Shown here piece by piece: positions 1 through 64,000 of a DNA stretch of 64,000 bases. A program made the translations under genes and the position numbers. The notes beneath the pieces were generated by a model. That model was not told the DNA's origin, made no database searches, and saw only the letters and a list, made by a program, of their open reading frames with translations. Source of the stretch: Acidobacteria bacterium RIFCSPLOWO2_12_FULL_68_19 (lineage in GTDB: Bacteria; Acidobacteriota; Vicinamibacteria; Vicinamibacterales; UBA2999); the NCBI GenBank assembly GCA_001767525.1, contig MELF01000041.1:16402-80401 (forward strand). The letters run 5' to 3'. The stretch's first letter is position 1. Every line of letters starts with the position of its first letter.

Positions 1-726
1 GGCGCCGGCGAGGCGCGCGCTGTAGGCTCCGAACGGCGCGAGCTTCTCGACGAGCACGAACACCGTGAGCGCGCCGATGACCCAGAGGTTCATGACGCCG
101 CCGGCGAACAGCAGCAGCATGAGGGCCCAGCAGCACCCGAGACAGTAGCGCCCGTGCCCGAGGCCCATGCGGAAGGCGCCGATCGCGCCGGCGCGCCAGC
201 GCTGCATGATGAACGACAGCGGCGAGCGGCACGCCTGCAGGCAGGTGGCCTTGAACGGCGTCAACTGGTACGCGCCGGCTGTCAGCAGCAGGACGCCGGC
301 CGCCCAGGGACTCGCCGTTTCCATCATCGGCGTGATGAGGAACGAGTCGCTCAGCGCCCGCTGCAGGAGCGTCGCGCCGAGGCTGAAGCCCAGCCACACG
401 AGCACGTAGCCCGCCGCCATCGCGGACACGCGCGCCACGGCTGAGCCGGCGCCGGCGCCGCGGCGCGCGACGCCGGCGTACAGCAGCAGCATCGGCGAGA
501 TGGACGGCAGCATCATGCCGGCCATCATGACGCCCCACATCGCCCAGATGAGCAGCACGTACCGCACGTCCCACGTGCCGGCCATCATCCAGGCCGACGG
601 CCCGGTCATCGGGCCGTACATGTCGCGCGCCATCGGGACGATCCACAGCCAGCACAGGGCGGTGAGGGCGAGCAGCCCCACGGCGATGCCGATCTGCAGC
701 TGTCTGGTTCGCGCGTCTTCTGTCAT
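1..726 (-). CDS. DUF2182 family integral membrane protein (3' end beyond window)
   Basis: Translating the minus strand from the ATG at 726 gives an open frame to the window edge (242 residues, C-terminus missing). It begins MTEDARTRQLQ and has several hydrophobic helices. Family signatures are W-M-M-A-G-T-W near residue 45, the Met-rich helix WGVMMAGMMLPS, and a late GLGHGRYCLGCCW segment with paired cysteines. These are typical of DUF2182, predicted metal-binding membrane proteins of unknown function often found near DUF1326 proteins. The gene is divergent from the PTPS-like gene. The fold assignment is solid; the function is unknown. Confidence 0.85.
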   Translation of the reverse strand, partial: MTEDARTRQLQIGIAVGLLALTALCWLWIVPMARDMYGPMTGPSAWMMAGTWDVRYVLLIWAMWGVMMAGMMLPSISPMLLLYAGVARRGAGAGSAVARVSAMAAGYVLVWLGFSLGATLLQRALSDSFLITPMMETASPWAAGVLLLTAGAYQLTPFKATCLQACRSPLSFIMQRWRAGAIGAFRMGLGHGRYCLGCCWALMLLLFAGGVMNLWVIGALTVFVLVEKLAPFGAYSARLAGA

Positions 727-791
727 GGCCGGTGCCGCTCCATCCTAACGCGGAAGGGGCGTGGTACGATCCCGCGGGGAGAACGCAGTCG

Positions 792-1292
792 ATGGAGGGG
801 AGCGGGCGATTTCGGGTTGTGGTCAGCAAGGACGATCTGGTCTTTTCGTCCGCGCACTTCATCACCTACGCGGGGCACCGCTGCGAAGGACTGCACGGGC
901 ACAACTACCGCGCGCGGGTGACCGTCGACGGGGCGCTCGATCCCGCCGACCGTCTGGTCTTCGATTTCCTCGAGCTGAAGCGGATCATGCGGCGGCTCTG
1001 CCGCGACATCGATCATCTGGTGCTGCTGCCCACCGAGAGCGCCCGGATCGCCGTCGCCCAGGAGGGCGACGCCGTGCTCGTGGCGGTCGACGGCACGCCG
1101 CGGTACCGGTTCCCGCGGCGCGATTGCGCGCTGCTGCCGGTGGCCAACACGACCGTGGAGATGCTGGCGGCACTGCTGGCCGAACGCCTGCGGGCCGCGC
1201 TCGAGGCGCTCGGTGCGAGCCGGCTGACCGCGATCGAAATGGAGGTCGAGGAGAACTTCGGCCAGTCTGCGATCTATCGGATGGAGTTCTAG
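792..1292 (+). CDS. 6-pyruvoyl-tetrahydropterin synthase / QueD family protein
   Basis: 166 residues from the ATG at 792, which has a GGGGAG ribosome site about 10 bases upstream; an in-frame ATG at 732 lies in the divergent promoter region and is less likely. The zinc-site histidines (SSAH near residue 20 and the HGHNY motif) and the nucleophile cysteine in GHRCEGLHGHNY are present, as is the late glutamate-containing segment EMEVEENFG. The family makes 6-carboxy-tetrahydropterin for queuosine, or tetrahydrobiopterin precursors. A roughly 35-residue stretch in the middle (around ESARIAVAQEGDAV) is longer than in E. coli QueD and resembles the PTPS-like variants. No queuosine genes are adjacent, so the exact pathway is open. 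Confidence 0.85.
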   Translation: MEGSGRFRVVVSKDDLVFSSAHFITYAGHRCEGLHGHNYRARVTVDGALDPADRLVFDFLELKRIMRRLCRDIDHLVLLPTESARIAVAQEGDAVLVAVDGTPRYRFPRRDCALLPVANTTVEMLAALLAERLRAALEALGASRLTAIEMEVEENFGQSAIYRMEF

Positions 1293-1311
1293 CACTGACG
1301 GTTGCCGGTCG

Positions 1312-2445
1312 CTACGCCATGCGGCGCGCCCGCAGATGGACGAGGACGCCGACGAGCACGGCATAGAGGCACGTAATGACCGACAGCCCCATGAAGCGCC
1401 CGTACGCGGCGCGGCCCATGAGGTCGAAGGTCGTCAGGCCCGCACCGGCCAGGCACCCGACCGTGAGGATCTGGAGCGGGCGTTCGAGACGCGGCAGCGC
1501 GTTGACGAGCAGCACGACGGCGGGCGTCGAGACGAGCAGCACGTAATCCCATCCCTGCGGCGCGAGCAGGACGACCAGCGTGAGCAGCAGGGCGACTTCG
1601 AGGTATTCCGGCTGCGCCACCGCCGGGTGGCGCAGCCGAACCACCGCGCCGAACGCCGCCACGAGCGCGAGACTGGTGGCGAGCGCCATCCCGCTGGCGG
1701 CCGGCCCAGGGCCGATCCATTTCGCGTACATCGCCGCAATCGACACGTTGTCCGGATTGGTGAGCAGGGGCGGCGTCGAGCTGGTGACCGTGTCCCACCA
1801 TGCCCGGAGCAGTTCCACGTTGCCAGTGGTTCCGTAGACGAGCGCCGGCGCGGCGAGGGCGGCCGCCAGCAGCATCGCGCACGCCGCAGCGGCCCGGAAG
1901 CGCCGGGCGCCCAGCAGGTACGGCAGGAACACGACCGCGTACGGCTTGAGGAGCGCGGCCGCGGCGAAGGCGGCGCCGGCGCCGCTGTCGCGTCGTCGCA
2001 GCAGGAGCGCGAGGCCAATCACCGCCAGAAGGGCAACGAGCAGGTTGATCTGGCCGAGCAGCAGCTCGCGCGCGTAGAACTTGCCGAGGGACAGGAGCGC
2101 GGCGCCGACGAGCAGCGACGACGGCACGGCACGGTGCGGGAGTTCGCCGACCGACAGCGCGACCAGGCCGACGAGGGCTCCGACCGAGAGCGCGAACCAG
2201 GCCGCCTTGGCCGCCGTGACGGGAACGGCCGCCAGCGGTACGAAGACGAACGCCGTCGCCGGGAAGTACTTGAACTGGTAGTGGCCGTCCGTGGCGCGGT
2301 AGAGCGGCTCGCCGGCCGCGGCGCGGGCGCCGGCGGTCCGGTACACCTCGAAGTCCGGCATACTGCCGCCGATCCGGAGCACGAACGCCGCCGCCGCGAG
2401 GCAGCCGGCCAGTGCCACGACCACCAGGAGCACGGCCCTGCGCAT
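1312..2445 (-). CDS. GT87-family (DUF2029) integral membrane glycosyltransferase
   Basis: 377 residues with about ten hydrophobic segments. The N-terminal helix is followed by the periplasmic signature DFEVYRTAGARAAAGEPLYR and then Q-F-K-Y-F-P-A-T, the typical layout of polyprenyl-phosphate-dependent GT87 mannosyltransferase-like proteins, with the Asp of the first loop as likely catalytic residue. It is convergent with the PTPS-like gene (20-bp gap), and its upstream side faces the inverted repeats at 2554-2712. Acceptor and sugar cannot be deduced. Confidence 0.85.
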   Translation of the reverse strand: MRRAVLLVVVALAGCLAAAAFVLRIGGSMPDFEVYRTAGARAAAGEPLYRATDGHYQFKYFPATAFVFVPLAAVPVTAAKAAWFALSVGALVGLVALSVGELPHRAVPSSLLVGAALLSLGKFYARELLLGQINLLVALLAVIGLALLLRRRDSGAGAAFAAAALLKPYAVVFLPYLLGARRFRAAAACAMLLAAALAAPALVYGTTGNVELLRAWWDTVTSSTPPLLTNPDNVSIAAMYAKWIGPGPAASGMALATSLALVAAFGAVVRLRHPAVAQPEYLEVALLLTLVVLLAPQGWDYVLLVSTPAVVLLVNALPRLERPLQILTVGCLAGAGLTTFDLMGRAAYGRFMGLSVITCLYAVLVGVLVHLRARRMA

Positions 2446-2553
2446 CGCCGGCAGTCTAGCCGATTGACCGGTCGCTCGGACCGGCCGGGCCGGAAGTTTG
2501 CCCTATACACGGGCCGCCGCCGGGGTATACATTCTCGGGGCGGGGTGGCCCTT

Positions 2554-2623
2554 GGACCGCTATACGGCCCCTTGCGAGAATTTTGTACTCGTTGTCCCGC
2601 GCGGGCGGGCCGTATAGCGGTCC
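2554..2623. repeat. Perfect 17-bp inverted repeat, 36-bp spacer
   Basis: Left arm 2554-2570 (GGACCGCTATACGGCCC) and right arm 2607-2623 are exact reverse complements. Each arm contains a TATAC/GTATA core, and two more TATAC words lie just upstream (near 2503 and 2526). It sits in the 311-bp non-coding gap between a minus-strand and a plus-strand gene, so it could be a two-site operator for a divergent promoter, or a mobile-repeat relic. No regulator can be named. Confidence 0.7.
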
Positions 2624-2656
2624 TAGGCGCGCGATGCGCGCCAAGAAGACACTGGC

Positions 2657-2712
2657 AACCAGCCGAGGGGCTCTGCCGGGGGATATCAAAGGGCAGAGCC
2701 CCTTGGCTGGTT
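2657..2712 (+). promoter_or_regulatory. Long hairpin in the 5' leader of the NHL-repeat gene
   Basis: Arms 2657-2677 and 2691-2712 pair over 21 bp with a single mismatch, around a loop of about 13 bases. The structure ends 44 bases before the ATG at 2757. It lacks a following T run, so it is not a classic terminator. An RNA-level control element, or a transcript-stabilising stem, for the two NHL genes is the most economical reading. Confidence 0.5.
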
Positions 2713-2756
2713 CCACCCCCACCTACCCGCCTGTGCGGAGGTATGCGGAGGCTGAC

Positions 2757-3803
2757 ATGAAGCGATGCGTCATCGGTGGCCTGGTCGTCGCAGCCGTGCT
2801 GACTGCCGGCGTCGGGTTCGCCCAGAACAAGGCCAGGGCGGAGAACGTCCCGGAGATCCCGTTTGAATCGGTACCGAACTTCTTCAAGATGCCGCCGGAC
2901 GTGTACTTCGGCGAGAGCATGGGCGTCGCCAGGAACTCGAAAGGCAACATCTTCGTCTACCACCGCCGCGACGATACGCGCCTGTTCGAATTCGATCCGA
3001 ACGGCACCTTCGTGCGTGAATGGACCCCGGGATTGTACGGGTTCGAATTCGCGCACAAGGTCCGCGTCGACCGGGACGACAACGTCTGGGTGGTCGACGA
3101 AGGGACGAACATGGTGATCAAGTTCAACCCCGAAGGGCGCGTCGTGATGGTGCTCGGGCGCCGTCCGGAGGCGATCGAGGGCGCCGTCGAGACGCCCGAG
3201 GGCGACCCGCCGGCCGACGAGCGGTACCTGTTCGGCCGTCCGACCGACGTCGGGTGGGACGGGCAGGGGAACATCTTCATCTCCGACGGCTACATCAACC
3301 ACCGGGTCGTGAAGTTCGACAGGAACGGGCGGTTCATCCGCAAGGTGGGCAGCAACCTGCGGGGGAGCGAGCCGTACCAGTTCAACACGCCGCACTCGCT
3401 GGCCGTCGACGCGCAGGGGAACGTCTACGTCGCCGACCGCGGCAACCAGCGGATTCAGGTGTTCGACAACAATCTGGTGCTCCGGGCGATCTACGACAAC
3501 GTCGGCAACCCGTGGGAGGTGTGCATCTCGCCGGGGCCGCACCAGTACCTCTTCTCGTCGAACTCGAACCCCGACTCGAACACCCCGGCGAGTTCGTGGG
3601 ACATCACCGGCGAGATCTACAAGATGGAGCTCGACGGCCGCATCGTCGGCAAGTTCGGCCGCGCGGGCAAGGCGCTCGGCCAGTTCCAGACGGTCCACGG
3701 CATCGACTGCCGCAACCCGGACGAGCTGATTATTTCCGAGATCTCGGCGTGGCGGGTGCAGAAGGTCCGTCTCCGTCAGACCACCACGACATCGAGCCGC
3801 TGA
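2757..3803 (+). CDS. Exported NHL-repeat beta-propeller protein (copy 1)
   Basis: 348 residues. The chosen ATG at 2757 follows a GCGGAGG ribosome site and opens a signal peptide (MKRCVIGG, hydrophobic core, cleavage near GFAQ). The mature part is a run of NHL/SMP-30-type blades: NIFVYHRRDDTRLFEFDPNG, NVWVVDEGTNMVIKFNPEG, NIFISDGYINHRVVKFDRNG and NVYVADRGNQRIQVFDNN. This is the repeat seen in peptidyl-alpha-hydroxyglycine lyases and scaffold propellers. It acts outside the cytoplasm. It is followed 11 bases later by a paralog, indicating tandem duplication and cotranscription. The enzymatic role is unknown. Confidence 0.88.
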   Translation: MKRCVIGGLVVAAVLTAGVGFAQNKARAENVPEIPFESVPNFFKMPPDVYFGESMGVARNSKGNIFVYHRRDDTRLFEFDPNGTFVREWTPGLYGFEFAHKVRVDRDDNVWVVDEGTNMVIKFNPEGRVVMVLGRRPEAIEGAVETPEGDPPADERYLFGRPTDVGWDGQGNIFISDGYINHRVVKFDRNGRFIRKVGSNLRGSEPYQFNTPHSLAVDAQGNVYVADRGNQRIQVFDNNLVLRAIYDNVGNPWEVCISPGPHQYLFSSNSNPDSNTPASSWDITGEIYKMELDGRIVGKFGRAGKALGQFQTVHGIDCRNPDELIISEISAWRVQKVRLRQTTTTSSR

Positions 3804-3814
3804 GGGAGAGTGCC

Positions 3815-4939
3815 ATGAAACGTCTGCTTCTCGTGTCCCTCGCCGCGGCGGCCGTCGCGCTCGGGGTGTCGGTATCGGCGCAGTTGAGCTTTCCGGAGAT
3901 TCCGTACGACGCGGTCGATCCGCTGGTGCTCACGCGCGACGTGTACATCGGGGAGGCGGCCGGTGTCGCCACCAACTCGAAGGGCGACATCTTCGTCTAC
4001 ACGCGCACCGGCACGCCGCACATCGCGACGGCCGGGTCGCGGAACGTCTCGCACGGCGGCGCGCGGCTCCTCCAGTTCGACCGCACCGGGAAGTTCGTCC
4101 GCGAGATCGGCCAGGGCGTCTACGGCTTCCTCGAGGCGCAGCAGGTGCGCGTCGACACGCAGGACAACGTCTGGGTCGTCGATCAGATGTCGAGCCAGGT
4201 GATCAAGTTCGATCCCAACGGCCGCGTGCAGATGGTGTTCGGCCGCAAGCCGGAAGCGATGCGCGTGCCGAACCTCCCGCTCTCGACCCTCGCCGACACC
4301 TACGCGCTCGTGCCGCGGCAAGGCAAGCCGACGCCCGCCGGGCGAGGGGCCGGGCCCAACGCGCCGCCGGGATCGGCGGCCCCGGGCGAGAACTTCAACC
4401 GTCCGACCGACGTCGCGTGGGATTCGAAGGGCAATATCTACGTCTCCGACGGCTACGGCAATTCCCGCGTCGCGAAGTACGACCCGAACGGCAAGTGGCT
4501 CAAGAACTGGGGCTCGACCGGTACCGAGACCGGCCAGTTCCGGGTGGTCAAGGGAATCGTGATCGACGCCGCCGACAACGTCTACGTCGCCGACCGGGAC
4601 AACCGCCGGATCCAGGTGTTCGATACCGAGGGGACCTTCAAGACGCAGTTCCGCAACGTCGGCTCGCCGTGGGCGATCTGCGTCACGCCGGGGCCGCGGC
4701 AGTTCCTGTACGTCTCGAACTCGAACCCGCCCAACAACCTCGACTACGACGGCGAGATCATCAAGATGTCGCTCGACGGCCGCATCGTCGGGAAGTTCGG
4801 CCGGGCCGGAAAGCTGCTCAAGGAGTTCGGCACCGTCAACTCGATCGACTGCCGGAGCGAGAACGAGCTCTACGTCGGCGAGATCGGGAACTGGCGGGTG
4901 CAGAAGGTGACGCTCAAGCCGGCGGCGGGAACGCAGTAA
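3815..4939 (+). CDS. Exported NHL-repeat beta-propeller protein (copy 2)
   Basis: 374 residues from the ATG at 3815, behind GAGGGAGAG. It has a signal peptide (MKRLLLVSLAAAAVALG, cleavage near VSAQ) and the same blade order as the gene before it (VYIGEAAGVATNSKGDIFV, NVWVVDQMSSQVIKFDPNG, NIYVSDGYGNSRVAKYDPNG, NVYVADRDNRRIQVFD, EIGNWRVQKV). It differs from copy 1 mainly by an inserted, Pro/Gly/Ala-rich linker around residues 165-195. It is a periplasmic or surface propeller; substrate unknown. A strong hairpin follows the stop. Confidence 0.88.
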   Translation: MKRLLLVSLAAAAVALGVSVSAQLSFPEIPYDAVDPLVLTRDVYIGEAAGVATNSKGDIFVYTRTGTPHIATAGSRNVSHGGARLLQFDRTGKFVREIGQGVYGFLEAQQVRVDTQDNVWVVDQMSSQVIKFDPNGRVQMVFGRKPEAMRVPNLPLSTLADTYALVPRQGKPTPAGRGAGPNAPPGSAAPGENFNRPTDVAWDSKGNIYVSDGYGNSRVAKYDPNGKWLKNWGSTGTETGQFRVVKGIVIDAADNVYVADRDNRRIQVFDTEGTFKTQFRNVGSPWAICVTPGPRQFLYVSNSNPPNNLDYDGEIIKMSLDGRIVGKFGRAGKLLKEFGTVNSIDCRSENELYVGEIGNWRVQKVTLKPAAGTQ

Positions 4940-4947
4940 CTCGACGT

Positions 4948-4991
4948 GCCTGGAGCGCCGAGGCGCCTCGCGCGCCGGCGGCGCTCCAGGC
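4948..4991. terminator. Hairpin between converging genes
   Basis: Arms 4948-4959 and 4980-4991 (GCCTGGAGCGCC / GGCGCTCCAGGC) are perfect 12-bp complements with a 20-base loop. It lies 8 bases after the stop of the second NHL gene and 27 bases before the stop of the convergent gene. It probably acts as a bidirectional transcription end, although neither side carries a T run. Confidence 0.6.
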
Positions 4992-5017
4992 GCCTTCGCC
5001 CGCCAGCTCCCCCGCGA

Positions 5018-5971
5018 CTACCTGCCCTCTCCTCCGCGCTTCCGCAACTGCATCTCCGGGGAGCGGTTCCCTTCGTGGCAGGCGAACTCCATCAACTGGA
5101 ACCCCGGCGTCGCGTTCCGCCGCAGCGGGAAGGTCATCGTCCAGGGCTGCGTGTACACGGTCGGATCCTCGATCCGTGCTTCCCACAGCAGCGTGTTGCG
5201 GTCGACCATCGTGATGCGCTCGGTGACGCGCGCCGCCGCCGAGTAGAAGTTCCCGACGTTGTCCAGCCACTCGCGGCCGTTCTGGTTGGTCGTCTCGATG
5301 ACGAGCGTGTTCTCCTCCCAGCGGCCGCGCGAGTCGCCCATCCACGTGCGGACGGCGCCGCCGGGACGGGGGCGGCCGTCCATGGCAATCACGCGGAACG
5401 CGTGGTTCTGCTCGTGGAGCGTGAAGATGAACGGCGACCCCTGCGGCTGGACGAACTGGTAGTCCATCATCCACATCTGTCTGGGCACGCCGCGCAGGAA
5501 GCACTGCGCGTTCGGATCGAGGAACTCGATGGACGGCGGGTCGAGCGTGTTCCGCTCGCGCAGCTGCTGCGTGGAAGCCGCCCACCTCTGGTAGGGCACC
5601 TGGCCGTCCGGCGGATCGACGATGAGCGTCGGGCCGCCCTGGTAGGCGTAGCTCGCCTCGTGCGCTTCGATGTTGAACGCCTGGCGGTTGGCGTTCCAGT
5701 ACCCCTGGAAGTCGGGCGTGCCGTCGGCGGTCCGCGGCGGCGTGAAGGTCCCGATCTTCGCTTTCGCACAGGCGTAGAACGCGATCGGATCCGCCGGACA
5801 CCCCGCGATCGTGGCTCGGCGGGTCGGCAACTCCGTCCGTTCGAGCGGCTGCTGTTCGCGCGGCGCCTGAGCCGACGCGGCAGAGGACGTCTGTGCGCCG
5901 AGTCCGGTACCGACCAGGACAGCCAGCGCCGGTACGAGGATGTTGTTGCGACGCCTCCGTGCCGTCCGCAT
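5018..5971 (-). CDS. Exported protein of an uncharacterised Acidobacteria-type family (GDSRGRW, copy A)
   Basis: 317 residues from the ATG at 5971, which puts an Arg-rich n-region (MRTARRRR) before a hydrophobic signal core; an ATG at 5983 is an alternative. The mature part shows the family landmarks: TPDFQGYWN, then QVPYQRWA, CFLRGVPRQMW, HAFRVIAMDGRP, the hallmark TWMGDSRGRWEENTLVIET, then ERITMVD and a closing segment PGFQLMEFACHEGN. Three paralogs lie at 10397, 11705 and 12638. No catalytic motif is recognised and the function is unknown. It is divergent from the TonB-dependent receptor gene. Confidence 0.8.
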   Translation of the reverse strand: MRTARRRRNNILVPALAVLVGTGLGAQTSSAASAQAPREQQPLERTELPTRRATIAGCPADPIAFYACAKAKIGTFTPPRTADGTPDFQGYWNANRQAFNIEAHEASYAYQGGPTLIVDPPDGQVPYQRWAASTQQLRERNTLDPPSIEFLDPNAQCFLRGVPRQMWMMDYQFVQPQGSPFIFTLHEQNHAFRVIAMDGRPRPGGAVRTWMGDSRGRWEENTLVIETTNQNGREWLDNVGNFYSAAARVTERITMVDRNTLLWEARIEDPTVYTQPWTMTFPLRRNATPGFQLMEFACHEGNRSPEMQLRKRGGEGR

Positions 5972-6042
5972 GCTGGACAGCATACCGCAGTTGACAACCC
6001 TCTCGAACTGATGTTCAGTGGGCGCGACAAAGGGAGCGTGCG

Positions 6043-8937
6043 ATGACACGAAGGACTCTGGCGGTACTGGCGATGGCGGTCACCCTTATCCTGACGTCGG
6101 CCGGCGTGGGGCAGGCGCAGGAGGCGGCGCTGAGCGGATCGGTATCGGACGCCACCGGCGGTCTGCTGCCTGGCGTCACGGTGACGGCGGTGCACGAGGC
6201 GACCGGCAACGTCTTCACGGCGGTGACGGACGGGACGGGCGCCTACCGGATCCCGGCGCGGGCCGGCGCGTACCGAATCACGGCGGAGCTGGCGGGCTTC
6301 ACGACCGTCACACGCACCGGCGTGGAGCTGCTGGTCGGCCAGCAGGTGGTGGTGAACTTCCAGATGGCGCTCTCGACGGTCCAGGAGTCGGTGACCGTGA
6401 CGGCCGAGGCGCCGCTGGTGGACACGACGACCTCGAGGCTGGGCGGCAACATCGACCCGCGGCAGATGCAGGATCTGCCGGTGCTGGGTCGCAACTGGAT
6501 CGATCTCGTCACGCTGGCGCCGGGCAGCCGCGCCAACGCGGTCTCCGAGCAGGGCGAGCCGGTCGCCGGGACCAGCCGGCGCGATTTTCAGATCAATCTG
6601 GACGGTCAGCAGGTGACGACCAATCTGACGCCCACGGCGAGCCAGCCGCGCGTCAGCCGCGACGCGATCGCGGAGTTCCAGTTCGTGTCGAGCCGCTTCG
6701 ACGCGACGCAGGGGCGCTCGAGCGGCGTGCAGGTGAATGCCATTACGAAGTCCGGCACCAACACCTTCGCCGGCTCGCTGTCCGGCTACTTCCGGCACGA
6801 CAGCCTCAATGCCGCCGATCCGATCGCGGGACGAGTGCTGCCGTACTCCCAGCAGCAGATCAGCAGCACCTACGGCGGACCGATCGTGCGTGACCGGTTC
6901 CACTTCTTCGGTTATTACGAGTACGACCGCAATCCCGCCACCGTCGGATTCGAGACGCCGTACCCGAGCTTCAATTTCCCCCTGACCAGCCTCCGGCGGA
7001 CGGACCTCGCGGGACTGCGGCTCGACCACCAGCTCTCGCCGCAGCTCCGCTTCATGGTGCGCGGGAACCTGTACCGGCGCGACACCCCGTACGACGGGGC
7101 GTCCGGCGCCACGAACCACCCGGCGTCCATGTTCGACAACCGCACCCGCATGTGGGGGGCGAACGCGTCGCTCACGCAGGTACTGAGCAGTCGTGCCGTC
7201 AACGAGGTCAAGGCCGGGTGGCAGAGTCTGTACTATGCGAACGAGAACTATACGCAATGGGCGCAACACCCGGCGGCTGCGCAGGGGATTACCAGGGGAT
7301 CACCGCGCATCACGTTCGTCGGCTATGCGATTTCGGGCAACGCGAACCAGCCCCAGTATCTGGGCCAGGACGTCTATTCGCTGCGGGACGACCTCACTGC
7401 TTCGTTCACGGCGCGCGGGCGTCACGACGTCAAGATTGGCGGTGAATACCTGTTTGCCGACTACCGCATGTTGAACACGCGGAACGGCATGGGGGTGATC
7501 GACGCGCAAGGCGGGCGGCCGCCGGCCAATCTCGAGCAGTTGTTTCCGGTCTGGGACGATGCCTCGACGTGGAACCTGAATGCGATCTCGCCGCTCGTAC
7601 GGCGGTACACCATCGGTATCGGCAACTTCCTGTACAACCAGAAGCGGCACGTGGCGGCCGCCTGGGTCCAGGACGACTGGACCGTCACGCCACGCCTCAC
7701 GTTGAACCTGGGGCTCCGGTGGGATTCGGCGTTCGGCGCGTTTGCCAACGAAGTGGCGCTCCTGCCGTGGCTGGAGCCGAATCGTCCCGGCGAGCCCTTC
7801 AATGTCGCACCGCGACTTGGATTCGCCTACAGCCTGAACGACCGTACTGTCGTCCGGGGCGGCGGCGGGCTCTATTTCGGCGAGGTGTTGAACAACATCT
7901 CGTCCTTCACGCTGTCGTACGCCAACACGGCGCAGATCGAACTCGACAACGACGGCCGGCCCGACTTTGCGTCGAACCCCTTCAACGGGCCGATTCCGAC
8001 CTTCGAGCAGGCGCAGCAACGGATGTGCCCCGTGAACCCGGCGCCGCGTTGCCTGCGGCCGTTCACCAACACAATGGCGCCGCCGCCAGCCTGGGCGGCC
8101 GTTCCGTACAGCTACCAGAGCTCGATCGGCGTGCAGCGGCAGATCGGCGAGCGCATCGCCGTCGAGGCCGATTACGTTTACACCGGAGGGCGCAAGGAGC
8201 GGTTCGGTCAGGGCCACAACCCACAGTTCAACATGAACTTGACGTTCGACCCGGCCACCGGCGTCAACTATCGCTTCAACGACATCAGCCGCCGCGTCGA
8301 TCCCAACTGGGGCGTGGTTCAGTGGGAGATATTCGACCGGAGGTCGAACTATCACGCGCTGCAGACGAGCCTGACCAAGCGGATGAGCAACCGGTGGCAG
8401 GGTTCGGCGTCGTACACGGTGGGCGCCCTGCGCGATGACGACCCGTTGCCGCTCAGCGGTTTCGATCAGGTGCGGTTCGCGGTGCCGGAGGACCTCGGCG
8501 GCGAATATGGGCTCGCAGAAACCGATCAGCGGCACCGGTTCGTCTTCAATGGTCTCTGGGAAGTGGGCTACGGGTTCCAGGTGAGCGGCCTGTATCTCTA
8601 CGGATCGGGGGACCGCTACCAGAACTACTACGGCGGCGACCCGCGCAACACGGGCCGGTCGAACAGCCGCCTCCGTCCGAACGGGACGATCGTGTCGCGC
8701 AACAGCTTCGTCGGGGAACCGATTCACCGTGTGGACGCGCGCGTCCAGCGCCGCTTTCCGTTTGGATCGCGCATGGCGGTCACCGGGATCATCGAAGTGT
8801 TCAATCTCCTCGACCGCGAGAACTTCGGCGCGTACACGATCGTCGAGAGCAACGCCCGGTACGGTGGGCCTGTTCGGAGCACGAACGTCGCGTACCAGCC
8901 GCGGATGATTCAGCTCGGCTTCCGCGCGACGTTCTGA
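6043..8937 (+). CDS. TonB-dependent receptor, Oar-like, with carboxypeptidase regulatory-like domain
   Basis: 964 residues. The signal peptide (MTRRTLAVLAMAVTL to GQAQ) is followed by a carboxypeptidase-regulatory-like (transthyretin-like) domain at about 27-110 (ALSGSVSDATGGLLPGVTVTA, GAYRITAELAGF), then a plug region with VTVTAEAPLVDTTTS and LPVLGRNWIDLVTLAPGSR, and a long beta-barrel ending in an aromatic residue (FRATF). This architecture is typical of the very large Oar-like outer-membrane receptor families of Acidobacteriota, thought to import oligosaccharides or other large solutes. The stop overlaps the next ATG (TGATG), so the two are translationally coupled. Substrate unknown. Confidence 0.92.
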   Translation: MTRRTLAVLAMAVTLILTSAGVGQAQEAALSGSVSDATGGLLPGVTVTAVHEATGNVFTAVTDGTGAYRIPARAGAYRITAELAGFTTVTRTGVELLVGQQVVVNFQMALSTVQESVTVTAEAPLVDTTTSRLGGNIDPRQMQDLPVLGRNWIDLVTLAPGSRANAVSEQGEPVAGTSRRDFQINLDGQQVTTNLTPTASQPRVSRDAIAEFQFVSSRFDATQGRSSGVQVNAITKSGTNTFAGSLSGYFRHDSLNAADPIAGRVLPYSQQQISSTYGGPIVRDRFHFFGYYEYDRNPATVGFETPYPSFNFPLTSLRRTDLAGLRLDHQLSPQLRFMVRGNLYRRDTPYDGASGATNHPASMFDNRTRMWGANASLTQVLSSRAVNEVKAGWQSLYYANENYTQWAQHPAAAQGITRGSPRITFVGYAISGNANQPQYLGQDVYSLRDDLTASFTARGRHDVKIGGEYLFADYRMLNTRNGMGVIDAQGGRPPANLEQLFPVWDDASTWNLNAISPLVRRYTIGIGNFLYNQKRHVAAAWVQDDWTVTPRLTLNLGLRWDSAFGAFANEVALLPWLEPNRPGEPFNVAPRLGFAYSLNDRTVVRGGGGLYFGEVLNNISSFTLSYANTAQIELDNDGRPDFASNPFNGPIPTFEQAQQRMCPVNPAPRCLRPFTNTMAPPPAWAAVPYSYQSSIGVQRQIGERIAVEADYVYTGGRKERFGQGHNPQFNMNLTFDPATGVNYRFNDISRRVDPNWGVVQWEIFDRRSNYHALQTSLTKRMSNRWQGSASYTVGALRDDDPLPLSGFDQVRFAVPEDLGGEYGLAETDQRHRFVFNGLWEVGYGFQVSGLYLYGSGDRYQNYYGGDPRNTGRSNSRLRPNGTIVSRNSFVGEPIHRVDARVQRRFPFGSRMAVTGIIEVFNLLDRENFGAYTIVESNARYGGPVRSTNVAYQPRMIQLGFRATF

Positions 8938-10367
8938 TGGCAGCAGGCCAGAGGAAGAAGGACGGAGGAAGGAGGGCCACCTCCGTCCTCCTGGCCTCCT
9001 GCCTCCTTTCTTCTTCCTGCTTTCTTCTTGTCGCCCGAGCGCAGACGGCGACCACGAACATTTCCTACGAAGACGTCAAAGCGATCGTCGACGTGCTCCG
9101 GGACGACCTGCTGCCGGCGGAGCTGAGGACGAACACGACGGCCGGTCGCGAGGCGCTCTGGCCGGACTGGGCCTCGCGCCGCGACGCCGCGATCCGCGCC
9201 CGGCTCGCTCGCGCCGATGAAGACTCGCTGCTGAATCTGCTGCTGCTCGGCACGACATTCACGCGGCATCCGCGCGTCACCGAGCTGGCCAGCCTGCGCG
9301 CGGCGGATGCCGCCGCGCGCATGGCCGGGGGACGCGCCGATGATCTGGTCGGCGCGCTGGCGGCCTCCAGCGGAGACGAGCGGATGCGTTTCGCCCGCGA
9401 GGTGATCGCGGGCGCCGGCATCGCCGTGGAGACCCCGACGGGGCGCCGGCAGGCACGAGAGTACCTGTTCGCGATCCTGGCGCGCGTGACGCGCGAGACG
9501 GAGGAGTTCGCCCGAACGGTCGCCGCGATGAGCCGGCTCGACGACCCGGTCGCCAAGCTCGCCCTCGACGCCACAATCTATCGCGACCGCGGCCTGTCGC
9601 CCGACACCTCGATCGTGCCCAGCTTCGGCATCGAGCGCGCCTTGTCTGACCTGCGGACTGTGGGCCGACTGGGTCCCAACTCCGTCCGTCGGGTGGCGAT
9701 CGTGGGGCCCGGCCTCGACCTCGTCGACAAGCGGGAGGGATACGACTTCTACCCCGTCCAGACGATTCAGCCCTTCGCGGTCGTCGACTCGCTGGCTCGT
9801 CTCGGCCTGTCGTCCACGAATGACCTGAGGGTGACCACCTTCGATGTGAGTCCGAGGGTGAACGGACACCTCGAAGCCGCCCGGCGGCGCGCCGCCGGCG
9901 GCAGTGGATATCTCGTCCACCTACCGCTCGGTCCGCAGCAGCCCTGGACCGCGGAGCTGAGGAGCTATTGGAGCCGGTTCGGCGACAGCATCGGTGAGGA
10001 GGCGCTGCCGGCGACGCTCCCGCCCGCCGCTGGCGTGCAGGTGCGGGCACTCCGGGTACGCCCTGACACCGTGCAGTCGATCGTTCCGCGCGCGCTCAAC
10101 ATCGTCCTGCAACGGCTCTCGCTGCTGCCGCCGGCAGAGAGGTTCGATCTCGTCATCGCGACGAACGTCCTGATTTACTACGACGTCTTCGAGCAGTCGC
10201 TTGCGCTCGCCAACATCGCCACGATGCTGCGGCCGGGCGGTCTCCTCCTGTCGAACACGCTCGTGGCCGAGTTGCCACAGCTGCCGATGGCCCTCGTCGC
10301 GCACACGGACATCGTCTACACCGAGACGGGTGTCGGCGACCGGATCCTGTGCTACGAGCGCCGGTGA
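8937..10367 (+). CDS. Exported protein with a methyltransferase-like C-terminal domain
   Basis: 476 residues starting at the ATG that overlaps the receptor stop. Residues about 15-36 form a signal peptide (TSVLLASCLLSSSCFLLVARAQ). The middle part is helical and Ala/Arg rich. The second half looks like a Rossmann-type SAM-dependent methyltransferase: VRRVAIVGPGLDLVD as motif I, TTFDVSPRV as an acidic motif II, then FDLVIATNVLIYYDVFEQ and MLRPGGLLLSN, which resemble CheR-type enzymes. A SAM enzyme outside the cytoplasm would be odd, so the domain may have been repurposed, or the N-terminus may be an anchor. The function is not established. Confidence 0.8.
   Translation: MAAGQRKKDGGRRATSVLLASCLLSSSCFLLVARAQTATTNISYEDVKAIVDVLRDDLLPAELRTNTTAGREALWPDWASRRDAAIRARLARADEDSLLNLLLLGTTFTRHPRVTELASLRAADAAARMAGGRADDLVGALAASSGDERMRFAREVIAGAGIAVETPTGRRQAREYLFAILARVTRETEEFARTVAAMSRLDDPVAKLALDATIYRDRGLSPDTSIVPSFGIERALSDLRTVGRLGPNSVRRVAIVGPGLDLVDKREGYDFYPVQTIQPFAVVDSLARLGLSSTNDLRVTTFDVSPRVNGHLEAARRRAAGGSGYLVHLPLGPQQPWTAELRSYWSRFGDSIGEEALPATLPPAAGVQVRALRVRPDTVQSIVPRALNIVLQRLSLLPPAERFDLVIATNVLIYYDVFEQSLALANIATMLRPGGLLLSNTLVAELPQLPMALVAHTDIVYTETGVGDRILCYERR
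8946..9024 (+). repeat. Purine/pyrimidine-skewed hairpin inside the signal-peptide codons
   Basis: A run of GGA/GAA words (about 8951-8976) is followed directly by its approximate complement (CCTCC, TCCTCCTGGCC, TTTCTTCTTCC up to 9024). The two halves can fold into a long imperfect hairpin covering the first 30 codons of the coupled gene. It may affect translation after the receptor gene, or be a spreading low-complexity repeat that has supplied the signal peptide. Confidence 0.5.
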
Positions 10368-10387
10368 GCGCAGGCCTCAGCCTGTGC
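10368..10387. terminator. Short hairpin between converging genes
   Basis: Arms GCGCAGGC (10368-10375) and GCCTGTGC (10380-10387) pair with one G-T position and a 4-base loop, directly after the stop at 10367 and before the convergent stop at 10397. It is a weak terminator candidate without a T run. Confidence 0.35.
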
Positions 10388-10396
10388 GGCGGCGAA

Positions 10397-11134
10397 TCAA
10401 CCCACCGGTTCGAGCGCGTGGCACTCGTAGTCGAGGAGCTGGAAGTTGGGCTCGCGGCGGCGGTAGAGGAGGACGTTCATCTTCCACGGCCGGCTGAAGA
10501 CCTTCGGATCCTCGATCGTCGCTTCGTATCTGAGGTGATCGGGGTCGAGGAACGAGTAGCGCTCCACGACGTGCAGCAGTTCGCTGTGATGGTTGCCCGC
10601 CCGGTCGAACCAGGTCTGGTCGTTGAAGTGCAGCACGTCCACGACCAGCGTGTCGCCGTCCCAGCGGCCGCGCGAATCGCCCATCCACCACTCGATCGGC
10701 CCTTGGAGGTGCTTCGAGTCGAGATGAATCTCACGCACCGCGTGCACGAACTCGAACAGGATGCCGACCTTCTGCGGTGTCTGGAAGATCTGGAAGGGGA
10801 ACGGCATGTACATGATCCGGGGCACGCCCGGCAGGAAGCACTTGAGGACCGGGTCGTCGGTGAGCCGGGTCGCATAGTTCTGCTTCTTCTTCTCGAGCGC
10901 CGCCGGCAGGTAGGGGATGTCGTTGCCGTCGACGATCCCCTGACCGCCGGGCACCCCCTTCTCGGCGGAGTGGTCCTGGATGTCGAGCCACGCGCTCGTG
11001 TGCATCACCTGCCAGAAGCCGGAGAGATCCGGCTTGCCGTCGGGCGCGCGGGGGATGCCGGCCTGCTGCGCGCCCAGCGGCACAGCCGCCAGGCACACAG
11101 CCGCCGTGAGGGTAGAGATCGTCCGGGCCGCCAC
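10397..11134 (-). CDS. Exported protein of the GDSRGRW family (copy B)
   Basis: About 245 residues from a GTG at 11134, just after the stop of the DUF6152 gene (TAG ends at 11136), so cotranslation is likely. This start gives a clean signal peptide (AARTISTLTAAVCLAAVPLGAQQ). Landmarks are KPDLSGFWQVM, DIQDHSAEKGVPGGQGIV, CFLPGVPRIMYMPFPFQIFQ, EWWMGDSRGRWDGDTLVVD, TWFDRAGNHHSE, and a closing PNFQLLDYECHA. It is closest to copy D at 12638 (shared IQDHSA, GNDIPY, PFPFQ and GPIEWW words). The family has no known function. Confidence 0.8.
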   Translation of the reverse strand: MAARTISTLTAAVCLAAVPLGAQQAGIPRAPDGKPDLSGFWQVMHTSAWLDIQDHSAEKGVPGGQGIVDGNDIPYLPAALEKKKQNYATRLTDDPVLKCFLPGVPRIMYMPFPFQIFQTPQKVGILFEFVHAVREIHLDSKHLQGPIEWWMGDSRGRWDGDTLVVDVLHFNDQTWFDRAGNHHSELLHVVERYSFLDPDHLRYEATIEDPKVFSRPWKMNVLLYRRREPNFQLLDYECHALEPVG

Positions 11135-11135
11135 G

Positions 11136-11549
11136 CTAACGTGCTTCGGCTGTCGGCGACGGACTGTCAGAGGCACCCAGGAAGAAGTTGCGGCCATCCT
11201 TGAACGTCACTGTTTGGCCGTTGGCCGTCGGCGTGCCGTTCTTGGCGCGGTACCCCTTGACGACGACTTCGACTCCAACGGGAAAGTCAGTCTTACGCAA
11301 ACCCCGGCGCAGCAGCGCGTTCGGGGCACCCGCTTCAATTGCCCAGTTGATCACCTTCCCGCTTGGATCCTTGACCTCGACGTAAATCCAGCCGTGCGGG
11401 TTCACCCATTCCATCCTGGTGAGCGTCCCCGTCAGGGTAATCGGCTGGCCTGCGTCGAATTCGGCTGCAAACGAGTGGTGCGCCATTGTAGGTGTCGCTG
11501 ACAGTGTCAGACCGAGGCAGAGGATCGTGACCGCCAGTGCTGCTCGCAT
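11136..11549 (-). CDS. DUF6152 family exported protein
   Basis: 137 residues. The start at 11549 is fixed by an excellent GGGAGGAGG ribosome site 5 bases upstream. It has a signal peptide (MRAALAVTILCLGLTL, cleavage near TMA), then AHHSFAAEFDAGQPITLTGTLTRMEWVNPHGWIYVEV, the hallmark start of DUF6152, a small beta-rich domain. The family is common in soil bacteria and frequently sits next to the GDSRGRW-type exported proteins, as here. The histidine pair after the cleavage site hints at metal binding, but this is inference. Confidence 0.88.
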   Translation of the reverse strand: MRAALAVTILCLGLTLSATPTMAHHSFAAEFDAGQPITLTGTLTRMEWVNPHGWIYVEVKDPSGKVINWAIEAGAPNALLRRGLRKTDFPVGVEVVVKGYRAKNGTPTANGQTVTFKDGRNFFLGASDSPSPTAEAR

Positions 11550-11704
11550 TGGACCTCCTCCCGGATGTAAAGCCTTCGAGGGCACCCGGGTAACGGCGGA
11601 ATTGTAACCCCACGCCCCGTTTCGAGGCGACCTTTTTCGAGGACGGCGCCTTCGCCGGTCCTTGCCGGCAACGGGCCGCGCCGATGAATCGGCGCTCCCG
11701 GCCG

Positions 11705-12619
11705 TCAGCGGAAGCGCCAGGGCGCCCCGAAATAGAACTTGTAGCCCTGCTCGCGAATGCGCCCCAGGGACCGTTCCCCTTCACGGCACGCCTCTTCGAG
11801 CAGTTGGAAGCCCGGCTCCTTCTCGCGCACGAGCGCCCAGGCGAGGCGCCACGGCCGGGTATAGACCGCCGGGTCGTCGAAGGTGGTCTCGTAGTGGATG
11901 GTGTCCGGATCGATCATCGTCAGGCGCTCGGTGAGGCGTGCGGTGTCGGTGAAGAAGTTTCCCGAGTCGTCGATCCAGGTGTAGCCGTTGAGATTGGTGG
12001 TCTCGATGACCAGCGTGTTTGCGTCCCAGCGGCCCCGGGACAGCCCGTTCCACGTCTTGACGTCCCGTCCCACACCGGGCCGCTGGTCCATGGCGATCAC
12101 CCGGAACTGGTGGTGATCGTCGTGCAGCCACAGGACGTGGTCGTCGGTCGGCGGCTGCAGGATCTGGCTGGCGTCCTGGAGCGCGAGCCGGGGAATGCCG
12201 CCGGTCGAGCAGGTCGAGCGCGGATCGACGTACTGGCTGAAATTCACCCCGCGACTGCCGATGGCGGCGGCCCACGGCTGGTAGGGAATCTTCCGAGTCG
12301 CCGGGTCGACGACTTCGGGCGGCGCCGCGTCCCACGGCATGATCGGATCCTTGACGAGCGGGTCGTCGGCGGCCACGCCTTCGACCGAGAACGCCTGGGT
12401 GAGCTGGCTGCGCCAGTACCCCTGGAGGTCGGGCCTGCCGCTCGGCGTCCGGGGCGGACTGAAGGTCGTGGCCTTCTGCAGCGCGCAGGTGTGGAACGCG
12501 AGGTTCTCGGTCGGACAGCCGGCGAGCGTCGGCGGTCTGACCGGAGTCTGAGCGGCCGCCGTCGCCGTCCCCAGCAGGACGCCCAGCGCGACTGTGACGC
12601 AGGCAGGTCGGGTGTGCAC
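11705..12619 (-). CDS. Exported protein of the GDSRGRW family (copy C)
   Basis: 304 residues with a signal peptide (MHTRPACVTVALGVLLG to AAAQ). It aligns best with copy A at 5018: both carry AGCP..., a CA-K-FTPPRT-type segment, PDLQGYWR, FRVIAMDQRPG, TWNGLSRGRWDANTLVIETTNLNG and a closing GFQLLEEACREGERS. The hallmark GDS is changed to GLS here, so the Asp is not essential to the fold. It stands in a minus-strand row of related genes (12638, 11705, DUF6152, 10397) that looks like an operon. Function unknown. Confidence 0.82.
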   Translation of the reverse strand: MHTRPACVTVALGVLLGTATAAAQTPVRPPTLAGCPTENLAFHTCALQKATTFSPPRTPSGRPDLQGYWRSQLTQAFSVEGVAADDPLVKDPIMPWDAAPPEVVDPATRKIPYQPWAAAIGSRGVNFSQYVDPRSTCSTGGIPRLALQDASQILQPPTDDHVLWLHDDHHQFRVIAMDQRPGVGRDVKTWNGLSRGRWDANTLVIETTNLNGYTWIDDSGNFFTDTARLTERLTMIDPDTIHYETTFDDPAVYTRPWRLAWALVREKEPGFQLLEEACREGERSLGRIREQGYKFYFGAPWRFR

Positions 12620-12637
12620 GTCTCCCCTCCGTTCTCG

Positions 12638-13411
12638 CTACTTCGGCGTCCGGCGCTCCCGGTCGGCCTGTTCCTCTTCCATGAGGTGGCCGGGTGAGTA
12701 GTCGAGGAGCCGAACGTTCGGTTCCTTGCGACGGTAGAGCAGCATGCGCATCTTCCAGGCGCGTGTGAAAACCTGCGGGTCTTCCACCGTGACCTCGTAG
12801 TCGATGTGATCGGGGCCCGTCATCGCGTACCGCTCGACCAGATGCAGCGCCTCGCTGTGGAAGTTGCCTGCCCGGTCGAGCCATGTCTGGTCGGTGAAGT
12901 GGACGACGTCGATCACGAGCGTGTCGCCGTCCCAGCGCCCGCGGGAGTCGCCGAGCCACCATTCGATGGGCCCGCGCGGATGCGGCGTGCCGTTCGTGTA
13001 GACGATCCGCACGCCCTGGGCGTACTCGAACGTCATGGCGACATGGGTTGGCGTCTGGAAGACTTGAAACGGAAACGGCATGTACATGATCCGCGGCACG
13101 CCCGGCAGCAGTCCCCGGGTTTCCGGATCGGCCGTCGTCCGGCCGGCGAAGTTCGCCTGCTTCCGCTCGAGCGCCCACCTCTGATAGGGGATGTCGTTCC
13201 CCTCGACGACGCCCTGTCCGGCCGGCACCCCGAGGCGCGCGGAGTGATCCTGAATGTCCCACGCGGCGGTGTTGAGCACCTGCCAGATGCCCTGCAGGTT
13301 GGGCCGGCCGTCCGGCATCCGCGGGATCGCCGAGGTCTGTGCCGCGCCCGTACCGGGCGTCGCGACGAGGAGCGCAATGACCAGGAGCGGACTCGAGAAC
13401 CCGTGTCGCAT
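12638..13411 (-). CDS. Exported protein of the GDSRGRW family (copy D)
   Basis: 257 residues. The ATG at 13411 is preceded by GCAGGAGGA. It has a signal peptide (MRHGFSSPLLVIALLVATPG to GAAQ) and then the family pattern: RPNLQGIWQVL, DIQDHSARLGVPAGQGVV, LPGVPRIMYMPFPFQVFQ, EWWLGDSRGRWDGDTLVID, TWLDRAGNFHSEALH and LLDYSPGH. It is very similar to copy B. It is the first gene of the minus-strand row, 18 bases before copy C. The heptanucleotide repeat lies just upstream and may separate it from the hydrolase gene. Confidence 0.82.
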   Translation of the reverse strand: MRHGFSSPLLVIALLVATPGTGAAQTSAIPRMPDGRPNLQGIWQVLNTAAWDIQDHSARLGVPAGQGVVEGNDIPYQRWALERKQANFAGRTTADPETRGLLPGVPRIMYMPFPFQVFQTPTHVAMTFEYAQGVRIVYTNGTPHPRGPIEWWLGDSRGRWDGDTLVIDVVHFTDQTWLDRAGNFHSEALHLVERYAMTGPDHIDYEVTVEDPQVFTRAWKMRMLLYRRKEPNVRLLDYSPGHLMEEEQADRERRTPK

Positions 13412-13482
13412 GGCGCAGTCCTCCTGCGGGAGCCTGGCGTCGAGTCGGGCCCGGTGAAATCGGGAGATAGTAACTCGTTTTC

Positions 13483-13573
13483 AGCCGGTAGCCGGTAGCC
13501 GGTAGCCGGTAGGTGGTAGCCGGTAGCCGGTAGGTGGTAGGTGGTAGGTGGTAGGTGGTAGGTGGTAGCCGGT
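13483..13573. repeat. Heptanucleotide tandem repeat, 13 units
   Basis: Thirteen consecutive 7-mers of two types: AGCCGGT (type 1) and AGGTGGT (type 2), in the order 1111 2 11 22222 1. The units are exact, which implies recent slippage or active spread. The array lies between the stop of the dienelactone hydrolase gene and the start of the exported gene, both on the minus strand, so it may be transcribed. Seven is not a codon multiple, and no coding role is apparent. Confidence 0.95.
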
Positions 13574-13591
13574 GGCCGCGACAGCTACCGC

Positions 13592-14284
13592 CTAGCCGAG
13601 GTGTTGCCCGAAGAACGCCAGCGTGCGCTCCCAGGCGGTTTCGGCCGCCGCCGCGTTGTACCGGATCGGCGGCGGCGGATCGAGCTTCGGAATCGCGTCG
13701 TTGGCGAAGGCGTGCTGCGCGTGGTAGCGGTGGAACGTGTAGCCGACGCCGGCCGCCGTCAGATTCTTCTCCAGCTCGTCGACCTGGGCAATCGGGAAGA
13801 ACTGGTCCTCGGTGGCGAAGTGGCCCATCAGCGGCGCCTTGATCTTGGTCGCGTCGATGTACTCGAGCGGCGGGAAGCCGTACCAGACGACGGAGGCGTC
13901 CGCCTCGGGGACGAAGACGGCGGAGAGGAGCGTGAGCGCGCCGCCCATGCAGAAGCCGGTGACGCCCACCTGGGCGCTCGTCTTCTTCAGGTGCTGCACG
14001 GCGCCGCGAATGTCCTGGCCGGCGGCGTCGGCGAAGTTGAGGTTCCCCATCAGGTGCTCGGCTTCCTTGGCGTCGAGCCCGAGCTTGCCGCGATAGAGAT
14101 CGGGGACGAGCACGCGGTAGCCGTTGGTGGCGAAGCGTTGGGCGACCTTCTTGATCTGGTCGTTCAGCCCCCACCACTCCTGGATGACGACGAGCCCCGG
14201 CGCGCGGCTCCCCGCGGCGGGCTCGACGTAATACCCTGAACAGGTCTTTCCGTCCGGACGCGTGAAGGTCATCATCTGGCTCAT
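13592..14284 (-). CDS. Dienelactone hydrolase family protein
   Basis: 230 residues, the normal length for the family, cytoplasmic (no signal peptide). It is an alpha/beta hydrolase with the Cys nucleophile elbow GFCMGG (Cys about 112), a likely Asp in HFATEDQFFP (about 160) and His in HAQHAFAND (about 191), matching the Cys-Asp-His triad of carboxymethylenebutenolidase. The oxyanion-region motif VVIQEWWGLN is also present. Family members open lactone rings or act on varied esters, and no aromatic-degradation genes are nearby, so the substrate is unknown. Confidence 0.92.
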   Translation of the reverse strand: MSQMMTFTRPDGKTCSGYYVEPAAGSRAPGLVVIQEWWGLNDQIKKVAQRFATNGYRVLVPDLYRGKLGLDAKEAEHLMGNLNFADAAGQDIRGAVQHLKKTSAQVGVTGFCMGGALTLLSAVFVPEADASVVWYGFPPLEYIDATKIKAPLMGHFATEDQFFPIAQVDELEKNLTAAGVGYTFHRYHAQHAFANDAIPKLDPPPPIRYNAAAAETAWERTLAFFGQHLG

Positions 14285-14434
14285 GGTGCGGCGATTCTAC
14301 AACGTCCGTCGTGCGTTCTCCGGCTCATTCGGCCTCACCGGCCTCCCCGTCAGGGGTTCCGAATTGCAGTCCGCCGTGCTTTTGACTAAGCTCGGTGTCG
14401 CCATCTCTTGACGTAAGTTGCTTCCGGGAGGCTG

Positions 14435-16678
14435 ATGACGCTTCGACGGGTCTGCGTCTTCTTTGTCGCAGTCCTTCTGCACTGCCACAACGCGGCCGGT
14501 CAAGCCGTCCCGTTCGTCCGGCTTTCCACGGCGCGGACCCCCACCGTTGTCGACCCGGATGTCCTGCGGCAGCAGACCGTTGACATCCCGTCGCCCATGC
14601 TCCTGTCGGATCCGCAGCGCTCGGCCGTCTTGCAGTTGGACCTGTTCGCCGATGTGTCGTTCAGGGCCGTTCGCGAGCGACTCGAGCCGACGCTCTACGG
14701 CATGTCGTGGGTGGGAACCCTCGAGGGTTATCCAGGGAGCACGGCCGTGTTCGTGCAGGTCGACGATGAAGTCGTCGGCCACCTGTACACGCCGTTCGGC
14801 TTCTTTCGTCTCGATCGCGAGCGCAGTGGGACCTATCTCGTTCAGCAGGTTGCGCCGACGACCCGACAGGAGTCTGACGCAGTCATACCACCCAGAGACG
14901 AGATTGCGAGTGCTCCCGCCGCCGCTCCCATCGCCGGCGCGGATGATGGAAGCATCATCGATGTGCTCGTGGCCTACACGCGCGATGCCTTGAATGGGTT
15001 CGGCAGCGAATCGCGGGCGCGCGCCGTGATCGACCAGGCCATTGCGGAAACGACCGAAGCGCTTCGCAATACTGGACTGAGTACTCGGGTTCGCCTGGTG
15101 CGGACGGTCATGGTTGACTACGCTGAAACTGGTGATTCGACGCAGGATCTCACCCGGCTCAGGGTGTCGAATGACGGTTATCTCGACTCTCTGCACACAT
15201 TGCGCGATCAGTACGCCGCGGACCTGGTCGCCGTGATTACCGAGCGCACGGAAACGAATTTCTGTGGCAGGGGATACATCACCAAGCCGAACACCTACAG
15301 CGGTGAAGACCGGTACGGGTTTTCCGTCACCAGGCGAAGCTGCGCCGCGAACGGCAGGACCCTCGCCCATGAACTCGGCCACAACATGGGCGCGCACCAC
15401 GATTGGTACGAGACCGCCTCGCCCGGTGCATACAGCTATGCGAAGGGACACGTGAGTCTTGCGGGGCGCTTCATCGACATCATGTCCTACTGGGACCTCT
15501 GTGTGGACTCTGGCGTCAGTTGTGAACAGTTGCTGGCATATGCGAATCCCGCTCGCAGCCACGGTGGCTATCGGCAAGGCGTTTCCGTGGGCACCAGCAC
15601 GGGGTGTACCGCTCGAAACCGGAACAACCCGCCGTGCGACGCCGACATCGCCCGTGCGTTCGCCAATACCTTGCCACTCGTCGCCAGGTATCGTGAGAGC
15701 CAGACCAACCGCGCGCCCACGGTCACCGCGAGCTGCAGTCCCTGCACGGTCAACACGGGGCAGACGAGCACGCTCCGGGCGACCGCCAGCGACGCCGACG
15801 GCGACTCGCTGAGCTACCAGTGGACCGCGCCCCAGGGGACCTTCAGCAGTTCGACCGCGTCGAGCACCACCTGGACGGCGCCCAACGACGCGGCGACCGT
15901 GACGGTCACGATCACGGTTCAGGACGGCCGCGGCGGCAGCGCGTCGGCCACCGTCTCGATTCAGGTCGTCCGCACCGACCGGGTGCAATCGGGTGCCCGC
16001 CTGCTGGCGGGCCAGTCGCTCTGGTCGGGCAACGGCCGCTACCGCCTGCTCTATCAGACCGACGGCAACCTCGTGCTCTACGACGAGGTGGCCCGCACCG
16101 CGCCGTGGAGCAGCGGCACGTCCGGCACGACGACCGGTCAAGCCGTCATGCAGACGGATGGCAACTTTGTCCTCTACGACGGCCAGGGCGCTCCCCGCTT
16201 CACCACCAGCACCGCTGGGAGCACCAACGCCTATCTGGTCGTGCAGAATGACGGCAATGTCGTCATCTACACGGCGAGCGGGCAGCCGATCTGGGATCGC
16301 TCGCGCACGACCTCGCCACCACCGCCGCCAGCGACCTGCATTGAATCCATCGCTGTCGGGAGCACGGCGCAGGGCACGTGGACCTCGTCTTGCGCCTCGA
16401 CACACCGTGCCGGTCGGTATGCCCAGTACTACCGCTTCTCGCTCTCCGCACAGACGCGAGTGCAAGTCGATCTGTCATCTGCCGGAGTAGACGCATTTCT
16501 CTACCTGTTACTGGGGAGTGACCAGAACGGCAGCGTCATTGCCGAGGACGACGATTCTGGCGGGAGCTTCAATTCGCGCATCAGTGCGACGTTGTCCGCT
16601 GGAACGTATGTGGTCGAGGCGACGACGTATGAAGCGGGCCAGGCGGGGTCGTTCACCGTGTCCGTGAGGGCGCAGTAG
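14435..16678 (+). CDS. Secreted modular metzincin metalloprotease (reprolysin-like, PKD, B-lectin, PPC domains)
   Basis: 747 residues behind GGGAGG. Signal peptide at about 1-23 (MTLRRVCVFFVAVLLH). After a prodomain-like region of about 150 residues comes the catalytic domain with the zinc motif HELGHNMGAHHD (His312, Glu313, His316, Gly319, His322) and the Met-turn IDIMSY (Met350), which define a metzincin. C-terminal modules are a PKD/Ig-like domain (about 428-515, DADGDSLSYQW), a bulb-type mannose-binding lectin domain (about 515-630, repeats of QTDGNLVLYD / QTDGNFVLYD / QNDGNVVIY), and a pre-peptidase C-terminal domain (about 640-747). The lectin suggests binding to glycans on prey, matrix or host surfaces. 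It is a single transcription unit. Confidence 0.93.
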   Translation: MTLRRVCVFFVAVLLHCHNAAGQAVPFVRLSTARTPTVVDPDVLRQQTVDIPSPMLLSDPQRSAVLQLDLFADVSFRAVRERLEPTLYGMSWVGTLEGYPGSTAVFVQVDDEVVGHLYTPFGFFRLDRERSGTYLVQQVAPTTRQESDAVIPPRDEIASAPAAAPIAGADDGSIIDVLVAYTRDALNGFGSESRARAVIDQAIAETTEALRNTGLSTRVRLVRTVMVDYAETGDSTQDLTRLRVSNDGYLDSLHTLRDQYAADLVAVITERTETNFCGRGYITKPNTYSGEDRYGFSVTRRSCAANGRTLAHELGHNMGAHHDWYETASPGAYSYAKGHVSLAGRFIDIMSYWDLCVDSGVSCEQLLAYANPARSHGGYRQGVSVGTSTGCTARNRNNPPCDADIARAFANTLPLVARYRESQTNRAPTVTASCSPCTVNTGQTSTLRATASDADGDSLSYQWTAPQGTFSSSTASSTTWTAPNDAATVTVTITVQDGRGGSASATVSIQVVRTDRVQSGARLLAGQSLWSGNGRYRLLYQTDGNLVLYDEVARTAPWSSGTSGTTTGQAVMQTDGNFVLYDGQGAPRFTTSTAGSTNAYLVVQNDGNVVIYTASGQPIWDRSRTTSPPPPPATCIESIAVGSTAQGTWTSSCASTHRAGRYAQYYRFSLSAQTRVQVDLSSAGVDAFLYLLLGSDQNGSVIAEDDDSGGSFNSRISATLSAGTYVVEATTYEAGQAGSFTVSVRAQ

Positions 16679-17900
16679 CGACTGGGTTTGGCTCCTCGGG
16701 CTGGACGATTTCTGCAACTGGCTCATCAGCGCAGCGTGATCGGCACTGGTCGGTGTCGAGCTATGCATCGCGATGGGCGTTGATGCGTCACTCGACACTG
16801 GTCCGCCTACCGGCCGTCACGACTGGCTCGCGTCCCAGCGTCTGAACCTCCTGATTCGTAGTAGTGACCCGGAAGATCAATCGGATGCGACGAAGAGCGA
16901 TGAAGATCCGAACGATCAATAAGTTCCGGCGATCCGCCGATCGATAATCGATCATTGTAAATGAACGTGACAAAGCATCTCTTGAGGGGGCTGCGTCACA
17001 ATCCACGTCACAGCTCGGCCATCGCCTGCGCTTCTTCTCTACTCGAACCCGCTCCGCGACGTTCCTTCCCAGTGGCCCCTTCCTAGACGTAAGTCTGTTG
17101 TTCATGGAGGGCCCCGAACGTAAGCACGATGCATGTCAGCGGCGGGGCAACCGCGCCGCGGACGGTTCCGGCGGCGTCCGCAGCCGCCTGCCAGGCATCG
17201 CGCACGGCCCCGTCATGCCGAACATCATCGACTTACATCGAGCGCGATCTCAGTAGACGCGGTAAGCGGGTGATGACGGCAGGCTGCTGATGGGACTTGA
17301 CCTGGCTGAAGCAGTACGGCTGTTGTGAAAGGCGCGGGCGCGGCACGCCTCAGGGCCCCCGCCTTGACCCGTCGGATATACCGTCTGGGCCCATGGAGCA
17401 GTGTGGTAGTCGCCTGTTCAACCAAGGTCGAGCAGCTGGTGTGGGCCGCGGCCGGGCTCCTCGGGTGGGCGGTCGACGCGGGCGCCGCCACTGGTCCAGG
17501 AGATCTCGCTGCACCTCTCGTCGCCGATCAGATCGGCAGCACGCGTGTGCCGACACCGCCAGGGCCTGGTGCCGGGCCGGTGACAACGATCGTGCTTCGT
17601 GGCACACCGATGTCGGAGCGGGCGTTCGACTCGCCCTTCCCGGCAACGGGGGTACGACGCGTGTCGATATCGCGCGGGGCCTTCGAGACAGGCGGGTCGC
17701 GCTCTCCGCCGGTTGGCAAGCGCCGTGGCCGGGTCGATAGTGCGCATGACCGGCCCTGTTGTGAACTGACCTACCATTCCACGCACCGCTGCTTCCACAC
17801 GGTGGCTAGTCGGGGGACAACCCCATTGCGACGATGCGCCACGCCGGAATGGCTCCGATCAAAGGAGGCCTCATTCAGAATCCTCCGCCGGTCAATCGCG
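16679..17900. other. Gene-poor stretch with no recognisable gene
   Basis: Frames longer than 90 codons exist here on both strands, but none shows a protein family, a ribosome site or codon use like the neighbours. The part from about 16800 to 17000 is visibly richer in A and T than the rest of the window. The stretch ends at the sigma-54-type promoter at 17901. It may hold decayed genes or an undescribed RNA; I could not identify either. Confidence 0.5.
16939..16953. repeat. 15-bp palindrome GATCGAT-A-ATCGATC
   Basis: A 7-bp inverted repeat around a single central base, inside the A/T-richer part of the gene-poor stretch. The size suits a dimeric regulator's operator, but no nearby gene start supports that. 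Confidence 0.3.
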
Positions 17901-17916
17901 TGGCACGGGCCATGCA
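17901..17916 (+). promoter_or_regulatory. Sigma-54 (RpoN) promoter candidate
   Basis: TGGCACGGGCCATGCA: full -24 TGGCAC, GG and GC dinucleotides separated by exactly 10 bases, and a -12 ATGC against consensus TTGC. The predicted start is about 17927, giving a 32-base leader with AGGAGGAG before the ATG at 17959. Position and sequence both fit. Confidence 0.75.
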
Positions 17917-17958
17917 CCCAGTGAGAGTGAGTCAAGTCGGCTGACAGGAGGAGAACAT

Positions 17959-18111
17959 ATGCTGTGGACCATCTTCATGATCTTGTTGGTGCTGTGGGCG
18001 CTAGGGATGGCGAGTGCCTACACGATCGGCGGATATATTCACGTCCTGCTCCTCATCGCCGTGGCGGTGGTGCTCATCCGTGTGATCCAGGGACGAAGCC
18101 CGGCCCTCTGA
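17959..18111 (+). CDS. Small lmo0937/DUF5670-type membrane protein
   Basis: 50 residues from ATG 17959 with a strong AGGAGGAG site. The protein begins MLWTIFMILLVLWALGMASAY, has a TIGGYIHVLL turn, a second hydrophobic helix and ends IRVIQGRSPAL. This two-helix pattern is that of the lmo0937 family, tiny membrane proteins often induced by stress. It is preceded by a sigma-54 promoter candidate and followed 9 bases later by another small gene. Confidence 0.88.
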   Translation: MLWTIFMILLVLWALGMASAYTIGGYIHVLLLIAVAVVLIRVIQGRSPAL

Positions 18112-18119
18112 GGACGCCC

Positions 18120-18317
18120 GTGCGCCACGGATCCTTGACCCGTCTGGTGCTTCTGACCGTGGCCGGCGCGGCGGCCAGAGTGTTCTATACGTGGCTCCTC
18201 TCGGGTCCTTCGAAGGCGTCAGCCTCCGTGGACGACACACTGGACGCCTCGTTCCCTGCCAGCGACCCGCCCTCGTGGACATCGACGACGGCGGGAGCTG
18301 GAATCATTCGCCGCTGA
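18120..18317 (+). CDS. Small membrane protein with SFPASDPPSW motif
   Basis: 65 residues from a GTG at 18120, with GAGGA (overlapping the upstream stop) as ribosome site. One hydrophobic segment (LTRLVLLTVAGAAARVFYTWLL) is followed by VDDTLDASFPASDPPSWTST. The D-x-x-L-x-x-S-F-P-A-S-D-P-P-x-W motif recurs in many very short bacterial proteins of unknown function, usually near stress genes. Likely cotranscribed with the DUF5670-type gene. It overlaps the end of the convergent gene at 18304 by 14 bases. Confidence 0.7.
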   Translation: MRHGSLTRLVLLTVAGAAARVFYTWLLSGPSKASASVDDTLDASFPASDPPSWTSTTAGAGIIRR

Positions 18318-18744
18318 CGGGCGCGTCAGCGCGACGTGTCGAGCGCACGAGGGCACTTACCCGTCGACGCAGTCCGGACTCGAGCGCGCGGCGCACCTGG
18401 CTCCACACCGTGTTCACGACCGCGCCCACTGCCTTGTTCACGGAGTCGACTGTCGCCATCGCGCGACGCGTGCGGAGCTCGACGCCGTTGACGAGGGCGC
18501 TGGCTCGATGAACGGCTGCCTGCAACTCGGTCATGAGCTGCCGCGCCTGGTTCCCCAGCTGCTGCGCCTCACCCAGCAAGGGGGCCACACGCTCCGACTC
18601 GAACCTGGCTGCCGCCTGTGATAGGTGTCCTACGGTGCGTTTCAACCAGATGGCGGCGACGACGAGCGCAATCATCTGCGCAGCGCCCAGACCGACGAGA
18701 ATGCCCAGAAGAACGTTAGTGGTGTCGAGCTGCACACGCTCCAT
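18304..18744 (-). CDS. DUF948-like membrane-anchored coiled-coil protein
   Basis: 146 residues from ATG 18744. One N-terminal transmembrane helix (VLLGILVGLGAAQMIALVVAAIWL) is followed by a long amphipathic helical region rich in Ala, Glu, Gln and Arg (LSQAAARFESERVAPLLGEAQQLGNQARQ, split here only by function), the shape of DUF948/YoxC-type stress proteins. The C-terminus is basic. A longer in-frame extension to 18903 would run through the sigma-54-like site, so the shorter start is preferred. Confidence 0.75.
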   Translation of the reverse strand: MERVQLDTTNVLLGILVGLGAAQMIALVVAAIWLKRTVGHLSQAAARFESERVAPLLGEAQQLGNQARQLMTELQAAVHRASALVNGVELRTRRAMATVDSVNKAVGAVVNTVWSQVRRALESGLRRRVSALVRSTRRADAPVSGE

Positions 18745-18886
18745 GGTCAGCTCGTGCGATCGATCTTCATCACGTCCAACAGCGCATGGCAAGGCGAGCC
18801 GGGAGGCCCTGTAGAGCCTCCCGTCCAGAGAGATGGGATGTGTGTCGTTCCGCAGAGCGCCGAACGAGCGGGGCTGTCGATTGATA

Positions 18887-18902
18887 TGCCAGCGCGATGC
18901 CA
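18887..18902 (-). promoter_or_regulatory. Sigma-54 promoter candidate for the DUF948-like gene
   Basis: On the minus strand the site reads TGGCATCGCGCTGGCA: -24 TGGCAT, 10 bases between GG and GC, -12 TGGC (one mismatch to TTGC). The predicted start is near 18876, leaving a 132-base leader before ATG 18744. Weaker than the sites at 17901 and 20046 because the -12 element deviates. Confidence 0.5.
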
Positions 18903-18941
18903 ACGGCGACCGGCCGACGATGGGCTCACGATTGCCACGAC

Positions 18942-19994
18942 TTACTGCGTGGCGTTGCGCGCCGAGTAGCGTCCAAGCGTGTCCGGAAAGGCCCGGATGG
19001 CGATGGGCGCAGTGACCGTGTTGTCCTGCAACACCTCTTTGGCTGTGACGCCTGCGCCGTAGACATCGCGCATGTCATCCTTGCTCGGCTTGACGACGAC
19101 GCCCTTGAGTTCGAGGCCGGCAAAGAGCCCCTTGCTGCGCGAATAGGAGAGGATCTTGGCGTTGAGCTTCAGATCGGTAGCCGCGCCGGCCTGCCGACCG
19201 ACGGGCCCGGCGGCCACGGACGCGTCGCCGCCCAGCGTGAATTCGTTCGACAGCAGGCTATTCAGCCCGTCGGTGTTCATGAACAGCATCACGAAGTCGG
19301 TCGCCTGCGCGCCGATCTGGAGTCCGATGCTGCCGCCGCCCAGATTGAAGAACGCCGGAGCGCTCCAGCCCTGTGCGGTGCGGCAACTGGCCACGCCACG
19401 CCCACCGCGCCCGCCGATAATGAACCCGGCCTGGATCACCGCCGGAAAGACCGCCACACATTCGGCATCCGCCAGCAGGTCCATGGGAATCCCCTTGTCG
19501 GGCGTGTCCATGATCTCGCGAAAGACACGCGCGGCCTTGTCGGATTGGCCCACCTCATCCTCGAGGTTCTGCTGAGCCTGCGGGTGCGCGACCGTGCCCA
19601 CCGCCAGCGTTAAGAAGAGCACGCCGACCGTTCTGATAATGGACTTGATGTTCATTGCGTCCTTCTTCTCCTGTGGCGTGGAGGCCGAGTTGGCAGCGGT
19701 GGCATAGCGTTCCACCTCATGGGCGCCGCGCGCCACGGCCTGGGCGACCTCGTCCCGGACGCCCTGCCCTTTCAGGCTGAGCTCGTCGACCGCGTCGCCG
19801 ACACGGACCTTGGCCTGCTGGTACTGTTCGGACGCGCGTTGACCAATCCGCTTGGCCGCATCGGTCATCCGACCGTGAAGCTCTCCAGCCGATCGTGGCG
19901 CGAGCCACATCGCCAGGCCGGCGCCGACGCACGTGCCCGTCAATAGTCCGATCGCGAAGCCGTAGTGTGAGTGTTTCTGCGTGTCTGGGTCCAT
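18942..19994 (-). CDS. YtxH-like protein fused in frame to a lipid-binding SYLF (Ysc84) domain
   Basis: 350 residues from ATG 19994 (AGGAG site). Residues 1-113 are a YtxH-type protein: one transmembrane helix (YGFAIGLLTGTCVGAGLAMWLAP) and an amphipathic tail. No stop follows. The frame continues through Met114, which starts an apparently complete signal peptide (MNIKSIIRTVGVLFLTLAVG) and a SYLF domain (AECVAVFPAVIQAGFIIGGRGGRGV, GGGSIGLQIGAQATDFVMLF, SKGLFAGLELKGVVV). The second Met at 19655 has its own GGAGAAGAAGGA site. Either two products are made from one frame, or the YtxH stop was lost. SYLF proteins bind phosphoinositides or membranes. Confidence 0.85.
   Translation of the reverse strand: MDPDTQKHSHYGFAIGLLTGTCVGAGLAMWLAPRSAGELHGRMTDAAKRIGQRASEQYQQAKVRVGDAVDELSLKGQGVRDEVAQAVARGAHEVERYATAANSASTPQEKKDAMNIKSIIRTVGVLFLTLAVGTVAHPQAQQNLEDEVGQSDKAARVFREIMDTPDKGIPMDLLADAECVAVFPAVIQAGFIIGGRGGRGVASCRTAQGWSAPAFFNLGGGSIGLQIGAQATDFVMLFMNTDGLNSLLSNEFTLGGDASVAAGPVGRQAGAATDLKLNAKILSYSRSKGLFAGLELKGVVVKPSKDDMRDVYGAGVTAKEVLQDNTVTAPIAIRAFPDTLGRYSARNATQ
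19653..19655 (-). other. Internal in-frame start of the SYLF protein
   Basis: The ATG at 19655-19653 (minus) is preceded by GGAGAAGAAGGACGCA and opens a signal peptide, so an independent 237-residue exported SYLF protein (18942-19655) is expected even if the long fused form is also made. Confidence 0.65.
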
Positions 19995-20045
19995 GTTTTG
20001 ATGCTCCTGTTGAGTTCGACGGTGTCCTGATCTCTGTCCTGTATG

Positions 20046-20061
20046 TGCACACTGCGTGCCG
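20046..20061 (-). promoter_or_regulatory. Sigma-54 promoter candidate for the YtxH-SYLF gene
   Basis: The minus strand reads CGGCACGCAGTGTGCA: GGCAC at -24, 10 bases between GG and GC, GTGCA at -12. The predicted start is near 20035, 41 bases before ATG 19994. It is divergent from the plus-strand site at 20222. Confidence 0.7.
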
Positions 20062-20221
20062 TGCTGCGAGTGCGCGCGCGACACCAAGGCATCAGAACCA
20101 CCACGCCGATGTGACTCGGTATTTGTCCTTACCCCCCCCACGTCCACCTACAATCTCCACTGGCCTGCTCACTTCTGCCCTCCGGCCGCTGAAATCAACG
20201 GCGTTCCGGCGCTGCAGCGCA

Positions 20222-20237
20222 TGGCCCACCTCTTGCC
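20222..20237 (+). promoter_or_regulatory. Sigma-54 promoter candidate for the glycine-zipper gene
   Basis: TGGCCCACCTCTTGCC: GG and GC separated by 10 bases, exact TTGC at -12, TGGCCC at -24. The predicted start is near 20248, 51 bases before ATG 20299. Together with the minus-strand site at 20046 it forms a back-to-back pair in a 304-bp gap that also holds A/T-rich DNA suited to a bending protein. Confidence 0.65.
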
Positions 20238-20298
20238 ATAGGGATGGGAGGTAGGAACGGAATGACCCAAAAAGAGTTTCGGTTTACTGGAGGGCTGT

Positions 20299-21081
20299 AT
20301 GAAACAACTCGTCATCGCCGCGGCGATGATCATCTGTCTGGTGTCGCTGGCCGCCGTCGCCTCAGCCGACACGTTGATCCTGAGAAACGGCACGCGCGTG
20401 AACGGCAGGGTGGTGAGCATCGCCGAACGGACGATTACTTTCGAGGACGGGTCTGGCGTCTCGCGTCGCTACAACGCGGACCGGGTGGACGCGCTCGAAT
20501 TCACGCTGCCAAGTCAACGCGATGCCGCCGCGCGGACGGGGAGCAGCAGCCCGAGGTTCGAAGTGCTCCCCGCCGGGACGGAGCTGACGGTTCGAACGGC
20601 TGAAGAGATCGATTCCTCGACCGCCGTCGTGGACCAGACGTTCTCGGCCGTCGTTGAGCGCGACATCCTCGGAGAGTCGGAGAGCGTCGTCATTCCCGCA
20701 GGGTCCCATGCAGTGCTCGTCGTGCGGGAGATCTCGTCCGGTGGAGTGACGGGCAGCCCCGACATCGTGCTCGATCTGCAATCGATGACGGTCGGGGGGC
20801 GACGGTACCTCGTGAGCACGACGGACCTGAAGCAGGACACCGGCACCGGTATCGGCGCGAACAAGCGGACGGCCCAGACCATCGGTGGGGGCGCCGCGAT
20901 AGGTACGATCATCGGCGCCATCGCGGGCGGTAAGAAGGGTGCGGTCATCGGCGTCCTGGTGGGCGCGGCCGGCGGGGCGGGAGTGCAGGTGCTCAACAGG
21001 GGCAAGGACGTGCGTGTGCCCGCGGAAACGCTGCTCACATTCAAGCTCAGCACGCCCGCAAGTCTTCTGGCCGAACGCTAG
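20299..21081 (+). CDS. Exported glycine-zipper protein
   Basis: 260 residues behind GGAGGG. Signal peptide (MKQLVIAAAMIICLVSLAAVASA), then a small beta segment (TLILRNGTRVNGRVVSIAERTI) of the kind seen in periplasmic Sm-like or SH3-like domains, a central beta-rich domain (GTELTVRTAEEIDSSTAVVDQ, AGSHAVLVVRE), and a glycine zipper near the C-terminus (IGGGAAIGTIIGAIAGGKKGAVIGVLVGAAGG, quoted only to show G spacing). A paralog without the N-terminal segment is the lipoprotein at 32658. Likely membrane-associated in the periplasm. The M48 protease follows after 9 bases. Confidence 0.82.
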   Translation: MKQLVIAAAMIICLVSLAAVASADTLILRNGTRVNGRVVSIAERTITFEDGSGVSRRYNADRVDALEFTLPSQRDAAARTGSSSPRFEVLPAGTELTVRTAEEIDSSTAVVDQTFSAVVERDILGESESVVIPAGSHAVLVVREISSGGVTGSPDIVLDLQSMTVGGRRYLVSTTDLKQDTGTGIGANKRTAQTIGGGAAIGTIIGAIAGGKKGAVIGVLVGAAGGAGVQVLNRGKDVRVPAETLLTFKLSTPASLLAER

Positions 21082-21090
21082 TGTCCGGCC

Positions 21091-22590
21091 ATGAACAGAC
21101 GATTCGCGCGCGTCCTGCCCGCCGCCGGCGTCGGCGTACTGCTGTCGATCGCCGCGCTTGGCGGGCAGGCCGTCATTACAGCGCCGAGTAACAAGTACAC
21201 ACCGGCGCAGGACGTGGAGCTCGGGCAGAAGGCGGCGGCGGAGGTCGACAAGGAGCTTCCGATGCTCCGCGACGGGGACGTGACGTCGTTCACGTCGTCG
21301 ATCGGGCGGCGACTGGTCGACGCGATCCCTCAAGAGTTGCGACATCCTGAGTTCCGTTACCGGTTCCAGGTCGTCAACGTGCGGGAGATCAACGCGTTCG
21401 CGCTGCCTGGCGGGCCGATGTACGTCAACCGCGGCATGATCGCGGCGGCGCACACCGAAGGCGAGGTGGCCGGCGTGATGGCCCACGAGCTTAGCCACGT
21501 CGCGCTGCGGCACGGCACCGCCCAGGCCACCAAGGCGACGAAATACGAGATCGGAACGCTCATCGGTGCCGTCGTCGGCTCCATCATCGGCGGCAACGTC
21601 GGAAGCGCGGTGGCGCAGGGCACGCAGTTCGGGCTCGGCACGGCATTTCTGCGATTCAGCCGTGAGTTCGAGCGTCAGGCCGATCTGCTCGGCTCGCACA
21701 TCATGGCCGACGCCGGGTACGACCCGATCGAGATGGCCAGCATGTTCAAGACGATCGAGAAGCAGGGGGGCTCGGGCGGCCCACAGTGGCTGAGCAGCCA
21801 TCCGAATCCAGGAGACCGCTACGCGTACATCACACGCGAAGCGTCGCTGCTGGAGGTGCAGGACCCGGTAAACGATACGCGCGCGTTCACGAAGGTGCAG
21901 GCGCGCCTGAGCCAGATGCCGCCGGCGCCGACCACCGAAGAGGCGACCCGGAAGGCGGCCGGTCGCGGCAGCGCACCCGTGCCCGACGGACGTCTCGAGC
22001 CCGGTCGCGTGGCGCCGCCCTCGTCAACGTACATCGTGTATACCGAAGGCGACCTGTTTCGCGTCAGCGTGCCATCGAACTGGCGCAAACTGCCCGGCGG
22101 CAACACAGTCGTCTTCGCGCCAGACGGGGCCTACGGCAACGCAGGCGGGCAGGCTGTCTTCACCCACGGCATAGAGTTCGGGGTGACCCGTAACCAAGCC
22201 CGTGACTTGCGGGCTGCGACCGACGATCTCGTCGTGTCACTTGCGCAGACCAACCCGAATCTCAGTCAGCCCTCTGGCTACGATCGGGTGATGATCGGCG
22301 GCCGACAGGGCCTCCACCTAGTGATCTCGAACGTGTCGGAGGCGACCGACCAGCGAGAACGCATCGCTATGTTCACCGTGCTGCTGCCCGACACCAGCCT
22401 CTTCCACGCGCTCGGAGTCGCGCCGAGCGACCGCTTCCGGGACTACGAAAGCACGTTCCGAAAAATCGTTGGATCGGTCCAGCTCATGAATGAAACCGTG
22501 AAGGCTAACTTCGCGCCGAACCGGCCGCAGACCCGTACGAAGGCGGGAGAATCAACTTGCCGCTTGGCGTTGGATCGGGCCTCGTGCTGA
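21091..22590 (+). CDS. Exported M48-family zinc metalloprotease (BepA/YfgC-like)
   Basis: 499 residues. Signal-like N-terminus (RFARVLPAAGVGVLLSIAAL), then the M48 catalytic core: zinc motif HELSH (His132, Glu133, His136) followed by VALRHGTAQ, and the third-ligand motif FSREFERQADLLGSHIM. A glycine-rich segment sits between (GAVVGSIIGGNVGS). The C-terminal 180 residues form a separate domain (YIVYTEGDLFRVSVPSNWRKLPGG) resembling stress-induced lipid/OM-related domains. Soluble periplasmic M48 proteins act in outer-membrane quality control. Probably cotranscribed with the glycine-zipper gene under the 20222 promoter. Confidence 0.9.
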   Translation: MNRRFARVLPAAGVGVLLSIAALGGQAVITAPSNKYTPAQDVELGQKAAAEVDKELPMLRDGDVTSFTSSIGRRLVDAIPQELRHPEFRYRFQVVNVREINAFALPGGPMYVNRGMIAAAHTEGEVAGVMAHELSHVALRHGTAQATKATKYEIGTLIGAVVGSIIGGNVGSAVAQGTQFGLGTAFLRFSREFERQADLLGSHIMADAGYDPIEMASMFKTIEKQGGSGGPQWLSSHPNPGDRYAYITREASLLEVQDPVNDTRAFTKVQARLSQMPPAPTTEEATRKAAGRGSAPVPDGRLEPGRVAPPSSTYIVYTEGDLFRVSVPSNWRKLPGGNTVVFAPDGAYGNAGGQAVFTHGIEFGVTRNQARDLRAATDDLVVSLAQTNPNLSQPSGYDRVMIGGRQGLHLVISNVSEATDQRERIAMFTVLLPDTSLFHALGVAPSDRFRDYESTFRKIVGSVQLMNETVKANFAPNRPQTRTKAGESTCRLALDRASC

Positions 22591-22622
22591 TGGAGTCCTC
22601 ACACAAAGCCCAGTAACTGACC

Positions 22623-22811
22623 ATGACGAGCCCGCCTCGTGCCATCTGGCGTGCTCTCGTGCCTGCGTGGTTCGTGTTCGTCGGGGTGGTGGCCCTGTGT
22701 TGGCTGCCACCGCCGACCGTCGCGATGGGCGCACTGCTGCTCGTGATCACGACAGTCCTCATCCCGTCGCTTGTGTTCGCCGTTGACGGCTGGGAGACGA
22801 CACGCAGGTAA
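22623..22811 (+). CDS. Small two-helix membrane protein
   Basis: 62 residues starting MTSPPRAIWRALVP, with two hydrophobic helices (AWFVFVGVVALCWL and MGALLLVITTVLIPSLVFAV) and a polar tail WETTRR. No family is recognised. It lies 32 bases after the protease gene and is probably part of the same unit, but no clear ribosome site is seen. Confidence 0.55.
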   Translation: MTSPPRAIWRALVPAWFVFVGVVALCWLPPPTVAMGALLLVITTVLIPSLVFAVDGWETTRR

Positions 22812-23530
22812 GAGCGTCGCTGGCACGATGCGTGCAACGCACGAGCTCGCGGCCGTTGGTCGAAAGAGGAGAAGTGGGTTCGCGCTATTCCTGAGTTTGG
22901 CGAGTTCCCTGCTGGCTCATCGTTCGATGCGAAATGCCGTGACCGAACACGCCGTGGCGCATTGCCCGCTATTGCCCGCTGGCTCAGCAGAATCGCACCT
23001 GACGCCACGTCCATCGACGTCAGTCGATCCGGGCTGTCACGGTCGCCACGCGCGATGCTTGTCAACCGCCACTGGCAATGATTGCCTTCCACTTCACGTC
23101 ATTGAGACGTACCTGTGCACAACTGAACATCGCGCGTTTCACAAAAGGCGTACATTGAATAGGACAGCTTTCCTGAGTCCTGATCGTCCGCACCTTCCGT
23201 TCCTACCGGGTCAGTCCTCACCAAAGCCCTCTCGAAAGGCATATGCGTGGCATCGTCCGACATTCCGCAGGCGCACGCTCTCATTCCGGGCGCGTACGAG
23301 CGGAACACATTGACGCACCGACAGATGGGTTCGATGGGCGGTCCCCCGTTTGGCTCGACGGACATACCGATAGGCCCCAGCTCGTTGAGTGCGGCGACGG
23401 TGGCCGATCGCGAGATGGAGGGCGGCGGCGGGGTGAGTCAGCGGCCGCGTCGCGTCGCCCCACAGCCGCAGGCCGCTGTAGCGCCTGCGGATAGAGCACA
23501 CAAGACGTGTCGGTCAACAGGAGTGCATTC
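22812..23530. other. Non-coding stretch with one promoter candidate
   Basis: No convincing coding frame. It contains the sigma-54-like site at 22821 and a short duplication (ATTGCCCGCT twice, near 22961-22982). The rest could be a long leader for the zinc-ribbon/GroES unit, or decayed sequence. Confidence 0.5.
22821..22836 (+). promoter_or_regulatory. Sigma-54 promoter candidate upstream of the GroES/GroEL unit
   Basis: TGGCACGATGCGTGCA: exact TGGCAC, 10 bases between GG and GC, GTGCA at -12. The predicted start is near 22847. The next likely gene begins only at 23531, so either the leader is nearly 700 bases or the site serves an unrecognised short transcript. Confidence 0.6.
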
Positions 23531-23806
23531 ATGGTCTCCACTGTGGTGGCGCCTCGCCCGTCGCTGAATACGCCGTCCACGCCCGCGCCTGAACTCGTCG
23601 GGCTCGCGGTGTGCCCCTCGTGCCACACGCAGGATCGCAGCATGACGAACCTTGCCGTCAGCGCAGGCGCTGACTGGCAGTGTTCGCGGTGCGGCTCGCG
23701 GTGGGACGCCGTGCGGCTGGCAGCCGTCGCTGCCTATGACCTGTGGGTGTCAGAGCGCACGGCCGCGTCAGTTCATCCCGCAACCCATGCCAGAGGCGAC
23801 GTATGA
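23531..23806 (+). CDS. Small zinc-ribbon protein
   Basis: 91 residues from ATG 23531 (AGGAG site; an in-frame GTG at 23507 is possible). It has two Cys pairs, CPSCHTQD and CSRCGSRWD, spaced 22 residues apart, forming a zinc ribbon, followed by a helix (VRLAAVAAYDLWVSER). The N-terminus is Pro/Ala rich. Function unknown. Its stop overlaps the next gene's ATG (ATGA), so the two are coupled. Confidence 0.75.
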   Translation: MVSTVVAPRPSLNTPSTPAPELVGLAVCPSCHTQDRSMTNLAVSAGADWQCSRCGSRWDAVRLAAVAAYDLWVSERTAASVHPATHARGDV

Positions 23807-23979
23807 GCATCACGATGATCGCGCCAACCGAGGACGTCGTCCATGCCGAACGCTGGCGGCAGTGGCAATCGGCCTTCGCGGAGGGCAGCCGCAAGACCGC
23901 CACACGAGTGCGGATCGTGTTCACCGTAGTCCTGACTGCCCTGGCCATCGCGTGTGGCGTGCAGCTCCTTTCTCCGTAG
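23803..23979 (+). CDS. Small single-pass membrane protein
   Basis: 58 residues, start ATGA overlap with the zinc-ribbon gene. A polar N-terminal half (EDVVHAERWRQWQSAFAEGSRK) is followed by one transmembrane helix (IVFTVVLTALAIACGVQLL). No family recognised. The coupling suggests it works with the zinc-ribbon protein. Confidence 0.7.
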   Translation: MSITMIAPTEDVVHAERWRQWQSAFAEGSRKTATRVRIVFTVVLTALAIACGVQLLSP

Positions 23980-24052
23980 GCCTGGGCCGACGCGGCGACG
24001 CGCACGCAACGTCGCCCCACACATTCACACCCGTTGCTTGGAGTCCACGTTC

Positions 24053-25938
<1,886 letters not shown>

Positions 25939-26013
25939 CCCGCGACCCTGGCGGCGCGCGACGCGATGCGGTTCGCCGGTCTCCCCGCAAGCGCCGCCAC
26001 CCGTCGTGCGAGA

Positions 26014-26697
26014 ATGTCTCCGGTGCCACCGAAGAAACAGTCCCATCCCCCAGCTCTGCCGCTCCCTCCCTTCGATCTCCAGGCCTTCCTCGATTCGGCT
26101 GGTGTCGCGCGCACCATTTGCAAGTACGAACGGTCGGCCGTGATCTTTTCACAGGGCGACGCGGCGGCCGACGTGTTCTACATCCAGAACGGCAGCGTGA
26201 AGCTGTCCGTCCTCTCACGCACCGGCAAAGAAGCCGTGGTCGCGGTCCTGGGTCAGGGTGACTTCTTTGGAGAGGGCTGTCTCGCGGCGCAGCCGCGGCG
26301 CATGGCGACCGCGTCCGCGATGAGCACGAGTACGGTGCTCGTCATCGAAAAGCCGCAGATGCTCGAGGTGCTTCACACCCAGACCGCGCTGGCCGAGCGG
26401 TTCCTCGCGCACATGCTGGCGCGAAACATTCGCGTGGAGGAGGACCTCGTCGATCAGCTGTTCAACTCGAGCGAAAAGCGGCTCGCGCGCGTCCTGCTTC
26501 TCCTGGCCCGCTACGGGAAGGCCGATCGACCGCTCCCCATTCCCAAGATGTCGCAGGAGACGCTGGCCGAGATCGTGGGCACGACCCGGTCGCGCGTCAA
26601 CGTCTTCATGAACAAGTTCCGTGACCTCGGATTCATCGAGTACAACGGCGACATCAAGGTGAACAGTTCCTTGCTCACCGTTGTCCTGCACGATTGA
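26014..26697 (+). CDS. Crp/Fnr-family transcription regulator (paralog 1)
   Basis: 227 residues from ATG 26014; an in-frame ATG at 25966 would add 16 residues. Cyclic-nucleotide-binding fold with VIFSQGD, VFYIQNGSVKLSV, FFGEGCLA and RRMATASA, a long dimer helix (LVDQLFNSSEKRLARVLLLLARYG) and a C-terminal winged helix (SQETLAEIVGTTRSRVNVFMNKFRDLG). No FNR-type Cys cluster. The ligand is unknown. Nearly identical domain by domain to the paralogs at 31156 and 33391. It follows groEL on the same strand. Confidence 0.92.
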   Translation: MSPVPPKKQSHPPALPLPPFDLQAFLDSAGVARTICKYERSAVIFSQGDAAADVFYIQNGSVKLSVLSRTGKEAVVAVLGQGDFFGEGCLAAQPRRMATASAMSTSTVLVIEKPQMLEVLHTQTALAERFLAHMLARNIRVEEDLVDQLFNSSEKRLARVLLLLARYGKADRPLPIPKMSQETLAEIVGTTRSRVNVFMNKFRDLGFIEYNGDIKVNSSLLTVVLHD

Positions 26698-26772
26698 CGC
26701 TTATCCTTATCCGGGCGCCCGGTCCGTGTACATCACCCGCGACGCGGCGCTGCTCACGCCACAGTCCTCGAT

Positions 26773-27051
26773 TCAGCCGGCGTCGCCCGGAGCATCATCA
26801 CAGATGCGCGATCCTCCACGCACAGCAACCGGTCCTCCGGAGGCGAACACTCCGTACCGCACGTAGGACCCATCGGCGCGCTGCGTCAGGAAGCCTGCGT
26901 GCCGCAGCGCATCGAAGATGGCTCGGCAGACGGAGGTCTCCAGTCCGAACAGCCGCGCTGCGTCGGTCACCGTCCACTCAGTCCCTGGTATCTCCTCAAA
27001 CATGCCCTTGATGCGGGCTAAGGCTTCCGCAACGAGTGGGGTGTCGCCCAT
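26773..27051 (-). CDS. Small winged-helix-type protein downstream of the Kai operon kinase
   Basis: 92 residues from ATG 27051 with GGAGGAG directly upstream. It contains F-x-E-I-P-G, WTVTDAARLFGLETSVCRAIFDALRHAGFL and ADGSYVR, a pattern found in small helix-turn-helix proteins of soil bacteria (one recognition helix plus a short wing). It lies 28 bases after the hybrid kinase stop on the same strand, so it is likely the last gene of the kai operon and a candidate output regulator. Confidence 0.75.
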   Translation of the reverse strand: MGDTPLVAEALARIKGMFEEIPGTEWTVTDAARLFGLETSVCRAIFDALRHAGFLTQRADGSYVRYGVFASGGPVAVRGGSRICDDAPGDAG

Positions 27052-27079
27052 CACTCCTCCATGCCCGCCACTGATCACA

Positions 27080-28699
27080 CTACGATGCGTCGGCACCTTC
27101 GCTGACCAGGCGGATCAGGTGATCCGGGTCGACGGGCTTCACGAGGTGATAATCGAACCCGTGGTCCGACGAGCGTTTCGAGTCGCCAGAAGAATCGTAG
27201 CCACTCAGGGCGAGCAGCAGCATCCCGCGGCCGTGCGGCTCCTCACGAATCCGCCTGGCAACCTGGTAGCCGTCCATGATGGGCAGGCTGATGTCGATGA
27301 TCCCTACATCGGGACGCACGACGTTCACGAGCTCGAGGCCGCGAACGCCGTCGGCGGCGGCGTAGACCACGTGCCCGGCGAGCTCGATCATCATTCGCAA
27401 CATCTGGCGTGCGTCTGCGCTGTCCTCTATCAGAAGCACGCGTCTCGGCTTCGCACGACATTCCGGCGGGAATGAGATGGCAGGGTTGCTGGCCGAAGGA
27501 GTTTGCCTCAGTCGGACGGTGAACCGGCTTCCGCGCCCTTCTCCCTCGCTCGACGCCACGATCGTGCCCCCGTGCAGCTCGACAAGGCGGCGGACGAGCG
27601 TCAGGCCGATCCCGAGGCCGCCCTGAGCGCGGTCGAGTGTCCGACCGGCCTGCACGTACATCTCAAAGATGAAGGGCAGCAGCCTGGGCGAGATGCCACA
27701 CCCCGTGTCCTCGACGCTCAGTACGGCGTCGCTGCCGTCAGCTCGGAGTGCCACCCGAATCCGCCCGCCTGGCGGCGTGTACTTGACCGCGTTGGTCACG
27801 ATGTTGGTCAGCACCTGCTCGAGCCGCATGGCGTCCCCATCGACCCACACGGGCTCGGTGCTGATGTCGACGTGGCGATCCAACCGGGCATCGCCGGTGA
27901 CAATGGCGACGGCTCGGCGTACCACCTCGGCCATGTCGAGCGGCTGTCGATTCAGTCGGATCCTTCCGGAGACCACGCGCTCAACGTCGAGCAGATCGTT
28001 GATCAGACGGGAGATGTGGCCGACCTGTCGCGCGATCACCTCATGCGCGCGGGCCGCGGGTTCCCCTTCGGCGTGCGTCACCTCGAGCACTCGGACCGCA
28101 TTGCTGATCGCGCCGAGCGGATTGCGCAGCTCGTGGGCCAGCATCGCCAGGAACTCGTCTTTCGTGCGGTTGTCGCGCTCGGCGCGGTCGCGGTTGCTGT
28201 TGGCCTCGAGGAGCTCGCTGAGATCCGTCACGATCAGATTCCGGCGGCGATCGCCATTCGTCGACCCGGTTGGGGTGAGCGACAGACTCACCTCGAAGGC
28301 GCCAGAATCCGAGCCGATCAAGCGGCTGCGACGCCTTCCGCTGCCGGCACTCAGCAGGCTCTCAAAATCCTCCCTGTCAGACGGGTTGACGAATCGGCCC
28401 ATGCGACTGCCGACCACCGACTCGAGCGGTTCGCCTACCAGCGCCGCGAACCGTGCGTTGGCGTACAGAATCTCGCCGCCCTTCGTGAGGACGACCGCGC
28501 CTTCCTGCATCTCTTCGACGAGGTGGCGGTACGGCTCATCGGCGCTGTGCAGCGTGTAGACTTGATTGCCGCCGGCGTCTTCGACGACCAGCGCGTCGAT
28601 CTCGCCCTGCCGAATCGCCCGCAGCATCTCCTCGGCCTCGGCGAGGCGCACGCGCAGCGTCTCCGCCTCGTCGTAGTGATCAGCCTGGCGTGTGATCAT
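27080..28699 (-). CDS. PAS-containing hybrid histidine kinase with C-terminal receiver
   Basis: 539 residues, soluble. N-terminal coiled coil (AETLRVRLAEAEEMLRAI), PAS domain at about 55-165 (GAVVLTKGGEILYANARFAALVG), HisKA with phospho-His189 (FLAMLAHELRNPL), ATPase domain at about 285-400 (NIVTNAVKYTPPGG, DTGCGIS, GGLGIGLTLV), and receiver at about 420-537 (LLIEDS, Asp469 in IIDISLP, VKPVD). Being downstream of kaiC-kaiB-kaiB, it resembles the kinases that read KaiB/KaiC state in non-cyanobacterial Kai systems. The ribosome site is formed by the end of a 21-base G run, the only purine-rich element before ATG 28699. Confidence 0.93.
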   Translation of the reverse strand: MITRQADHYDEAETLRVRLAEAEEMLRAIRQGEIDALVVEDAGGNQVYTLHSADEPYRHLVEEMQEGAVVLTKGGEILYANARFAALVGEPLESVVGSRMGRFVNPSDREDFESLLSAGSGRRRSRLIGSDSGAFEVSLSLTPTGSTNGDRRRNLIVTDLSELLEANSNRDRAERDNRTKDEFLAMLAHELRNPLGAISNAVRVLEVTHAEGEPAARAHEVIARQVGHISRLINDLLDVERVVSGRIRLNRQPLDMAEVVRRAVAIVTGDARLDRHVDISTEPVWVDGDAMRLEQVLTNIVTNAVKYTPPGGRIRVALRADGSDAVLSVEDTGCGISPRLLPFIFEMYVQAGRTLDRAQGGLGIGLTLVRRLVELHGGTIVASSEGEGRGSRFTVRLRQTPSASNPAISFPPECRAKPRRVLLIEDSADARQMLRMMIELAGHVVYAAADGVRGLELVNVVRPDVGIIDISLPIMDGYQVARRIREEPHGRGMLLLALSGYDSSGDSKRSSDHGFDYHLVKPVDPDHLIRLVSEGADAS

Positions 28700-28705
28700 C
28701 GCCGC

Positions 28706-29077
28706 CTACCCCCCCCCCCCCCCCCCCCCGTGTTGGTCAGAAGACCGAACGAGGTCGAGTCCAAGGAGCACGCGATCGCGGTTCGACATGTCGCCAATGA
28801 TCCGGCGCATCGGCAGCGGCAGCTTCTTGACGAGGGTCGGGGCCGCGATGATCTGCTCGCCCTTCACGAGGACCGGCTGCTGATAGATGTCGACGACTTC
28901 GAGATCGTACCGCCCCTCGAGATACTCGTCGCAAATCGCCTGCAGGTTCTTGACCGCGCGCGCCGATCGGGGCGTCATGCCTGTGACGTACAGCCGAAGG
29001 ACGTACCGGTCCGCCGGTGGTATTTGAGCGGCCCGCTCGAATGCCGCACGGGCGCCGTTGCGCTCCTTCAGTGTCAT
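28706..29077 (-). CDS. kaiB: KaiB-like protein with poly-glycine tail (copy 2)
   Basis: 123 residues. Thioredoxin-like KaiB domain: YVLRLYVTGMTPRSARAVKNLQ, LEVVDIYQQPVLVKGEQIIAAPTLVKKLP, IIGDMSNRDRVLLGLDL. About 20 N-terminal residues precede the domain. The protein ends His followed by seven glycines, encoded by 21 consecutive G bases (28729 to 28709 on the minus strand), then TAG. The kinase ATG is in the same frame two codons after that stop. KaiB family members switch fold and bind KaiC. The start codon has only a weak ribosome site and is 6 bases from the previous stop. Confidence 0.9.
   Translation of the reverse strand: MTLKERNGARAAFERAAQIPPADRYVLRLYVTGMTPRSARAVKNLQAICDEYLEGRYDLEVVDIYQQPVLVKGEQIIAAPTLVKKLPLPMRRIIGDMSNRDRVLLGLDLVRSSDQHGGGGGGG
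28709..28729. repeat. 21-base homopolymer (C on plus, G on minus)
   Basis: Positions 28709-28729 are all C. On the coding minus strand this is G21, spanning the last seven codons of the second kaiB and ending 9 bases before the kinase ATG. Such tracts are classic slipped-strand mutation sites. The exact length should be treated with care because sequencing miscounts long homopolymers. Confidence 0.9.
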
Positions 29078-29083
29078 CGCTGT

Positions 29084-29404
29084 CTACCGGCGTTCCTGCA
29101 AGTCCAGCCCGACGAGAACGCGTTCCGTGTTCGAGAGGTCGCCGATGATCTTCTTGATCGGTTCCGGCAGCCGTCGCACGAGCGTGGGCACGGCCAGGAT
29201 CTGGTCGCCGCGTGCGAGCTGTGGATTCTTCAAGAGGTCGATGATCTCGATCTCGTAGCGCCCCTGCAGATGGTCCTCGCAGATCTGCTTCAGGTTCGTG
29301 AAGGCCAGGACCGATTTCGGCGTCTGTCCCGCGACGTAGAGCCGTAACACGTACGCCTTGGCTTCCGGCGACGACGTGGCGAGCCGGTCCTCAGACAACT
29401 GCAT
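29084..29404 (-). CDS. kaiB: KaiB-like protein (copy 1)
   Basis: 106 residues from ATG 29404 (AAAGGA about 11 bases upstream); ATG 29443 would add 13 residues and lengthen the overlap with kaiC. KaiB signature: [77 protein letters not shown]. It overlaps the kaiC stop (29391) by 14 bases, so the two are coupled. The family binds KaiC and promotes dephosphorylation; in non-cyanobacteria it often takes part in stress adaptation. Confidence 0.93.
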
Positions 29405-30911
29405 GGCGATCGCGTCCTTTCCGCGCACCGTGTCGGGAGTCATCCGGTGTTCCGTGCGAAGCGGCGTCGAACAGGTTCAATCCGTGATCGGTCAGCACGA
29501 ATTCGCGAAGCTCGTTCGAATGCGCCATGCCGCGGGACTTGAGCACGTACAGCCCGCGGCGATGCTCGCCACCGATCTCATCGTTCGCCAGCACGATCCA
29601 GGTGTCCATCAGCGACGAGATGGTCGTCTCGGTGCGCTCGATGTCGGTCTGCCCGGGCGTGAGACTCGTCAACATCGCCGTGATGTTCTCGGTCTTCAGA
29701 TGATCGATCATGCGCGTGAGCATCGCCTGGACGTCGGCGTAGGTCCCCACCGTCATCAGGTTGGTCACCGGGTCGAGGACGACCACGGTTGGCCTGAAGT
29801 CCGCCACGACCTGGTGCATCGTGACGAGGTGTGTCTCGAGCCCGTACCGCGACGGTCGGTCCGCATGGAACTGGAGCAGTCCGCCTGCCACCCACGGCTC
29901 GAGGTCGATGCCGATGGAGCGCATGTTCCGGAGGAGCTGCTGCGGCGACTCCTCGAAGAGAAAGCACAGGCAGCGTTCGCCCCGGCGGCAGGCCGCGTCG
30001 AGAAAGTGGGCGGCCAGACTCGTCTTCCCGGTGCCGGCGGTGCCGGAAACAAGGATCGTGCTTCCGCGGTAGTACCCTTTGCCGCTGAGCATCCCGTCGA
30101 GATGTTCGACGCCAGACGACACGCGTTCCAGCGGAGCCTCATGCTGCAGTGCCAGGGAAGAGACCGGCAGCACGCCGATGCCGGAGCCGTCGATCAGGAA
30201 CGGATACTCGTTCGTGCCGTGGTGGGAGCCGCGGTACTTGACGACGCGGAGGCGGCGCGTCGACACCTGGTCGTGGACGCGGTGGTCGAGCAGGATGACG
30301 GCATCCGAGACGTACTCCTCGAGCCCCTGCTTGGTCAGCTGGCCTTCGCCACGCTCGCCCGTGATCACGGCGGTGACGCCCTTGTCTTTCAGCCATCGGA
30401 ACAAGCGTCGCAACTCCGCCCGGAGGATGGCGTCGTCCTTGAGGCCCGCAAAGAGTGACTCGATGGTGTCGAGGACGACGCGCTTGGCTCCTACGCTCCG
30501 AATCGCGTAATCGAGCCGGACGAACAGGCCTTCGAGGTCGTACTCGCCCGTTTCCTCGATCTCGCTGCGTTCCACGCGCACGTAGTCGACCGCCAGTTTT
30601 TGCGCCTTGATCAACTCCGGAAGGTCGAACCCGAGCGACACGACGTCGCTGGCAATCTCCTCGGCGTTCTCCTCGAACGTCATGAGCACGCCGGGTTCGT
30701 CGAAATGGACGGCGCCGTTCACCAGGAAGGTAATGGCCAGCAGGGTCTTGCCGGATCCCGGCCCGCCGCAGACGAGCGTCGGCCGCCCTTTTGGCAACCC
30801 GCCACGCGTGATCTCGTCCAAGCCACGGATTCCGGTGAGCGTCTTCGCCAGCTCGCGGCCGCGCGGCAGACCGGGCAACACGCCGACGCCCTCGCTCTTT
30901 TGTTTTTCCAT
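29391..30911 (-). CDS. kaiC: KaiC-like double RecA ATPase
   Basis: 506 residues from ATG 30911. Two KaiC domains: CI with Walker A GGPGSGKT (about 49-56) and catalytic TFEEN; CII with Walker A GTAGTGKT (about 290-297) and LFEES. The autophosphorylation pair equivalent to Ser431/Thr432 of Synechococcus falls at ISSLMDTW, i.e. Ser-Ser, with a Thr retained at the 426-equivalent position (TETTISS). It may therefore autophosphorylate. No kaiA is visible. It heads the minus-strand operon kaiC, kaiB, kaiB, hybrid kinase, winged helix, divergent from a Crp/Fnr gene. Confidence 0.95.
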
Positions 30912-31155
30912 ATAATGTGCCCGCCGCGAGACGAGTTCAGAGGGCACTTTGACAGCTCGTCGGCCTCCAAGCTGTTAAATATTGGACAGTGCTTGATCCG
31001 CTTGATTTGCGCAGGGTTGCGGCCTGCGATAGCCAAGGACATCGCAAAGGCGTGGTCCTCGGGTAATTACCGGTCCTCGCACCGTGTTCGCGCTGGAGGG
31101 ACGACCTGGCGGCGTGTGGCGCGCGTTGATAAAATGGCGATAGGAGGTGGACGAA

Positions 31156-31881
31156 ATGGCCGAATACCACGGCGAGTTCGCCCCCCGTGCGACAATCGAC
31201 GGCACCCTCATGAGACGAAAGACACGATCCGTCGAACCCAAGACACGGCGCGGATTCGATGCGGAGGCGTATCTCGAATCGACAGGCCCGGCGCGAAAAA
31301 TTGTAAAGTATCGACAGGGAGCGGTCGTCTTCTCACAAGGCGGCCCCGCCAATGACGTCAGGTACCTCCAGAAGGGCGCGATCAAGGTCTCGGTGCTCTC
31401 CCGTATCGGCAAGGAGGCGGTCGTCGCGATACTGGCGCCCGGCGACTTTTTCGGCGAGGGCGCCCTGGCCGGTCAATCGGTTCGCATCGAGACGGCGACG
31501 GCGATGACGGCGAGCAGCGTGCTGATCATCGAAAAGGACGCGATGGTCCGGCTGCTCCGAGAGGAGCCTCTGTTCGCGAGCCGCTTCATCTCCCACATGC
31601 TGACCCGGAACATTCGCATTGAAGCGGACCTGGTCGACCAGCTCTTCAACTCGAGCGAAAAGCGCCTCGCTCGGACGCTGCTGTTGCTGGCGCGCTACGG
31701 CCAGGCCAATCCCCAGCGGACGCTGCCGAAGATCTCGCAGGAGACGCTCGCGGAAATGATCGGCGCGACCCGTTCACGCGTGAACTTCTTCATGAACAAG
31801 TTCAGGAAGCTCGGGCTCATCGAGTACAACGGCGGCCTCAAGGTCAATAGCTCCCTCCTCAGTGTCGTCCTGCACGACTGA
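31156..31881 (+). CDS. Crp/Fnr-family transcription regulator (paralog 2)
   Basis: 241 residues; ATG 31156 has TAGGAGG 8 bases upstream. Cyclic-nucleotide-binding fold (AVVFSQGGPANDVRYLQKGAIKVSV, FFGEGALAG), dimer helix (LVDQLFNSSEKRLARTLLLLARYG) and winged helix (SQETLAEMIGATRSRVNFFMNKFRKLG). It carries about 15 extra N-terminal residues compared with the other two copies. It is divergent from kaiC across a 244-bp gap that contains a TTGACA at 30949, so it may control, or be controlled together with, the Kai operon. Confidence 0.92.
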   Translation: MAEYHGEFAPRATIDGTLMRRKTRSVEPKTRRGFDAEAYLESTGPARKIVKYRQGAVVFSQGGPANDVRYLQKGAIKVSVLSRIGKEAVVAILAPGDFFGEGALAGQSVRIETATAMTASSVLIIEKDAMVRLLREEPLFASRFISHMLTRNIRIEADLVDQLFNSSEKRLARTLLLLARYGQANPQRTLPKISQETLAEMIGATRSRVNFFMNKFRKLGLIEYNGGLKVNSSLLSVVLHD

Positions 31882-31907
31882 TCCACCGAGCGGTGGGCGG
31901 ATGCCAC

Positions 31908-32348
31908 ATGCCAAACGATCACATCCCGCCAGAGCAGCACCGGCAGCACGCCGAGGGCGTGCGCGAGAAGGCCGAGGACAGTCGTCAGGACGCAGAGCAG
32001 GACCGTGGGTTGACCGAAGGACACCGCATTTCCGCCGAGTCTGGCAGGAATGAGGCGGAAGAGTTCAGGCGGCTGGCCGAGGAAGCGCGGGAGGTCCGCG
32101 ACCAGCACCGTGAGGCGTTCGAGACAGTCCGGGAAGAGCGGGAGCGCCTCCGGGAAGTCGGGGAGAGCGCGCGGATCGCCGGTGAGGAGGCACGAGCCGC
32201 AGCCGAGGCGGCCCGTCACGCGACGATGGAGGCCGTGCATGCGACCGCCGAAACGCTACGAGCGACGCTCGACAACATGAAGGTCGTCGAGGAGATGCGG
32301 CGGACCCTCCGTGACATACGCGACGTGAACAAGCTCGACCCCAACTAG
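31908..32348 (+). CDS. Charged coiled-coil protein
   Basis: 146 residues, ATG 31908 (a GTG at 31893 is an alternative). Almost entirely helical, rich in Glu, Arg, Ala and Gln, with heptad-like repeats from about 10 to 130 (AEGVREKAEDSRQDAEQ, FRRLAEEAREVRDQ, ARIAGEEARAAAEAARHATM). No signal peptide or membrane helix. It resembles LEA-like or stress-related coiled-coil proteins only in composition. It follows the Crp/Fnr gene by 26 bases and is probably cotranscribed. Confidence 0.75.
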   Translation: MPNDHIPPEQHRQHAEGVREKAEDSRQDAEQDRGLTEGHRISAESGRNEAEEFRRLAEEAREVRDQHREAFETVREERERLREVGESARIAGEEARAAAEAARHATMEAVHATAETLRATLDNMKVVEEMRRTLRDIRDVNKLDPN

Positions 32349-32361
32349 CCTCCCATCTCCT

Positions 32362-32451
32362 CTAGTTGCCGCCGACTTCGGCGCGACTCAGCAGGCCGTC
32401 GTCGTTGCGGTCGAGCGAATCGAACGCCCCGAGGGTGCCGTGCCACCGCCG
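32362..32451 (-). pseudogene. Remnant of an EF-hand protein C-terminus
   Basis: The minus strand encodes RRWHGTLGAFDSLDRNDDGL followed by LSRAEVGGN and a TAG stop. DRNDDGLLSRAE is a textbook EF-hand calcium loop and commonly ends exported EF-hand proteins. The upstream frame (to 32622) does not continue as a recognisable protein and has no signal peptide, so this looks like a truncated leftover. Confidence 0.4.
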
Positions 32452-32657
32452 GCCAGGGCTGTTGTGCAAAACGGGACAGACCCCGTTCTGCCGGGCACCT
32501 ACGATGGCCTCTATGAGACCCCCCCTCGTCTTTCGCTGTGTTCCTTCGTTGTGGCGTTGACCACCGTGCGGTCGCCTGCTGCGCGCGCGCGGAGCCTGTC
32601 CGCCGCACCGGCCAACATCCACGATCGAGGGGTGGCACTGATTGTGAGGTTACAGCC

Positions 32658-33380
32658 ATGAACCGATTCCTCATGCTGGCGCTCGGCGCGGCGCTTGCCG
32701 CCAGCGCGTGCGGGACAACCGCGTCGGACGCCACAGACGCTCCACTGAATTCCGGGAGCGGCGTGGCCGCCGAAGCACCGGCGCCAGGGCCGGCCGCGAG
32801 AGCACCGGCGCCACCACGGACGGCCGCAGAAGCAGCGGTTCCGGCCGGTCCGGTCTACCGTGAAGTGACCATTCCGGCCGGGACTACGCTGCCGCTGGCG
32901 CTGACGAGCGCGATCGGGTCCGATACCAGCGCGGTCGAAGACGCAGTGACCGCCGAGCTCGCGCGGCCCGTCATGATCGACGGCCGTGAGGTGCTGCCTG
33001 CCGGCGCGCGCCTGGCGGGCACTGTGACGGAGGTCGATGGCTCTGGGCGCGTGAAGGGGCGGGCGATGATCGCGTTCCGCTTCACGTCGCTTCGGACCGG
33101 CGACGAGCAGTACGAGCTGCAGGCGGCGCCCCTCACGCATGTCGCCCCGGCAACCAAGGGTGAGGACGCGGCGAAGATCGGCATCGGCGCGGGCGCCGGT
33201 GCGATCATCGGAGGCGTTCTCGGCGGGGGCGATGGCGCGGCTAAGGGCGCGGTCATCGGCGGCGGCGCCGGTACGGGTGTCGTGCTGGCGACGAAGGGGC
33301 AAGAAGTGCGCCTTGGGCCAGGCGCCGACGTCTCCGCACAGCTCACGGCGCCGCTGACGGTGCGCGTCCGCACGAGCTAG
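32658..33380 (+). CDS. Glycine-zipper lipoprotein
   Basis: 240 residues. A lipoprotein signal with the lipobox LAASAC (Cys18), a Pro/Ala-rich linker (about 35-65), a beta-rich domain (YREVTIPAGTTLPLALTSAIG, AVTAELARPVMIDGREVLPAGARLAGTV) and a glycine zipper (IGIGAGAGAIIGGVLGGG, then AAKGAVIGGGAGTGV). The beta domain and zipper match the exported protein at 20299 (VIPAGSHAVLVV, GAAIGTIIGAIAGG), so they are paralogs. Probably anchored in the inner leaflet of the outer membrane. Confidence 0.85.
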   Translation: MNRFLMLALGAALAASACGTTASDATDAPLNSGSGVAAEAPAPGPAARAPAPPRTAAEAAVPAGPVYREVTIPAGTTLPLALTSAIGSDTSAVEDAVTAELARPVMIDGREVLPAGARLAGTVTEVDGSGRVKGRAMIAFRFTSLRTGDEQYELQAAPLTHVAPATKGEDAAKIGIGAGAGAIIGGVLGGGDGAAKGAVIGGGAGTGVVLATKGQEVRLGPGADVSAQLTAPLTVRVRTS

Positions 33381-33390
33381 AGACCCGGTG

Positions 33391-34068
33391 ATGGAGATCG
33401 CAACGAAAGCGGCACGCAAGCGAACGCAGGCGCTCCCTGCGTTCGATCTGCTCGCCTCCCTCGATTCCGCCGGCGCGCCTCGCAGCGTCACCAAACACCC
33501 CCGCGGGGCCGTCGTTTTCTCGCAGGGCGATCCCGCCACCGACGTGTTCTACCTCCGGCAGGGGAGCGTCAAGCTCTCGGTACTGTCGCAGACGGGCAAG
33601 GAGGCCGTCGTGGCTATCCTGAGGCCGGGCGAGTTCTTCGGCGAGGGGTGCCTGGCGGGGCAGCCGCGGCGCATGGCGACCGCCCGGGCGCTGAACGCGA
33701 GCACGGTGTTCGTCATCGAAAAGTCCCACATGCTCACGTTGCTGCACACGCAGCCCTCGCTGGCCGAGCGGTTTCTCTCCCACATGCTCGCCCGCAACAT
33801 CCGGATCGAGGAGGACCTGATCGATCAGCTCTTCAACTCGAGCGAGAAGCGGCTCGCGCGCGCCCTGCTCCTGCTGGCGCGCTACGGCACGAAGGACGAG
33901 TCGCTCCTGCTGCCGAAGCTGTCGCAGGAGACGCTTGCCGAGATCGTCGGCACGACCCGCTCCCGTGTCAACTTCTTCATGAACAAGTTCCGGGATCTCG
34001 GCTTCATCGGGTACAACGGCAGCATCACGGTCAACCGCTCCCTCCTGACCGTGGTCCTGCACGACTGA
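33391..34068 (+). CDS. Crp/Fnr-family transcription regulator (paralog 3)
   Basis: 225 residues from ATG 33391 (GTG 33388 adjacent). Same build as paralog 1: AVVFSQGDPATDVFYLRQGS, FFGEGCLAGQPRRMATARAL, LIDQLFNSSEKRLARALLLL, SQETLAEIVGTTRSRVNFFM, TVVLHD C-terminus. It is followed after 3 bases by a small histidine kinase and then by an NtrC regulator, forming one regulatory operon. The ligand is unknown. Confidence 0.92.
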   Translation: MEIATKAARKRTQALPAFDLLASLDSAGAPRSVTKHPRGAVVFSQGDPATDVFYLRQGSVKLSVLSQTGKEAVVAILRPGEFFGEGCLAGQPRRMATARALNASTVFVIEKSHMLTLLHTQPSLAERFLSHMLARNIRIEEDLIDQLFNSSEKRLARALLLLARYGTKDESLLLPKLSQETLAEIVGTTRSRVNFFMNKFRDLGFIGYNGSITVNRSLLTVVLHD

Positions 34069-34071
34069 GAC

Positions 34072-34755
34072 ATGACGGTTCACTCTCCTCGCGAACTGTC
34101 GCTGGCGGTGCATGAACTCCGAACGCCGGTCACCGTCGTGTCCGGCTACGTGCGCATGCTGCTTCGCGAGCAGGCCGGCGCCGTCACCGCGCCGCAGCGG
34201 ACGATGCTCGAGGAGGCGGACCGGTCCTGCGCGCGCATCGGGGCGCTCATCGCGGAAATGGGCGAGCTCGCGCGGCTCAACACCGGGGACGTCGAAGTCC
34301 CGCGCGTCCCGTTCGACCTGGCCGCGCTCGTCGTCGAGCTGGCGGCCGGGCTGCCCGAAGATGAAGACCGCGGAGTGCGACTCGACGTGCGAGCCACGCA
34401 TCCTGTGATGGTCACCGGCGATCGAACGCGCCTGGCGGCGGCGCTAAGGGGGTTGATGCACACAGCGCTGCGCGAGCGGGGCGAACCGGGCGTGATCGTG
34501 GTGGCGTGCTCAATGCTCGAACATACGCCCGAGGCCTGGGCGGTCGTCACGATCGGCGACGACGCCGTCACCCCGTCGCTGGTCGAAGGCGCCAGCGCGA
34601 CGACGCCACCGGCCTTCGATGAGTGGCGCGGCGGGCTCGGCCTGGCGCTGCCGATTGGACGATGTGTGATCGAAGCGCACGGCGGCGCGGTCTGGTCGGC
34701 CCCGGGCACCGCGGGCGGCGGCGCCTCGGCGTTCCGGCTGCCGGCCGCACACTGA
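34072..34755 (+). CDS. Short histidine kinase without sensor domain
   Basis: 227 residues: HisKA with phospho-His in LSLAVHELRTPVTVVSGYV near the very N-terminus, then an ATPase domain with GDRTRLAAALRGLMHTALRERG as N-box-like segment and GGLGLALPIGRCVIEAHGG as G2 box. The N-box lacks the usual Asn (H in MHTA) and the first G box is weak (IGDDAVT), so activity may be reduced or phosphotransfer-only. No sensor or membrane part. Five bases separate it from the NtrC gene downstream, its likely partner. Confidence 0.85.
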   Translation: MTVHSPRELSLAVHELRTPVTVVSGYVRMLLREQAGAVTAPQRTMLEEADRSCARIGALIAEMGELARLNTGDVEVPRVPFDLAALVVELAAGLPEDEDRGVRLDVRATHPVMVTGDRTRLAAALRGLMHTALRERGEPGVIVVACSMLEHTPEAWAVVTIGDDAVTPSLVEGASATTPPAFDEWRGGLGLALPIGRCVIEAHGGAVWSAPGTAGGGASAFRLPAAH

Positions 34756-34760
34756 CGACC

Positions 34761-36251
34761 ATGGCTGGCGCGACCGCACGCACCCTCCAACCGCCGGTCG
34801 GTGAACACCGCCGGCCTTCGATTGCCGTCGTGGATGACGACTCCGGCTTCGCAGGCTACCTGCGGACGTTCCTGACGCAGCGGGGGCACGAGGCGCGGGT
34901 GTATACGCGCGGCGATGCGATCGTGGCGGCGATCCGGCACGGTGAACCGCCCGATCTCGTGCTGCTCGACGTCGCCATGCCCGGCATGGACGGCCTGCAG
35001 ACGCTGAAGACGCTGAAGGCCGCCAGGCCCGAGCTGCAGGTCATCATGCTGTCGGGCCGCGACCAGGCGTCGATCATCGTCGAGGCCATGCGCTTCGGCG
35101 CCGTCGACTACGTCGTCAAGCCGGCCGACCCCGAGGGGCTCGGCGAGGTCGCGCTCGAGGCCGCGATCCGGCAGGCGATCGAGCGCAATCGTCTCGTCGA
35201 GGAACTGGCCGATCTGCGGGGACGGCTCGGCGACACGCAGGACGAGCCGGTCCTCGCGTGGGGTGCGAGTCCCGCCATGCGGGCGGTGGCCCACCTCATC
35301 GAACACGTTGCCGACAGCGACGTGACCGTCCTCATCCGCGGGGAGAGCGGTGTCGGCAAGGAGCTCGTCGCCCGGGCCATTCATCGTCTCTCCCCCCGGA
35401 AACCGAAACCGTTCGTCAAGGTGAACTGCGCCGCGCTGCCGGCCGAGCTCCTGGAGAGCGAGCTGTTCGGGCACGAAAGAGGCGCCTTCACCGGCGCCGC
35501 CGGCACGCGGATCGGCCGGTTCGAGCAGGCGCACCTCGGCACGATGTTCCTCGACGAGATTGCCGAAATGAAACCGCCGCTCCAGGCCAAGATCCTGCAC
35601 GTGCTTCAGGACGGCGAGTTCACCAGGCTGGGGAGCAACGCCAAGATCCGCGCCGACGTGCGCGTGGTGACCGCTACCAATCGCAACCTCGAGACGATGA
35701 TCCTGCGGGGGGAGTTTCGAGAGGACCTGTACTATCGGCTCAAGGTCATCGAGGCGGTGGTTCCGCCGCTGCGTGATCGTCGCGACGAGATCCCGCAGCT
35801 CATCGGCGTCTTCATCCAGAAGTACGCTCGGCACTACAAGCGCCCCGTGCCGGCGCTGTCGGATGCCCTGCGCGGGTGCTTCGTCCAGTACGACTGGCCG
35901 GGGAACATTCGCGAGCTCGAGAACATGATCAAGCGGTTCGTCATCCTGCAGGACGAGCGGCGCCTCCTGGAGGAGCTCACGACGTCTTCGCCGTGTCAGT
36001 CGCCGCCGGCCGCGCAGCCCGACGCCACGAGCGCGGACTCCGTCCCCCCGCCGGCTCCGGGCCCCAATCTACCGGGGCGGCGTCTCGCCGACGTGTCGCG
36101 CGAGGCCGCGCTCAGGGCCGAGCGCCGCGTCATCGCCGACACGCTCACGCAGATGCGCTGGAACCGCCGCGAGGCGGCCCGGCACCTGGGGGTCAGCTAC
36201 AAGACGCTCCTGAACAAGATCAAGCAGACGGGACTCAAGCGGCCCTATTAG
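34761..36251 (+). CDS. NtrC-family sigma-54 response regulator (1)
   Basis: 496 residues. Receiver (about 20-140; VVDDDSG, phospho-Asp in [19 protein letters not shown]), AAA+ domain (about 160-400; Walker A GESGVGKE, sigma-54-contacting GAFTGA loop, Walker B MFLDEIAE, arginine-finger region [11 protein letters not shown]), and a Fis-type helix-turn-helix ([21 protein letters not shown]). Activates RpoN-dependent promoters. It stands in an operon with Crp/Fnr paralog 3 and a histidine kinase. Several sigma-54-type sites in this window are plausible targets. Confidence 0.96.
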
Positions 36252-36327
36252 TGGAATAGTGGCGGCGCGATCACCCGAACCGGCTCGCCGCACGCCGCTT
36301 TTCCTGGTATTCGCGAGGCGCCCGGTG

Positions 36328-36343
36328 TGGCATCCCGATTGCT
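36328..36343 (+). promoter_or_regulatory. Sigma-54 promoter candidate before the second NtrC gene
   Basis: TGGCATCCCGATTGCT: 10 bases between GG and GC, exact TTGC at -12, one mismatch at -24. The predicted start is near 36354, only 5 bases before ATG 36359, so the transcript would be almost leaderless or would use a later Met. The sequence match is good, the geometry unusual. Confidence 0.5.
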
Positions 36344-36358
36344 CGACTATTCGGAGCG

Positions 36359-37807
36359 ATGGGTAGCAAGCCGCAGGTCATGGTGGTCGACGACGACCTG
36401 GCAATGTGCGGGTTTCTTCGCGCGTTCCTCGGCGCGCGCGGATACGATGCGCGGACGATCAGCAATCCCGGCGAAGCGGTCCGGTGTTTCCACGCCGAAC
36501 GGCCCGCTGCCGTGCTGCTGGACATGGTCATGCCCGGCGGCATGGACGGACTCGCCGCGCTGGCCACCTTCAAGCAGATCGACAAGGACGTGCCGGTCAT
36601 CGTGATCTCCGGACAGGGACGCACGGACGTCATCGTGCAGGCGATGAAGCTTGGCGCGTCGGACTATCTGAGCAAGCCGTTCGAGGACGCCGAGCTCGAC
36701 GCGATGCTCCTGACGGTGCTGAAACAGCGGCAGCTCGCGGAGGAGGTCGAAGGGCTCCGGGCGGAGGTCGCCGCGCGGTCTCGCGACACGCTGCTGTTCG
36801 GCCACAGCGAGCGGATGGCCGAGGTGCGCGAGTTCGTCGAGCGCGTGTCCGACACGGACGCCACGGTGCTCGTCCGCGGCGAGAGCGGCACGGGCAAGGA
36901 GCTCGTCGCGCGGGCGCTGCACGCACGTTCGCTGCGCCGGGACGCACCGTTCGTCAAGGTGAACTGCGCCGCGCTCCCCACGGAGCTCCTCGAGTCCGAG
37001 CTGTTTGGATTCGAGAAAGGCGCCTTCACGGGCGCGCTGCAGCAGAAGGCGGGCAAGTTCGAATTCGCCAATCACGGCACGATGTTCCTGGACGAGATTG
37101 GGGACATGAGCGGTCCTCTCCAGGCGAAGCTGCTCCAGGTACTCCAGGACGGCGAGTTCTCCCGCCTGGGAGGCCGGGGTGACGTGCGGGTGGACGTCCG
37201 CGTCATCGCCGCCACGAACCGCGACCTCGAGACGGCGGTGGCGGAAGGCACGTTCCGTGAAGATCTGTATTTCCGGCTCAACGTGCTGACGATCGTCGTC
37301 CCGCCGCTTCGGCAGCGTCGCGACGAAATCCCGTGTCTGGCCGAGTATTTTCTGCAGAAGTACGCGGCGGACTACCACAGGCCGGTGCCTGGCGTCAGCG
37401 CCGAGCTCGAGCGCCGGTTCATGGAGTACGACTGGCCGGGCAACGTCCGGCAGCTCGAGAACATGATCAAGCGGATGGTCGTGCTCGCCAGCGAAGCGCC
37501 CATCCTGGCCGAGCTGCAGCAGCCCGCTCCGAGGTTCTCGAACCGAGCGCACCCGCTGCCGCCGCCGGCGTCGCCTGTGGCCGTGCCGTTCCAGGCCGCG
37601 CCCGCCGCGAGTCCGGTGCGGGCGGCGGAGCGCGTATCGCTCAAGGACATCGGCCGCTCCGCCTCGCGCGAGGCGGAGAGCGAGCTGATCCTGGAGGTCC
37701 TCACGCGCACCCGGTGGAACCGCAAGGCGGCGGCGCTGATCCTGGGCGTCAGCTACAAGGCGCTGCTCTACAAGATCAAGGACAACGGCCTGAACAAGGC
37801 CTCGTGA
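36359..37807 (+). CDS. NtrC-family sigma-54 response regulator (2), PrsR-like
   Basis: 482 residues. Receiver (MVVDDDLAM, phospho-Asp in VLLDMVMPGGMDG, with an extra Gly, LSKPFED), AAA+ (GESGTGKE, GAFTGA, MFLDEIGDM, FREDLYFRLNV) and Fis-type helix-turn-helix (NRKAAALILGVSYKALLYKIK). It lies directly before the exopolysaccharide genes, the place held by PrsR in exosortase-associated EPS loci; the likely job is activation of those genes. It shares the layout of the first regulator and probably arose by duplication. Confidence 0.95.
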   Translation: MGSKPQVMVVDDDLAMCGFLRAFLGARGYDARTISNPGEAVRCFHAERPAAVLLDMVMPGGMDGLAALATFKQIDKDVPVIVISGQGRTDVIVQAMKLGASDYLSKPFEDAELDAMLLTVLKQRQLAEEVEGLRAEVAARSRDTLLFGHSERMAEVREFVERVSDTDATVLVRGESGTGKELVARALHARSLRRDAPFVKVNCAALPTELLESELFGFEKGAFTGALQQKAGKFEFANHGTMFLDEIGDMSGPLQAKLLQVLQDGEFSRLGGRGDVRVDVRVIAATNRDLETAVAEGTFREDLYFRLNVLTIVVPPLRQRRDEIPCLAEYFLQKYAADYHRPVPGVSAELERRFMEYDWPGNVRQLENMIKRMVVLASEAPILAELQQPAPRFSNRAHPLPPPASPVAVPFQAAPAASPVRAAERVSLKDIGRSASREAESELILEVLTRTRWNRKAAALILGVSYKALLYKIKDNGLNKAS

Positions 37808-37813
37808 CGCCAG

Positions 37814-38977
37814 GTGTCAAGCGCCCATCGGACGCCGTTGCGGATCGACTGGGTCCGGGAGGCCGGGGCCCTCGAGCCGATTGCGGCCGGCTGGCGTGCG
37901 CTCGAGGGTGCCGTCCGGCGCCGGACGCATGTCTCCACGTTCGATTTCCTGGCGCCCTGGTACCGGCACTACGCCGGCGCGTACGGCGGCTCGCCGCTCA
38001 TCGGCCTGGCGTGGCAGGGCACCGAGCTCGCGGGAGTGGCGCCGCTGACGATCCGGCGTGGCCGCCTCGGACGAATCCCGGTGACCCGCGTCGACTTCGC
38101 GCCGAACGATTCGATCGCCGGCGAGTTTCTCGCCGGAGACGATCAGCCGGAGATCGTCGCCGCGCTGCTGGATTCGCTCGTGCAGCAGGCGCGGTTCGAC
38201 GTGATATGCCTCAACGGGTTCGACCCTGCCTCCGCTCAGCTGCTGGAGGTCCAGCACGCCGCGGGTGGGCATCGTCTTGCGGTTCACACGGAGGAGCATG
38301 CGTACGCCATGGTCGATCTCACCGGGGGCTATGAGAGGTATCGGGCAGGCCTCACCCGAAGGTGTCGCGGCGCGCTGAACCAGAAGGCACGGAAAGTGGA
38401 CGCCGCAGTCGCCACCGTGGAAGGCGTCCAGCCCGGGGACGACCGCGATCGGATCGAGGCATCGATCAACCGGATGATTGCCATTACCGAGGCGAGCTAC
38501 AAGCTGCAAGGGCAACGGCTCGCCGATCGTCACCGTGCCTTCCTCGGAGAGATCGCCCGGCGCTTCGGCGCCAGGCACATGCTCAGCCTGCCGATCCTCA
38601 CGATCGGCGGACGCGACGCGGCGTTCATCCTCGGCGTCGTCGAACGCGGCTGCTTCTACGATGTCACCCTTGCCTATGACGACTCGTTTGCGAAGCTCTC
38701 GCCCGGCGCGTATCTGATGCAGGCGACGCTGCAGCGTCTAGCCGCGACCGGGATCTCCACCGTGATCTCGCACGGCGCCCACGAGTACAAGCGGCATTGG
38801 GCGACGGCGTTCGTACCGCAGCACCGCGTGTTCCTCTTCCCGCGTCGGCCGCGCGCCACGGCTGCGCGCGTCGTGCGCTTCGGCGTGCAGCCACTCTGGG
38901 GACGGCTCACCGCACGCGCCGCCGCACCAGCCAATGTGACCCGCCGGACGGGACTATTCGGCACCGCAGGAGGATAG
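37814..38977 (+). CDS. CelD/BcsL-family GNAT acyltransferase (1)
   Basis: 387 residues from GTG 37814, 6 bases after the NtrC gene. CelD-type (Acetyltransf_6) double-GNAT layout: WRALEGAVRRRTHVSTFDFLAPWYRHY near the N-terminus, APLTIRRGRLGRIPVTRVDF, the TRRCRGALNQKARKV segment typical of the family, and a second GNAT half (MLSLPILTIGGRDAAFILGVV, AYDDSFAKLSPGAYLM). Cytoplasmic. In EPS loci these proteins are thought to transfer acyl or amino-acid groups to sugars. Two more copies follow at 46937 and 49221. Confidence 0.85.
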   Translation: MSSAHRTPLRIDWVREAGALEPIAAGWRALEGAVRRRTHVSTFDFLAPWYRHYAGAYGGSPLIGLAWQGTELAGVAPLTIRRGRLGRIPVTRVDFAPNDSIAGEFLAGDDQPEIVAALLDSLVQQARFDVICLNGFDPASAQLLEVQHAAGGHRLAVHTEEHAYAMVDLTGGYERYRAGLTRRCRGALNQKARKVDAAVATVEGVQPGDDRDRIEASINRMIAITEASYKLQGQRLADRHRAFLGEIARRFGARHMLSLPILTIGGRDAAFILGVVERGCFYDVTLAYDDSFAKLSPGAYLMQATLQRLAATGISTVISHGAHEYKRHWATAFVPQHRVFLFPRRPRATAARVVRFGVQPLWGRLTARAAAPANVTRRTGLFGTAGG

Positions 38978-39084
38978 TGGAACGTGAACGTCCCGACCCG
39001 CAGGGCATGCGATCGCCACAAGACCCTTTTTCCCAACGGAAACGGCTGTGATCGCTTCTTGCAGAGCTGTTCGTGGTCGTGTGA

Positions 39085-40272
39085 ATGCACCTGGCAGCTC
39101 TCCTCATCGTCGCAAGCGCTCCGCTCCTGTCCGCGGTCCCGGCATACGCGCAGGCGCGGACGGAGTTCATCCCGTCGCTGTCGCTGTCGACGGTGTATGA
39201 CGACAACCTCTTTGCGCGCGTCGACGGAAGCGCCGGCCGGATCCTGCAGCTCCGGCCGAGCGTCGAAGGCAGCCACGAATCGGCCACGGTCAGGCTGCTC
39301 GGCCTCTACTCGTTCGACATCCAGCGCTCCAACTTCTCTTCGCTGAACACGCTCGACGCGCGGCGGCACGCCCTCGGCGAGGCGCGGCTGCGCACCAGCC
39401 CCGTCACGACGCTCGGCGTCGCCGTGCGGTACGACCGCAGCGACACGCCCGGAGACATCAACGTCGACACGGGCGTGCTCGGAGATCGCCGCGAGGCCGA
39501 GCGCCTGGAGGTGACACCGACGCTGGCCCGACGTCTAGGTCCCCGCGCGACGATAACCGCCGGGTACAACTGGACGACCGAACACCTGGTGGACAACGAG
39601 CACGGAGCGCTCCACGTCGGCCGCGTCGGCGTGTCGCGGGAGCTGACGACGCGAACGACGCTGACCGGCAGCTACGTGGGCCGTTCCTTCGTCGATCACG
39701 TGACGAATCACAGCTCCCACGCGGCGCTCGTCGGCTGGGACCGCGAGCTGGCCCCCGGCACGCGGCTCACTCTCTCGGCAGGCCCGAAGGTGACCTCGTA
39801 TCGCGGGCTCACGCCCGAACTGACGGCTGCCCTCGCCCGCGGGACCCGCCGCGTGCGGCTGGCGCTCGATTACTGGCACGGTGAAACCATCGTGCTCGGC
39901 ATCCCGGGACCGGTCGGCGTCGACAGCGTGACGGGCCGCACCACCTGGCCCGTGACGCGACGCATCGACCTCGGCACCCATGCGGGGGTCTCCGGCGTCT
40001 CCACGCTCGACGCCAGGGACAGCACGATCTACCGCGGCACGCTCGTCGGCTCGTGGAGTCCCGGGGGGCTCTACAGCATCGCCGCCTCGTATGGACTCGA
40101 CTTTCAACGGGGAAGCCTCAGAGACCCGAGTGTCCTGGATCACCAGCTCGGGCCGTTCGCTGACCGGGTGCTGCGGCACGTCTTTCGCGTCGGTATCACC
40201 ATCGCGCCGCGGTACGGTCGCTCAATTCTGCCGCCTGACGAGGCCGCACGCGCGAAGGGAGTCACACGATGA
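39085..40272 (+). CDS. Outer-membrane beta-barrel protein of the EPS locus
   Basis: 395 residues. Signal peptide (MHLAALLIVASAPLLSAVPAYAQA), then a succession of alternating hydrophobic beta strands (FIPSLSLSTVYDDNLF, RYDRSDTPGDI, TITAGYNWTTEHLV, LTLSAGPKVTSY, YSIAASYGLDFQ) ending in IAPRYGRSIL. The DDNLF opening resembles outer-membrane proteins found in PEP-CTERM/exosortase EPS loci. It probably forms the export pore side of the polysaccharide system. Its stop overlaps the wza-like start (ATGA). Confidence 0.82.
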   Translation: MHLAALLIVASAPLLSAVPAYAQARTEFIPSLSLSTVYDDNLFARVDGSAGRILQLRPSVEGSHESATVRLLGLYSFDIQRSNFSSLNTLDARRHALGEARLRTSPVTTLGVAVRYDRSDTPGDINVDTGVLGDRREAERLEVTPTLARRLGPRATITAGYNWTTEHLVDNEHGALHVGRVGVSRELTTRTTLTGSYVGRSFVDHVTNHSSHAALVGWDRELAPGTRLTLSAGPKVTSYRGLTPELTAALARGTRRVRLALDYWHGETIVLGIPGPVGVDSVTGRTTWPVTRRIDLGTHAGVSGVSTLDARDSTIYRGTLVGSWSPGGLYSIAASYGLDFQRGSLRDPSVLDHQLGPFADRVLRHVFRVGITIAPRYGRSILPPDEAARAKGVTR

Positions 40273-40826
40273 CCGGTTGGCCACTCACATTCATGGCCGC
40301 CTGCCTCGCGGCAACGGCGATTGCGTCGGCCCAGGAGCCGGCGCCGAGCGCCTTTCGTATTGGTCCCGAAGACGTCCTGGACGTGCAGGTCTGGAAGAAC
40401 GGCGACCTGAGCCGCATCGTCCCGGTGCGGCCCGACGGCATGATCTCGCTGCCGCTCGTCAACGACATTCAGGCTGCGGGGCTGACGCCGTCTGAGCTGC
40501 GCCGGCAGATCACCGAGCGCCTCGCCGACTTCGTGCCTTCCCCGGAGGTCTCCGTGATCGTCCGCGAGGTACACAGCGTCAAGGTTGCGGTGCTGGGCGC
40601 CGTCCGCATGCCGGGACACTACGAGATGAAGAGCCCGGCCACGGTCCTCGAGCTCATCGCCCGGGCGCAGGGCCTCACCGAGTTCGCCGACCGCGGGCGG
40701 ATTGTGGTGCTGCGCCAGAACGGCGTCACCACCAAGCGGATCCCCTTCAACTATCGCAAGGTCGCCGAGGACTCCGAGCAGGACAACTTCTACGTGCGCC
40801 CTGGCGACATCATCGTCGTTCCATGA
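40269..40826 (+). CDS. Polysaccharide export protein, Wza/SLBB type
   Basis: 185 residues with a signal peptide (MTGWPLTFMAACLAATAIA). Poly-export domain: FRIGPEDVLDVQVWKNGDLSR, VRPDGMISLPLVNDIQAAGLTPSELR, then an SLBB domain (VLGAVRMPGHYEMKSPATVLELI) and YVRPGDIIVVP. No lipobox Cys and shorter than Wza, like the minimal periplasmic export proteins of EPS/exosortase loci. Translation is coupled to the barrel gene. Confidence 0.93.
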   Translation: MTGWPLTFMAACLAATAIASAQEPAPSAFRIGPEDVLDVQVWKNGDLSRIVPVRPDGMISLPLVNDIQAAGLTPSELRRQITERLADFVPSPEVSVIVREVHSVKVAVLGAVRMPGHYEMKSPATVLELIARAQGLTEFADRGRIVVLRQNGVTTKRIPFNYRKVAEDSEQDNFYVRPGDIIVVP

Positions 40827-40829
40827 GAG

Positions 40830-42461
40830 ATGTCCATGGCCCGTGACCTGCTCTCCGCCGCTGCCGACGACTCGCTGGCGCCGCGCGTCATGGGGATCGT
40901 CCGCCGGCGCGGGCTCCTGATGGCCGCCGTCTTCGCGATGATCCTGGTGTCGGCCGCCGCGTTCGCGCTCCGCCTCCCGAACCTCTACCGGGCGACGGCG
41001 CTGGTGCTCGTCGAACGTTCGATCTCGGAGTCGATCGTCCGGGCGCCCGTCAGCGGCGAACTGGAAAGCCGTCTCTACGTGATCAAACAGGAGATTCTGA
41101 GCCGCGATCGGCTCATCGGGCTGATCGAACGCTTCGACCTGTATCCCGATCTGCGGCGGCGGGCCGGGCAGCAGGACGTGCTGACACGGGCGCGCAACGA
41201 CATCATCGTCCAGCCCGCCGGGCCGGAGCAGGTCAGTGGCCGGACGAAGACCGTGTCGTTCACCCTCAGCTACACGAGCGATCGTCGCGAGACCGTCGCC
41301 GACGTGACCAATGCGGTCGCGGCCTTCTACGTGCAGCAGAACGACCGGATGCGGTCGGAAGAAGCCATCCGCACCACGCAGTTCCTCCGGGACCAGCTCG
41401 CCGAGGCCCGGTCGCAGCTCGATCGTCGCGAAGGCGCGGTGCGGGAGTACACGACTCGCTACACGGGCGAGCTGCCGCAGCACGTGGGCGTGAATCTCGC
41501 CACGCTCGAACGGCTCAACACCCAGCTACGGCTGAATGGCGAGCAGCAGATCCGGATCATCGAGCAGCGCGACACGCTGTTCGACGCACTGCGGGAGACC
41601 GGCCTCCTCGCGCGTGCGACCACAGGGAATGCCGATGTCTCGCCCGAGTCCCTCGAGCGGCTGCGCCAGATCGACGAACAGCGACAGAAGCTGTCGCAGG
41701 CCGAGACGCAGTTCACCGCCCGCCACCCCGACGTCCTGCGCCTGCGTGAGCAGCTGGCGGCGATGGAGCGCGAACGCGATCAGGCGGACGCGGTCGAGCA
41801 GCGGACACGCGCCGCCGCGGACCTCGCGGCGCCGGCTGCCCCCATCGCCGATCCGGCCGCGCCCATGCCGCCGCTCCGCCGGCGCACGATGGAGGGCCTC
41901 GATGCCGAGCTGGCCCGGCTGCGCCAGGACGAGGCGGGCGTCCGCCGCACGATCGCGGCCCTCGAGCAGCGTCTCGCGAGCGGCCCGCAACGGCAGCAGG
42001 AATACGAGGCCGTCACCCGCGATTACGCGGCGGCCAGGGACCTGCACGACTCGGTGCTCAAGCGGTACGGCGACGCCCAGTTCACCGAGCGCCTGGAAAC
42101 CGATCGCGCGGGGGAGCGGTTCCGGATCCTCGACGCGGCGCTTCCGCCCGAGGGGCCCGCGGCCCCGAACCGGATGCGGCTCCTCCTCATGGGCCTGCTC
42201 CTGGCCGGTGCCGCCGCCGCCGCGGCGGCCCTCGCGCGCGAGCAGGTCGACACGGCGTTCCACTCGGTGGACGACGTTCGTGCATTCACCACGGTGCCGG
42301 TGCTCATCTCCATTCCGCCGATCGGGCCGACGCCGATCCGGCGCCGCGTCACGGTGGCGCTGGCGACGATGGGCGCGCTCGCGGCGATTGCGCTTGCGGG
42401 CATGACGGCCGCCTACGTCGCAGGCGGCAACGAGACGCTCGTCCGGCTGATCGCGTTCTGA
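40830..42461 (+). CDS. Wzz/GumC-type polysaccharide chain-length protein
   Basis: 543 residues. First membrane helix at about 28-47 (GLLMAAVFAMILVSAAAFAL), Wzz domain (YRATALVLVERSISES, RDRLIGLIERFDLYPDL), a long periplasmic coiled coil (about 170-420), and second and third hydrophobic segments at the C-terminus (LLMGLLLAGAAAAAAALA, VALATMGALAAIALAGMTAAY). No kinase domain; the separate CpsD gene follows, a split arrangement of the bacterial tyrosine-kinase system. Controls polymer length and spans the inner membrane. Confidence 0.92.
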   Translation: MSMARDLLSAAADDSLAPRVMGIVRRRGLLMAAVFAMILVSAAAFALRLPNLYRATALVLVERSISESIVRAPVSGELESRLYVIKQEILSRDRLIGLIERFDLYPDLRRRAGQQDVLTRARNDIIVQPAGPEQVSGRTKTVSFTLSYTSDRRETVADVTNAVAAFYVQQNDRMRSEEAIRTTQFLRDQLAEARSQLDRREGAVREYTTRYTGELPQHVGVNLATLERLNTQLRLNGEQQIRIIEQRDTLFDALRETGLLARATTGNADVSPESLERLRQIDEQRQKLSQAETQFTARHPDVLRLREQLAAMERERDQADAVEQRTRAAADLAAPAAPIADPAAPMPPLRRRTMEGLDAELARLRQDEAGVRRTIAALEQRLASGPQRQQEYEAVTRDYAAARDLHDSVLKRYGDAQFTERLETDRAGERFRILDAALPPEGPAAPNRMRLLLMGLLLAGAAAAAAALAREQVDTAFHSVDDVRAFTTVPVLISIPPIGPTPIRRRVTVALATMGALAAIALAGMTAAYVAGGNETLVRLIAF

Positions 42462-42471
42462 GGTGCACTCG

Positions 42472-43182
42472 ATGGCGACCCGCGACACACTCCTGGTCAG
42501 TCTCACGGCGCCGGCGTCGTTTGCCGCCGAGCAGTACCAGGGCCTGCGGCTGGCGGTTGAACGCCTCGCGCGGGCGCGCGACGTGAGGACGATTGCCGTC
42601 AGCAGCCCGGCAGCGGGCGATGGCAAGACCGTGACGGCGATCAACCTGGCCGGGACACTGGCGCGCGGCTCCGACGACCGCGTGCTCCTGGTCGATGCGG
42701 ACCTGCGGCGGCCGTCCGTGGCGAGCCTGCTGGCGATCCCCGGCGGCGGCCTGGGGCTGGCCGACGCGCTCGGCAGCGGCCGCGGCGCCGCCGACGTGGT
42801 CCGGACAGTTGACGGCTGCCTCCTCGATGTCATTCCGGCTGGCAGCCCCCGCGCCGGCATCAGCGAGATCCTCCGGTCCCCGCGGCTCGACGCCTTCCTC
42901 CAGGAGCTCCGGCAGCGCTACGCGTACATCGTGCTCGACACGCCGCCGCTGCTCCCCGTCTTCGACGCCGCGCTCATCGCGAAATCGGTCGACGGCGTGC
43001 TGATGGTGGTCAGCGCGAACCGGACGCCGCGCAAGCTCCTCGGCGAGGCGCTGAACCTGCTCGACGCGTCGAAGGTCCTGGGCATTGTCTTCAACCGCGA
43101 CGCGCACCCGCTCTTTGGCTACTACGACGCGTACTGCCGCCAGTACTTCCCCGGCGTGTCCCGGATCGCCGGCCAGGCGTAA
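42472..43182 (+). CDS. CpsD/CapB-type tyrosine autokinase
   Basis: 236 residues from ATG 42472 (GAGG site); a GTG at 42463 would add 3. BY-kinase motifs: Walker A SPAAGDGKT, Walker A' LLVDADLRRP, Walker B YIVLDTPPLLP. The C-terminus has a small Tyr cluster (FGYYDAYCRQYF) as likely phosphorylation site. Works with the Wzz-type protein upstream to control export. Cytoplasmic. Confidence 0.92.
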   Translation: MATRDTLLVSLTAPASFAAEQYQGLRLAVERLARARDVRTIAVSSPAAGDGKTVTAINLAGTLARGSDDRVLLVDADLRRPSVASLLAIPGGGLGLADALGSGRGAADVVRTVDGCLLDVIPAGSPRAGISEILRSPRLDAFLQELRQRYAYIVLDTPPLLPVFDAALIAKSVDGVLMVVSANRTPRKLLGEALNLLDASKVLGIVFNRDAHPLFGYYDAYCRQYFPGVSRIAGQA

Positions 43183-43184
43183 CC

Positions 43185-44441
43185 ATGTGTCCCAGGCCGA
43201 CCATCACCGTCCACTTCGCCTCGACGCTGATCGTCGCCTCGCAGGTCGTGTTTCCCCTGACCGAGATGCGCTACCTGCCGGTCGTGCTCCTCGCGCTCGC
43301 GACGTCCGTCCTCGTCTGGTTCGTCGCGCGGGAGATCCGCGCGAAGGCGCCGCGCCTGCTGATCCTCGGGTCGAGCCCCATGGCGGCGCGACTGATCGAG
43401 GAAATCGAGTCGTCCCGCCACCCGCGCTATGTCGTGGCGGGGATCGTGGCCGACGAGCGTCCGGCCACGGCGGCGCCGGTCGCGGCGCGATGGCTCGGGC
43501 CCTGCGACCGGCTGACGGAGATCGTCGAGCGCGTCCATCCCGCGCGCATCGTCGTGGCGATCGCGGACCGATCGGACCGCCTCCCGCTGCAGTCGCTGCT
43601 CGCCTGGCGCGTCCGGGGCGTGGTGGTCGAGGACGCGGCCGCGTTCTACGAGCGGCTCTCCGGCAAGATCGCGATCGAGACGCTCCGGCCCATCGCGCTC
43701 ATCATGTCCAAGGGCTTCAGGAACCACGGCGCCGGTCCGGCTGTGGCGCGCATCGTCAGCCTGGTCGTGGCCGCGGTCGGGTTGGTGCTCGTGGCGCCGC
43801 TGCTGGCGGCGCTTGCCGCCGCGGTGAAGCTCGACTCGCGCGGGCCCGTGCTCTTCAGGCACGAGCGGGCCGGGCGTGACGGCCGGCCGTTCGCCCTCGT
43901 CAAGTTCCGGACGATGCACCCGTGCGCAGAGGCGACGTCGGAATGGGTGGTGGACAACATCGACCGGATCACGCGGCTCGGCCGGTGGCTGCGCCGATTC
44001 CGGCTCGACGAGCTGCCGCAGCTCGTCAACGTGCTGCGCGGCGAGATGAATCTCATCGGGCCGCGTCCGCACCCGACGAGCAACCACGCGCTGTTCATGA
44101 AGCAGATCGCGTACTACGAGGTGCGGTCGAGCGTGCGGCCCGGCGTGACGGGCTGGGCGCAGGTCCGCCACGGCTACGCGAACAACCTCGACGAGGAGAC
44201 CGAGAAGATGCGGTACGACCTGTACTACATCAAGAACCGGTCGCTGTGGCTGGACATGCGGATCCTCGCCGAGACGGTCGGTATCATTCTGTTCGGCCAG
44301 GGCTCCAGCGAAGTCCGGCGGCCGTCGCCCAGCCGCAGCGCGCTCGTGCCCGCACCGCCGCGCCGCCGCGTGGGGGAGGCGACGTCCATACCGTGGCTGG
44401 CCAGTTCCCCGCGGGTCCGCTCCTCGGCGGGGCGGAGCTAG
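43185..44441 (+). CDS. Initiating sugar-phosphate transferase (polyprenyl glycosylphosphotransferase)
   Basis: 418 residues. N-terminal hydrophobic part of only about 45 residues (LIVASQVVFPLTEMRYLPVVLLALATSVLVW) in place of the usual four helices, then a Rossmann-like domain (RLLILGSSPMAARLIEEIE), a membrane helix (LVVAAVGLVLVAPLLAALAAA) and the catalytic domain (VKLDSRGPVLFRHERAGRDG, FRTMH, RRFRLDELPQLVNVLRGEM, LIGPRP). It starts repeat-unit synthesis on undecaprenyl phosphate. There is a C-terminal basic extension of about 35 residues. It begins 2 bases after cpsD. Confidence 0.93.
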   Translation: MCPRPTITVHFASTLIVASQVVFPLTEMRYLPVVLLALATSVLVWFVAREIRAKAPRLLILGSSPMAARLIEEIESSRHPRYVVAGIVADERPATAAPVAARWLGPCDRLTEIVERVHPARIVVAIADRSDRLPLQSLLAWRVRGVVVEDAAAFYERLSGKIAIETLRPIALIMSKGFRNHGAGPAVARIVSLVVAAVGLVLVAPLLAALAAAVKLDSRGPVLFRHERAGRDGRPFALVKFRTMHPCAEATSEWVVDNIDRITRLGRWLRRFRLDELPQLVNVLRGEMNLIGPRPHPTSNHALFMKQIAYYEVRSSVRPGVTGWAQVRHGYANNLDEETEKMRYDLYYIKNRSLWLDMRILAETVGIILFGQGSSEVRRPSPSRSALVPAPPRRRVGEATSIPWLASSPRVRSSAGRS

Positions 44442-44451
44442 GCCGGAGGCC

Positions 44452-45783
44452 GTGGCACATCTGGACGCGACCTGGTGGACGCCGCCCCCCGTCTGCATGC
44501 TGCCGGGCACGACCCTGACGAGGGCCGCCGGCAGCCGGGTGGCGTTCATCGCGCTCGTCTCGTTCACCGTCATCCTGCTGCTGTCGCCGCAGGAATGGGT
44601 GCCCTGGTTGAAAGCCTTCCGGATCGCGCTGCTCGCGGCCGGCCTGGCGATTGTCGCGCATCTGGTGGGGCGGACGATTCGCCGCCAGCCCGTCACGCTG
44701 TTTTCGCCGGAGCTCGGCATTGCGGTCGCGCTGGTTAGCTGGTCGGTGCTGACGGTCCCGCTGTCCTCCTGGCCCGGCGGCAGCGTGCGGGTGCTCGTCG
44801 ATCACTATTTGAAGGCGGTCGCGTTCTTCTGGCTGATCGGCGCCGTCGTGACGACCACGGATCGGCTCCGCGTACTGGCCTGGACATTCGTGCTGTGCGC
44901 CGTTCCGCTCGCGGCGACCGGCGTCAGCCACTACCTGTCCGGCGAGCACCTGTCCACGGGCGTACGCGGGTTCTACCGGATCGCCGGCTACACCGGGGGC
45001 TCCGGACTGACCGGGAACCCGAACGATCTCGCGTTGATGCTGAATCTCATCCTGCCCATCGCGGGCGCCCTGATCTTCATCGCGCGCGGCGCCTGCCGCG
45101 CCGTCGCGATTGCGGCCCTGCTCCTCGGCGTCGCGGCCGTGATCCTCACGTTCTCCCGTGCCGGCTTTCTCACGCTGGCCGCCTCGTTCGTGATGTTCCT
45201 GGCCGTGCTGACCCGGCGCAAGGCGCCGGGCGCCGCCGTGGCGCTGTTGCTCGTCGCGGTCTGCGTGCCGCCGCTGCTGCCCGACGGCTACGTGGCGCGC
45301 CTCGGCACCATCACCGACATCGAGACGGATGCGACCGGATCGGCGCAGGGGCGATGGCGCGACACGAAAGTGGCCGTCGGCGTCGTGGCGCGGAACCCGC
45401 TCACCGGCGTCGGCATCGGCCAGGACGTGCTGGCGATGAACGAAGAGCGGGGCGATACGTGGCGGCGGGTTCACAACGCGTACCTGCAGTACGGGGTGGA
45501 CCTCGGCATGCCGGGACTGCTGCTGTTCGTCTGGCTGCACGTGCGCTCGTTCCGGACGGCGCGTGCCGTCGAGCGCCGGGCCGCCGATTCCCCCGCGCAT
45601 CGCGATCTGGCGCTGCTGGCGGCCGCGGTCCAGGTGTCGCTGGTCGCCTTTGCCGTCGCGGCGATGTTTCATCCCATCGCCTATCAGTTCTATTTCTTCA
45701 GCGTCGCCGGGCTGGCGGTGGCGCTCGGGCACACGTGCCGCGCCGAGATCGCCGCGCCACCGACGGCCGGGAGCGTCGCGTGA
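44452..45783 (+). CDS. O-antigen ligase/polymerase-like membrane protein
   Basis: 443 residues from GTG 44452 (GGAGG site). About ten membrane helices, with the large periplasmic loop and the motif HNAYLQYGVDLGMPGL that typifies the Wzy_C/WaaL family, preceded by GNPNDLALMLNL. Probably the EPS polymerase. Its stop overlaps the GTG of the next glycosyltransferase (GTGA). Confidence 0.9.
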   Translation: MAHLDATWWTPPPVCMLPGTTLTRAAGSRVAFIALVSFTVILLLSPQEWVPWLKAFRIALLAAGLAIVAHLVGRTIRRQPVTLFSPELGIAVALVSWSVLTVPLSSWPGGSVRVLVDHYLKAVAFFWLIGAVVTTTDRLRVLAWTFVLCAVPLAATGVSHYLSGEHLSTGVRGFYRIAGYTGGSGLTGNPNDLALMLNLILPIAGALIFIARGACRAVAIAALLLGVAAVILTFSRAGFLTLAASFVMFLAVLTRRKAPGAAVALLLVAVCVPPLLPDGYVARLGTITDIETDATGSAQGRWRDTKVAVGVVARNPLTGVGIGQDVLAMNEERGDTWRRVHNAYLQYGVDLGMPGLLLFVWLHVRSFRTARAVERRAADSPAHRDLALLAAAVQVSLVAFAVAAMFHPIAYQFYFFSVAGLAVALGHTCRAEIAAPPTAGSVA

Positions 45784-46937
45784 CCGCCGCCCGGATTCTG
45801 AACGTCGTGCCGACGCTAATGTGCGGCGGGACCGAGCACCAGTTCATGACTCTCAGCCGCCGGCTCGATCCCGCGCGATTCACGCTCGAGTTCGCGTGCC
45901 TGCGGCGGTGGGGCCCGTTCGTCCAGGAGCTCGCGGACCGGCAGATCCCGCTGTCGGAATACCGGGTGGCCACGTTCCGCAGCGTGCAGGCCATCGCGCA
46001 GCAGGCGCGGCTGATGCGGCACATCGCCCGGCGGCGGATCCAGATCGTCCACGCGTACAACTTCTACGGAAACGTCTTCGCGGTCCCGCCCGCACGGCTC
46101 GTGGCGCCGGTGGTGATCGCCTCGATTCGCGACTGCGCCCCCTACCTCACCGCGATGCAGAAGCGGGTGCAGCGCTACGCGTGCCAGTGGGCCGACTGCG
46201 TGCTGGTGAACGCGGAGGCGGTGAGGGACTGGCTAATCGCGGACGGGTACGACGGCTCGAAGATCGTCGTCATCGGAAACGGCGTCGACCTGACGCGGTT
46301 CACGGGTGCGCCCGATCCCGATGGGATTCGCCGCGCGCTCGGTCTGCCGCGCGGCACTCCGCTGGTGGTCGTCGTCTCGCGGATCGCGCGGCTGAAGGGC
46401 CTCGAGCCTCTGCTCGAAGCGGCGGCCATCCTCAAGGCGTCCCATCCCGACGCACGGTTTCTCATCGCCGGCGAGACGGCGCCGAACGAGACCGCCTATC
46501 TGGAGGCCTTGAAGTGTCTGGCCGGGGAGTACGGCGTGACCGACCGGGTGATATTCGCCGGATTTCGCGCCGACATCCCCGGACTGCTCGCGGGCGCCGA
46601 CCTGTCGGTGATGCCCTCGCTCAACGAGGCGCTCTCGAATGTGCTCCTCGAATCCATGGCGGCCGGCGCGCCCACCGTGGCCACGCGGGTCGGCGGCACG
46701 CCTGAGGCGCTCGCCGACGGCGTGTCCGGCCTGCTCGTCGCCTCGGGCGATTCCCGGGCGCTGGCCGAGGCGATCGCCCGGCTGCTCGACGATCAACGCC
46801 TGGCGCGGCGCCTGGGCCGGGCGGCACGGCAGGTGATTGAGGACCGCTTCTCGGTCGACCGCATGGTGCGGTCGACCGAGCAGCTCTATCTGGAGCTCCT
46901 GGCGCGCAAGCGTGGGGCGCTCCCGGTGTCCGCCTGA
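45780..46937 (+). CDS. Glycosyltransferase family 4
   Basis: 385 residues from GTG 45780, overlapping the upstream stop. GT-B fold: VVPTLMCGGTEHQFMTLSR at the N-terminus, GNGVDLTRF at the domain hinge, VVVVSRIARLKGLEPLLEA and the E-x7-E region MPSLNEALSNVLLESMAAG. Cytoplasmic, adds a sugar to the lipid-linked unit; sugar unknown. Stop and next ATG overlap (TGATG). Confidence 0.95.
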   Translation: MTAARILNVVPTLMCGGTEHQFMTLSRRLDPARFTLEFACLRRWGPFVQELADRQIPLSEYRVATFRSVQAIAQQARLMRHIARRRIQIVHAYNFYGNVFAVPPARLVAPVVIASIRDCAPYLTAMQKRVQRYACQWADCVLVNAEAVRDWLIADGYDGSKIVVIGNGVDLTRFTGAPDPDGIRRALGLPRGTPLVVVVSRIARLKGLEPLLEAAAILKASHPDARFLIAGETAPNETAYLEALKCLAGEYGVTDRVIFAGFRADIPGLLAGADLSVMPSLNEALSNVLLESMAAGAPTVATRVGGTPEALADGVSGLLVASGDSRALAEAIARLLDDQRLARRLGRAARQVIEDRFSVDRMVRSTEQLYLELLARKRGALPVSA

Positions 46938-48091
46938 TGCCGGCTGCGGCACGCGCCCACGCGTGGACCGCCGCGCTCCCGGCGATCCGGCGGGATGCCT
47001 GCGCCGTGGAGGTGGTCAGCGACGAAGCGGCCTTCGTGCGCCTCGAGGCGGAGTGGAACGAGGCCGTGGCGCGCGCCGGTCTCGCGCATCCGTTCCTCCG
47101 GCACGAATGGGTGCGCACCTGGTGGGACGCCTTCAAGACGCCCGGTGCGCGGCTCTACGTCCAGGTGGTCAGGGCGCGGGGCCGGATCATTGCGATCGCG
47201 CCGTTCATGCGCGATACCGCGCGGATGTACGGCCTGCCGGCCCGGCGGATCCGGTTCATCCAGAACGATCACACACCCCGTACCGACATCATCGTCGCGG
47301 AGCACCCGGCCGAGGCGTACCAGGCGATCTGGCGCGCACTTCTTTCGGACGGCGAGCGCTGGGACGTGCTGCAGCTCAGTCAGTTGCCGCGGGAGTCTGA
47401 CACCCGGCGCGCGATCTGCCGGCTGGCGGCCGCCGACGGATGCGCCACGGGGATCTGGCCGAGCAACGACTCGCCGTACCTCTCGCTGGCCGGCACGTGG
47501 GACGACTATCTCAGTCGGCTGCCGGCGAAATTCCGCTCGAATCTTCGCAACCGGGTGTCGCGGTTGACGCGCCTCGGGGAGCCGGCCCTGGAGGTGCTCG
47601 CCGAGCGCCGCGCCATCGAAGAGGCGTGCGAGGAGGCGTTTCGGCTGGAAAGTTCAGGGTGGAAGCGCGAGGCCGGGACGGCCATCACCGGTGACCCGGC
47701 CGTGCGCCGCTTCTACACGACGCTCGTCGAGCGCGGGACCGCCGCGGGGTGGCTGCGCCTCCTGTTCCTCACGGCGGGCGGCCGGCGCATCGCCACCTCC
47801 TACGGCGCCTGCTTCGAGAACCGCCTGTTCCTCTTCAAGACCGGCTACGACCCGGAATTCGCCACCGGCGCGCCGTTCAAGATCCTCACGTATCTCGCGA
47901 TTCGCGAGGCGTACGCGCAGGGGCTCGCGGAGGTCGACTTCCTGGGAGACGCGGAACCGTGGAAGCTCGAATGGACGGCGACCAGCCGGGGCCATGACTG
48001 GGTGTTCGTCTACGGCGGCACGTGGCGCGCGCGGCTCCTGCATGCCGTCAAGTTCCGGTGGCTGCCGGGGCTGAAGCGATGGCGGGCATGA
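46937..48091 (+). CDS. CelD/BcsL-family GNAT acyltransferase (2)
   Basis: 384 residues. N-terminal part AEWNEAVARAGLAHPFLRHEWVRTWWDAF, a middle RVSRL segment after KFRSNLRN, and a second GNAT half (WLRLLFLTAGGRRIATSYGACFENRLFLFKTGYDPEFA, ending DFLGDAEPWKLEW). This is the same family as 37814 and 49221, closer to the latter (shared HEWVRTWW / WEWLHAWW and EPWK / EPYK positions). Translation coupled on both sides. Confidence 0.88.
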   Translation: MPAAARAHAWTAALPAIRRDACAVEVVSDEAAFVRLEAEWNEAVARAGLAHPFLRHEWVRTWWDAFKTPGARLYVQVVRARGRIIAIAPFMRDTARMYGLPARRIRFIQNDHTPRTDIIVAEHPAEAYQAIWRALLSDGERWDVLQLSQLPRESDTRRAICRLAAADGCATGIWPSNDSPYLSLAGTWDDYLSRLPAKFRSNLRNRVSRLTRLGEPALEVLAERRAIEEACEEAFRLESSGWKREAGTAITGDPAVRRFYTTLVERGTAAGWLRLLFLTAGGRRIATSYGACFENRLFLFKTGYDPEFATGAPFKILTYLAIREAYAQGLAEVDFLGDAEPWKLEWTATSRGHDWVFVYGGTWRARLLHAVKFRWLPGLKRWRA

Positions 48092-49224
48092 CCGGCACGT
48101 TCGTCCCGACCTACCAGGGTCTCTCGGCGACCGACTTCGTGCGCGCAGCGCCGGCGTCGCGCGAAGCCTGCTTCCCGTTCGACGTCCCGGATCGGCTGCC
48201 GTTCTACCGCGCCCGCAATGCCATCTATCACCTGTTTGCGGCACTCGTCGAGCGCGATCGGCAGGTGACGGTGCTCGCGCCCGATTACAACAGCGGGAAC
48301 GAGATCCTGGCCATGCAGGCGGCCGGCGCGCGGGTTCAGTACTGCCCGGTCGACCGTCGCCTGCAGCTCGACCCCGACGTCGTGGCGCGGCTGTGCGACC
48401 GCCATCGCCCGGACATCCTGTATGTGATCCACTACATCGGGTGGCCGCAGCCGATGCCGGCGCTGGTGGACCTGTGCCGCCGGCGCGGGATGCGGCTGGT
48501 CGAGGATTGCGCGCTCTCGCTCCTCAGCGAGATGGACGGCCGGCCGCTCGGCTCCTTCGGCGACTGGGCGGTGTTCTGCCTCTACAAGACCCTGCCACTG
48601 CCCAACGGCGCGCTGCTCGTCCAGAACACCGCCCGGCTCGATGCGCTGACGCGGCTGCAGTTGCGGCGGGCGGGTGCCGCGTCGGTGGCGGGGCGCACGG
48701 CGGAACTCCTGGTACAGCGGATACGCGGCCGCGCGGGCCGGATCGGCGCCGCGCTGCAGGTGGTCAAGCGTGGCCTGGGGCGGGCGGCGGGCGCCCTCGA
48801 CGTACGGCGGGCGAACGTCGGCGACATCGGCTTCAACGTGGCGGAGGTCGACCTGGCGATGTCGCCCGTCTCGGCGCGCCTCCTCGATCGGCTCGACTTC
48901 GCCGGCATCCGCCGCAGGCGCGTGGAGAACTATCGGCGCCTCGACGCACAGCTCGACCCGAAGGTGGTGCGCGTGTTCCCCGACCTGCCGGAGGGCGTCT
49001 GTCCGCTGTTCTTCCCGATTCTGGTGTCCGACAAGCCGGCAGCCGCGCGCGCGCTGCAGCGGCGTGGCGTCGACGCGCTCGAGTTCTGGAACGACAGCAT
49101 GGACCCGGGCAGCGAGATGTCCGCCGACGCGCGCTTCCTGCGGGCGCACGTCCTGGAGCTGCCGATCCACCAGGACCTCACGCCGCGGCAGCTTGCCCAT
49201 GTGGCGCGATGGGTGTCCGCATGA
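48079..49224 (+). CDS. DegT/DnrJ/EryC1-family PLP aminotransferase-like protein
   Basis: 381 residues; ATG 48079 chosen, with ATG 48088 (ATGA overlap with the previous stop) as alternative. DegT fold: FYRARNAIYHLFAAL, APDYNSGNEILAMQAAGARVQYCPVD, VIHYIGWPQP, RLVEDCALSLLSE (pocket Asp) and LYKTLPLPNGALL, where the Lys would bind PLP. The family makes amino sugars. The small, early-ending C-terminal domain and the shared operon with CelD proteins suggest use in amino-sugar or acyl decoration of the EPS. Confidence 0.87.
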   Translation: MAGMTGTFVPTYQGLSATDFVRAAPASREACFPFDVPDRLPFYRARNAIYHLFAALVERDRQVTVLAPDYNSGNEILAMQAAGARVQYCPVDRRLQLDPDVVARLCDRHRPDILYVIHYIGWPQPMPALVDLCRRRGMRLVEDCALSLLSEMDGRPLGSFGDWAVFCLYKTLPLPNGALLVQNTARLDALTRLQLRRAGAASVAGRTAELLVQRIRGRAGRIGAALQVVKRGLGRAAGALDVRRANVGDIGFNVAEVDLAMSPVSARLLDRLDFAGIRRRRVENYRRLDAQLDPKVVRVFPDLPEGVCPLFFPILVSDKPAAARALQRRGVDALEFWNDSMDPGSEMSADARFLRAHVLELPIHQDLTPRQLAHVARWVSA

Positions 49225-50381
49225 CGCGGTGGGGCTCCGAGGCCTACCGGCTGCTGGTGGCGCCGTCCGAGGCGATCGAGGTGGAGTGCATCGACACCCT
49301 CTGGGGCCTGACGGCGCTGCGCCCGCAGTGGGATGAGCTGCTGCGCGCCAGCGCGGCCAACGGCCCCTTCCTGACGTGGGAGTGGCTCCACGCGTGGTGG
49401 ACGCACCTGCATGGCCGTGCCGTCCTGAACGTGCTCGTGGTGCGCGAGGGCAGGACGCTGATTGCGATCGCTCCGCTGATGCTGGCGCGGGGCGCCATGC
49501 CCTGGTTCTCCCGGCTCGCGTTCCTCGGCACCGGCCATGCCGGCTCCGACTATCTCGATCTGATCGTGCGGGTCGGCCGTGAAGACGCGGCGCTCCGGGC
49601 CCTCGCAGCGTTCCTCCAGACGCACCAGATGGCGATGCGTCTCGACCATCTCCGCGAGGCCTCGCTGGGCGCGCGCCTGGCCGAGCGGCTCGCGTCGGAC
49701 GGGTGGGCCACGACGGCCCGTCCGGCCGGCCTGTGTCCGGTCATCGCGCTCGCGGGACACACCTGGGATTCGTACCTGGCGACGCTCGGCTCCGCGCATC
49801 GTGCGAACGTGCGGCGGCGGCTGCGCGCCATCGGCCAGCAGTTCGAGATGCGATTCGAGCCGGTGACGTCCGAGTCGGGACGCCGCGACGCGCTCGAGGC
49901 GCTGGGCCGCTTCCACGAGCGTCGCTTTGGCGCCGACGGCGGGTCGACAGCGTTCCTCACGCCGGCGCTGCGCGCGTTTCAGGAGGATGCCACGCGCCTC
50001 GCGCTCGCCGGCGGATGGCTGCGCATGTACGTGCTCTGGCTGAACGACGCGCCGGCCGCGGTGATGTACGGCTTCCTCCACCACCGGCAGTTCTACTTCT
50101 ATCAGCACGGGTTCGACGCGCGCTTCAGCCGCTCCAGTGCCGGTCTCGTCGTGATGGCGCTGACGATTCGGGCGGCGCTCGAGGAAGGCGCGCAGACCTT
50201 CGACCTGCTCTGGGGGACAGAGCCGTACAAGTCGCTCTGGACCCGGGAGACCCATACACTCGCGCAGATCGATCTGTTTCAGCCGGACGTGACCGGGAGG
50301 ATGCACCAGCGCGCCGTCGAGACCCGGCGCCGCCTGGGAGGACTCGCTCGCCGTGTCCGTGGAAGCGCCCGTGCCACCTAG
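49221..50381 (+). CDS. CelD/BcsL-family GNAT acyltransferase (3)
   Basis: 386 residues, ATGA overlap with the DegT gene. LTALRPQWDELLRASAANGP, FLTWEWLHAWWTHLHG, AIAPLMLARG, AHRANVRRRLRAIGQQF, and the C-terminal half YGFLHHRQFYFYQHGFDARFSRSSAGLVVM ending FDLLWGTEPYKSLW. Typical CelD. The next gene starts 29 bases inside its 3' end. Confidence 0.9.
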   Translation: MTRWGSEAYRLLVAPSEAIEVECIDTLWGLTALRPQWDELLRASAANGPFLTWEWLHAWWTHLHGRAVLNVLVVREGRTLIAIAPLMLARGAMPWFSRLAFLGTGHAGSDYLDLIVRVGREDAALRALAAFLQTHQMAMRLDHLREASLGARLAERLASDGWATTARPAGLCPVIALAGHTWDSYLATLGSAHRANVRRRLRAIGQQFEMRFEPVTSESGRRDALEALGRFHERRFGADGGSTAFLTPALRAFQEDATRLALAGGWLRMYVLWLNDAPAAVMYGFLHHRQFYFYQHGFDARFSRSSAGLVVMALTIRAALEEGAQTFDLLWGTEPYKSLWTRETHTLAQIDLFQPDVTGRMHQRAVETRRRLGGLARRVRGSARAT

Positions 50382-51492
50382 ACAGGGCCGGCGATGGCGT
50401 TGGCGTGTGAAGACGACGCTCGCGTCGACGATCTCGTTCGCGCACGACCACGGGTTCGCCGCGGCCCTGGCGCGCGGCCGGACGCGTCCGCTGGTCCTCG
50501 CGTACCACCGCGTGGTCGACGACTTCGCCTCGATCGCTCGCACCGGGATGCCGAGCATGCTCACGAGCACGGGCATGTTCGAGCGCCATCTCGACAGTCT
50601 CGCCCGTCATTTCCGATTCGTGACCCTCGACGACATCGGCGCGCAGGTGCTGAGCGGCAGGCCCTTCGACAAACCTGTCGCGGCCGTGACGTTCGACGAC
50701 GGCTACCAGGACGTCTATGAACAGGCGTACCCGGTGCTGACCCGCAAGGGCATACCGGCCGCCGTCTTCGTCGTGACCGACCTCATCGGCCGGTCCGTCT
50801 GGCAGGTCCACGACAGGCTCTATCACCTGGTCGGCAGGGCATTTGCCACGTGGCACGACCCGCATCGAGAACTGTGCGCGCTGCTCAAAGCGCTTGACCT
50901 CTCCGTCGACTCCTCGATTGCCCAGACGCGCGAGGCGACGCGCACACCGCTCCTGACCGTGTCGGCCCTCCTTCCCGGCCTGCCGATGGCCGATGTTCAA
51001 CGGGTAATGGATGGGCTCGAGGCCAGCGTCGGACAGGGTGTCTCCGACATCCCGCGCACGCTGGGCTGGGCCGAGCTCGACGTGATGCGCCGTGGCGGCG
51101 TCACGATCGGGTCACACACGAAGCGCCACGTCTCGCTGCCGGCGGAGTCGGCGGCGACGGTCGCGGACGAACTCAGCGGGTCCAAGCAGGCGCTCGAGGC
51201 GAGGCTGGGCGAGTCGATCGTGCACTTCGCCTACCCTGGCGGGCAATTCACGCCGTCGGTCATCGAGGCGGTGGCGCAGGCGGACTACCGGTTCGCGTAC
51301 ACGGCCTGTCAGCACGGAGATCCCCATCACCGCGCGCTCACCATTGAGCGGCTGCTGCTCTGGGAAGGCTCGTCGGTCGACGCGGACGGCCGCTTTTCAT
51401 CGGCCCTCCTCAACTGCCAGGCACAGGATCTCTGGCCGCCGTCCCGCCAGTGCGCGCGGGTGCATGCCGGGACGGCCCACGCGCATGGATAG
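50353..51492 (+). CDS. Polysaccharide deacetylase (NodB-type) 1
   Basis: 379 residues from GTG 50353. NodB homology with VTFDDGYQDVYEQAYPVL (metal-binding Asp-Asp) and the His-x3-His motif in IGSHTKRHVSL, plus HFAYPGGQF (catalytic Arg/Pro loop region). About 100 residues are inserted between the first and second motif (around HDPHRELCALLKALDL), as in EPS-locus deacetylases. It overlaps the preceding gene by 29 bases and the following flippase gene by 8. Probably N-deacetylates the polymer or its precursor. Confidence 0.92.
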   Translation: MSVEAPVPPRQGRRWRWRVKTTLASTISFAHDHGFAAALARGRTRPLVLAYHRVVDDFASIARTGMPSMLTSTGMFERHLDSLARHFRFVTLDDIGAQVLSGRPFDKPVAAVTFDDGYQDVYEQAYPVLTRKGIPAAVFVVTDLIGRSVWQVHDRLYHLVGRAFATWHDPHRELCALLKALDLSVDSSIAQTREATRTPLLTVSALLPGLPMADVQRVMDGLEASVGQGVSDIPRTLGWAELDVMRRGGVTIGSHTKRHVSLPAESAATVADELSGSKQALEARLGESIVHFAYPGGQFTPSVIEAVAQADYRFAYTACQHGDPHHRALTIERLLLWEGSSVDADGRFSSALLNCQAQDLWPPSRQCARVHAGTAHAHG

Positions 51493-52927
51493 CACCTCCC
51501 GCCCGACGCTGCTCCTGGTGACCGGCCGCAGCATCGGCTTTGCCGCCTCGTTCGCGATCGCGGTCGTGCTGGCCCGCCTGTTCGATCCGGCGGTCTTCGG
51601 CACCTACAAGCAGTTCTTCCTGGTGTTCGCGACGCTCTACGGCGTCCTGCAGCTCGGCATGGCGGAAAGTCTGTATTACTTCGTCCCGAGACAATCCGAG
51701 CACACCGGCCGCTATGTGTGCAACGCGATGGCGACCTTGGCCCTGGCGGGCGGTGCGAGCACCGTCGTGCTCTATTTCGCGCGCACCGCACTGGCCGGAT
51801 GGATCAACCCCGAGCTGGCCGCCTACGTCCTGCCGCTCGGTCTGTTTCTCACCTTCACGTTGACGTCGACCGTCCTGGAAATCGTCATGGTGTCGCGCCG
51901 CAAACACCTGGCGGCGGCCGTCACCTACGCGACCTCCGACATCGTCCGGACGCTGCTCCTCGTCCTCCCGGCGCTGGTGTTCGTGAGCCTGCGGGCGGTG
52001 GTCATCGGCGCCACGGTGTTCGCCGGCCTGCGGCTGGCCGGCACGCTCATCCTGCTGTGGCGCGAGTTCGGGCGGGACCTGCGGTTCGATCCGGTGCTCT
52101 GGCGGCAGCAGCTCGCCTACGCGCTGCCGTTCGCCGTGGCGGTCGGCATCGAAGTGGTGCTGATCAACTACCACCAGTACGTCGTGGCGTCCCGCGTCGA
52201 CACGGCGACGTTCGCCATCTACGCGGTCGGCTGCCTGCAGATTCCGCTCTACGATCTCGTCGTCACCTCCAGCGTGAACGTGCTGATGGTCAAAATGGCC
52301 GGCGCGCCTCGCGGCCGCGCGGCGCTGGCGATCTGGCACGACACCGTCTGCCGCCTGGCGTTCCTGATCTTCCCCCTGACGGCGCTCCTGCTCGCCGGCG
52401 CCCATCCCCTGATCGTCGGGCTGTTCACCGCGACCTACGCGGCCAGTGTTCCGATCTTCATGGTGTGGGCGCTGACGATGCTGCCCGCGGTGATGGCGGT
52501 CGATGCCGTTCTGCGGGTGTACGCGCAGACCCGGTTCCTGCTCTTCATGAACCTGGTGCGCTTCGCGTGTGTCGCGGTCCTGATCGGCGCGTCGTTGTCG
52601 GCCTTCGGGCTGAGCGGCGCCGTGCTCGTGACGCTCGCGGCGATGACCGTCACCAAGGCGCTCGGCGCGGCGCGCGTCGCCTGGCTGATGGGCGCCGGCG
52701 TGCGCGACGCGCTGCCCTGGCGCCGCCTCGCGGGAATCGCGGCGATGGCCGGCGTGGCGGCGGCGCCCGTCCTCTGGCTCCAGCACGTCGTGACGTGGCC
52801 GCCGCTGGCGACGTGTGCGGCGGGCGCAGGCGTCTACGCCGCCACTTATGCGCTGCTCGGCTACGGCGGCGCGCACGTGGCGCGCCGCTGGACCACCGGC
52901 GAAGGAGACGTGGCATGTGCGGCATAG
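51485..52927 (+). CDS. Wzx-type oligosaccharide flippase
   Basis: 480 residues with about 12-14 membrane helices and no soluble domain. N-terminal GRSIGFAASFAIAVVLARLFDPAVFGTYKQFF is the start typical of the polysaccharide_synt / MATE-like flippase superfamily. Transfers lipid-linked repeat units to the periplasmic side. Its stop lies 13 bases inside the asparagine-synthase-type gene. Confidence 0.92.
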   Translation: MDSTSRPTLLLVTGRSIGFAASFAIAVVLARLFDPAVFGTYKQFFLVFATLYGVLQLGMAESLYYFVPRQSEHTGRYVCNAMATLALAGGASTVVLYFARTALAGWINPELAAYVLPLGLFLTFTLTSTVLEIVMVSRRKHLAAAVTYATSDIVRTLLLVLPALVFVSLRAVVIGATVFAGLRLAGTLILLWREFGRDLRFDPVLWRQQLAYALPFAVAVGIEVVLINYHQYVVASRVDTATFAIYAVGCLQIPLYDLVVTSSVNVLMVKMAGAPRGRAALAIWHDTVCRLAFLIFPLTALLLAGAHPLIVGLFTATYAASVPIFMVWALTMLPAVMAVDAVLRVYAQTRFLLFMNLVRFACVAVLIGASLSAFGLSGAVLVTLAAMTVTKALGAARVAWLMGAGVRDALPWRRLAGIAAMAGVAAAPVLWLQHVVTWPPLATCAAGAGVYAATYALLGYGGAHVARRWTTGEGDVACAA

Positions 52928-54843
52928 CCGGCATCGTCCGATGGGACGGGCGCCCGGTGCTCGAGTCGGAGGTCCGCGCCATGTGCGCGGCCATGGTGCA
53001 CCGCGGGCCCGACGACGAAGGGATTTACGTGGGGGACGGCGTGGCGCTCGGGATGCGCCGCCTCAGCATCATCGACCTCGACAGCGGCCACCAGCCGGTC
53101 TCGAATGAAGACGGCTCGGTCTGGGTCGTCTTCAACGGCGAAATCTACAACTACCGCGAGCTGCGCCGCGCGCTCCAGGGCCGCGGCCACACGCTGGGCA
53201 CCGCGAGCGACACCGAAACGATTGTCCATCTCTACGAGGATTACGGCCCGCGATGCGTGGACCACCTGCGCGGCATGTTCGCCCTGGCGATCTGGGACGG
53301 GCCGCGCCGGCAGCTCCTGCTCGCGCGCGACCGCCTGGGCATCAAGCCGCTCTATTACGCCGAACGTGACGGGGAGCTCCTTTTTGCCTCCGAGCTCAAG
53401 CCGATCCTGCAGATCGATCGGGCGGGCCGATCGTTGAGCTGGGAAGCCGTCGGCCACCTCTTCACCTTTCTCGCCACGCCACCCGCCCAGAGCATCGTCG
53501 CCGGCATCTCCAAGCTCGAACCCGCGCGCGTGGCGATCGCCAGGGCGGGGCGCCCGCTCGACATCATGCGCTACTGGGACGTGGCGTTCGAACCCGACGA
53601 GACGGCCACGGAGGCCGGCCTCGTCGAGCGGCTGCGCGATCTCCTCACCGAGACCGTGACGCTGCATCAGGTCAGCGACGTCCCGGTGGGTGCGTTCCTC
53701 TCCGGCGGGATCGATTCGAGCGCGATCGTTGCCCTGATGGCCGCGCCGGCTGCCGGGCGCCTCAAGACGTTCTCCATCGGCTTCGCCGAAGCCGGCTTCG
53801 ACGAGCTGGCGCACGCGCGCGCCGTGGCGGCGCAGTTCGGCACCGACCACTACGACCTCGTGGTCCGTCCCGACGTCGTCCGGATCGTCGAGGACCTGAC
53901 GTGGTACCTCGATGAGCCGTTCGGCGACACGTCGGCGATCCCGACCTACATGGTCTCGAAGCTCGCCGCCGAGCACGTCACGGTCGTGCTGAGCGGCGAC
54001 GGCGGCGACGAGCTCTTCGCCGGCTACGACAAGTACGTCGTCGAGGGAAAGGAGCGCGCGTACGACCGCCTGCCGGGTCCAGTGAAGACGCTGGCGGGAG
54101 CGATCGGCTCGATGATGCCGCACGGCATGCGCGGCCGCCGGTTCCTGCGACACCTCGCGCTCGACGGTCCGAGCCGGTATCTGGACGCGTCGACGCTCTT
54201 CCATGCCGACGAGATGCCGAGCCTCTTCCAGCGCGACGCGCTGGAACAGGTGGCGCGCCACGATCCGCTGGCGTCAGGCCTATCGGAGCTGGGGCACGCG
54301 GCGCACGACTGGCTGTCCGCCGTGCAGTACCGCGATCTCCATCACTATCTCCCCCTCGACATCCTGACCAAAGTCGATCGCATGACGATGGCGCATTCGC
54401 TCGAGGCGCGGCCGCCGCTGCTCGATCATCGCCTCGTCGAGTTCGCCGCGACGATTCCCGCGAGGCTGCGCCTGCGCGGCGGGACGACGAAGTATCTGTT
54501 CAAACAGGCGATGCGCGGCATCCTGCCGGACGGCATCATCGATCGCCGGAAGCACGGCTTCGCCGTGCCGCTCGCGCACTGGTTCCGGGGCGAGCTGGCC
54601 GGCTTTGCGCACGACCTGCTGCTGTCGGACACCTGCCGCCGCCGCGGCATCTTCAATCTCTCCTACATCGAGCGCCTGCTCCGTCTGAACGCGCGGGGCC
54701 GGAATCTCGATCTCCAGCTCTGGACGGCGCTCTCCTTCGAGATGTGGTGCCGCCGGTTTCTTGATTCACGACGACCTGATGATTACTCCTTTTTCCCCAG
54801 CGCCGTCCCACGGTTGCTGAATCCCGGGCCGCTGGCGCCTTAA
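52915..54843 (+). CDS. Asparagine-synthase-type amidotransferase of the EPS locus
   Basis: 642 residues. Class II glutamine amidotransferase domain with the nucleophile Cys2 (MCGIAGIV, RGPDDEG, VVFNGEIYNYREL) and an ATP-pyrophosphatase synthase domain (FLSGGIDSSAIVALM, LSGDGGDELFAGYDKY, RPPLLDHRLVEFA). Proteins of this type recur in EPS/exosortase loci, where they are thought to amidate sugars or uronic acids rather than make asparagine. It closes the first tightly packed run; a 69-bp gap follows. Confidence 0.95.
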   Translation: MCGIAGIVRWDGRPVLESEVRAMCAAMVHRGPDDEGIYVGDGVALGMRRLSIIDLDSGHQPVSNEDGSVWVVFNGEIYNYRELRRALQGRGHTLGTASDTETIVHLYEDYGPRCVDHLRGMFALAIWDGPRRQLLLARDRLGIKPLYYAERDGELLFASELKPILQIDRAGRSLSWEAVGHLFTFLATPPAQSIVAGISKLEPARVAIARAGRPLDIMRYWDVAFEPDETATEAGLVERLRDLLTETVTLHQVSDVPVGAFLSGGIDSSAIVALMAAPAAGRLKTFSIGFAEAGFDELAHARAVAAQFGTDHYDLVVRPDVVRIVEDLTWYLDEPFGDTSAIPTYMVSKLAAEHVTVVLSGDGGDELFAGYDKYVVEGKERAYDRLPGPVKTLAGAIGSMMPHGMRGRRFLRHLALDGPSRYLDASTLFHADEMPSLFQRDALEQVARHDPLASGLSELGHAAHDWLSAVQYRDLHHYLPLDILTKVDRMTMAHSLEARPPLLDHRLVEFAATIPARLRLRGGTTKYLFKQAMRGILPDGIIDRRKHGFAVPLAHWFRGELAGFAHDLLLSDTCRRRGIFNLSYIERLLRLNARGRNLDLQLWTALSFEMWCRRFLDSRRPDDYSFFPSAVPRLLNPGPLAP

Positions 54844-54912
54844 GTGGCTGGATTGTCAGGCAATACGATAAGCCTCAGGCGGCACCGATGTTGAACTACT
54901 CCTGCCGGGGAC

Positions 54913-56241
54913 ATGCACATTCTCTGGATCAAAATGGGCGGGCTCTGGCCGTCGACCACGGGTGGCCGGGTGCGAAGCCTGCGGATCGTCTCGGAACTGG
55001 CGCGGCGCCACTCGGTCACCCTCGTCACCACGCACGGACATGACGACGATCCCGAGGGGCTCGCCCGCGTACTGTCGCACTGTCAACAGGTCATTTCGAT
55101 CCCTCACATCGTCCCGAAGCGGGGGAGCGCCGCGTTCCCGGGCGCAGTGGCCCGCTCGTGGCTGTCGTCGTATCCGGTCGATCTCTGGAAATGGCGCGTG
55201 CCGGACGTGCGCACGCAGGTGCAGGCGCTCATCGATCGCGGCGGCGTCGACCTCTGCGTGGCCGACTTCCTGTTTGCCGCCGCCAACGTGCCGATGGGTG
55301 GCCCGACGCCGGTGGCGCTCTTCGAGCACAACGTCGAATACCTGATCTGGCAGCGCTTGTGCGCGCTCGAGTCGAGCCCCTGGCGCCGGGCGCTCTTCGA
55401 GATCGAGTGGCGCAAGCTGCGCGCCTGCGAGAGGGACGCATGCCTGCGGGCCGACCTCACCATTGCCGTGTCCGAGAACGACCGCCGCCGCTTCGAGGCG
55501 CTCGCCCCTGGCGTCCGCACCGCGTCGATTCCCACGGGCGTGGACACGGCCTACTTCACACCGGACGCGCACGCCGAACGTCCGAATCACCTCGTCTTCA
55601 GCGGCTCGATGGACTGGCATCCCAACGAAGACGCCGTCCTGTATTTCGCCGACGCGATTCTGCCGCGCATCCGCGCCGAGGTGCCCGACGCCGCGTTGAC
55701 GGTCGTCGGACGCAACCCGAGCGCGCGGCTGCGTCAGGCGGCCTCGCGGGCCGGCGTCGATCTCACGGGGACCGTGGACGACGTGCGGCCGTCGATGGCC
55801 GCAGCCGCGGTCTACGTGGTGCCGCTGCGTGCGGGGGGCGGCACGCGCCTGAAGATCTTCGAGGCGCTGGCGATGGCCAAGCCGGTCGTGTCGACCACCG
55901 TCGGCGCCGAAGGGCTCGCGATTCAGCCGGGGCGCCATTTCGTGGCCGCCGACGACCCGGGCGATTTCGCCGCGGCGGTCGTGAGGCTGCTGCGCGATCC
56001 GCAGGAACGGAGGGCGCTCGGACGGGCGGGACGTGATCTCGTCGAGGCGCGCTACTCGTGGCCGACGGTCGCCCGCGAGTTCGAGGAGCGATGTGAAGGA
56101 GTGGTGGAGCTGCATGCACGCACATGGGGAACGGCCGGCCGCCGTGCTGATCTGTCACGAACAGGATCGCCTCGACACCGAGGGGCTCGCGTCGTGGCTG
56201 GCGAGCACACTGCGATTGGCTGGTCTCATCATCATTCGTGA
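54913..56241 (+). CDS. Glycosyltransferase family 4 with overlapping 3' end
   Basis: 442 residues. GT-B layout: LWPSTTGGRVRSLRIVSELARRH, FEHNVEYLIWQRL, IPTGVDTAYFTP, LVFSGSMDWHPNEDAVLYF, and the donor loop PLRAGGGTRLKIFEALAMAKPVVST. The recognisable domain ends near residue 400; the last about 43 residues (HARTWGTAGRRADLSRTGS onwards) have no family character and are read over the start of the formyltransferase gene, 128 bases in another frame. A former earlier stop may have been lost. Confidence 0.92.
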   Translation: MHILWIKMGGLWPSTTGGRVRSLRIVSELARRHSVTLVTTHGHDDDPEGLARVLSHCQQVISIPHIVPKRGSAAFPGAVARSWLSSYPVDLWKWRVPDVRTQVQALIDRGGVDLCVADFLFAAANVPMGGPTPVALFEHNVEYLIWQRLCALESSPWRRALFEIEWRKLRACERDACLRADLTIAVSENDRRRFEALAPGVRTASIPTGVDTAYFTPDAHAERPNHLVFSGSMDWHPNEDAVLYFADAILPRIRAEVPDAALTVVGRNPSARLRQAASRAGVDLTGTVDDVRPSMAAAAVYVVPLRAGGGTRLKIFEALAMAKPVVSTTVGAEGLAIQPGRHFVAADDPGDFAAAVVRLLRDPQERRALGRAGRDLVEARYSWPTVAREFEERCEGVVELHARTWGTAGRRADLSRTGSPRHRGARVVAGEHTAIGWSHHHS

Positions 56242-56938
56242 CCGCCCCGGCCGCCTGTGGCGGGCCTCCCGGCGCGAGATCCGTCGCGCTGGATGGCTGC
56301 GGTTCGCCGACGTCGTCGCGTTCAGGGCGTACGCGCGTCTGCGGCTCGCCGGCCGTGACGCCGCATGGAAAGAGCAGGCAGTAGAGCGGCTGCGCGAGCG
56401 ATACCCCGCGGACCTCACCGCCGTGCCGCGCATCGTCGTCTCCAGCCCGAACAGCGGAGCCGCGCGGCGCTTCATGGCCGGTCTTCGACCGGACCTGGCC
56501 ATCGCCCGGTGCAAGGTGATCCTGAAACGCGAGGTGTTCGAGCTTCCGCGTGTCGGGACGTTTGCGTTGCACCCCGGCATCTGTCCCGAGTACCGCAACG
56601 CCCACGGCTGTTTCTGGGCGCTCGTCAATCGCGATCTGGACCGGGTCGGCATGACGCTGCTGCGCGTCGACGCCGGCGTCGACACCGGACCGATCTATCT
56701 GCAGGGCCGCTGCGACATCGACGAAGTCCGCGAGTCGCACGTCGTCATTCAACACCGCGCGGTGATCGAGCACCTGGACGCGATCGGCCGCGTCCTCCTG
56801 TCGCTCTGCCGCGGCGAGCACGTGGCGCCTGTCGACACCGCCGGCCGCCGCTCGGCGGCCTGGGGCCAGCCGCGCCTGTCCGACTACTTCCGATGGAAAC
56901 GAGCCGCGTATGCACACCATATCCCTGCTGTTTCATGA
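56114..56938 (+). CDS. Formyltransferase-family protein
   Basis: 274 residues from ATG 56114 with GGAG 6 bases upstream. Methionyl-tRNA-formyltransferase-like fold with the active-site segment FALHPGICPEYRNAHGCFWALVNRD (Asn/His/Asp of the family lie in N-x-H and the following D region) and TLLRVDAGVDTGPIY. It lacks a tRNA-binding domain, so a sugar N-formyltransferase or a hydroxymethyl/formyl transferase for EPS is likely. It overlaps the GT gene by 128 bases and the deacetylase gene by 29. Confidence 0.85.
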   Translation: MHAHGERPAAVLICHEQDRLDTEGLASWLASTLRLAGLIIIRDRPGRLWRASRREIRRAGWLRFADVVAFRAYARLRLAGRDAAWKEQAVERLRERYPADLTAVPRIVVSSPNSGAARRFMAGLRPDLAIARCKVILKREVFELPRVGTFALHPGICPEYRNAHGCFWALVNRDLDRVGMTLLRVDAGVDTGPIYLQGRCDIDEVRESHVVIQHRAVIEHLDAIGRVLLSLCRGEHVAPVDTAGRRSAAWGQPRLSDYFRWKRAAYAHHIPAVS

Positions 56939-57689
56939 CGTGTATGCAGCCGATCCCCGCGAAAGCGGGTTCGCGTCGCCCGCCGCAGACCGCTACAAGC
57001 TGTCCGCGCCGGCCTTCGACACGCAGTTGAAGGGCCTCGCGGGCGACCTGTCCAACTCTTTTGCGATCACGGTCGATGACGGCGGCGTGTCGTATCACCG
57101 GATCGTCGCGGATCGCCTTGACGCCCTCGGCTGGCGCGGTCACTGTTTCGTGACGACCGACGTCATCGGCCATCGTGGTTTTCTCGACGCCGCGCAGATA
57201 CGGGACCTCGACGCGCGCGGGCATGTCATCGGCAGCCACTCGGCGTCCCATCCCGGCCGCTTCAGCGCCTGCGGCATCGACCGCATGCGGCAGGAGTGGT
57301 CGCGCAGCCGCGAGATCCTGGAGGACCTGCTCGGCCACGAGGTCCTCGTCGCCTCGCTCCCCGGCGGCTACTACTCGAGACCGGTGGCGCATGCCGCGCG
57401 CGACGCGGGCCTGCAGGTGCTCTTCACCTCCGAGCCCACGACCGTCATCCGCGACGAGCAGGGCTGCACCGTCATCGGACGCTTCGCCGTCCGTCGCGAC
57501 GACGGCCCGGATAAGGCGCGCCGCCTGGTGATGTCCCCGCCCTGGGCGCGGCGGCGCGCGTGGGTGAGCTGGAACGCCAAGGGGTTGATCAAGCCGTTCC
57601 TGGGTCCGGCGTACGTGGGCGTGGCCGGCCTGATCCTCGGCGGGGCTGCGACGAAGGTCCCACCCCACGCAGCCGCGCCCCATGGGTAG
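56910..57689 (+). CDS. Polysaccharide deacetylase 2
   Basis: 259 residues, starts MHTISLLFHDVYAADPRESGF. NodB-type with ITVDDGGVSYHRIVADRL (Asp-Asp) and the His-x3-His motif IGSHSASHPGRF, SLPGGYYSRPVAHAARDAG as the later loop. Close in type to EPS-associated deacetylases and only distantly related to the one at 50353. No signal peptide; cytoplasmic action on a precursor is possible. Overlaps both neighbours. Confidence 0.9.
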   Translation: MHTISLLFHDVYAADPRESGFASPAADRYKLSAPAFDTQLKGLAGDLSNSFAITVDDGGVSYHRIVADRLDALGWRGHCFVTTDVIGHRGFLDAAQIRDLDARGHVIGSHSASHPGRFSACGIDRMRQEWSRSREILEDLLGHEVLVASLPGGYYSRPVAHAARDAGLQVLFTSEPTTVIRDEQGCTVIGRFAVRRDDGPDKARRLVMSPPWARRRAWVSWNAKGLIKPFLGPAYVGVAGLILGGAATKVPPHAAAPHG

Positions 57690-59274
57690 CGTGCGCCGGG
57701 GGGCCGTCGTCGCGGGTGTCGTGCTGGTGCTTGCCTGCACCGGGTTTGCCCCGTCCGATCCCGCGCCGCCTGCGGCCGGGGCACCGGCCGCGCCGGGCGA
57801 CGGACCCGCGCCAGGCGACGCGGGCCCGCCGGAGCTGCCGCGCACGCGGGTCGACGTCCCCGATCTCGCGATTCCGAGACGGACGATCCATGTGCCCGCC
57901 GGTGGCCGGCTGCAGGACGCGCTGGACGAGGCCACGGGGGGCAACCTGATCACCCTCGAGCCGGGCGTGACGTATCGTGGACCGTTCCGGCTCCGCCGGA
58001 AGGACGGAGACGGCTGGATTGTCATTGCATCGGCGGCACGGGACCTGCCCCCGCCCGGTCGCCGCGTCGCGCCGTCGGACGCCTCGAGGATGCCCAAGCT
58101 GGTCGCCTCGTCCGGCTCCGTCTTCCGAACCGAGCCGGGTGCGCATCACTATCGCCTGGTCGGCCTCGAGATCGCGCCGGCCGACGGCGTCGCTCTCATT
58201 GCGCTGGTGCAGTTCGGAGACGACGAACGGGCGGTCGAGGCGCTGCCGCATCACCTGATCGTCGATCGCTGCTATATCCATGGGGACGCGACCACGGGCG
58301 GGCGGCGCGGCATCGCGCTGAATGCCCGCCATGCGGCGGTCGTCGACTCCCACCTGTCGGACTTCAAGGAACGATTCGCAGACGCCCAGGCGATTGCAGG
58401 ATGGAACGGCCCAGGGCCGCTCAGGATTGCCGGCAACTACCTCGAGGCGTCCGGCGAGAACGTGATGTTCGGCGGTGCGGACCCCCACATCCCGGGCCTG
58501 GTCCCCTCCGACATCGAGATCGTGCGCAACCACCTGGCCAAACCGCTGCGCTGGAAGCAGGACGCCCCCTCCTTCGAGGGCGTCGCGTGGAGCGTGAAGA
58601 ACCTGTTCGAGCTGAAGAACGCGCGCCGCGTTCTCATCGACGGCAACCTGTTCGAGTACAACTGGCCGCACGCGCAGAACGGGTTCGCGATTCTCTTCAC
58701 GGTCCGCAACCAGGACGGCGGCGCGCCCTGGTCGGTCGTCGAGGACGTGACGTTCACGAACAATCTCGTGCGCCACGTCGCCGCCGGCATCAACGTGCTC
58801 GGGCGCGACGACAACCATCCGAGCAGGCAGACGCAGCGGATCGCCATTCGCAACAACGTGTTCGTCGATGTCGGCGGCCGCTGGGGCCACGGGCGGCTCT
58901 TCCAGCTACTGGACGGCACGAGCGGCGTGTCGATCGACCGCAACACCGCGTTCCAGACCGGCGGCATCCTGTTTGGCGGCGACCATGCGCCCCACACGCA
59001 CTTCGTCTTCGAGCACAACGTGGTGCCTCACAACGAGCATGGCATCACCGGGTCTGGCACCGGCCCAGGCAATCCGACCCTCGAGCGGTATTTCCCAGGC
59101 GCCATCGTGCGGGGCAACGTCATCGCCGGTGCACCCGCCGGCGCGTATCCGCCGGGCAACGTCTACCCGGCGTCGCTCGACGGCGTCGGCCCTTCCGCAA
59201 CGGGCGCCGACATCGCCGCGCTGAAGCGAGCGCTCGACGGGCTCGTCAGCCGGACCTGGGAGGCGGGGCGTTGA
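57682..59274 (+). CDS. Lipoprotein with right-handed beta-helix (polysaccharide-lyase-like)
   Basis: 530 residues. Lipobox VLVLAC (Cys19), a Pro/Gly/Ala-rich linker to about residue 55, then a beta-helix: VPAGGRLQDALDEATGGNLITLEPGVTY as the cap and repeated strands such as VVDSHLSDFKERF, VLIDGNLFEYNWPHAQNGF, VTFTNNLVRHVAAGINVLG, IAIRNNVFVDVGGRWGHG and FEHNVVPHNEHGI. The fold is shared by pectate/alginate lyases and C5-epimerases. In an EPS locus it may trim, epimerise or bind the polymer. It overlaps the deacetylase gene by 8 bases. Confidence 0.87.
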   Translation: MGSVRRGAVVAGVVLVLACTGFAPSDPAPPAAGAPAAPGDGPAPGDAGPPELPRTRVDVPDLAIPRRTIHVPAGGRLQDALDEATGGNLITLEPGVTYRGPFRLRRKDGDGWIVIASAARDLPPPGRRVAPSDASRMPKLVASSGSVFRTEPGAHHYRLVGLEIAPADGVALIALVQFGDDERAVEALPHHLIVDRCYIHGDATTGGRRGIALNARHAAVVDSHLSDFKERFADAQAIAGWNGPGPLRIAGNYLEASGENVMFGGADPHIPGLVPSDIEIVRNHLAKPLRWKQDAPSFEGVAWSVKNLFELKNARRVLIDGNLFEYNWPHAQNGFAILFTVRNQDGGAPWSVVEDVTFTNNLVRHVAAGINVLGRDDNHPSRQTQRIAIRNNVFVDVGGRWGHGRLFQLLDGTSGVSIDRNTAFQTGGILFGGDHAPHTHFVFEHNVVPHNEHGITGSGTGPGNPTLERYFPGAIVRGNVIAGAPAGAYPPGNVYPASLDGVGPSATGADIAALKRALDGLVSRTWEAGR

Positions 59275-60437
59275 CGATCTGGGATCCTGCGGCGTTCGTG
59301 TTCTGGGCGTCGCTCCTGCTCATGACGTACGTCTATGTGGGCTATCCGCTGGTGGCCGCCATGCGCGCCAGGTGGCGCCCCCGGCCGCGCGTGCGCGCGC
59401 CGATCGAGCCGTCGGTGTCCATCGTTGTGACGGCGCACGACGAAGCGGACCGGATCGCCTCCCGCCTCACGAACCTCCTGGCCCTCGACTACCCGGTCGA
59501 TCGGCTCGAGGTCGTCGTCGCGTCCGATGGATCGACCGACGCCACGGTGGAGCGCGCCCGCGAATACGCGCACCGCGGCGTGACGGTCCGGCCGTTCGCG
59601 GTGCGCCGGGGCAAGGCGGCCGTCCTCAACGCCGTCGTGCCCGGCCTGCGCAGCGACGTGGTGCTGTTCGCCGATGCGCGCCAGCGTTTCGACCGCGGCG
59701 CCCTCCGCGCGCTCGTCGAAAACTTCGCCGACCCCACCGTGGGAGCGGTCAGCGGCGAGCTGGTGCTGACGACTGCCGCCGGCCCGGCTGCGGCGAGGCA
59801 GGGGACGGCGTTCTACTGGCGCTATGAAAAATTCATCCGCGCCACCGAGGGACGCGCCGATTCGACCGTGGGCGCCACGGGCGCGATCTACGCCATCCGC
59901 CGCGACCTCTTCGAGCCGATCCCGGACGACACCATCCTGGACGACGTCCTGATTCCGCTGCGAATCACCCGAAAGGGGCTTCGCGTCGTGTTCGAGCCGG
60001 GCGCGTGTGCCTATGATGGCGCCGCCACGGCCCGGCAGGAGTTCGTCCGGAAGACGCGCACGACCGCCGGCACCTTTCAGCTGTTCACGCGCGAGCGCTG
60101 GCTCTTCCATCCGCTGCGGAACCGGCTCTGGTTCGAGACCATGTCGCACAAGGCGCTTCGCCTCGCGCTGCCGCCGCTCCACGCGGCGGTGCTGCTGGCG
60201 GCGCTGGCGCTGGTCTCGGCGCCATTCTACCGGTGGGCGCTCGCGGGGCAACTGGTGTTCTACGCCGCGGCGCTGATCGGGTATCTCCGGCGGGGGACCG
60301 GACGCAGGGCCTTCGTCTTCAGCGTGCCCTGCGCCATCTGCGTGCTCAACTGGGCGACCGTTGTCGGCTTCATCCGCTTTCTCACGCATCGCCAACCGGT
60401 GACGTGGGAACGGGTCGGTTCGCTGGCGTCGCCGTAA
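59271..60437 (+). CDS. Membrane glycosyltransferase family 2
   Basis: 388 residues from TTG 59271 (TTGA overlap with the upstream stop, GGAGGCGGGG ribosome site). N-terminal membrane helix (FVFWASLLLMTYVYVGYPLV), GT-A domain (VSIVVTAHDEADRIASRL, VVVASDGSTDATVE, VLFADARQRFDRG as the DxD equivalent, DDVLIPLRITRKGLRVVFEP, then the RTTAGTFQLF Q-x-x-R-W-like region) and C-terminal helices (LHAAVLLAALALVSAPFY, RAFVFSVPCAICVLNWATV). A processive or membrane-coupled transferase of the EPS pathway. Confidence 0.93.
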   Translation: MTIWDPAAFVFWASLLLMTYVYVGYPLVAAMRARWRPRPRVRAPIEPSVSIVVTAHDEADRIASRLTNLLALDYPVDRLEVVVASDGSTDATVERAREYAHRGVTVRPFAVRRGKAAVLNAVVPGLRSDVVLFADARQRFDRGALRALVENFADPTVGAVSGELVLTTAAGPAAARQGTAFYWRYEKFIRATEGRADSTVGATGAIYAIRRDLFEPIPDDTILDDVLIPLRITRKGLRVVFEPGACAYDGAATARQEFVRKTRTTAGTFQLFTRERWLFHPLRNRLWFETMSHKALRLALPPLHAAVLLAALALVSAPFYRWALAGQLVFYAAALIGYLRRGTGRRAFVFSVPCAICVLNWATVVGFIRFLTHRQPVTWERVGSLASP

Positions 60438-60470
60438 CGGCGGCGCGATTGTGGGAAAGGACGCTCGACC

Positions 60471-60965
60471 ATGAACGGCCCCGGTGTCGTCGCATTAAGC
60501 CTGTCCCTCGTCGTCCTCACCTCGTACTGCGGCCTGTCAACGCTGTCGCAGACGGGTCCCACATCCACGAGTGCGGGCCTCGTGGCGCCCGCGGCGCCGT
60601 TCGCGGTACCGGCGACGGCCGAGTCCCGGTCGACCTCCCGTGTGATCAGCGGAGCGGTGGGTCCGCTCGTCGAGGGGGCACCGCCCTGCTTCGCCAACCG
60701 CTATCCGTGCGAGGTCTTCGACCTGTCACTTCCCCGGCCGGGACCGATCGAGGTCGCGCTGACGTGGCTGGGCGCCCCGCGGGCCATGCTCGTGCAGTTG
60801 TACTGGGCAGGCGAGGGGCTCGCGCACGAGGATGTCGCGCCGCGGGAGGGACCGCCACGGATCTGGTTCCACCGGCCGATGATGGAAGCGGCCGCCTACA
60901 AGGTCCGCGTCGTGAGCCTCGAGCCGGCCAGCAGGATTCCGTTCAAGCTCACGCTGACGCACTGA
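60471..60965 (+). CDS. Exported protein of unknown function
   Basis: 164 residues with a hydrophobic signal-like N-terminus (VVALSLSLVVLTSYCGL, with a Cys that could be a weak lipobox). The mature part has two Cys (PPCFANRYPCEVF) and a beta-rich C-terminal region (EVALTWLGAPRAMLVQLYWAG, YKVRVVSLEPASRIPFKLTLTH) that resembles a PPC-type or other immunoglobulin-like beta sandwich. No family named. It is convergent with the next gene (22-bp gap). Confidence 0.72.
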   Translation: MNGPGVVALSLSLVVLTSYCGLSTLSQTGPTSTSAGLVAPAAPFAVPATAESRSTSRVISGAVGPLVEGAPPCFANRYPCEVFDLSLPRPGPIEVALTWLGAPRAMLVQLYWAGEGLAHEDVAPREGPPRIWFHRPMMEAAAYKVRVVSLEPASRIPFKLTLTH

Positions 60966-60987
60966 CCGCGACGCCCTCGAGCGCCTG

Positions 60988-62943
60988 TCAGCGGACGGCG
61001 CCGCCCAGCGCGATGCCGCCGATTGTCGCGTTCGCATCGAACAGGACGGCATGCGCGCGCATCGCGTACCCCGTCTGGCTCGCGCTCGTATGGAAGACCG
61101 TGCCGTTCTTCGAGTACCGCACGGCTCCCGCGTCAACCGCGATCCGGAAGGTGTCCCCCGCGCTGAACGCGATCTCGGTCCGGTACGCGCCGAACTCCCG
61201 TACCTCCGCCACGCCCGACTGCAAACGAAGCGCGAAGGTGAGGTCGCCGGCGCCGGTGCCGATCCCGCCGGAGCCCAGGCCGACAAACCGCAGTGACTCG
61301 GCCTCAGAGGCGACAAACGTCAGCGCGCCGCTGCTTGTGACCTGCCCGTCGGACACGGCGCTGGCGTCCGCGCATCCGTGGCAGCCGCCGGTTTTCCGGA
61401 GCGTGTCGCCCGCATCTATCACGTTGATGAGGCTCATCCAGCGGACGGCGCCCGCTGGTGCCGGCGGCGCGAGGGGCGGCTCAGGCTGCGGAGCCGGAGT
61501 GGGCGCCGGTGCCGCGACGGGGGCCGGCGCGGGGGAGGCCGGCGGGGGCGCCTGGGCCGGGGCCGGCGCGCCACCGCTCACGCCGAGCTTGTGCTGGGGC
61601 ACGCGCACGATGAACGCGTCGCTGCGGCTGGTGCCCGCATTGCTCGTCCAGACGAAATACTCGCCGGTCGGGTCGAGGTTCCCCTTCGGCCGCTTCGAAT
61701 AGTCGTCGCTGCCGCCGCCGGAGGCATCCAGGTCGGTCATGTTCGGCGCGACGATCAGCGCGTTCATGGAGCCGTCCAGCCGGTAGCAGACGATTTCGTT
61801 GACGCGCGGCAAGTTCTCCCGGTACGCGTTGCTGCTGCAGACCATCTGCTGCGAGACGGGCGTGCCGGCCCTCGCGTTCGCGTGGGAGAGGTGCCCGACG
61901 CCGCCGCCGTCCCACGACGCCAGGCCGTACACGAGGGTGCCTTGGCCGGCCGCATTCAGGTCCTGTCCGAACTGCCAGACGCGTACGGCGCCCGGCCGGT
62001 TGTACATGTTGTCTTCGGCCACCAGATAGCCATGGCCCAGATCGGAGTGCCCCGCGGCGCCTTCCTCGTCGTAGAAGATCCGCTCGGCGCCCGACTGCAG
62101 GTCGATGATGCGGTTGTCCTCGCCGTTGCGCCCGTCGACGTTCTCCTTCACCAGCAGCCAGCGGCCGCTCTTGTCGATCTGGCATTCGTCGAAGTCGCCC
62201 TTGCGGGCGATGAACGTGGCTCTGCCCGTGGACTGGTCGTAGGCGACGCAGCCGACGTCACTGTAGTTGCCGTCCTTGACCGTGGCCGAGTGCACGCGGT
62301 CGTCGTTGCTCGAATGGAGCTGCCAGATGCGCCGGTCGCTGCCGAGATGATCGCGGACGTCGAACACCGTCTGCACGGCGTGGGTGATTACGTCGTATTT
62401 CAGCAGACGCACACCGTCGTTCATGTAGAGGACGTGGCGCTGGTTGGCGCTGAAATACCACCCCTCGCCCGACGCCCAGGAATGCGGACTGTCGGGCGAG
62501 AACAGCGGGCCCTCGTTGCGCGTCTCGCCGGTGCGCTTGTTGTAGCTGAAGAGCGTCGGCCCGCCGCCGCCGCGCCGGCGATCGAGGCCGAGGACGACGA
62601 GCAAGGTCTCGCTCCCCACGTGGTTGTTGATGTTGCGCCAGTAGGAATAGCCGACGTAGGTGACGCAGTCGCCGCCGCCGCAGTCGCCGGCGTTGGTCAG
62701 CCGCGCGCCGGCGGTGCCGTACGGAGGCGGAAACGCGAAGACGCCGCGCGGCGGCAGGAACGCCTGGATTTCGCCGGCCGACAGACGCGGCCTGAGGCCG
62801 CTGCCCGTGGCCGAATCGATAAACCCTCCGGGCGCCTGGGACGTCTGCGCATGCGCGAGGCCCGCGCCGCACACCTGCCACATGGCCGCCAGGACCGCAG
62901 ATCCGAACAAGGCGTTGAGGACGCCGCGGGTGTCCACGCGCAT
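60988..62943 (-). CDS. Exported beta-propeller protein with Pro-rich linker and C-terminal beta domain
   Basis: 651 residues. Signal peptide (LNALFGSAVLAAMWQVCGAG), then a large N-terminal domain of propeller-like repeats (GPTLFSYNKRTGETRNEGPL, HVLYMNDGVRLLKYDVITHAV, GRATFIARKGDFDECQIDKSGRW), a run of Pro/Ala (about 455-500) and a C-terminal domain starting VRWMSLINVIDAGDTLRKTGG with SPRY/lectin-like features (LTFALRLQSGVAEVREFG, VRYSKNGTVFHTSASQTGYAM). Likely surface-exposed, possibly glycan binding. It is the only gene in the EPS stretch on the opposite strand. No known family. Confidence 0.8.
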   Translation of the reverse strand: MRVDTRGVLNALFGSAVLAAMWQVCGAGLAHAQTSQAPGGFIDSATGSGLRPRLSAGEIQAFLPPRGVFAFPPPYGTAGARLTNAGDCGGGDCVTYVGYSYWRNINNHVGSETLLVVLGLDRRRGGGGPTLFSYNKRTGETRNEGPLFSPDSPHSWASGEGWYFSANQRHVLYMNDGVRLLKYDVITHAVQTVFDVRDHLGSDRRIWQLHSSNDDRVHSATVKDGNYSDVGCVAYDQSTGRATFIARKGDFDECQIDKSGRWLLVKENVDGRNGEDNRIIDLQSGAERIFYDEEGAAGHSDLGHGYLVAEDNMYNRPGAVRVWQFGQDLNAAGQGTLVYGLASWDGGGVGHLSHANARAGTPVSQQMVCSSNAYRENLPRVNEIVCYRLDGSMNALIVAPNMTDLDASGGGSDDYSKRPKGNLDPTGEYFVWTSNAGTSRSDAFIVRVPQHKLGVSGGAPAPAQAPPPASPAPAPVAAPAPTPAPQPEPPLAPPAPAGAVRWMSLINVIDAGDTLRKTGGCHGCADASAVSDGQVTSSGALTFVASEAESLRFVGLGSGGIGTGAGDLTFALRLQSGVAEVREFGAYRTEIAFSAGDTFRIAVDAGAVRYSKNGTVFHTSASQTGYAMRAHAVLFDANATIGGIALGGAVR

Positions 62944-63183
62944 GGGATCCCTCCTTGTGGCTCCGCGGGTCGGAGTGGAGAACCGGCTGGCCCTCGAGCA
63001 ATCGAGATGCCAGTCCTTCTACCGTGGTTATCGGCAGGAAACACTCAAAGATTCACACATTCGACATGTGCCGATCGGTCTGCGCCTCCTATTTGCCACA
63101 CATCCTCCTCGTACTTGGGGCGTCTTTAGGACAGGGGCGCGTCGCCAGCGGCCCGACCTGCGATGGGGCCCGGAGTTTGCAGG

Positions 63184-64000
63184 GTGAAGTCCACATCCCC
63201 CGTGGCGCGCCCCCTTCGCATCGCCATCGTTGCCGCTTCGCTCCGCATCCTGGGCGGCCACGCCGTGCAGGCGCAGCGGCTCCTCCAGGGCTGGGAGGAC
63301 GACCGGCGGGTCGACGCCAGGCTCGTGCCCATCGATCCGGCGCCGCCACGGCCGTTCGACGCGCTGCTGCGCGTCAGGTACCTGCGCACGCTCGTCACGC
63401 AGCTGTGGTACTGGCCGCTGCTCGTGCGCGAGGTGCGGCGCGCCGACGTCGTCCATGTGTTCTCGGCGTCGTACTCGTCGTTCCTGCTCGCCGTGCTCCC
63501 GGCCGTGCTCATCGCGCGGCTGCTCGGCCGCCCGGTCGTCTTGAACTATCACAGCGGCGAGGCCCCCGATCACCTGCGGCGGTCCGCGGTCGCGCGGTAC
63601 GTGATGCGGAAGTGGGTCGATCTCAACGTGGTGCCGTCAGCCTTTCTACGCGACGTGCTCGGGTCGTTCGGTATTGCGGCGCGGACGATTCCCAACACGA
63701 TCGACGTGCGCCTGTTTCCGTATCGTGTGCGCGACCCCCTCGGACCGCGCCTGCTGTCCACCCGAAATTTCGAGCCGATCTACAACGTCGCCTGCGTGCT
63801 GCGCGCTTTCGCCCGCGTCCAGGCTCGACATCCACGCGCACGCCTGGTGCTCGTGGGTAGCGGATCGCAGGAGGCGCCGCTGCGCGCGCTCGCCAGGGAG
63901 CTCGATCTCCGCGATGTCACGTTCGCCGGTCGCATTCCTCCATCGGAGATCGCCGGGTACTACGCCCGCGCCGATGTCTACGTCCAGACCCCGGTGACCG
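63184..64000 (+). CDS. Glycosyltransferase family 4 (3' end beyond window)
   Basis: About 272 residues present, starting at GTG 63184 with GGAG about 8 bases upstream. GT-B N-terminus RIAIVAASLRILGGHAVQAQRLLQGW, then VVHVFSASYSSFLLAVL, VVLNYHSGEAPDHL, IPNTIDVRLFPYR at the hinge and the beginning of the C-terminal domain (VLVGSGSQEAPLRALARELDL, YYARADVYVQTPVT). It resumes the EPS gene row after the opposite-strand gene. The gap before it (62944-63183) shows no gene. Confidence 0.9.
   Translation, partial: MKSTSPVARPLRIAIVAASLRILGGHAVQAQRLLQGWEDDRRVDARLVPIDPAPPRPFDALLRVRYLRTLVTQLWYWPLLVREVRRADVVHVFSASYSSFLLAVLPAVLIARLLGRPVVLNYHSGEAPDHLRRSAVARYVMRKWVDLNVVPSAFLRDVLGSFGIAARTIPNTIDVRLFPYRVRDPLGPRLLSTRNFEPIYNVACVLRAFARVQARHPRARLVLVGSGSQEAPLRALARELDLRDVTFAGRIPPSEIAGYYARADVYVQTPVT

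What the first reader, a model, noticed from the sequence alone, without database searches (positions are those of the whole stretch)
28706..28732. 21-base G tract exactly at the kaiB/kinase junction: candidate phase-variable or translation-tuning switch
On the coding strand G21 gives seven glycines at the end of the second KaiB, then TAG, then two codons, then the in-frame ATG of the hybrid kinase. Worked out by frame: with 21 G, KaiB ends at TAG; with 20 G it reads through to a TGA overlapping the kinase ATG (ATGA-type coupling); with 22 G it gains about nine residues and stops inside the kinase gene. The G run is also the only Shine-Dalgarno-like purine stretch before the kinase. Length changes would therefore alter both the KaiB tail and kinase translation. 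Homopolymers of this length are hypermutable in bacteria (known from contingency loci).
Basis: partly seen in the sequence, partly recalled or inferred. Interest (0 to 1): 0.7.

Follow-up and report, generated by a model that had tools for sequence, protein, structure and literature searches.

The report
Doubtful 21-G run before clock kinase
A run of 21 G between a KaiB clock gene and a sensor-kinase gene is present in this assembled genome, but its length is probably inflated by assembly: the nearest relative has only 8 G there, the genome's only other long run is demonstrably false, and no length change would switch the kinase off.

Summary
It cannot be composition: the 4.2 Mb genome has about 24 runs of 8, three of 9, none of 10-20, then this one and a C25 beside an N gap.

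That C25 lies in smc and is false: 11 of 11 relatives have ordinary coiled coil there. In the family, 13 of 17 inspected runs of 12 or more lie at contig ends or gaps. Two complete genomes of the order never exceed 10.

The place is genuine: an ortholog in another genus has G8 at the same junction, with kaiB2 stop and kinase start overlapping as ATGA. Best reading: a short ancestral G tract, SD-like for the kinase, whose length of 21 is unreliable.

A switch is not supported. The kinase frame and the 9-nt distance from run to ATG are the same at every length; the KaiB domain stays whole; and the 21-G geometry (TAG-6 nt-ATG) is identical at the neighbouring kaiB1/kaiB2 junction. Raw reads would decide.

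The parts
28709..28729 (-). G21 homopolymer (C21 on +), seven Gly codons in the assembled frame
28706..28708 (-). TAG stop of kaiB2 in the assembled (3n) frame
28700..28705 (-). GCGGCG spacer between kaiB2 stop and kinase ATG; same 6-nt spacing as at kaiB1/kaiB2 (29078-29083)
28706..29077 (-). kaiB2, 123 aa, KaiB domain at residues 28-108; variable tail after GLDL
   Evidence: Pfam PF07689 E=3.6e-26; alignment
27080..28699 (-). hybrid sensor kinase, 539 aa: PAS, HisKA, HATPase_c, C-terminal receiver
   Evidence: Pfam; 76% identical ortholog in G013
29084..29443 (-). kaiB1, 119 aa as listed; by comparison with G013 probably starts at the ATG at 29404
   Evidence: Pfam PF07689 E=9.5e-28
29391..30947 (-). 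kaiC (double ATPase), first gene of the operon
   Evidence: Pfam PF06745 E=1.4e-105, two stretches

Best explanation
The kaiB2/kinase junction carries a genuine but short ancestral G tract (8 in the nearest ortholog; true length here unknown). It lies in the variable tail of KaiB2 and in the kinase's translation-initiation region, where it can act as an SD-like element at a fixed 9-nt distance from the ATG, with the kaiB2 stop close enough for ordinary translational coupling. The assembled length of 21 is probably inflated by sequencing or assembly at a G homopolymer. Shown: homologous position, length difference, frame outcomes, fixed spacing, a false run elsewhere in the same assembly. Inferred: the SD role, the coupling and the inflation.
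For: Ortholog G013 (= L061, MEKU01000049.1) has TTCTGACCAGACC-G8-TAGGCG-ATGATCAC against TTCTGACCAACAC-G21-TAGGCGGCG-ATGATCAC here. G013 has only 22 runs of 8 or more in 4.2 Mb, so coincidence at one junction is about 1e-4. The only other run of 10 or more in G000 is a C25 beside 38 N in smc, absent from 11 of 11 relatives, which have an ordinary 35-residue coiled-coil stretch there. No runs of 10-20 in G000. The complete genomes G037 and G049 (14 Mb) reach only 10. 13 of 17 inspected family runs of 12 or more sit within 100 nt of a contig end or at an N gap; in IMG/VR 66 of 86 exact G21 runs lie within 300 nt of a stretch end or gap. Run-to-ATG distance is fixed at 9 nt and SD-like pairing is -9.7 kcal/mol against -5.7 without the run.
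Against: Unlike the smc run, this one is internal, both flanks continue as orthologous sequence up to the run, and no N gap adjoins it, so reads may have spanned it. A short G tract is a natural substrate for real slippage expansion. Some relatives also have internal long runs (G30 in G029 C2, C13 in G006 C6), though these are drafts too. Exact-21 runs show no excess in IMG/VR (104, 86, 62 stretches for 20, 21, 22), so a simple k=21 assembly collapse is not indicated.
Confidence: 0.6

Rival explanations
1. A real, slip-expanded and hypermutable G tract of about 21. Length changes shift the KaiB2 tail and the stop position (-9, overlapping, or +18 relative to the kinase start), and a G-quadruplex in the mRNA may damp kinase translation: tuning, not on/off.
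For: Same site has G8 in another genus, so the length has changed and its frame class with it. Flanks are clean and internal. Folding with G-quadruplexes allowed is much more stable at G20-22 (-72 to -75 kcal/mol) than at G8 (-27) (long-stack energies are extrapolated).
Against: Kinase frame and SD spacing do not depend on length, and KaiB domain is intact in all frames. No other run of 10-20 in the genome, and complete relatives stop at 10. The assembly's other long run is false. No population data.
Confidence: 0.3
2. The whole run is spurious: the true sequence has no G tract, and the contig was closed through low-quality poly-G reads.
For: The smc C25 in the same assembly arises at a site where relatives have no run at all.
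Against: The ortholog has G8 at the same place with matching flanks on both sides; chance about 1e-4.
Confidence: 0.08

Closest known systems
Homopolymeric-tract phase variation / contingency loci (e.g. poly(A) in inlA; Orsi et al. 2010, PMC2831843)
   Same: A homopolymer at a gene junction whose length can change reading frame; in inlA the tract varies about 1,000-fold above point mutation (that paper's abstract).
   Different: Here no length puts the kinase out of frame or breaks the KaiB domain, the tract is at a 3' end rather than the 5' end, and no within-population variation is shown. That paper found poly(G) and poly(C) tracts generally underrepresented.
kaiBC operons with a histidine kinase outside cyanobacteria (Rhodobacter sphaeroides; PMC5520375)
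   Same: kaiC and kaiB lie with a histidine kinase gene in one cluster.
   Different: Two kaiB copies and a PAS-HisKA-HATPase-receiver hybrid kinase; a G tract at the last junction, shared only with G013 among the loci seen.
False homopolymers and breaks in draft short-read assemblies
   Same: Long G/C runs concentrate at contig ends and gaps; the smc C25 of this genome is such a case.
   Different: This run is internal and a shorter homologous run exists in a relative.

Membership tests
SSR-mediated phase-variable (contingency) locus | Tract far longer than composition predicts | tested here: inconclusive
   21 against a maximum of 9 elsewhere, but the length may be an artefact
SSR-mediated phase-variable (contingency) locus | Length change switches a gene off or on | tested here: not met
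   Kinase frame and KaiB domain unaffected for 5-12 and 17-25 G
SSR-mediated phase-variable (contingency) locus | Length differs among relatives | tested here: inconclusive
   8 in G013 against 21 here, if 21 is true; G035 has no tract
SSR-mediated phase-variable (contingency) locus | Length mixture within one population | not testable with these tools
   No raw reads available
Assembly artefact | Lies at a contig end or N gap | tested here: not met
   Internal, clean flanks; the sister run C25 does meet it
Assembly artefact | No counterpart in relatives | tested here: not met
   G8 at the homologous site in G013; only the excess length lacks a counterpart
kaiC-kaiB operon with histidine kinase | KaiC, KaiB and histidine kinase domains in adjacent co-directional genes | tested here: met
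   Pfam PF06745, PF07689 twice, PF00512 and PF02518

The most novel reading that the evidence does not exclude
The 21-G tract is real and hypermutable, and its length tunes, through a KaiB2 tail and mRNA structure or stop-start geometry, how much output kinase is made from a Kai operon in an uncultured acidobacterium: a mutational dial on a clock-like system.
Probability: 0.1. Interest if true: 0.6.

Novelty: new member of a known kind. Interest (0 to 1): 0.2.

Why it matters
If real, it would be an unusually long G homopolymer beside a KaiB gene and could make clock-output dosage heritable but changeable. More likely it matters as a caution: long G/C runs in draft assemblies of this family gather at assembly breaks, and one run in this very genome is false, so homopolymer 'switches' need read support.

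Tried and rejected
Assembler collapse at k=21: exact G20, G21 and G22 runs in IMG/VR decline smoothly (104, 86, 62 stretches), no excess at 21. SD tuning by length: rejected, since the run's 3' end stays 9 nt from the ATG. KaiB2-kinase fusion by frameshift: no length gives one. Closest genome (G001, same genus): no KaiB match at E <= 1e-15, so no same-genus length. Genome-contig scan: only the 76% ortholog and two relatives of about 48%, which have no G tract. Plasmid search: kaiC-kaiB relatives, no tract information. Papers on poly-G assembly artefacts: nothing usable found in three searches.

Full report
OBSERVATION. The window has 21 C at 28709-28729. On the coding strand this is G21, seven Gly codons at the end of kaiB2 (28706-29077), then TAG, GCGGCG and the kinase ATG at 28699. 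The operon is kaiC, kaiB1, kaiB2, hybrid kinase (PAS, HisKA, HATPase_c, receiver), by Pfam.

CHANCE. G/C runs fall off about fivefold or more per base: 379, 81, 10, 1, 1 for 5 to 9 in 430 kb. In the whole 4.2 Mb genome there are 28 runs of 8 or more, 4 of 9 or more, and of 10 or more only this one plus a C25 at C8:68685-68709 (the flanked pattern misses the run beside the N gap). Composition does not explain 21.

ARTEFACT TEST. The C25 abuts a 38-N gap inside smc. All 11 relatives read there, one of the same genus at 80% identity, have an ordinary coiled-coil stretch of 35 residues and no C run. That run is therefore false. In the family, of 17 distinct runs of 12 or more that I inspected, 13 lie within 100 nt of a contig end or at an N gap; the internal ones are this run, G029 C2 (G30), G006 C6 (C13) and G064 C48 (C12). 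In IMG/VR, 66 of 86 exact G21 runs lie within 300 nt of a stretch end or gap. Two single-contig genomes of the same order, 14 Mb in all, have eight runs of 9 or more, the longest 10. So a length of 21 is suspect. A simple collapse at k=21 is not indicated.

HOMOLOGY. The tract's place is nevertheless real. The nearest ortholog (G013 = L061, MEKU01000049.1, Acidobacteria bacterium RIFCSPLOWO2_02_FULL_67_21; kinase 76% and kaiB2 77% identical; third codon positions 68-69% identical) has G8 at the same junction with matching flanks on both sides, and its kaiB2 stop overlaps the kinase start as ATGA. G013 has 22 runs of 8 or more in 4.2 Mb, so coincidence is about 1e-4 (inference). G035 (49% identity) has no tract: its kaiB2 ends ...GGTGGACTGACGTCATG. 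Other KaiB genes of the order also lack it. The operon is patchy: KaiB in 14 of 162 genomes, none in G001 of the same genus.

FUNCTION. The run lies upstream of the kinase ATG, so its length cannot shift the kinase frame; its 3' end is always 9 nt from the ATG, so SD spacing does not change. It does pair better with an assumed anti-SD (-9.7 against -5.7 kcal/mol without the run; -11.7 in G013). KaiB2's domain ends at residue 108 and tails beyond GLDL vary freely among relatives. The assembled geometry, TAG-6 nt-ATG, is identical at kaiB1/kaiB2 (TAG-ACAGCG-ATGA), so it is a normal coupling arrangement, not an off state. What could change with length is the KaiB2 tail, the stop position and a G-quadruplex in the mRNA; all are untested.

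VERDICT. Observation confirmed as sequence; the switch reading is not supported; the length of 21 is probably inflated (0.6), with a real expanded tract the main rival (0.3). Raw reads would settle it.

Noticed in passing
G000:C8:68685-68747 (L029 4986-5048): smc is broken in the assembly by a false C25 and a 38-N gap; relatives have 35 ordinary coiled-coil residues there.
   Followed up: yes
window 25966-26697, 31147-31881, 33388-34068: Three similar Crp/Fnr-type regulators (cNMP_binding plus HTH_Crp_2) lie around the kai operon and groES/groEL-like genes; a local paralogous set.
   Followed up: partly
window 29404-29443: kaiB1 as listed starts inside kaiC; comparison with G013 suggests the true start is the ATG at 29404.
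   Followed up: partly
G029:C2:111189-111218 (L070 1501-1530): An internal G30 in a Gly-rich stretch followed by QSQDMIFF-like codons, perhaps the linker of a single-stranded-DNA-binding protein.
   Followed up: no
G000:C13 about 18219-18277 (L131): A 59-N gap inside tandem GTGCGAGGGTGCGTCCGAGG-like repeats.
   Followed up: no
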